From assembly GCA_003230355.1 (NCBI GenBank), contig QIDD01000001.1, positions 1-19,167 of the forward strand: a stretch of 19,167 nt of DNA, read 5' to 3'. The translations under genes were made by a program, and so were the position numbers. Position 1 is the first letter of the stretch; each line of letters begins with the position of its first letter. Below, one piece after another: positions 1-19,167 of this stretch. This DNA is from Methanobacteriota archaeon (GTDB lineage Archaea > Hydrothermarchaeota > Hydrothermarchaeia > Hydrothermarchaeales > SZUA-236). The notes below the pieces were generated by a model, which searched no databases, was not told the DNA's origin, and saw only the letters and a list, made by a program, of their open reading frames with translations.

Positions 1-91
1 GAATATTTGTGCTCTGGGCATCTCGTCCCCTCTTTCTCTCTACCCCTTCTTTTAATATCAATATAGGCTGTCCGCTCAGTTGCGATGACAT
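1..91 (-). CDS. Thermosome (group II chaperonin) subunit, 5' end only
   Basis: The first 30 codons of a gene that runs off the left edge. Translation from ATG at 91 gives MSSQLSGQPILILKEG, then a stretch ending RGRDAQSTNI, which is the classic archaeal thermosome N-terminus (a Q-P-I-L-I-L-K-E-G block followed by R-x-x-G-R-D-A-Q-x-x-N-I). The family forms ATP-driven double-ring cytosolic chaperonins that fold proteins. A Shine-Dalgarno GGAGGA lies at 101-106, nine bases before the ATG, and a strong TATA box sits further upstream. The apical and ATPase domains are outside the window, so completeness and subunit type (alpha or beta) cannot be judged. Confidence 0.93.
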   Translation of the reverse strand, partial: MSSQLSGQPILILKEGVERKRGRDAQSTNI

Positions 92-140
92 ATCTTTCAA
101 TCCTCCATTAAATGTTCTTTAGAATTACTGAAACCTCATG

Positions 141-160
141 ACTTATACTTATATATAAAA
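141..160 (-). promoter_or_regulatory. TATA-box promoter of the thermosome gene
   Basis: On the minus strand the stretch reads TTTTATATATAAGTATAAGT, an excellent archaeal TATA element with purine-rich bases upstream that could serve as BRE. It lies about 50-70 bases before the thermosome ATG, leaving a short leader that includes the GGAGGA ribosome site at 101-106. Chaperonin promoters are commonly heat-regulated, but I see no recognisable operator. Confidence 0.6.
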
Positions 161-242
161 CTTCCTGGATGTTTCGCTCGGAGTCACTGTAAACTGCGAG
201 TAAGCGTCTAATAAATTCTTCTCAAAAATAAATGCGTAACGT

Positions 243-252
243 TAAATTTATC
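243..252 (+). promoter_or_regulatory. Putative TATA box of the NapH-like gene
   Basis: The stretch TAAATTTATC ends about 30 bases before the GTG start at 284. That spacing would give a transcript with a leader of about 10 bases. AT-rich sequence is common in this gap, so the call rests on position. Confidence 0.35.
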
Positions 253-283
253 AGGGCATATCAACAGGAACTTTTGTAAGGAT

Positions 284-1303
284 GTGTTTAACATAGCTAA
301 AAAAGAAGACCTACCTTTACCTTGGGCAATTAAATCACGCAACATCATCCAGATCGCAATTATCTTATTCCTATTGAATATCGGTTGGCAGTTCTACAGA
401 TTTGTGACCTACTTCAAAACAAGGGGCTCAACCGGATTTGTCCAGCGCCCGCCTTCTGTTGAGTCCTTCCTCCCTATAAGCGCCTTAGTAGCTTTGAAGA
501 GCTGGCTTGTGAACCGAACTTTTGACACGATTCACCCCGCGGCACTAGCGATATTTCTCTCGATTCTACTGATCTCCTTCATGTATAAACGAGGGTTTTG
601 CAGCTGGATATGCCCGATAGGCGCGGTTTCAGAGATGCTCTGGAAAATTGGAAAGCGGTTGTTTGGCAGAAATCCAAGGCTGCCCAGATATCTCGACCTG
701 CTGCTCATGATTCCCAAATACCTTATCCTCATATTTTTCTTGAAAGTTGTGCTCCTTGACATGAACGCAAACACGGCGGCCGCATTTCTCGACACGCCTT
801 TCAACAAGATAGCAGATGCAAAGATGCTTGAATTCTGGATTCGCCCCGGCATAACCACAATCAAAATAGTGACTGTTTTAGTTCTTCTCTCAATCATGTT
901 CAAAAACTTCTGGTGCCGGTATTTATGCCCCTACGGCGCGCTCCTCGGAGTGGTCAGCCTCCCAAGCCCGGTTAAGGTAAGTCGTGACAGGGAGCGCTGC
1001 ATCCATTGTAAGGCCTGCAACAGGGCGTGCCCCAATCAAATAGAGGTGGACCAAAAGCTCAGAGTGGATTCGGTGGAATGCACAGGATGCCTCGACTGCA
1101 TAGAAAGCTGCGAATCATCGGCGTTGAGCCTGAAGGTTCTAAACACAGATAAAGTTGTCAGCCCAAAAACATATGCCCTCCTGCTCATGGGGACCTTTTT
1201 CCTGGTAATATTCATCGCTAAAGCGACTGGACACTGGAACACAAGTTTGGGATACGAAGACTACAGAAGGCTTATACCGATCATGGACATGCTCAGCCAT
1301 TAA
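284..1303 (+). CDS. NapH/NosR-like membrane 4Fe-4S ferredoxin
   Basis: A 339-aa membrane polyferredoxin. About five hydrophobic segments are visible (near residues 20-38, 84-101, 136-157, 191-206 and 297-313). Two CxxxCP motifs follow membrane segments: C106-S-W-I-C110-P and C211-R-Y-L-C215-P, as in NapH, NosR and related electron-transfer proteins. Two ferredoxin-type clusters follow: C239, C242, C245, C249 and C266, C269, C272, C276. Known relatives pass electrons between the quinone pool or membrane partners and a soluble or periplasmic reductase. No such reductase is next to this gene, so its partner is unknown. The start is GTG at 284; the ATG two bases earlier meets a stop after four codons. 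The gene is divergent from the thermosome gene and appears monocistronic. Confidence 0.85.
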   Translation: MFNIAKKEDLPLPWAIKSRNIIQIAIILFLLNIGWQFYRFVTYFKTRGSTGFVQRPPSVESFLPISALVALKSWLVNRTFDTIHPAALAIFLSILLISFMYKRGFCSWICPIGAVSEMLWKIGKRLFGRNPRLPRYLDLLLMIPKYLILIFFLKVVLLDMNANTAAAFLDTPFNKIADAKMLEFWIRPGITTIKIVTVLVLLSIMFKNFWCRYLCPYGALLGVVSLPSPVKVSRDRERCIHCKACNRACPNQIEVDQKLRVDSVECTGCLDCIESCESSALSLKVLNTDKVVSPKTYALLLMGTFFLVIFIAKATGHWNTSLGYEDYRRLIPIMDMLSH

Positions 1304-1452
1304 CCGCGAAAGGTGTTTCTGAGGCTGGACTCTGAGCCGGCCATTTCGATTTACTCAACAATTGCCCACTAACATTCTTCGGGATAAAATCGGCACAGTC
1401 CAGGACGGGTCAGATGTGTTGTGTGTCTGAAATTGCACAAGTCATATGTCCT

Positions 1453-1471
1453 ATTTAAATAAAATATATAA
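1453..1471 (+). promoter_or_regulatory. Putative TATA box of the PAS-protein gene
   Basis: The stretch ATTTAAATAAAATATATAA contains two overlapping TATA-like elements about 60-75 bases before the ATG at 1529. It is the strongest such element in the 1304-1510 gap, where I otherwise see nothing recognisable. Confidence 0.45.
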
Positions 1472-1528
1472 CGGGTCAATGGTAAATATAAAGCAATTGA
1501 AAAAAATTAATTGAGGAACCCCCTGAAC

Positions 1529-2050
1529 ATGTTGGTAGATAAGAAAACGAAGACTAAAGTCGAGAATGAACTCTTGGAGGTCCTAGACAGCCTACCGTTC
1601 TATGTTATGCTGATTGATTCAGACCACCATATTTTGATGGCAAACAAGGCGGTGAGACGCCATCTGGGTGTGAAACCTGAGCAGATCATAGGAGGCTTCT
1701 GCCCAGAAGTAATCCACGGACTTAAACAGCCCTACCCTGGCTGTCCAGTGGAGGAAGCAGTGCAAAAAGGACATGCTGTTGAACGGGAGTTTCTCGATTC
1801 AGATACAAAACGATGGGTCAAATCAGCGGCTTATCCGATTGGACTTCAGAGTCAAGAGGGAAAAATGGTTTTCTTTCACATGATTTCCGACATCACTGAG
1901 CGTAAAATCTCTGAGGAAAAATTACAAGAAAAGATTGGAGAGCTGGAGACGTGGCAACGGCTTACAGTGGGCAGAGAGATGAAGATGATTGATCTAAAAA
2001 GAGAGAATGAAGAGCTTAAAGAAAAGCTCAAGAAATACGTACCAAGCTAA
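1529..2050 (+). CDS. Small PAS-domain protein with C-terminal coiled coil
   Basis: About 173 aa. The N-terminal two thirds is a PAS domain: it begins with LDSLPFYVMLID, has an N-K-A segment, and ends with the usual F-x-x-x-I-S-D-I-T-E-R-K linker. Inside is a C-P-x-x-x-H-G ... P-x-P-G-C-P segment, seen in a subset of PAS domains where cysteines and a histidine may bind metal or respond to redox; here the first cysteine of the usual P-C-P-G-C-P is a tyrosine. The last ~50 residues are a charged heptad-rich coiled coil. There is no kinase or output domain, so it probably acts through a partner. An upstream TTG at 1511 would add six residues, but a GAGG at 1513-1516 favours the ATG at 1529. Confidence 0.75.
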   Translation: MLVDKKTKTKVENELLEVLDSLPFYVMLIDSDHHILMANKAVRRHLGVKPEQIIGGFCPEVIHGLKQPYPGCPVEEAVQKGHAVEREFLDSDTKRWVKSAAYPIGLQSQEGKMVFFHMISDITERKISEEKLQEKIGELETWQRLTVGREMKMIDLKRENEELKEKLKKYVPS

Positions 2051-2156
2051 TCCCTTCAGTAACCCCTTACAAATTCTATTGTCCACTTGCCCCTCTTTTT
2101 GTTAAATTCCCAGATTAAATTAAACAGCGGTTAAAATCATCGAATTGACATGACGT

Positions 2157-2189
2157 TAATATTAAATAACTTCTAGTCTAGTTGAGGTG
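2157..2189 (+). promoter_or_regulatory. Promoter and ribosome site before the heme block
   Basis: TAATATTAAATAA (2157-2169) is TATA-like, and GAGGTG (2184-2189) is a good ribosome binding site nine bases before the ATG at 2199. A second AT-rich element at about 2113-2124 (ATTAAATTAAAC) is an alternative TATA box that would leave a longer leader. Which one is used cannot be decided from sequence. Confidence 0.45.
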
Positions 2190-2198
2190 TGATTTATT

Positions 2199-3287
2199 AT
2201 GTCTGATGATTTTGTGCCGAAGTGGATCGCCTGGGAGGTAACAGGCAGATGCAACCTGAGCTGTATTCACTGCCGGGCGTCTGCGTCTCTGGATGCGGAG
2301 GAGGGTGATTTCACAACAGGTGAGGCGAAGGCCATTCTTGACGATATTGCGAGTTTTTCCAGTCCTGTCATCGTGCTTTCCGGCGGCGAACCATTGCTTC
2401 GAAAAGATATCTGGGAGATAGCAGGGCATGGGACTGGTCTTGGTCTTCGCATGTGCATGGCCACAAACGGAACGCTTGTCACCGACCGTGTGTGCGAGAA
2501 GATAAAAGAAGCAGGGATAAAGATGGTTTCTCTCAGCCTCGACGGGAGCACGCCTGAAATTCATGACAACTTTCGAAACCAGAAAGGAGCGTTCAAAGGC
2601 ACGATTCGCGCGGCAGAGCTGTTTAAAAAACACGGCATCCCCTTTCTCATCAACTCCTCTTTTACCAAGCGCAACCAAGGGGATGTTCCAAATGTGATGA
2701 GGCTTGCAAAGGAGCTGGGCGCCAGGGCTTGGTACATGTTTCTCATCGTGCCAACAGGCCGGGGCAAAGATATCATGAGTGAACTTGTTTCAAAGGAGGA
2801 TTATGAGGAGCTTTTGAAATGGCATTTTGATGTTGAAAAAGATGAAGAGGAGCTTTTGATGCGCCCTACCTGCGCCCCGCAGTACTACAGGGTTTATCGC
2901 CAGGAAGCAAAGCGGCAGGGGATTGATTTCAAACGGCGCAATCTCAGCTTTTCCACAGGCGGCGGCAAAGGATGCATCGCAGGCCAGGTCATCGCGCTCA
3001 TCGACCACAAGGGAAATGTGCAGCCCTGCAGTTATTTTCCGAAGGCCGCGGGGAATGTAAAAGAGCAGAGTTTCAAAGACATCTGGGAGAACTCACCCAT
3101 TCTAAAAGAGCTGCGCGACTTCAAAAGCTACAAGGGCAAGTGCGGCTCCTGCGAGTATCTGCGTGTCTGCGGAGGATGCCGGGCGCGGGCCTATGCAATC
3201 ACCGGCGACTACATGGATGAGGAGCCCTTCTGCAGCTATGTGCCGCTGAAAACAAAGGGGAAGCAGGAATCTCTGGAGAAAATATAA
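2199..3287 (+). CDS. ahbD: AhbD-like radical SAM/SPASM heme synthase
   Basis: A 362-aa radical SAM enzyme. The N-terminus has [11 protein letters not shown] with the SAM-cluster cysteines C18, C22, C25, and a GGEP motif at residues 62-65. C225 lies in a TCAPQYYR segment. A C-terminal SPASM-type region holds C259, C277, C315, C318, C324, C327 and C345, with G-G-C-R-A-R-A-Y and [10 protein letters not shown]. This pattern, including V-P-T-G-R after the barrel, matches AhbD, which oxidatively decarboxylates the two propionates of Fe-coproporphyrin III to give heme b anaerobically. AhbC/NirJ is a related alternative, but the IAWEVT start and the C-terminal motif fit AhbD better. It is first in a block with hemE, hemH and hemY, which supports a role in heme synthesis. 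Confidence 0.82.
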
Positions 3288-3320
3288 AAACACCCCAGCT
3301 CATTTTTCTTTGGAAAGACT

Positions 3321-4343
3321 ATGTTTAACGACTTGTTTCTACGCACATGCCGGCTTGAGGAGACTGAGCGCACGCCTGTCTGGCTTATGCGTCAGGCCGG
3401 CAGGTACATGAAAGAATACTGGGGGATTCGCAGCAAACATTCTTTTCTTGAGATGTGCAAGACACCTGAGATTGCGGCCAGGGTTACAATGCAGCCTATC
3501 GACACCTTTGGATTTGACGCGGCAATCCTATTTTCAGACATTCTCATCCCAGTGGAGGCGATGGGTGTGGACCTAGAATTTGTCGAGGGCCGGGGCCCGG
3601 TTCTCACAACAAAGATCGAGGATATTACTGATATTAATCGGCTTGTTGTGCCTGATCCAGAAGAGGATTTGCCCTTCGTGCTCGACGCCATAAGGCTTCT
3701 TCGAAAACGGCTGAATGTTCCGCTCATCGGTTTTTCAGGCGCGCCCTTCACGCTTGCAAGCTATATAATCGAAGGAGGCGGCTCAAGGAATTATCTAAAG
3801 GCTAAGTCGATGATGTACAACGAGCCCAGGCTTTGGAAAAGTCTGATGGAGAAGATCGCAGACACTGTCACAGATTATCTTAACGCTCAGATCGATGCGG
3901 GCGCGCAGGCGGTTCAGGTCTTTGACAGCTGGGTGGGATGCCTGTCGCCAGAGGATTACAAGCAGTTTGTCCAGCCATATACAAAGCAGGTTTTTGACGG
4001 GCTCAAAGGAGATGTTCCAAGGATACATTTTGGAACCGGGTCAGCCATGCTGCTTGAACATATGCGCAACGCCGGCGGTGACGTAATCGGCTGTGACTGG
4101 CGCATAGGACTTGACGATGCGTGGACGCGCATCGGCTATGACCACGGCATCCAGGGTAATCTTGATCCGATTCTGCTGCACGCGACACCTGAAGTTTTGG
4201 TGGAGCGCATTCGAGGCGTCTTGGATAAGGCTGGGGGGCGGCCTGGACACGTCTTCAACTTGGGCCACGGAATCCTCCCTACAACGCCGGTTGAGAATGT
4301 GAAGGTGCTGGTAGATGCTGTAAAAAAATATAGTTTGAAGTAG
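3321..4343 (+). CDS. hemE: Uroporphyrinogen decarboxylase
   Basis: A 340-aa protein of normal family length. It opens with the signature RTPVWLMRQAGRYM (residues 17-30), whose arginines bind substrate carboxylates. It continues with FSDILIPVEAMG (the catalytic Asp, D73), a GFSGAPFTLASYIIEGGGS block, a FGTGS loop and the C-terminal NLGHGILPTTP. HemE removes four acetate carboxyls from uroporphyrinogen III to give coproporphyrinogen III in the cytosol. It starts 33 bases after the AhbD-like gene, with a weak GGAAAG ribosome site, so the two are likely co-transcribed. HemE is not needed in the siroheme-dependent heme route of most archaea, so its presence beside an AhbD-like gene is notable. Confidence 0.95.
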   Translation: MFNDLFLRTCRLEETERTPVWLMRQAGRYMKEYWGIRSKHSFLEMCKTPEIAARVTMQPIDTFGFDAAILFSDILIPVEAMGVDLEFVEGRGPVLTTKIEDITDINRLVVPDPEEDLPFVLDAIRLLRKRLNVPLIGFSGAPFTLASYIIEGGGSRNYLKAKSMMYNEPRLWKSLMEKIADTVTDYLNAQIDAGAQAVQVFDSWVGCLSPEDYKQFVQPYTKQVFDGLKGDVPRIHFGTGSAMLLEHMRNAGGDVIGCDWRIGLDDAWTRIGYDHGIQGNLDPILLHATPEVLVERIRGVLDKAGGRPGHVFNLGHGILPTTPVENVKVLVDAVKKYSLK

Positions 4344-4453
4344 GAGGGGTCTATCCACTCACATCCGCTCATTGGAAAAAGCCTCTGAGTCTGAAAGGTA
4401 GTTTCATTAAAACACGAGATGAACAGAGTAGTAGCGGCACAAAAAATCAGGCC

Positions 4454-4464
4454 AACATTTATCA
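4454..4464 (+). promoter_or_regulatory. Putative internal promoter before hemH
   Basis: AACATTTATCA lies about 25-30 bases before the hemH ATG at 4487, in a 143-base gap after hemE. A transcript from it would be leaderless, and no Shine-Dalgarno is visible before the ATG, which agrees. hemH and hemY may therefore be transcribed separately from ahbD-hemE. The rest of the gap (4344-4453) shows no recognisable element. Confidence 0.4.
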
Positions 4465-4486
4465 GCTCTGATTTAGAATAAATCGT

Positions 4487-5467
4487 ATGGACGAAACTTC
4501 TAAGGCTGTCATCCTCCTTAACCTCGGCGGGCCGGATTCAACTGAATCTGTGAAGCCTTTTTTATACAACTTGTTCAGTGACCGCGAGATCATCAGACTT
4601 GGACCCTGGTTTTTGCAGAAGCCTTTGGCAAGGCTTATCGCAAGCCGAAGGGCAGGCAAGGCAGAGGAATACTACCGGCAGATCGGCGGCGCCTCACCTC
4701 TTGGCAGGATCACGACTGTTCAGGCTGAGGCGCTTGAAAAAAAGCTGAACCAGCGAGGGGGCAGATTCAGGGTTTATGTAGGGATGAGGTATTGGCATCC
4801 ATTTATCGCTGATGCAGTTAAAGAAATCACAGATAATGGGGTTTCAGAGCTTATTGCGCTACCCCTTTTTCCACAGTATTCCAGGGCTACAACCGGGTCG
4901 TGCTTCAACGAGCTTACAAGGGCGGCCGCAGCCCTTGAGTCAGAGATGAAAATAACCTATGTCCAAAGCTATTATGATCATCCGCTTTATATCAAGGCGC
5001 TTTCTGAAACGATATCGGAAGGACTCTCTAGATTCGCAGATGGCCGGGAGCAGAACGTTTCAATCCTATTCAGCGCTCACGCTCTGCCGCAGAAATTTGT
5101 TGACGATGGCGACCCATATGTGAAACAGGTTAAAGCGACCATTTCAGCGGTCACATGCAGGCTGGGAATCGATTCATGGAGTCTTTCGTTTCAAAGTAGA
5201 AGCGGCCCTGTGAAATGGACTTGTCCAGAGACAAAGGAGACGATAAAGCAGCTTGCCGCAGAGGGTGTGGAAAACCTGCTCATCGTGCCAATCAGCTTTG
5301 TATCTGATCATGTGGAAACGCTCTATGAGATGGACATTCTCTACAAAGAGCTGGGCTCCGGGCTTGGCATGAAAATCGAAAGAGCACCTGCGCTAAATGT
5401 CCTTCCAGTATTTATCAAGGCGCTTGCAGAAATCGTAGTCCAGTCCGAGGCCGGTGGAAAAGATTAA
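4487..5467 (+). CDS. hemH: Ferrochelatase (proto- or coproporphyrin type)
   Basis: A 326-aa ferrochelatase. Motifs in order are ILLNLGGPDS, YRQIGGASPL, LPLFPQYSRATTGS, the catalytic SAHALP (H198), SFQSRSGPVKW followed by P-E-T, and PISFVSDHVETLYEMD with E277. Together these cover the Fe2+ and porphyrin site. The enzyme inserts ferrous iron into a porphyrin. Whether the substrate is protoporphyrin IX or coproporphyrin III (CpfC activity) cannot be read from sequence. The neighbouring AhbD-like enzyme needs Fe-coproporphyrin, which points to the latter. Three scattered cysteines do not make an obvious 2Fe-2S motif. No membrane anchor is seen, so it is a soluble bacterial-like form. Confidence 0.93.
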   Translation: MDETSKAVILLNLGGPDSTESVKPFLYNLFSDREIIRLGPWFLQKPLARLIASRRAGKAEEYYRQIGGASPLGRITTVQAEALEKKLNQRGGRFRVYVGMRYWHPFIADAVKEITDNGVSELIALPLFPQYSRATTGSCFNELTRAAAALESEMKITYVQSYYDHPLYIKALSETISEGLSRFADGREQNVSILFSAHALPQKFVDDGDPYVKQVKATISAVTCRLGIDSWSLSFQSRSGPVKWTCPETKETIKQLAAEGVENLLIVPISFVSDHVETLYEMDILYKELGSGLGMKIERAPALNVLPVFIKALAEIVVQSEAGGKD

Positions 5468-5487
5468 TATTGCTGTGCATCGATAAA

Positions 5488-6894
5488 ATGGCCATGGTTA
5501 AAGTTGTCGTACTCGGTGGCGGGATTTCAGGACTAGCAACTGCATACGCTATACAGGAGATGGCTAAAGAGGCCGGTCTGAAAATCGAGCTGACTGTGAT
5601 TGAAAAAGAGAAAAGCCTCGGCGGGAAGATACAGTCCTATCGTGAAGATGGTTTTCTCTACGAAGGCGGACCATCCGGTTTTTTGGACAGCAAGCCTGAA
5701 ACTCTTAAGCTCGCCTCAGATGTGGGGCTTCAGGTTCTTCCCAGCACGGCTGCTGCGAAGAAGAGGTTTATCTACTTCGGAGGGAGGCTTCGCCGCGTGC
5801 CTGAGGGGCCGGCCGAATTTATCCGCTCTGATATCATGACCATTCCAGGAAAGCTGCGAGTTCTGCTTGAGCCCTTTACAAAACCTTCGAAGTCTGAGGA
5901 TGAGACAGTTGCAGAATTCGGCAGGCGCCACCTTGGGCGGGAGGCCCAGGAGCGTCTCATAAGCGCAATGATCGTTGGGATCTTTGCCGGAAGCTCGGAG
6001 AAGTTGAGCTTGAAGAGCAGTTTTCCAGTGATGGCAGAACTTGAATCCGAAGGAGGGGGCAGCCTGATAAAAGCTATGTTCAAACGCATGAAGGATGCGA
6101 AAAAAGCAGGTAAGACCAAAATGTCGGCTTCTCCATCTGGCGGCCTAACATCTTTTGAAGGGGGCATGGCAGACATTATCCATAGTATTGAGCAGGGTTT
6201 GGACGCAGGATTTGCTACTGGTAAAAAGGTGTCCTCCCTTAAAATCAGTGGGAGCGGCGGATATGAAATCTATTTAGAAGGTGAAAAGACGCCCATTGAG
6301 GCGGACGTTGTTGTAGCAGCCCTTCCAGCCTATGCCTCGGCAGAAATACTTGGCGGGCTTGACAAAGGATTTGAGGAAGTGCTTACCAAAATACCCTACT
6401 CCCCTGCTGCGGTGGTCTGCCTGGGATATCGGGAGGAGGACTTGCCAAACCGGCTTGAGGGATACGGTTTTTTAATCCCGCCGGTGGAGGGGCGAAATAT
6501 TCTTGGTTGCCGTTGGGATTCATCCACATTTGAGGGCCGCGCGCCGCCTGGGCACATGCTTTTGGAGGTCATTGTGGGCGGGGCGATTCAGCCTGAACTA
6601 GCAGCGCTTGAACAGGACTTGGTTTTAAGTGTTGTGAAAGAGGAGCTGAAGGCAATACTGGATATTGAAAAAGAGCCGGTCTTCTCCAAGGTCATATGGC
6701 ATAAGAAAGCTATCCCGCAGTATGTTGTCGGCCACAGCAAAGTACTCAAAAAATTGGATTCTGTAATTGAGAATTATCCCGGACTTTTTATCACAGGAAA
6801 CGCCTACAGGGGAATAGGCATAAATGACTGCACGAAAAACGCGCTCCTCACTTCTGGGAAAGTGATTGACTTTCTGAAGGAAAAGAGGTTATGA
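5488..6894 (+). CDS. hemY: FAD-dependent porphyrinogen oxidase (HemY/CgoX type)
   Basis: About 468 aa with an N-terminal FAD-binding Rossmann motif VVVLGGGISGLATAYA, the E-K-x-x-x-L-G-G-K-I-Q-S segment, E-G-G-P-S-G-F, and a C-terminal FAD motif GLFITGNAYRGIGINDC. This is the HemY-type oxidase that removes six electrons from protoporphyrinogen IX or, as CgoX, from coproporphyrinogen III. Known HemY/CgoX enzymes use O2 or other acceptors, and the acceptor here is unknown. The start is uncertain: ATG at 5488 and at 5494 are both plausible, neither with a clear ribosome site, and an in-frame TTG at 5470 adds six unlikely residues. It follows hemH closely, and its stop overlaps the next start (ATGA). 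Confidence 0.9.
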   Translation: MAMVKVVVLGGGISGLATAYAIQEMAKEAGLKIELTVIEKEKSLGGKIQSYREDGFLYEGGPSGFLDSKPETLKLASDVGLQVLPSTAAAKKRFIYFGGRLRRVPEGPAEFIRSDIMTIPGKLRVLLEPFTKPSKSEDETVAEFGRRHLGREAQERLISAMIVGIFAGSSEKLSLKSSFPVMAELESEGGGSLIKAMFKRMKDAKKAGKTKMSASPSGGLTSFEGGMADIIHSIEQGLDAGFATGKKVSSLKISGSGGYEIYLEGEKTPIEADVVVAALPAYASAEILGGLDKGFEEVLTKIPYSPAAVVCLGYREEDLPNRLEGYGFLIPPVEGRNILGCRWDSSTFEGRAPPGHMLLEVIVGGAIQPELAALEQDLVLSVVKEELKAILDIEKEPVFSKVIWHKKAIPQYVVGHSKVLKKLDSVIENYPGLFITGNAYRGIGINDCTKNALLTSGKVIDFLKEKRL

Positions 6895-7577
6895 TTAGGG
6901 CCCTGGCCTGCGATATTGACGGAACAATTACTGATGAACGCCGCCGGCTCCATCCTGAGGCTGTTAGGCTGCTGCAGCGAATCGAGGAGATGGGTGTGCC
7001 AGTTGTTCTTGCAACTGGAAACATTCTCTGCGTAACTGAGGCGGCGAAAACATTCCTTGGAACAACAGGGCCTGTGATTGCTGAAAACGGAGGCGTGATC
7101 AAGGCACCCGGAGAATCTGAGCCAAGATATTTCTGTGATGTAAAATCCGGTGAGATCGGCCGGGCATACGAGTATCTGTCAAGCCTTTTGGATGTGCGCC
7201 TCACACATGGTTCCGAGCTGCGAAGAACTGAAATCGCAATCTATCGTGACCATCCGGTTGAGGAGGTGAAATCTGTGCTGGCAAAGTTTAACGTGCAAAT
7301 CGTTGACACAAAGTTCGCAATCCATATAATGGACCCTCAAGTGAATAAGGGCCGCGCGCTACAACAGGTGGCTGATCTCATGGGCATCGGTATTCGAAAT
7401 TTTGCGGCGATTGGCGACAGTGAAAATGACCGGGAAATGCTTGAACTCGCAGGCCTGGGAATCGCGGTTGGAGACAGCCGGCTTGAAAACTCGGCAGACC
7501 TTCTGATCACTGAAGGATTCGCAGAAGGCGGTGTGAATGCGCTTAATAATGTTATCGGCAGGCTGGAAAAAGTATAA
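6891..7577 (+). CDS. Archaeal-type phosphoglycolate phosphatase (HAD family)
   Basis: A 228-aa HAD-superfamily phosphatase. The nucleophile motif is CDIDGT (D8, D10), the second motif is the T-G-N of VVLATGN, a lysine lies in V-N-K-G-R-A-L, and the last motif is GDSENDREM. Size and pattern match the archaeal phosphoglycolate phosphatases, which have a C2-type cap and are related to sucrose-phosphatase/Cof enzymes. The reaction is dephosphorylation of 2-phosphoglycolate, Mg2+-dependent, in the cytosol. It overlaps hemY by four bases (ATGA), so the two are translationally coupled although no metabolic link to heme is known. Substrate in vivo could be another small phosphate ester. Confidence 0.85.
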   Translation: MIRALACDIDGTITDERRRLHPEAVRLLQRIEEMGVPVVLATGNILCVTEAAKTFLGTTGPVIAENGGVIKAPGESEPRYFCDVKSGEIGRAYEYLSSLLDVRLTHGSELRRTEIAIYRDHPVEEVKSVLAKFNVQIVDTKFAIHIMDPQVNKGRALQQVADLMGIGIRNFAAIGDSENDREMLELAGLGIAVGDSRLENSADLLITEGFAEGGVNALNNVIGRLEKV

Positions 7578-7580
7578 AAA
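7573..7580 (+). promoter_or_regulatory. Putative TATA box of the receiver-domain gene
   Basis: TATAAAAA begins inside the stop region of the phosphatase gene and ends 20 bases before the GTG at 7601. Transcription would begin at or next to that GTG, giving a leaderless message. This favours GTG 7601 over the TTG at 7616. Confidence 0.5.
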
Positions 7581-7600
7581 CCGGGGGATAAAATAGTAAG

Positions 7601-7993
7601 GTGGGGTCAACAAAATTGAAAACAATAATGGTCGTAGACGACGATGAAGAACTGAGATCGGTTATTAAAACCATTCTAACCAGAGTGGGTCACATGGTTG
7701 TGGAAGCGGAGTCAGGGGAACGATGCATTGAACTGCTCAAAAGCGGTGAAAGACCTGATCTCATATTGCTCGACGTAATGATGCCTGATATGGATGGATG
7801 GGAGACCTGCAAAATAATCAAAGAAGACGAGGACCTAAAAGACATAACAGTTGCAATGCTCACACTCAAATCACAGGAACACGACAAGATAGAGAGTCTC
7901 GGCCTTGCCACTGCAGACTGGCATATTGACAAGCCAATTAATAAAACACGCTTTGTCAAAACCGTGAAATGGCTCCTCGGCGAGCGGGTTTAA
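7601..7993 (+). CDS. Stand-alone CheY-like response regulator receiver
   Basis: A 130-aa single-domain receiver. Acidic pocket residues D13-D15 lie in VVDDDEE, the phospho-acceptor is D58 in LILLDVMMPDMDGW, the switch threonine is T88 in AMLTLKS, and the conserved lysine K111 is in HIDKPI. There is no output domain, so it probably signals by protein contact. Start choice: GTG 7601 fits a leaderless transcript from the TATA box at 7573, while TTG 7616 would give the common MKTIMVVDDD start. No histidine kinase lies in the window. Its 3' end overlaps the oppositely oriented Roadblock-type gene by four bases. Confidence 0.9.
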   Translation: MGSTKLKTIMVVDDDEELRSVIKTILTRVGHMVVEAESGERCIELLKSGERPDLILLDVMMPDMDGWETCKIIKEDEDLKDITVAMLTLKSQEHDKIESLGLATADWHIDKPINKTRFVKTVKWLLGERV

Positions 7994-8715
7994 ACCGATT
8001 CAGAAGATTCCTTATCCGCGTCTTTAATATGGATTATCTCGTCAATCGCCCTGTCAGCGATGTTCCCGCCTGCTGTATCCTTCAGCGTTTCAAGCATGGA
8101 CAGCAGTATATCTTCAAGTCCTGCCACAAGGTCATCATAAGATACCAGCTTTGAGTTCGATTTTAGTCTGTCCATTTCAGGCAGCCCGTCATCTTGAAAT
8201 TCAACGGATTTCAATAGAAGGGGATGGTCCCCACGCACCTCATGGAATTTGCTGTTAAACATGGAAGCAGCTTGAGAGCCGAATATCTCGGAGAGCTTGT
8301 CGGCTGGAACACTGAAAAGCATGGTATAGCGCTCGATTATCTGCGCCACCTTAAGGGGATCGATTTTTGCAATCCTTGGAGGAAGACGCTCATGCTTCAC
8401 CTTTGAAGTTGCTGCCCGTGACACGAGCTTTAAGAGCGGGAGGTTGATGTTTTTATCGGTAACTACAACAAGGAGCCGGTTGTTCACAGTCATGACCACA
8501 AGCTTCATATCCTCGGCGTCAACGATTATTCGCTCAAACTCGCGGGTGGACTTCATCACATCAGAAACATAGTTTAGAAGCTTCGAAATCTTACCTGCCT
8601 TTTCAGACAGGTCCTCAGGCAGATCCTCAGCGGCGACTCCTCCCTTTTCATCGATTACAAAGGAACCCCTGATTCCGCTCATAATATTTTTTAGCTCCTC
8701 AAGGGTTGCCTTCAA
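7990..8715 (-). CDS. Roadblock/LC7-like protein with unrecognised C-terminal domain (paralog 1)
   Basis: About 241 aa. The N-terminal ~105 residues look like a Roadblock/LC7 fold: LEELKNIMSGIRGSFVIDE with the alternating strand pattern, then V-V-V-T-D-K-N-I-N-L-P-L-L-K-L-V. The C-terminal ~125 residues form a helical region (L-F-S ... I-F-G-S-Q-A-A ... D-D-G-L-P-E ... G-L-E-D-I-L-L-S-M-L-E) that I do not recognise. The same architecture recurs in the gene ending at 9158. GTG at 8724 is possible, but GGAGG lies only one base before it. The TTG at 8715 has that site ten bases upstream and aligns with the MKEILLEL start of the paralog, so I prefer it. Roadblock proteins dimerise and often regulate small GTPases; none is nearby. 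Confidence 0.7.
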   Translation of the reverse strand: MKATLEELKNIMSGIRGSFVIDEKGGVAAEDLPEDLSEKAGKISKLLNYVSDVMKSTREFERIIVDAEDMKLVVMTVNNRLLVVVTDKNINLPLLKLVSRAATSKVKHERLPPRIAKIDPLKVAQIIERYTMLFSVPADKLSEIFGSQAASMFNSKFHEVRGDHPLLLKSVEFQDDGLPEMDRLKSNSKLVSYDDLVAGLEDILLSMLETLKDTAGGNIADRAIDEIIHIKDADKESSESV

Positions 8716-8740
8716 AATTATCACGCCTCCAAAGATACTC

Positions 8741-8750
8741 TAAATTTATC
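8741..8750 (-). promoter_or_regulatory. Putative TATA box of Roadblock paralog 1
   Basis: On the minus strand GATAAATTTA lies about 25-35 bases before the preferred TTG start at 8715. Another AT-rich element at about 8847-8863 (TTTATTTAAATTTT on the plus strand) could also serve. The 198-base gap 8725-8922 holds nothing else I recognise. Confidence 0.35.
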
Positions 8751-8922
8751 CGCCACAGTTATTAAAGCTTTGTCCAAACAAGAAGACCAATATCTTCTCT
8801 CAAACTTAGGTTCCACGAACAGATATAATGCCTGAGAGGTATTAATAGTTTATTTAAATTTTCTTTGATGGGCTTATGTTTCAAACTGCTTTTTCTCAGG
8901 ATAAGATTATGGTTATGTTCAT

Positions 8923-9108
8923 TTATTTATTTCTTCTGAGGAACCCCAAGACGACCAAGATAATGCCTGCAATCAGAGAATAGTTAGTGATATTGTTGAG
9001 AGTTGTCATTTCCTGAGGGCCAAAATTAAGTGCCGCCCCAACCCCTATAACGACCACTTTGACGACAATCGAAAGAAGAATTAATATTACACCGAACAAC
9101 AAGCTCAT
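8923..9108 (-). CDS. Small two-helix membrane protein
   Basis: A 61-aa protein with two hydrophobic helices (about residues 3-26 and 42-56) joined by a short polar loop (NFGPQEMTTLNN), ending in R-R-N-K, which suggests a cytoplasmic C-terminus. A GAGG lies four bases before the ATG, and a TATA-like element follows upstream, which supports it being real despite its size. No family is recognised. It sits between the two Roadblock paralogs, so a role as a membrane tether or partner is possible but unproven. Confidence 0.6.
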   Translation of the reverse strand: MSLLFGVILILLSIVVKVVVIGVGAALNFGPQEMTTLNNITNYSLIAGIILVVLGFLRRNK

Positions 9109-9145
9109 AGAACCTCAAACTCTCCTCAATATAGATTTTCTGCCC

Positions 9146-9155
9146 ATATAAATAA
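9146..9155 (-). promoter_or_regulatory. Putative TATA box of the 61-aa membrane protein gene
   Basis: On the minus strand TTATTTATAT lies about 40 bases before the ATG at 9108, immediately after the end of Roadblock paralog 2. It predicts a leader of about 17 bases that contains the GAGG site at 9113-9116. Confidence 0.45.
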
Positions 9156-9157
9156 TT

Positions 9158-9883
9158 CTAGCTCACTTGCCGTCCTCTGATCTTCTCTATTTCTTCAAGC
9201 GCCCGCTCCCGTTGTTTTGGGCCTGCCACACGCTGGACGGATTCGAGCATGGATTCAAGCAGCCCCTCCAGCCCAGATGTGAGATCCTCCTTTGACTTTA
9301 TGTTTTCAGCGTTTTTTCGCAGGACTGCGATATCTGGTTTTCCGTCTGGCCCGAAGGAAAGCTCTGAAAAAAGCGTGGCATGGCTGTTTCGAACTGCTAC
9401 CGAGCCCTCGTCGAAGTGTGTTGCTGACTTGGGTCCGATGATGTTTGCAAGTCTTTTTGCAGCCTCAGAAAAGAGCTGGTCGTAGAATGAGACAAGTTCC
9501 TCTCCGAAGGCTTGATCTTTCTTCTGCGCAGGAGCAGGGGTTTTGGCTTTTTTCAGCTTTACACTGGCCATGTTTGACATGAGCTGAAACAGGGGCGGGT
9601 TAATCGTTTTTTCAGCAACAACTACAAGTACATTATCTCCCGTAGGAATAGATATGAACTTGGCGTTTTCAGAGTCAACGGTGAGCTTGTCAACAGAGCG
9701 CGTGGCCTTGATTACATTTGTTACGTGGTGAAGGCTTTTAGACACCTTGATGGCAGGATCGCCTAAAAGCTCCGGCACATCTTCAGCGATGATTTCACCC
9801 TCCTCATTAAGTACAAAGGAGCCTACAATCCCGCTCATGCTTTCCCTGAGCTCTAAGAGGATTTCCTTCATTTTCCATTCCAT
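9158..9883 (-). CDS. Roadblock/LC7-like protein with unrecognised C-terminal domain (paralog 2)
   Basis: A 241-aa paralog of the gene ending at 7990. Matching blocks are ESMSGIVGSFVLNEEGEIIAEDVPE, T-R-S-V-D-K-L-T-V-D-S-E, V-L-V-V-V-A-E-K-T-I-N-P-P-L-F-Q-L, and in the C-terminus I-I-G-P-K-S-A, F-G-P-D-G-K-P-D and G-L-E-G-L-L-E-S-M-L-E-S. A proline/alanine/lysine linker (KKAKTPAPAQKK) separates the two domains. ATG at 9883 is used here, but the ATG at 9871 (MKEILLEL) aligns with the paralog start and may be the true one. It starts 12 bases after the 97-codon membrane gene, so the two are probably co-transcribed. Confidence 0.7.
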   Translation of the reverse strand: MEWKMKEILLELRESMSGIVGSFVLNEEGEIIAEDVPELLGDPAIKVSKSLHHVTNVIKATRSVDKLTVDSENAKFISIPTGDNVLVVVAEKTINPPLFQLMSNMASVKLKKAKTPAPAQKKDQAFGEELVSFYDQLFSEAAKRLANIIGPKSATHFDEGSVAVRNSHATLFSELSFGPDGKPDIAVLRKNAENIKSKEDLTSGLEGLLESMLESVQRVAGPKQRERALEEIEKIRGRQVS

Positions 9884-9895
9884 CCTAGGCTTGGT

Positions 9896-10183
9896 TTATT
9901 TCACCTTGTCATATTGGAGTTTGAGTCCATTGACCAGAAACAGCGCTGAGAGGATCATAAAGAATAGAACCGCTTTCAATGCATCTCCGTCGGCAAGTTC
10001 ATACGCCCCTCCTGCAAGGGCAGCTACAAAGAGCAGTATAACACCAAGTCCCACGTGCTTCCATACATTGGCAAGCTCTGAACCTGCTAGAGCAGACCTA
10101 AGCTCATTCGCATAATAGGCGCTTACCGCAGTAACAATCAAAACAACCGTTCCCAAAACATAGGTTATTACATCAACTACCAT
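9896..10183 (-). CDS. Small membrane protein, three or four helices
   Basis: About 95 aa from ATG at 10183, with GGAGG seven bases upstream (10191-10195); a TTG at 10189 is less likely because it falls within three bases of that site. Hydrophobic segments lie near residues 3-22, 46-62 and 70-85, between short charged loops, ending in Q-Y-D-K-V-K. No family is recognised. It directly precedes Roadblock paralog 2 in the same direction, echoing the pairing of the other small membrane protein with paralog 1. Confidence 0.65.
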   Translation of the reverse strand: MVVDVITYVLGTVVLIVTAVSAYYANELRSALAGSELANVWKHVGLGVILLFVAALAGGAYELADGDALKAVLFFMILSALFLVNGLKLQYDKVK

Positions 10184-10221
10184 CCACAAACCTCCATCGT
10201 TTTATACCATCTGCCAGAGAT

Positions 10222-10237
10222 GATTAATAAATCTTTT
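10222..10237 (-). promoter_or_regulatory. Putative TATA box before the 95-aa membrane gene
   Basis: AAAAGATTTATTAATC on the minus strand is a good TATA element about 45 bases before the ATG at 10183. It would start transcription near 10203, just upstream of the GGAGG site, and could drive the membrane gene together with Roadblock paralog 2. Confidence 0.5.
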
Positions 10238-10251
10238 CTTAAAAGTCACCT

Positions 10252-11130
10252 TCACCCCTCGCTAACAGATATCTTCTTTTCAAAGGGAAAGCCTAAGTCT
10301 GATTCAAAAACAGAATCAATAGTTGTTTCCACAAGTTCGCTAGTACCTTTTTTCAAAGGCTTCACATAGACGTCGATTTCAAAGAGCACAGACTCAGAGA
10401 GCCGCGACGGAGTGATAAAAAGGTCAAGCTCTTTAAAGCGCTTCTTCTTTTTAAGCGCCCTGAGAATCTCACGCTTAAAGCTGCGGGACTGCTTGCTAAG
10501 CTCACGTTCTGAGGGCAAGTTGAAACTCTGAAGAACTACACTGGTAAATTCATCATCTGGGTCTTTGAGTCCTAATTTTTTAAGCAGCGCCGCCCGGTCA
10601 ACAACAGGGTCTTCAGTCTTCTCCTCAGACGTACTGGGTTCTTCCTTTTCGATTTTTGCTTCGCTCTCTCTTTTTGCAGCCTCTCTCTCTGTCTCCTCCT
10701 CTTTTCTTTGCTCCTCCAGCTCTTGTTTCTTCACCCTGCCAGCCTCAATTCCGGCCATGATTTCATCGACAGGCACGAGAAGCGCCGCGCTGTTCTCCTC
10801 AACAGCATATTGAAGCTGGATCTCATTAAACTCGTAGAGATCCACAATCCCCTCACACTCCCAGGCACTGCGCACAGCCTCCAAACCTTGAGCGCCCACA
10901 ACAGTCTCAAGACCAACATACCCCGCGCCCACAAGAGATCCCGAGCACAAAAGCAGATACCCATCCTCAAGCCCCGCGTCTATTTCAACTGTTACACGGA
11001 TGTAACCGGTGAAAAGCCTCGCTGCAAGCTCACTCAAAATCTCGTCAAGAGAAGTGTTCTTTGTGGACAAGAGCGCCCGGCCCTCATCAGACCTGGTAAA
11101 CCTGTAAGACGCTCCCTTGGGAAGTCTCAT
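10252..11130 (-). CDS. DUF2226/PATAN-like protein with a charged linker
   Basis: A 292-aa soluble protein. Residues ~25-115 contain a pattern like PATAN/DUF4388 or archaeal DUF2226 domains: L-F-T-G-Y-I-R-V, G-Y-L-L-L-C-S-G-S-L-V-G-A-G-Y, then an A-W-E-C-E-G segment. Residues ~130-175 are a highly charged E/K/R linker, likely a long helix or disordered. The C-terminal ~110 residues begin RAALLKKLGLKDPDDEF and are alpha/beta with many lysines. These names are by resemblance only. Such proteins accompany Roadblock or receiver modules in archaea and bacteria. The ATG at 11130 has GGAGGT about seven bases upstream. It starts 17 bases after the stand-alone Roadblock gene, so the two form an operon. 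Confidence 0.65.
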   Translation of the reverse strand: MRLPKGASYRFTRSDEGRALLSTKNTSLDEILSELAARLFTGYIRVTVEIDAGLEDGYLLLCSGSLVGAGYVGLETVVGAQGLEAVRSAWECEGIVDLYEFNEIQLQYAVEENSAALLVPVDEIMAGIEAGRVKKQELEEQRKEEETEREAAKRESEAKIEKEEPSTSEEKTEDPVVDRAALLKKLGLKDPDDEFTSVVLQSFNLPSERELSKQSRSFKREILRALKKKKRFKELDLFITPSRLSESVLFEIDVYVKPLKKGTSELVETTIDSVFESDLGFPFEKKISVSEG

Positions 11131-11147
11131 GCCCCGGACCTCCCTCC

Positions 11148-11510
11148 TCAGACAACTTCAGAAAGCTTGGACGCCAGATCCATCGCTTCTTTACTAATCA
11201 AATCAACGCTCACATTGGATGCGGTGGAAAGCCCTACATACACAGGCCCGCTATTTATTGAAATAATCTTATAATCTGAGCCTTCGACAACGATCTTTTC
11301 AAGCCGCCCAAGTTTAAGCTCACTGTCAAGCTGCACCCCAACGCCAGCAGAGAAAATTGTAATCGCACCCAGCTCCTCTTCATTTACATTACCAGAAACA
11401 TCAGATGCAAGAATCGCTCCGTCTGACGAGGTTATGACGCATCCTTCCACGCCAGAAATCTTTCTGAAATCGCCCACAAACCGTTTGAGTAGTATATCCA
11501 GCTCTGCCAC
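11148..11510 (-). CDS. Roadblock/LC7 domain protein, stand-alone
   Basis: A 120-aa protein that is a single Roadblock/LC7 domain: an N-terminal helix, then V-E-G-C-V-I-T-S-S-D-G-A-I-L-A-S-D-V, a central helix, K-I-V-V-E-G-S-D-Y-K-I-I-S-I-N, and a last helix. It resembles MglB-type proteins, which form dimers that regulate Ras-like GTPases at the membrane. No such GTPase is in the window. The start is GTG at 11510 with GGAGG six bases upstream, and a strong TATA box precedes it. It leads the minus-strand cluster and is probably co-transcribed with the 292-aa protein. Confidence 0.85.
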   Translation of the reverse strand: MAELDILLKRFVGDFRKISGVEGCVITSSDGAILASDVSGNVNEEELGAITIFSAGVGVQLDSELKLGRLEKIVVEGSDYKIISINSGPVYVGLSTASNVSVDLISKEAMDLASKLSEVV

Positions 11511-11538
11511 AGAAATCCTCCACTTTAGACTGGCATCT

Positions 11539-11550
11539 CTATATATAAAA
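11539..11550 (-). promoter_or_regulatory. TATA box of the Roadblock operon
   Basis: TTTTATATATAG on the minus strand is a near-ideal archaeal TATA element about 30 bases before the GTG at 11510. The predicted leader is very short and would barely include the GGAGG at 11517-11521. Confidence 0.6.
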
Positions 11551-11688
11551 CCTTTTTGGACTATTGGAGTGTCTCGTTAAGTGGAATTTTCCGATGACTT
11601 TTTGCTGGGAAGGCACTTTTTGGAGGTGTTTTATGCAAAGAGATGGTGTACAAAAACTTTAAATGGAAGTATTCTGGAAGGAGGCCCA

Positions 11689-12051
11689 ATGGCCGGTAAT
11701 GAAACGCTCTCGTCAGAGTCGCATGCAAAGGGGGCCATTTGCTACATCCCCTTCGCAGGCTGGATAATAAGCCTTTTTTTCATTCTCACCGAGAGGGAGG
11801 ACCGTTATGTCCGGTTCAATGCCCTTCAAAGCATGATGCTCCTATTTCTATACATCGGCCTGAGAATTATTTTAGGATTACTAATCGGATTTTTCGCAAG
11901 TACAGATATTGCAGTAACCATTCTCACCACAACTGACAGGCTGATATCCCCAGTCTATTTCATAGCCTCAATCATCCTGATCTATAAAAGCTATCTCGGC
12001 GTGAAAGTGCTTCTCCCTAAAATCGGGTCTGTCGCTGAAGAAGAGGTTTAA
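11689..12051 (+). CDS. Small membrane protein, DUF4870-like
   Basis: About 120 aa from the ATG at 11689, which has GGAGG at 11680-11684. The reading frame stays open upstream to 11581, but that extension contains no ribosome site and its translation looks non-protein-like. The protein begins with a polar tail and H-A-K-G-A-I-C-Y-I-P-F-A-G-W-I-I-S, followed by E-R-E-D-R-Y-V-R-F-N-A-L-Q-S and two more hydrophobic segments. The R-F-N-A-x-Q-S motif after the first helix is typical of the DUF4870/Tic20-like family of small membrane proteins of unknown function. A TATA-like CTTTAAAT lies at 11657-11664. It is convergent with cdhE, 15 bases away. Confidence 0.75.
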   Translation: MAGNETLSSESHAKGAICYIPFAGWIISLFFILTEREDRYVRFNALQSMMLLFLYIGLRIILGLLIGFFASTDIAVTILTTTDRLISPVYFIASIILIYKSYLGVKVLLPKIGSVAEEEV

Positions 12052-12054
12052 ACT

Positions 12055-12071
12055 AAAAAAAGCCTTTCAGG
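12055..12071 (-). terminator. Hairpin plus T-tract terminator after cdhE
   Basis: On the minus strand, GCCT-GAA-AGGC is followed directly by seven T residues (12061-12055). The hairpin overlaps the TGA stop of cdhE. The stem is only four pairs, so the T-tract alone, which suffices in many archaea, may do the work. Confidence 0.45.
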
Positions 12072-13464
12072 CAATCGGGGTTTTCTGCAAAAACCCAGGG
12101 ATCATAGATGAGTCTTTAGGGCCAACGATTATTTCCCAGCCTGTTGCATCTTCAAGCTCGCCTTTGATACGCGCCGTAACACCTGGTATCACCAGCTTTC
12201 GATGTTTGACCAAGTCTTCGATCCCTGATTTTGAGAAGATGTCCTGGATAACTTCAGGCGTGATCTTCTTGCCAGCCATTGAAACCTCAACTGCCAGCCC
12301 CTCAGTGTCTGCAACAAGTATGTATGCAGGTATCTTGGCAGCTTCAAGATCGCTTGCCACCGTGAAATATGTGAGGGCGAAGTTGGTTGTGAGAAAGACG
12401 GGCGATTTTTCATCCGGCGTGCCTACCACATAGAGTTTGGATTCAACCGACACCGGTACACGGGGGTCAGTGTAGATGTTGAGCCGAAGGTTAAGCAGCG
12501 GCATGTTCTGCCACATCTCTGTTGAATGAATTATGAGGGCGTCGCAGAAGCGCAGCAGCTGCGAAGCAGCTATTGTTGCTTCTTCAAAACCGGCGTCAAC
12601 CTCTGACTCAGCACCTATCCAGGCAACCATTGGAACACCAAGAATTGGATACATTGCTTCGGCAAGCTCTTCTTCAACCGCAAGCCGCCTGAGTATTACC
12701 AGGTTATTGATAGTTTCTGCCAGGCCATCTCCTACGGTGTTTGTGCCGATGTCAAGCACAATGTCGCTAACGCCTGCTGAGCGGATGTTTCTCGAAAGTT
12801 TTAGAAGTCCCTCCACGTCGCCGGGAAGCGATGCAACAACTGGACAGTTGTTTTTCAAAGCCACATCTGCAATTTTCTCCCAGTTATCAGGTGTTGCTGC
12901 AAAGAGCAGCGGCCGCTTGTCAAGGGCGATTTCAGCACCTACCTCAAGCACTTCAGGGTCATAGGAGCAAAGGATGAGCGGCAGCTCAGTTGCCTCGGTA
13001 GCAGCCAAAACAGCCTCGCCAAAGGATGCAGCGTCACCGGTCTTACAACGAATCGCAACGCCGTCAAGCTTAAGTTTGCGCCCTATCTTATCCACTCCAA
13101 AGTCTTCGATAGCGGATACGCGCTTTTTAATCTCATCAGCAGGAAGCGAATCATCAACATCATAGAACAGCCCTGTCTGATTGAAATATGTGAGTTCATG
13201 GCGATAGATCACTTCTTCGCCGCCGAGCTTGATCGCCTTTTCACCGCTGCCCACAACAACCTCTCTTACAGGCGGGGAGAGAAGCTTTAAAAGCGCAGTT
13301 TTTTTTGTACTGTACTGGGCCTCGTCCAGAGGCGGACAGTCAGCAGGCGTCATCTCTCTTTCAATAAGCTTTGACGCAAAGGCCATACAGGTGTCAACAC
13401 CGCATTTCTTACAGTTTATTCCAGGCAGTGCCTTATACACATCCATTGGTGAAAGTCTAGCCAA
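12067..13464 (-). CDS. cdhE: Acetyl-CoA decarbonylase/synthase gamma subunit (corrinoid Fe-S protein, large)
   Basis: A 465-aa protein. The N-terminal 4Fe-4S motif has C18, C21, C26 and C43 in the arrangement usual for CdhE/AcsC. A TIM-barrel domain follows, including V-L-D-I-G-T-N-T-V-G-D-G-L, and then a C-terminal cobamide-binding domain. In the Wood-Ljungdahl pathway the large subunit, with CdhD, carries the methyl group on a corrinoid from methyl-tetrahydropterin to the acetyl-CoA synthase. The start is TTG at 13464. The ribosome site GAGGTG is formed by the last codons of the biotin carboxylase gene three bases upstream, so the two genes are tightly coupled. No other CODH/ACS subunit lies in the window. 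Confidence 0.93.
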   Translation of the reverse strand: MARLSPMDVYKALPGINCKKCGVDTCMAFASKLIEREMTPADCPPLDEAQYSTKKTALLKLLSPPVREVVVGSGEKAIKLGGEEVIYRHELTYFNQTGLFYDVDDSLPADEIKKRVSAIEDFGVDKIGRKLKLDGVAIRCKTGDAASFGEAVLAATEATELPLILCSYDPEVLEVGAEIALDKRPLLFAATPDNWEKIADVALKNNCPVVASLPGDVEGLLKLSRNIRSAGVSDIVLDIGTNTVGDGLAETINNLVILRRLAVEEELAEAMYPILGVPMVAWIGAESEVDAGFEEATIAASQLLRFCDALIIHSTEMWQNMPLLNLRLNIYTDPRVPVSVESKLYVVGTPDEKSPVFLTTNFALTYFTVASDLEAAKIPAYILVADTEGLAVEVSMAGKKITPEVIQDIFSKSGIEDLVKHRKLVIPGVTARIKGELEDATGWEIIVGPKDSSMIPGFLQKTPIA

Positions 13465-13467
13465 AAA

Positions 13468-14946
13468 TTACACCTCTCTTTGTTTCTTATGAAGTTCAAC
13501 ATATGAGTTGACAGCACTCGCAATAGCGGCCGTCTTCTTCTGATCCCGAAATATCTGTGAAAGACCTAGAAGATGAAGCTCCTCATATTCGATCAACTTT
13601 TTCATCTCCTCTAATATATTATTATCCTCTATAAAGTTGGTGGAAAGGTCGCCTTTTTTGAAGGCCTCGCTTGTGATAACTGCCATGTGAAGCGGCATAT
13701 TTGTAACGATACCCAGGATAATGTAGTCGTAGAGAGCCCGTTTCATCCGCGAAACCGCGTCGATTCGGTTGCGGTCCCAGACAACGAGCTTTGCAACCAT
13801 GGAATCGTAGAAGGGCGGGATTGTGTAGCCCATGTGTATTCCGGAATCAACGCGCACACCTGGTCCGCCGGGAGACCTGTACCTTTTGATCTTGCCTGTG
13901 GCAGGTCTGAAATCATGGAGCGGATCTTCAGCATTTATCCTGCACTCAATCGACCAACCCCTGGGTACAATATCCTCCTGCCGATATGACAGCCCCTCGC
14001 CGGAAGCGATTTTTAGCTGCTCCTTTACAATATCGATTCCTGTTATCATCTCAGTTACTGCGTGCTCAACTTGCAGCCGGGTGTTCATCTCGATGAAATA
14101 GAACTCGCCCTTGGAATAGACAAATTCCACTGTGCCTGCGTTCGTGTAATTAATCGCCTCGCCCGCGCTTATTGCAGCAGTTGTGAGCCTATCCCGAACC
14201 TCAGGCGTTACAACGGGTGAAGGCGCTTCTTCGATCACCTTTTGATAGCGCCGTTGAATCGAGCACTCACGCTCATAGGCATGGATTAAACGCTCACCGT
14301 CTCCGAGGATCTGAACCTCAATATGCCTCGGCTTTTCAAGATATTTTTCGATCAGAATCGCAGGATTGCCGAATGCTGATTCAGCGATTGATCTGGAGGA
14401 CGCGTAGAAGCTGATAAGCTCATCATCATCGTTTGCAACTTTCATCCCGATGCCCCCGCCGCCTGCTGACGCCTTGATAAGCACCGGATACCTCACCTGT
14501 CTGGCAACCTCAAGCGCGTCATCCGCCGATTTCACCTCGCCCTCGCTTCCCGGAACCAGCGGCACACCCGCGTCTTTCATAATCTGTTTGGCAGTGATCT
14601 TGTCCCCCATCTCACGTATAGCCTCCGGCGAGGGTCCGATAAATGTGATGCCTGCCTTTTTACACTGCTCGGCAAACACCGGGTTTTCAGCGAGAAAACC
14701 GTAGCCAGGGTGAATGGCGTCGGCCCCTGCCTTCAGCGCGGTTTCAATGATTTTCTCCATCACAAGATAGCTCTTTGACGCAGGCCCTTCGCCGATGAAA
14801 AACGCTTCGTCTGCATAGAGTTTGAAATAGGCATCCCGGTCTGCCTCGGAATAGACTGCTACATTATTAATTTCAAGCTCTCGCGCCGCCCGCATCACTC
14901 GCACCGCGATTTCGCCGCGATTCGCTACAAGGATTTTCTCAAACAT
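13468..14946 (-). CDS. pycA: Biotin carboxylase subunit (pyruvate or acyl-CoA carboxylase)
   Basis: A 492-aa ATP-grasp biotin carboxylase. It opens FEKILVANRGEIAVRVMRAA, has IHPGYGFLAENPVFAE, the glycine-rich ATP loop KASAGGGGIGMK, ERECSIQRRYQKVIEEAPSP, and the MNTRLQVEHAVTE metal/catalytic segment. It has no biotinyl domain, as in archaeal PycA and bacterial AccC, so the carboxyltransferase and biotin carrier must be encoded elsewhere. The product would be carboxybiotin for oxaloacetate or malonyl-/methylmalonyl-CoA formation. PycA is my preference because the neighbour cdhE feeds acetyl-CoA to pyruvate, but AccC cannot be excluded. The ATG at 14946 has GAGG about seven bases upstream; the TTG one codon earlier is less likely. 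Confidence 0.9.
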   Translation of the reverse strand: MFEKILVANRGEIAVRVMRAARELEINNVAVYSEADRDAYFKLYADEAFFIGEGPASKSYLVMEKIIETALKAGADAIHPGYGFLAENPVFAEQCKKAGITFIGPSPEAIREMGDKITAKQIMKDAGVPLVPGSEGEVKSADDALEVARQVRYPVLIKASAGGGGIGMKVANDDDELISFYASSRSIAESAFGNPAILIEKYLEKPRHIEVQILGDGERLIHAYERECSIQRRYQKVIEEAPSPVVTPEVRDRLTTAAISAGEAINYTNAGTVEFVYSKGEFYFIEMNTRLQVEHAVTEMITGIDIVKEQLKIASGEGLSYRQEDIVPRGWSIECRINAEDPLHDFRPATGKIKRYRSPGGPGVRVDSGIHMGYTIPPFYDSMVAKLVVWDRNRIDAVSRMKRALYDYIILGIVTNMPLHMAVITSEAFKKGDLSTNFIEDNNILEEMKKLIEYEELHLLGLSQIFRDQKKTAAIASAVNSYVELHKKQREV

Positions 14947-14970
14947 CAAGCCTCTACTCGTATCTGAGAT

Positions 14971-14979
14971 TGATAAAGT
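14971..14979 (-). promoter_or_regulatory. Putative TATA box of the pycA-cdhE operon
   Basis: ACTTTATCA on the minus strand is about 25-33 bases before the ATG at 14946, giving a message with almost no leader. Confidence 0.4.
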
Positions 14980-15034
14980 TTTTGAACGACTTACATCACA
15001 ACGTGGGTTGTTTGGAGGTGCATTTTTTTAGAAA

Positions 15035-15044
15035 ATTATTTATG
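15035..15044 (+). promoter_or_regulatory. Putative TATA box before the thermonuclease remnant
   Basis: ATTATTTATG lies in the 186-base gap before the ATG at 15133 and would give a leader of roughly 65 bases. A second AT-rich stretch at 15049-15058 is an alternative. Confidence 0.3.
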
Positions 15045-15132
15045 GGAACTTTAATATGTTGACCTGGGTGTGAGAGATTAGGTGATGAAATTTCCGGGGA
15101 GTCTGTGAAATTCAAATTCGAGGAGGTAATCT

Positions 15133-15439
15133 ATGAACAAGAAGCTGTACAATTACCGGGCGGTTGTCAAGTCGGTTTATGACGGTGACACCTGCACAGT
15201 TGACATTGACCTGGGGCTTGGGACATGGGTTCACGGGGAAAAGCTGCGGTTGTATCGGATAAACGCGCCTGAAGTGCGTGGATTTTCTCAGGAGCAAAAT
15301 CGATGGTAAAGAAATCATCATCAAAACAGTCAAGGACAAGAAGGGGAAGTACGGCCGCTATCTTGCAGACATATTTCTCGCGAGTGGAGAGGGCAAATGG
15401 ATTAATATCAATGATCTTGCGGTTTACAAGGATTATTGA
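15133..15439 (+). pseudogene. Thermonuclease (SNase-like) gene, frameshifted and internally deleted
   Basis: From ATG 15133 (with GAGGAGG at 15120-15126) the frame encodes 58 residues beginning NYRAVVKSVYDGDTCTVDIDLG and running to Y-R-I-N-A-P-E-V-R-G, then stops at TAA 15307-15309. The family continues in another frame from about 15302: DGKEIIIKTVKDKKGKYGRY, then L-A-D-I-F and I-N-I-N-D-L-A, ending at TGA 15437-15439. These are the N- and C-terminal halves of the staphylococcal-nuclease fold, with catalytic D-G-D, R and E residues visible. The helix that normally joins them is missing, so an internal deletion caused the frameshift. The DNA/RNA-cleaving activity is probably lost. The good ribosome site and little other decay suggest a recent event, or less likely a sequencing error. 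Confidence 0.8.
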
Positions 15440-15465
15440 TTGAGTGAATTAGGAGATTATATCTC

Positions 15466-16653
15466 ATGTCCAAAAATAAGGTTTGGTTCTCCCACGGCGA
15501 GGAGATATATGAGGTTAAAAAAGGAGGGTTTTTGAAGAAGGGCGGGTTTGCCTGGACTGGTAAAACCAAGATTTGGAACTGGGATAACTGCACGGTTGGA
15601 CTTGCTAAACCAACGAGTGATAGAACGCTTATTATTGTTAGAAGCGTTGCAAACAAGAACAGCAAGTTCATGGGTGATAGACCGGTTAAGGTTAGTTTTA
15701 TGCTCGGTTTTGAAATAAAAAGAATCGTTTCTGGACCAGGGTTCGAAAAGCCTGATAAAGGCATTGGCACGCTGAAAAAAGGAGTGTGGAATGGAAGTAA
15801 AGGGAGGTATGTGATTCGACTGCGCGGGAGTCCGGCTGGCGATGGATTTGATTGGTCTGATGATTACTGGATTTGGGTGTATGATGATGATCTGAGTGGG
15901 ATGAAAAATATTGACGCCCTCCACCGGCAGATCGAAGATAACCTGAGTTCAAAAATAACTTCTGATAACATCTTTAGGGTTGGTGATGCTTCAGCAAATG
16001 AAGAGATTGTTCCGGTTATCTATCAGCCGGCGGTTGACTCGTTGAAAAACTTTATACGAGAGATTAATTGCAAGCGGCAGCAGAAAAACGGCGTCGAAGA
16101 AGTGGAGGTTACGCTGATCTTTGAAAACGAGCGTTTGCAGAAGAGCGATGACTTTGATAAAACCTATAAGTTTGCTAGAAAAGACCTCCTCTTCGGCCGG
16201 GAAAAAGACATTGAAAGATTTAAAATCATACTGAAAGATGGAAAACCAGATCACCTTCTTTTTCCAGGGATTTATAGTAAAGAAGTGGAGAACGGTGTTT
16301 GCCGGGAGCGGGATATTTTATTTGACAGCACACACGGCGACACAACAAAAAACCCGGACAACACACCGAAAAGACCCATTGAATACTTCTTCGCAGACGT
16401 AAATCACCCTGTGGTTTTTGTAAACACTTCAAATCACGCTATGGCAGGGGATGATGCAAATCACAGGCTTTGGAAATGGGAGTACATCCCTTGGGAGGAG
16501 GATGGAGCCGCCGTCTACCACGGTAACATCTCACTAGAGGATGTGGAAGCCAGGTTCCCTGAGCCTCCGCTTTTGGGAATTCCGAAATGGATATTTGACA
16601 GGGTCAACAGGTTAAGACAGAAAAATCGAGCCTCCTGTGATTCAGAACTCTAA
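15466..16653 (+). CDS. Unrecognised 395-aa soluble protein
   Basis: I do not recognise a family. The protein is soluble with no signal peptide or membrane segment. The N-terminal ~110 residues are rich in W, K and G. The middle is charged and helical (about residues 145-260). The C-terminal ~100 residues contain a compact block with I-E-Y-F-F-A-D-V-N-H-P-V-V-F-V, N-H-A-M-A-G-D-D-A-N-H and W-K-W-E-Y-I-P-W-E, whose Asp, His and Trp residues look conserved. The ATG has AGGAG at 15451-15455, 26 bases after the thermonuclease remnant, so the two were probably one unit. An accessory role is inferred from that neighbour only. Confidence 0.7.
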   Translation: MSKNKVWFSHGEEIYEVKKGGFLKKGGFAWTGKTKIWNWDNCTVGLAKPTSDRTLIIVRSVANKNSKFMGDRPVKVSFMLGFEIKRIVSGPGFEKPDKGIGTLKKGVWNGSKGRYVIRLRGSPAGDGFDWSDDYWIWVYDDDLSGMKNIDALHRQIEDNLSSKITSDNIFRVGDASANEEIVPVIYQPAVDSLKNFIREINCKRQQKNGVEEVEVTLIFENERLQKSDDFDKTYKFARKDLLFGREKDIERFKIILKDGKPDHLLFPGIYSKEVENGVCRERDILFDSTHGDTTKNPDNTPKRPIEYFFADVNHPVVFVNTSNHAMAGDDANHRLWKWEYIPWEEDGAAVYHGNISLEDVEARFPEPPLLGIPKWIFDRVNRLRQKNRASCDSEL

Positions 16654-16657
16654 GGCT

Positions 16658-16668
16658 AAACGTTTATT
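16658..16668 (+). promoter_or_regulatory. Putative TATA box of the SpoIIM-like gene
   Basis: AAACGTTTATT ends 24 bases before the ATG at 16693, and no ribosome site precedes that ATG. A leaderless transcript is expected. Confidence 0.4.
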
Positions 16669-16692
16669 GCCTAGAATACTAATCTACCTGAC

Positions 16693-17265
16693 ATGCTTAA
16701 ACGCAGCGCCGCAATTTATACTGGAGGTTTTCTATTTGGACTGGTGTCCTCGGCACTTATAATCGCGTTCTATCCTTCGCTTTACGAAGCATTTCTAGAG
16801 TTTCTGCGACGCCGAGTTGAAACCCAGAGCCGTGTAATCGAAAACTTCACGCTCATGATTATTGTAAATAACCTGCTAGCCGCCGGCATCGCATCCTTCG
16901 GCGGAGTAGGGGTTTCAAAGCTTGTAAACATATTCAACCCAAAGGCTGCAAAGAACAAGGCGCTGCTCTACTCTCTTCCAGTGGGAATACTCTTTGTAAA
17001 CGGCGAGATACTTGGGCTTCTCGGTGCACTCTATATAGAGCAGGCCTCGCGCTTTCTCTCTGGAATATTTCCACACGGATTTTTTGAAATTCCTGCGATC
17101 ATCCTTTCAGGCGCCATTGGACTAGGGATTTCAGAGGAGTCAAAGAATTTTGAAAATGACTTTCAGACCGATTTAAACAACCATGCAAAGCAAAATCTCA
17201 AAAGATTTACGATCGTAGTTCTATTGATAATAATTGGAGGAATGCTTGAGGGCGGCGCACTTTAA
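16693..17265 (+). CDS. SpoIIM-like (DUF95) membrane protein
   Basis: A 190-aa integral membrane protein with about five hydrophobic segments (near residues 10-27, 53-70, 92-113, 133-148, 172-188). The segment HGFFEIPAIILSGAIGLGI is the signature of the SpoIIM/DUF95 family, which is widespread in archaea despite being named after a Bacillus sporulation protein. Its function in archaea is not known. The start is ATG 16693, probably leaderless. Its stop overlaps the end of the convergent HdrB-like gene by four bases. Confidence 0.82.
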   Translation: MLKRSAAIYTGGFLFGLVSSALIIAFYPSLYEAFLEFLRRRVETQSRVIENFTLMIIVNNLLAAGIASFGGVGVSKLVNIFNPKAAKNKALLYSLPVGILFVNGEILGLLGALYIEQASRFLSGIFPHGFFEIPAIILSGAIGLGISEESKNFENDFQTDLNNHAKQNLKRFTIVVLLIIIGGMLEGGAL

Positions 17266-18152
17266 GTTGAAACTGGGAGAGACTCAACGTATTTCAAAAC
17301 CTTCTTTGTGGATGTGAGGTTTTTTTGCAGGCCGAGCTTTTTAGGTGAGATTCCAAGGGCAAGACCGATAATCTGTGTGAAATAGATGATAGGCACGCCC
17401 AGCTCTGTTTCAAACTTCTTCTGCATCCGTTTCTGCTTAAAATCAAGGTTCAAATGACAGAGCGGACACATGGTGACAACCGCATCGGCCCCGGCATCCT
17501 TGGCGCCTTTGAGTATATCATAGCTGAGTCTGAGGGCAACATCCTCCTGAGTTAGAAGCACTGATGAGCCACAGCAGGCAGCAGTAAACCGGTCAAAAGG
17601 CACGACCTCAGCCCCTAAAACCTCAAGCACCTGATTCATAGAGGTGGGATTTTCAGCCGAATCAATCGCAATCTCAGGCGGACGAAGCGCGAGACAGCCG
17701 TGATAAGGCGCGAGACGAAGACCTGTAAGCCTGCGACGAACCAGTTTCTCAAGTGCCTCAGGCCCAATGTCATGAAGAACCACATCCAGCAGATGGCGCA
17801 CCTTGACCGTGCCCTTCACCTGATGTCCGGTGTCACGTATAAGACTGTTGATCTCATCCTTCTTAGCTGGGTTCTCGCTAAAAAGAATCGCTGCGTGCGC
17901 CAGGTTGTTATAGCACTCATTGCATATTGTGAGGATGTCAAGACCCATTTCCTCGGCAATCGCAATATTTCGAGCTTGAAGCGCAAGTGTGAGATCATGG
18001 CCGTGGGACGGACTAGACGATGCTCCGCAGCAGTTCCAATCAGGCATGTCAACAAGCTCAAGCCCCAGCTCCTTTGCAGTGGCAAGCGTTGATACCTGAT
18101 ACTCAAGCCCGGAGCCAAAGATAGTGCACCCCGGATAATAGGCGTATTTCAT
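17262..18152 (-). CDS. HdrB-type CCG protein (second of a tandem pair)
   Basis: A 296-aa protein with both CCG cysteine motifs: C9, C41-C42, C77, C80 (C-x31-CC-x34-CxxC) and C153, C193-C194, C229, C232 (C-x39-CC-x34-CxxC). This matches heterodisulfide reductase subunit B, where the motifs bind non-cubane 4Fe-4S clusters that cleave CoM-S-S-CoB or another disulfide. The starts MKYAYYPGC and D-W-N-C-C-G are typical of HdrB. It is downstream of a paralog in the same orientation, separated by 31 bases, and no HdrA or HdrC is in the window. TfrB/SdhE-like or other CCG disulfide or electron-transfer enzymes are alternatives, so the substrate is not assignable from sequence. Confidence 0.87.
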   Translation of the reverse strand: MKYAYYPGCTIFGSGLEYQVSTLATAKELGLELVDMPDWNCCGASSSPSHGHDLTLALQARNIAIAEEMGLDILTICNECYNNLAHAAILFSENPAKKDEINSLIRDTGHQVKGTVKVRHLLDVVLHDIGPEALEKLVRRRLTGLRLAPYHGCLALRPPEIAIDSAENPTSMNQVLEVLGAEVVPFDRFTAACCGSSVLLTQEDVALRLSYDILKGAKDAGADAVVTMCPLCHLNLDFKQKRMQKKFETELGVPIIYFTQIIGLALGISPKKLGLQKNLTSTKKVLKYVESLPVST

Positions 18153-18183
18153 TATTAGACCATTAACAGGACGGGCTGGGCCA

Positions 18184-19152
18184 CTATCTCAGCTCAAAGA
18201 CAAGTCTCTTGATTCGCCCCTCTTCTTCTAGAGATATGCTCACGCCTGGGACCTCGATCTCACCTGTAAACTCAATTCCCAAAAGATCCAGTATCCTCCT
18301 CGGCGAAGTAATGTTTTTATCAAGGCCCAGGGTTGCAGGATCCAGGCCGAGGCCTAGACCCACTAATTGTGGAAAGTATAGGATTGGAATATCGATTGAG
18401 ATTCCGAATGTCTCCTCCACAAGCTGCTGCTTGGCGTCAAGGTTCATATGACACATTGGGCATGGAACGATTATGCAGTTCGCACCAGCTCTTTTTGCAC
18501 CGAGGAGGAGGTTTTTGATAAGCTTAAGCGCCACGTCTTCCTTGGGAAGGATGAGCGCGCCTCCGCAGCAGGCAGTCTTATAATCTGCATAGTCAACAAC
18601 CTCTGCTCCCAGGGCCTTTGCAATATTGTCCATGGTCTGCGGGTTTTCAACCCGGTCAAAATTGGCGACGTCTGGAGGCCTGACAACTAGGCAGCCGTAA
18701 TAAGGTGCAATCCTTAGCTTTGATAGGTCGATTTTCCTATTTTCACTTAGACGTTCATATCCTACATCGTTTGCCACAACGTCAAGTGCGTGCTTAACCT
18801 CGGTTTTACCCTTGAACTCCAGGTCTGCGTCTGCAAGAACAGAGTTAACAAGACGACGCTCATGGTCATTTTCACGCAGCTGCTTGTTCACAGTCGCAAG
18901 ATTGTGGAAGCACTCACTGCAGGGCGCGATAATCGTGTCCACATCAGATTCCTCGGCAATCGCCAGGTTACGTGCCGGCAGCGCAAGGGAGAGGGTGTGA
19001 TTTATCGCGTGGCCTGCTGTTGCGCCGCAGCAGTTCCAATCTTCAATGTCAGGGGTGTCGATTCCCAGGGCTTCGAACATGGCCTTCGAGGCGATATTGT
19101 ACTCTTTTGCTGAGGAAACAAGGGAGCAACCAGGGTAGTAAGCATACTTCAT
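18184..19152 (-). CDS. HdrB-type CCG protein (first of a tandem pair)
   Basis: A 322-aa protein with the same architecture as its downstream paralog: C9, C41-C42, C78 and C81 in the first CCG motif, and a second motif built on P-Y-Y-G-C, T-A-C-C-G-G and V-P-C-P-M-C. It has a C-terminal extension of about 25 residues (E-F-T-G-E-I-E-V-P-G-V-S-I-S), which its neighbour lacks. The ATG at 19152 has GAGG at the window's right edge, and the operon may extend beyond it, possibly to HdrC or HdrA. Both copies keep the full cysteine set, so neither looks degenerate. Confidence 0.87.
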   Translation of the reverse strand: MKYAYYPGCSLVSSAKEYNIASKAMFEALGIDTPDIEDWNCCGATAGHAINHTLSLALPARNLAIAEESDVDTIIAPCSECFHNLATVNKQLRENDHERRLVNSVLADADLEFKGKTEVKHALDVVANDVGYERLSENRKIDLSKLRIAPYYGCLVVRPPDVANFDRVENPQTMDNIAKALGAEVVDYADYKTACCGGALILPKEDVALKLIKNLLLGAKRAGANCIIVPCPMCHMNLDAKQQLVEETFGISIDIPILYFPQLVGLGLGLDPATLGLDKNITSPRRILDLLGIEFTGEIEVPGVSISLEEEGRIKRLVFELR

Positions 19153-19167
19153 TTCTCGCCCTCGAGG

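What the first reader, a model, noticed from the sequence alone, without database searches (positions are those of the whole stretch)
2199..6894. Possible hybrid heme route: HemE, HemY and HemH with AhbD as last enzyme
The sequence shows ahbD-like, hemE, hemH and hemY together. Known routes pair AhbD with the siroheme-dependent enzymes AhbA/B/C, and pair HemE-CgoX-CpfC with HemQ. HemE, HemY and HemH would make Fe-coproporphyrin III, which is exactly the known AhbD substrate. An AhbD-terminated coproporphyrin route is therefore the simplest reading. I do not know of a described archaeal example, but I cannot search.
Basis: partly seen in the sequence, partly recalled or inferred. Interest (0 to 1): 0.8.

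Follow-up and report, generated by a model that had tools for sequence, protein, structure and literature searches.

The report
Bacterial-type heme operon in an archaeon
A deep-sea archaeon carries a four-gene heme-making cassette, also found in Geobacter-like and Nitrospirota bacteria, that appears to make heme's vinyl groups with an AhbD-type radical enzyme instead of the usual ones; the gene set is clear, but the order of its last steps is still unproven.

Summary
In detail: window 2199-6894 encodes, on one strand, an AhbD-type radical SAM/SPASM protein, HemE, HemH and HemY. The window's genus-mate is Ca. Hydrothermarchaeota BMS3Abin16. Of 61 archaeal genomes, 10 have all four genes with this AhbD type; no genome with this AhbD type, or with HemE above its cut-off, was found to have AhbA/B or AhbC, and none with HemE, HemH and HemY has ChdC. 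No HemN and no HemF turned up. Near the 80 closest homologues (79 bacterial loci) HemE is present in 73; 25 of the bacterial genomes, searched whole, gave no HemN over cut-off, no ChdC and no HemF. So this protein very probably makes the heme vinyls. An AhbD-ended coproporphyrin route is already in print for 'some organisms', and one Hydrothermarchaeota genome was scored as having a complete coproporphyrin pathway.

New: HemE-linked AhbD is its own clade within AhbD with fixed differences (Tyr179 in 120/120; canonical AhbD His 120/120; AhbC Cys 9/9), and its HemY/HemH partners carry protoporphyrin-type residues. Two orders remain: coproheme then AhbD (favoured, 0.55), or the AhbD-like enzyme first, replacing HemN (0.3).

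The parts
2199..3287 (+). AhbD-type radical SAM/SPASM protein, HemE-linked subfamily (362 aa); C18/C22/C25 radical SAM cluster, full 8-Cys SPASM motif C225-C345; Tyr179
3321..4343 (+). hemE, uroporphyrinogen decarboxylase (340 aa)
4487..5467 (+). hemH, ferrochelatase (326 aa), protoporphyrin-type contact residues
5494..6894 (+). hemY, FAD porphyrinogen oxidase (ORF listed from TTG 5470; ATG 5494 more likely), residues R95-Y329-L332
6891..7577 (+). phosphoglycolate phosphatase, overlaps hemY by 4 bp; perhaps co-transcribed, not a heme enzyme
   Evidence: same order in G001

Best explanation
The four genes are the post-uroporphyrinogen half of a heme b pathway that part of the Hydrothermarchaeota line took over from bacteria in place of the archaeal siroheme (Ahb) route. 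HemE makes coproporphyrinogen III. HemY oxidises it and HemH inserts iron to give coproheme. The HemE-linked AhbD then decarboxylates the 2- and 4-propionates to vinyls with radical SAM chemistry, giving heme b without O2 or peroxide at that step. Shown by computation: gene content, clustering, failure to find the alternative vinyl-forming enzymes, place on the AhbD side of the tree, single clade of the archaeal HemE inside bacterial diversity. Inferred: all activities, above all the order of steps, the direction of transfer, and the electron acceptor of HemY in an anaerobe.
For: 10 of 61 genomes have HemE, HemH, HemY and the HemE-linked AhbD; none of the 15 genomes with HemE over cut-off and none of the 11 with HemE-linked AhbD has AhbA/B over cut-off or an AhbC-like protein of 337 bits or more (in the 23 order/class genomes HemE vs AhbA/B overlap 0, Fisher p 9e-5, not corrected for kinship). 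ChdC in 3 of 61, none with HemE+HemH+HemY. HemN_C: 12 weak places in 10 of 61 genomes, 12 of 12 frames without CX3CX2C. HemF 0 of 39. Near relatives: HemE in 73 of 80 loci, all four in 18 of 80, one of these the archaeal genus-mate; HemN over cut-off 0 of 25 genomes, ChdC 0 of 25. The protein nests on the AhbD side (100/99), away from 9 AhbC rows, with the full SPASM motif of studied AhbD in 28 of 28 (motif from PMC10452713, passages). Position 179 holds Tyr, His or Cys in HemE-linked AhbD, canonical AhbD and AhbC, residues that commonly ligate heme iron (recalled), as expected if all three bind an iron porphyrin. M. barkeri AhbD hardly converts metal-free coproporphyrin (PMC11306076, passages).
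Against: HemY of these sets has the PgoX residues in 29 of 29, and HemH lacks the coproporphyrin-type Arg30 and Tyr125 contacts in 49 of 49. Window HemH scores 221 bits to human PpfC and 144 to B. subtilis CpfC, whereas a ChdC-linked archaeal HemH scores 81 and 161. The radical SAM protein stays below the NCBI AhbD cut-off, sits on a long stem (0.78) and lacks three residues invariant in 120 canonical AhbD (R109, H179, E196). G002 and G015 have HemE/H/Y but no AhbD was found; G016 has HemE and AhbD but no HemH or HemY over cut-off. The Ahb route was not searched genome-wide in the bacteria; early hem genes (HemA-D, HemL), HemG, HemJ and CgoN were not searched genome-wide anywhere. Over all 61 genomes the HemE/AhbA-B exclusion is weak (p 0.05).
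Confidence: 0.55

Rival explanations
1. Protoporphyrin order: the HemE-linked AhbD acts early, turning coproporphyrinogen III into protoporphyrinogen IX in place of HemN; HemY (a PgoX) and HemH (a PpfC) then finish heme by the classical order.
For: PgoX residues in 29 of 29 HemY and PpfC-like residues in the HemH (residue meaning from PMC10740692 and PMC7340540, passages). No HemN, HemF or ChdC found in these genomes. Fixed changes from canonical AhbD on predicted strands (R109 to Ile/Met, H179 to Tyr). In G044 the canonical AhbD goes with a HemY that groups with B. subtilis CgoX (100/98) and has T95/V332, as if the two AhbD types sat in two different orders (one such genome only).
Against: No SPASM enzyme is known to act on a porphyrinogen (recalled). 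G044 HemH also lacks Arg30 and Tyr125, so the HemH signature does not track the order. Tyr179 could ligate heme iron. The protein lies on the AhbD side and keeps the full SPASM motif. PgoX/CgoX labels rest largely on phylogeny (PMC10740692, passages).
Confidence: 0.3
2. The genes are a partial or redundant set: the real vinyl-forming enzyme (HemN, ChdC or the Ahb route) lies in an unassembled part of this 81%-complete genome.
For: The genome is 80.87% complete; two kin with HemE/H/Y have no AhbD found.
Against: The same absences hold across the 12 kin that share HemE, 10 of them listed at 90% completeness or more, and HemN, ChdC and HemF are likewise not found in 25 bacterial genomes.
Confidence: 0.07
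3. The radical SAM protein is not a heme enzyme but a neighbour by chance, e.g. a peptide-modifying SPASM maturase.
For: SPASM family; best solved-structure matches are PqqE, BlsE and SkfB.
Against: TIGR04545 is the best family by over 110 bits; the AhbD side of the tree is supported; HemE is near it in 73 of 80 loci.
Confidence: 0.03
4. A bacterial contig misbinned into an archaeal genome.
For: The nearest named AhbD outside the group are bacterial, about 70-72% identical.
Against: The same contig carries a CdhE gene, an archaeal-type phosphoglycolate phosphatase and an archaeal DUF2226 gene; the block is syntenic in G001 and the four genes are together in G006; 13 archaeal HemE are one clade, 97/95.
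Confidence: 0.02

Closest known systems
AhbD heme synthase of the siroheme pathway (Methanosarcina, Desulfovibrio; TIGR04545)
   Same: Same side of the tree, same radical SAM and full SPASM cysteine motifs, 45-46% identity to canonical AhbD of G050/G044
   Different: 442-456 bits in three members scanned, under the 500-bit cut-off; R109, H179 and E196 replaced; linked to HemE/H/Y, not to AhbA/B/C
Coproporphyrin-dependent pathway (HemE, CgoX, CpfC, ChdC)
   Same: Same first three gene families
   Different: No ChdC found; HemY and HemH carry protoporphyrin-type residues
Protoporphyrin-dependent pathway (HemE, HemN/HemF, PgoX, PpfC)
   Same: HemY/HemH residues of the PgoX/PpfC type
   Different: No HemN over cut-off and no HemF found; AhbD-type enzyme instead
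AhbD-ended coproporphyrin route mentioned in reviews (PMC7242693, one section read; PMC10548856, PMC8587615 and PMC10144233, passages)
   Same: Gene content as found here
   Different: The parts that I saw name no archaeal example and no separate AhbD subfamily
Haloarchaeal ChdC (PitA) and Ahb routes (PMC5746218, passages)
   Same: Archaeal; AhbD serves anaerobic heme synthesis in Haloferax
   Different: There AhbD is assigned to the Ahb route; Halorussus carries HemH, a HemY-type oxidase and HemE on a plasmid

Membership tests
AhbD (heme b synthase) | Best NCBIfam family is TIGR04545 | tested here: met
   446.6 bits against 331 for the next
AhbD (heme b synthase) | Above NCBI equivalog cut-off of 500 bits | tested here: not met
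   446.6; Geobacter homologue 455.8, G006 442.3, canonical G050 566.9, G044 551.6
AhbD (heme b synthase) | Groups with canonical AhbD, apart from AhbC | tested here: met
   55-row tree: 38-row side 100/99 that also holds two unassigned rows (G028, G005); 9 AhbC and 8 unassigned rows on the other side; stem of the HemE-linked clade 0.78
AhbD (heme b synthase) | CX3CX2C plus SPASM motif | tested here: met
   28 of 28 HemE-linked rows match the full 8-Cys motif
[quoted passage not shown]
   no assay; candidate metal-ligand position differs
Coproporphyrin-dependent pathway | HemY of CgoX type (small residues at MxPgoX 95 and 332) | tested here: not met
   R and L in 29 of 29 HemY, G044 excepted (T, V)
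Coproporphyrin-dependent pathway | HemH with LmCpfC propionate contacts (Arg29, Arg45, Tyr46, Ser53, Tyr124) | tested here: inconclusive
   Tyr46 and Ser53 equivalents kept in 49 of 49; Arg29 and Tyr124 equivalents in 0 of 49; Arg45 in 12 of 49; G044 also lacks Arg29 and Tyr124 equivalents
Coproporphyrin-dependent pathway | ChdC present | tested here: not met
Protoporphyrin-dependent pathway | HemN or HemF present | tested here: not met
   archaea: HemN_C hits are not radical SAM frames, HemF 0 of 14; bacteria: HemN over cut-off 0 of 25, HemF 0 of 25, 6 of 6 weaker proteins scanned are HemW
Siroheme (Ahb) pathway | AhbA/B and AhbC present | tested here: not met
   not found in the window's genome or in genomes with HemE over cut-off; AhbC judged at 337 bits or more, as only G050 passes the curated 650; bacteria not searched genome-wide

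The most novel reading that the evidence does not exclude
The HemE-linked AhbD is a coproporphyrinogen III dehydrogenase: an AhbD-derived SPASM enzyme that has replaced HemN, so that these bacteria and archaea make heme in the protoporphyrin order without HemN or HemF. The two AhbD types would then mark two different pathway orders, and the His/Tyr swap at position 179 would mark the switch between iron-bound and metal-free substrates.
Probability: 0.3. Interest if true: 0.75.

Novelty: new variant of a known kind. Interest (0 to 1): 0.5.

Why it matters
In the 25 bacterial genomes searched (Geobacter-type, Nitrospirota, Desulfobulbaceae, actinobacterial and others; some such groups are very rich in cytochromes, recalled) none of the three known vinyl-forming heme enzymes HemN, HemF and ChdC was found. 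Whether the HemE-linked AhbD works on coproheme or on coproporphyrinogen decides how heme is made there and bears on where the protoporphyrin route came from, and it can be tested in genetically tractable Geobacter. Hydrothermarchaeota show two late heme routes replacing each other inside one archaeal order. The His/Cys/Tyr position is a concrete candidate for the metal ligand that PMC11306076 inferred but could not locate.

Tried and rejected
Rejected: SPASM peptide maturase or NirJ/AhbC (scores, tree). Bacterial contamination (archaeal neighbours, synteny, HemE clade). HemN hidden in kin: all 12 frames with weak HemN_C hits lack CX3CX2C. HemW mistaken for HemN in bacteria: 6 of 6 proteins scanned pass the HemW cut-off (four of the 21 hits plus two neighbours of ahbD).

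Led nowhere or limited: the first tree was wrong because minus-strand loci were read on the wrong strand; redone. HemG and HemJ were looked for only by eye among the commonest neighbours of ahbD in bacterial loci, and none was recognised. The AlphaFold model (pLDDT 79, poor at 184-189 and over much of 312-347) gives strands only, so I could not measure distances. The 120 HemE-linked and 120 canonical rows are the top-listed hits, not random samples; grouping is by which search listed them. Dropped rows: G010 HemH and G018 HemY are fragments and were left out of the residue counts.
Full report
What is there. The window (a whole 19,167-base contig of an 81%-complete genome) carries on the + strand an AhbD-type radical SAM/SPASM gene, hemE, hemH, hemY and a phosphoglycolate phosphatase gene with short or overlapping gaps. 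The same order occurs in G001, whose contig of 13,820 bases equals in length BDTI01000069.1 of archaeon BMS3Abin16, a Ca. Hydrothermarchaeota genome of group MBGE-D (PMC6759336, passages). G006, another family of the order, has AhbD-HemE-HemH-HemY together. In family f2 (G003, G013) HemH-HemY lie in one place, HemE and AhbD elsewhere.

Distribution in archaea. I searched 61 genomes (own plus 60 relatives) for each gene. Over the cut-offs: HemE in 15, HemH in 15, HemY in 13. Ten have all four with the AhbD variant, which scores 430-465 bits: G000, G001, G003, G006, G010, G012, G013, G014, G017, G018 (in G010 the HemH and in G018 the HemY are in pieces). G002 and G015 have HemE/H/Y but no AhbD found; G016 has HemE and AhbD but neither HemH nor HemY over cut-off. 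AhbA/B (PF17805) is over the cut-off in 11 genomes. AhbC-like proteins of 337 bits or more are in 9; only one of them, G050, passes the curated cut-off of 650, so that line is mine. None of these genomes has HemE over the cut-off, HemY over the cut-off or the AhbD variant, and none of the AhbA/B genomes has HemH over the cut-off. In the 23 genomes of the same order and class the tally HemE against AhbA/B is 0 both, 13 HemE only, 8 AhbA/B only, 2 neither (Fisher p 9e-5; 0.0013 with the AhbD variant instead of HemE; over all 61 genomes 0.05 and 0.19; none corrected for kinship). G006 and G011 are listed in one family, yet G006 has the new set and G011 (62% complete, no AhbD found) has AhbA/B and AhbC. 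ChdC is in 3 of 61 (G024, G027, G042); G042 has HemE, HemH and ChdC but no HemY over cut-off. HemN_C gave 12 weak places in 10 of 61 genomes (19-27 bits, 4 genomes over the cut-off), among them six of the kin with HemE; none of the 12 frames has the radical SAM motif CX3CX2C. HemF is in 0 of 39 genomes (14 archaeal, 25 bacterial).

Distribution in bacteria. With flanks of up to 10 kb, often cut by contig ends, HemE is found in 73 of 80, HemH in 42, HemY in 19, all four in 18; AhbA/B, ChdC and SirC in none, and one weak AhbC-type hit (64 bits, L140). For 25 of these genomes I searched the whole genome: HemN over cut-off in 0 of 25 (21 have one weaker match of 94-185 bits), ChdC in 0 of 25, HemF in 0 of 25; the completeness of these genomes is not told, and the Ahb genes were not searched there. 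Six HemN-like proteins scanned all pass the HemW (heme chaperone) cut-off, and such a gene lies upstream of ahbD in 15 of the 79 bacterial loci, often directly. So in these genomes this radical SAM protein is the only candidate that I found for making the vinyl groups.

What the radical SAM protein is. In a 55-row tree the HemE-linked proteins (10 archaeal, 18 bacterial) form one clade (100/100, stem 0.78) within the AhbD side; 9 AhbC rows lie on the other side with 8 unassigned rows; the AhbD side also contains two unassigned long rows. All 28 have the complete eight-cysteine SPASM motif described for AhbD of methanogens and sulfate reducers (PMC10452713, passages). Against this, the score stays under NCBI's AhbD cut-off of 500 in the window, G006 and a Geobacter member (446.6, 442.3, 455.8), whereas canonical G050 and G044 score 566.9 and 551.6. 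Comparing 120 HemE-linked with 120 canonical proteins (top hits) shows fixed differences: position 179 is Tyr 120/120 against His 120/120, and Cys in 9 of 9 AhbC; 109 is Ile/Met against Arg 120/120; 196 is Leu 120/120 against Glu 120/120. Positions 109 and 179 lie on predicted strands (109-113, 177-181), which I take for strands of the radical SAM barrel. His, Cys and Tyr are common iron ligands of hemes (recalled). PMC11306076 (passages) infers an electron-donating ligand near the metal in M. barkeri AhbD and states that docking found none; by cysteine spacing the His would be about residue 178 there (inference).

Origin. The 13 archaeal HemE of this group are one clade (97/95) next to HemE of G044 and inside the bacterial HemE sampled, which fits one transfer from bacteria; the AhbD tree does not resolve the archaeal members as one clade. 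G044 is probably the 'Euryarchaeota archaeon' whose heme b synthase lies on a contig of the same length, 15,741 bases.

Order of steps. Two orders fit the gene content. For the coproporphyrin order: place among AhbD, the SPASM motif, the poor activity of M. barkeri AhbD with metal-free coproporphyrin, and a possible iron ligand at 179. For the protoporphyrin order: PMC10740692 (passages) states that R95, F329 and L332 (M. xanthus numbering) are strictly conserved in protoporphyrinogen oxidases and small in coproporphyrinogen oxidases, except that position 329 can be bulky in the latter in Nitrospirota, Chloroflexota and others. HemY of the sets here have R, F or Y, and L in 29 of 29 (11 archaeal, including G002 and G015 where no AhbD was found, and 18 bacterial). 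HemH (11 archaeal, 38 bacterial) have Leu/Met, Phe/Leu and Ser/Cys/Ala/Gly/Val where B. subtilis CpfC has Tyr13, Arg30 and Tyr125, while Tyr47 and Ser54 are kept (contacts from PMC7340540, passages, shifted by one residue). G044 is a contrast: canonical AhbD, HemY grouping with B. subtilis CgoX (100/98) with T95 and V332; but its HemH lacks Arg30 and Tyr125 as well, so the HemH residues do not decide. I keep the coproporphyrin order as more likely, at 0.55 against 0.3.

What is already in print. Bryant et al. [quoted passage not shown] PMC10548856 (passages): ahbD is colocalised with hemY/hemH/hemQ or ahbA/B/C. PMC10144233 (passages): ahbD in many Gram-positive genomes perhaps does this step. 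PMC11459464 (passages): the coproporphyrin pathway was complete in one Ca. Hydrothermarchaeota genome by automatic annotation. Storbeck et al. 2010 (PMC3004389, passages): among 59 archaea only two Thermoplasma species and Picrophilus had hemE and hemH, route unclear. Ten full-text searches showed me no paper on the HemE-linked AhbD subfamily or its residue differences; I read passages of some of the papers listed, most subscription journals are not in that library, and the Dailey 2015 and 2017 papers were not held.

Loose ends. HemY is described as oxygen-dependent (PMC10965808, passage), yet Hydrothermarchaeota are described as anaerobes (PMC6759336, passages); the acceptor is unknown. Early hem genes were not searched.

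Noticed in passing
G027:C5 (L226, HemE 6406-7416, HemH 7442-8293; ChdC 8320-8790): A 0.8-Mb archaeon has HemE (under its cut-off), HemH and ChdC side by side and no HemY found; its HemH is CpfC-like. It resembles the unexplained Thermoplasma/Picrophilus gene set of Storbeck 2010.
   Followed up: partly
G042: L228 8204-10765 and C5:80179-83104: HemH lies next to a distant AhbD-like radical SAM/SPASM gene (31% to the window protein), while ChdC and HemE lie together on another contig.
   Followed up: no
G044: L225 and L224 10207-11262: Distant archaeon with HemE-HemH-HemY cluster, CgoX-type HemY and canonical AhbD; no AhbA/B, AhbC or ChdC found: the cleanest AhbD-ended coproporphyrin candidate.
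   Followed up: partly
AhbD family, window residue 179: His in canonical AhbD, Cys in AhbC, Tyr in HemE-linked AhbD, each invariant in the rows compared: candidate metal-ligand position for the family.
   Followed up: partly
L238 5998-10759 (Halorussus pelagicus plasmid): Haloarchaeal plasmid annotated with hemH, a protoporphyrinogen oxidase (hemG in the record, HemY-type length) and hemE.
   Followed up: no
L223 1749-4227 (G013): ORFs that look by eye like heme o synthase and a heme-copper oxidase subunit lie a few kb from HemY-HemH, suggesting oxygen use in family f2.
   Followed up: no
bacterial loci such as L194 841-2028, L212 8770-9918: A HemW-type gene lies upstream of the HemE-linked ahbD in 15 of 79 bacterial loci (the two named were scanned).
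   Followed up: partly
window 7990-11510: Two unknown proteins of about 240 aa that look alike by eye flank a small protein; a DUF2226 protein and a roadblock-like protein (by eye) follow; homologues of four of these genes recur in G001.
   Followed up: no
window 17262-19152: Two tandem HdrB-like cysteine-rich proteins (identified by eye, not scanned).
   Followed up: no
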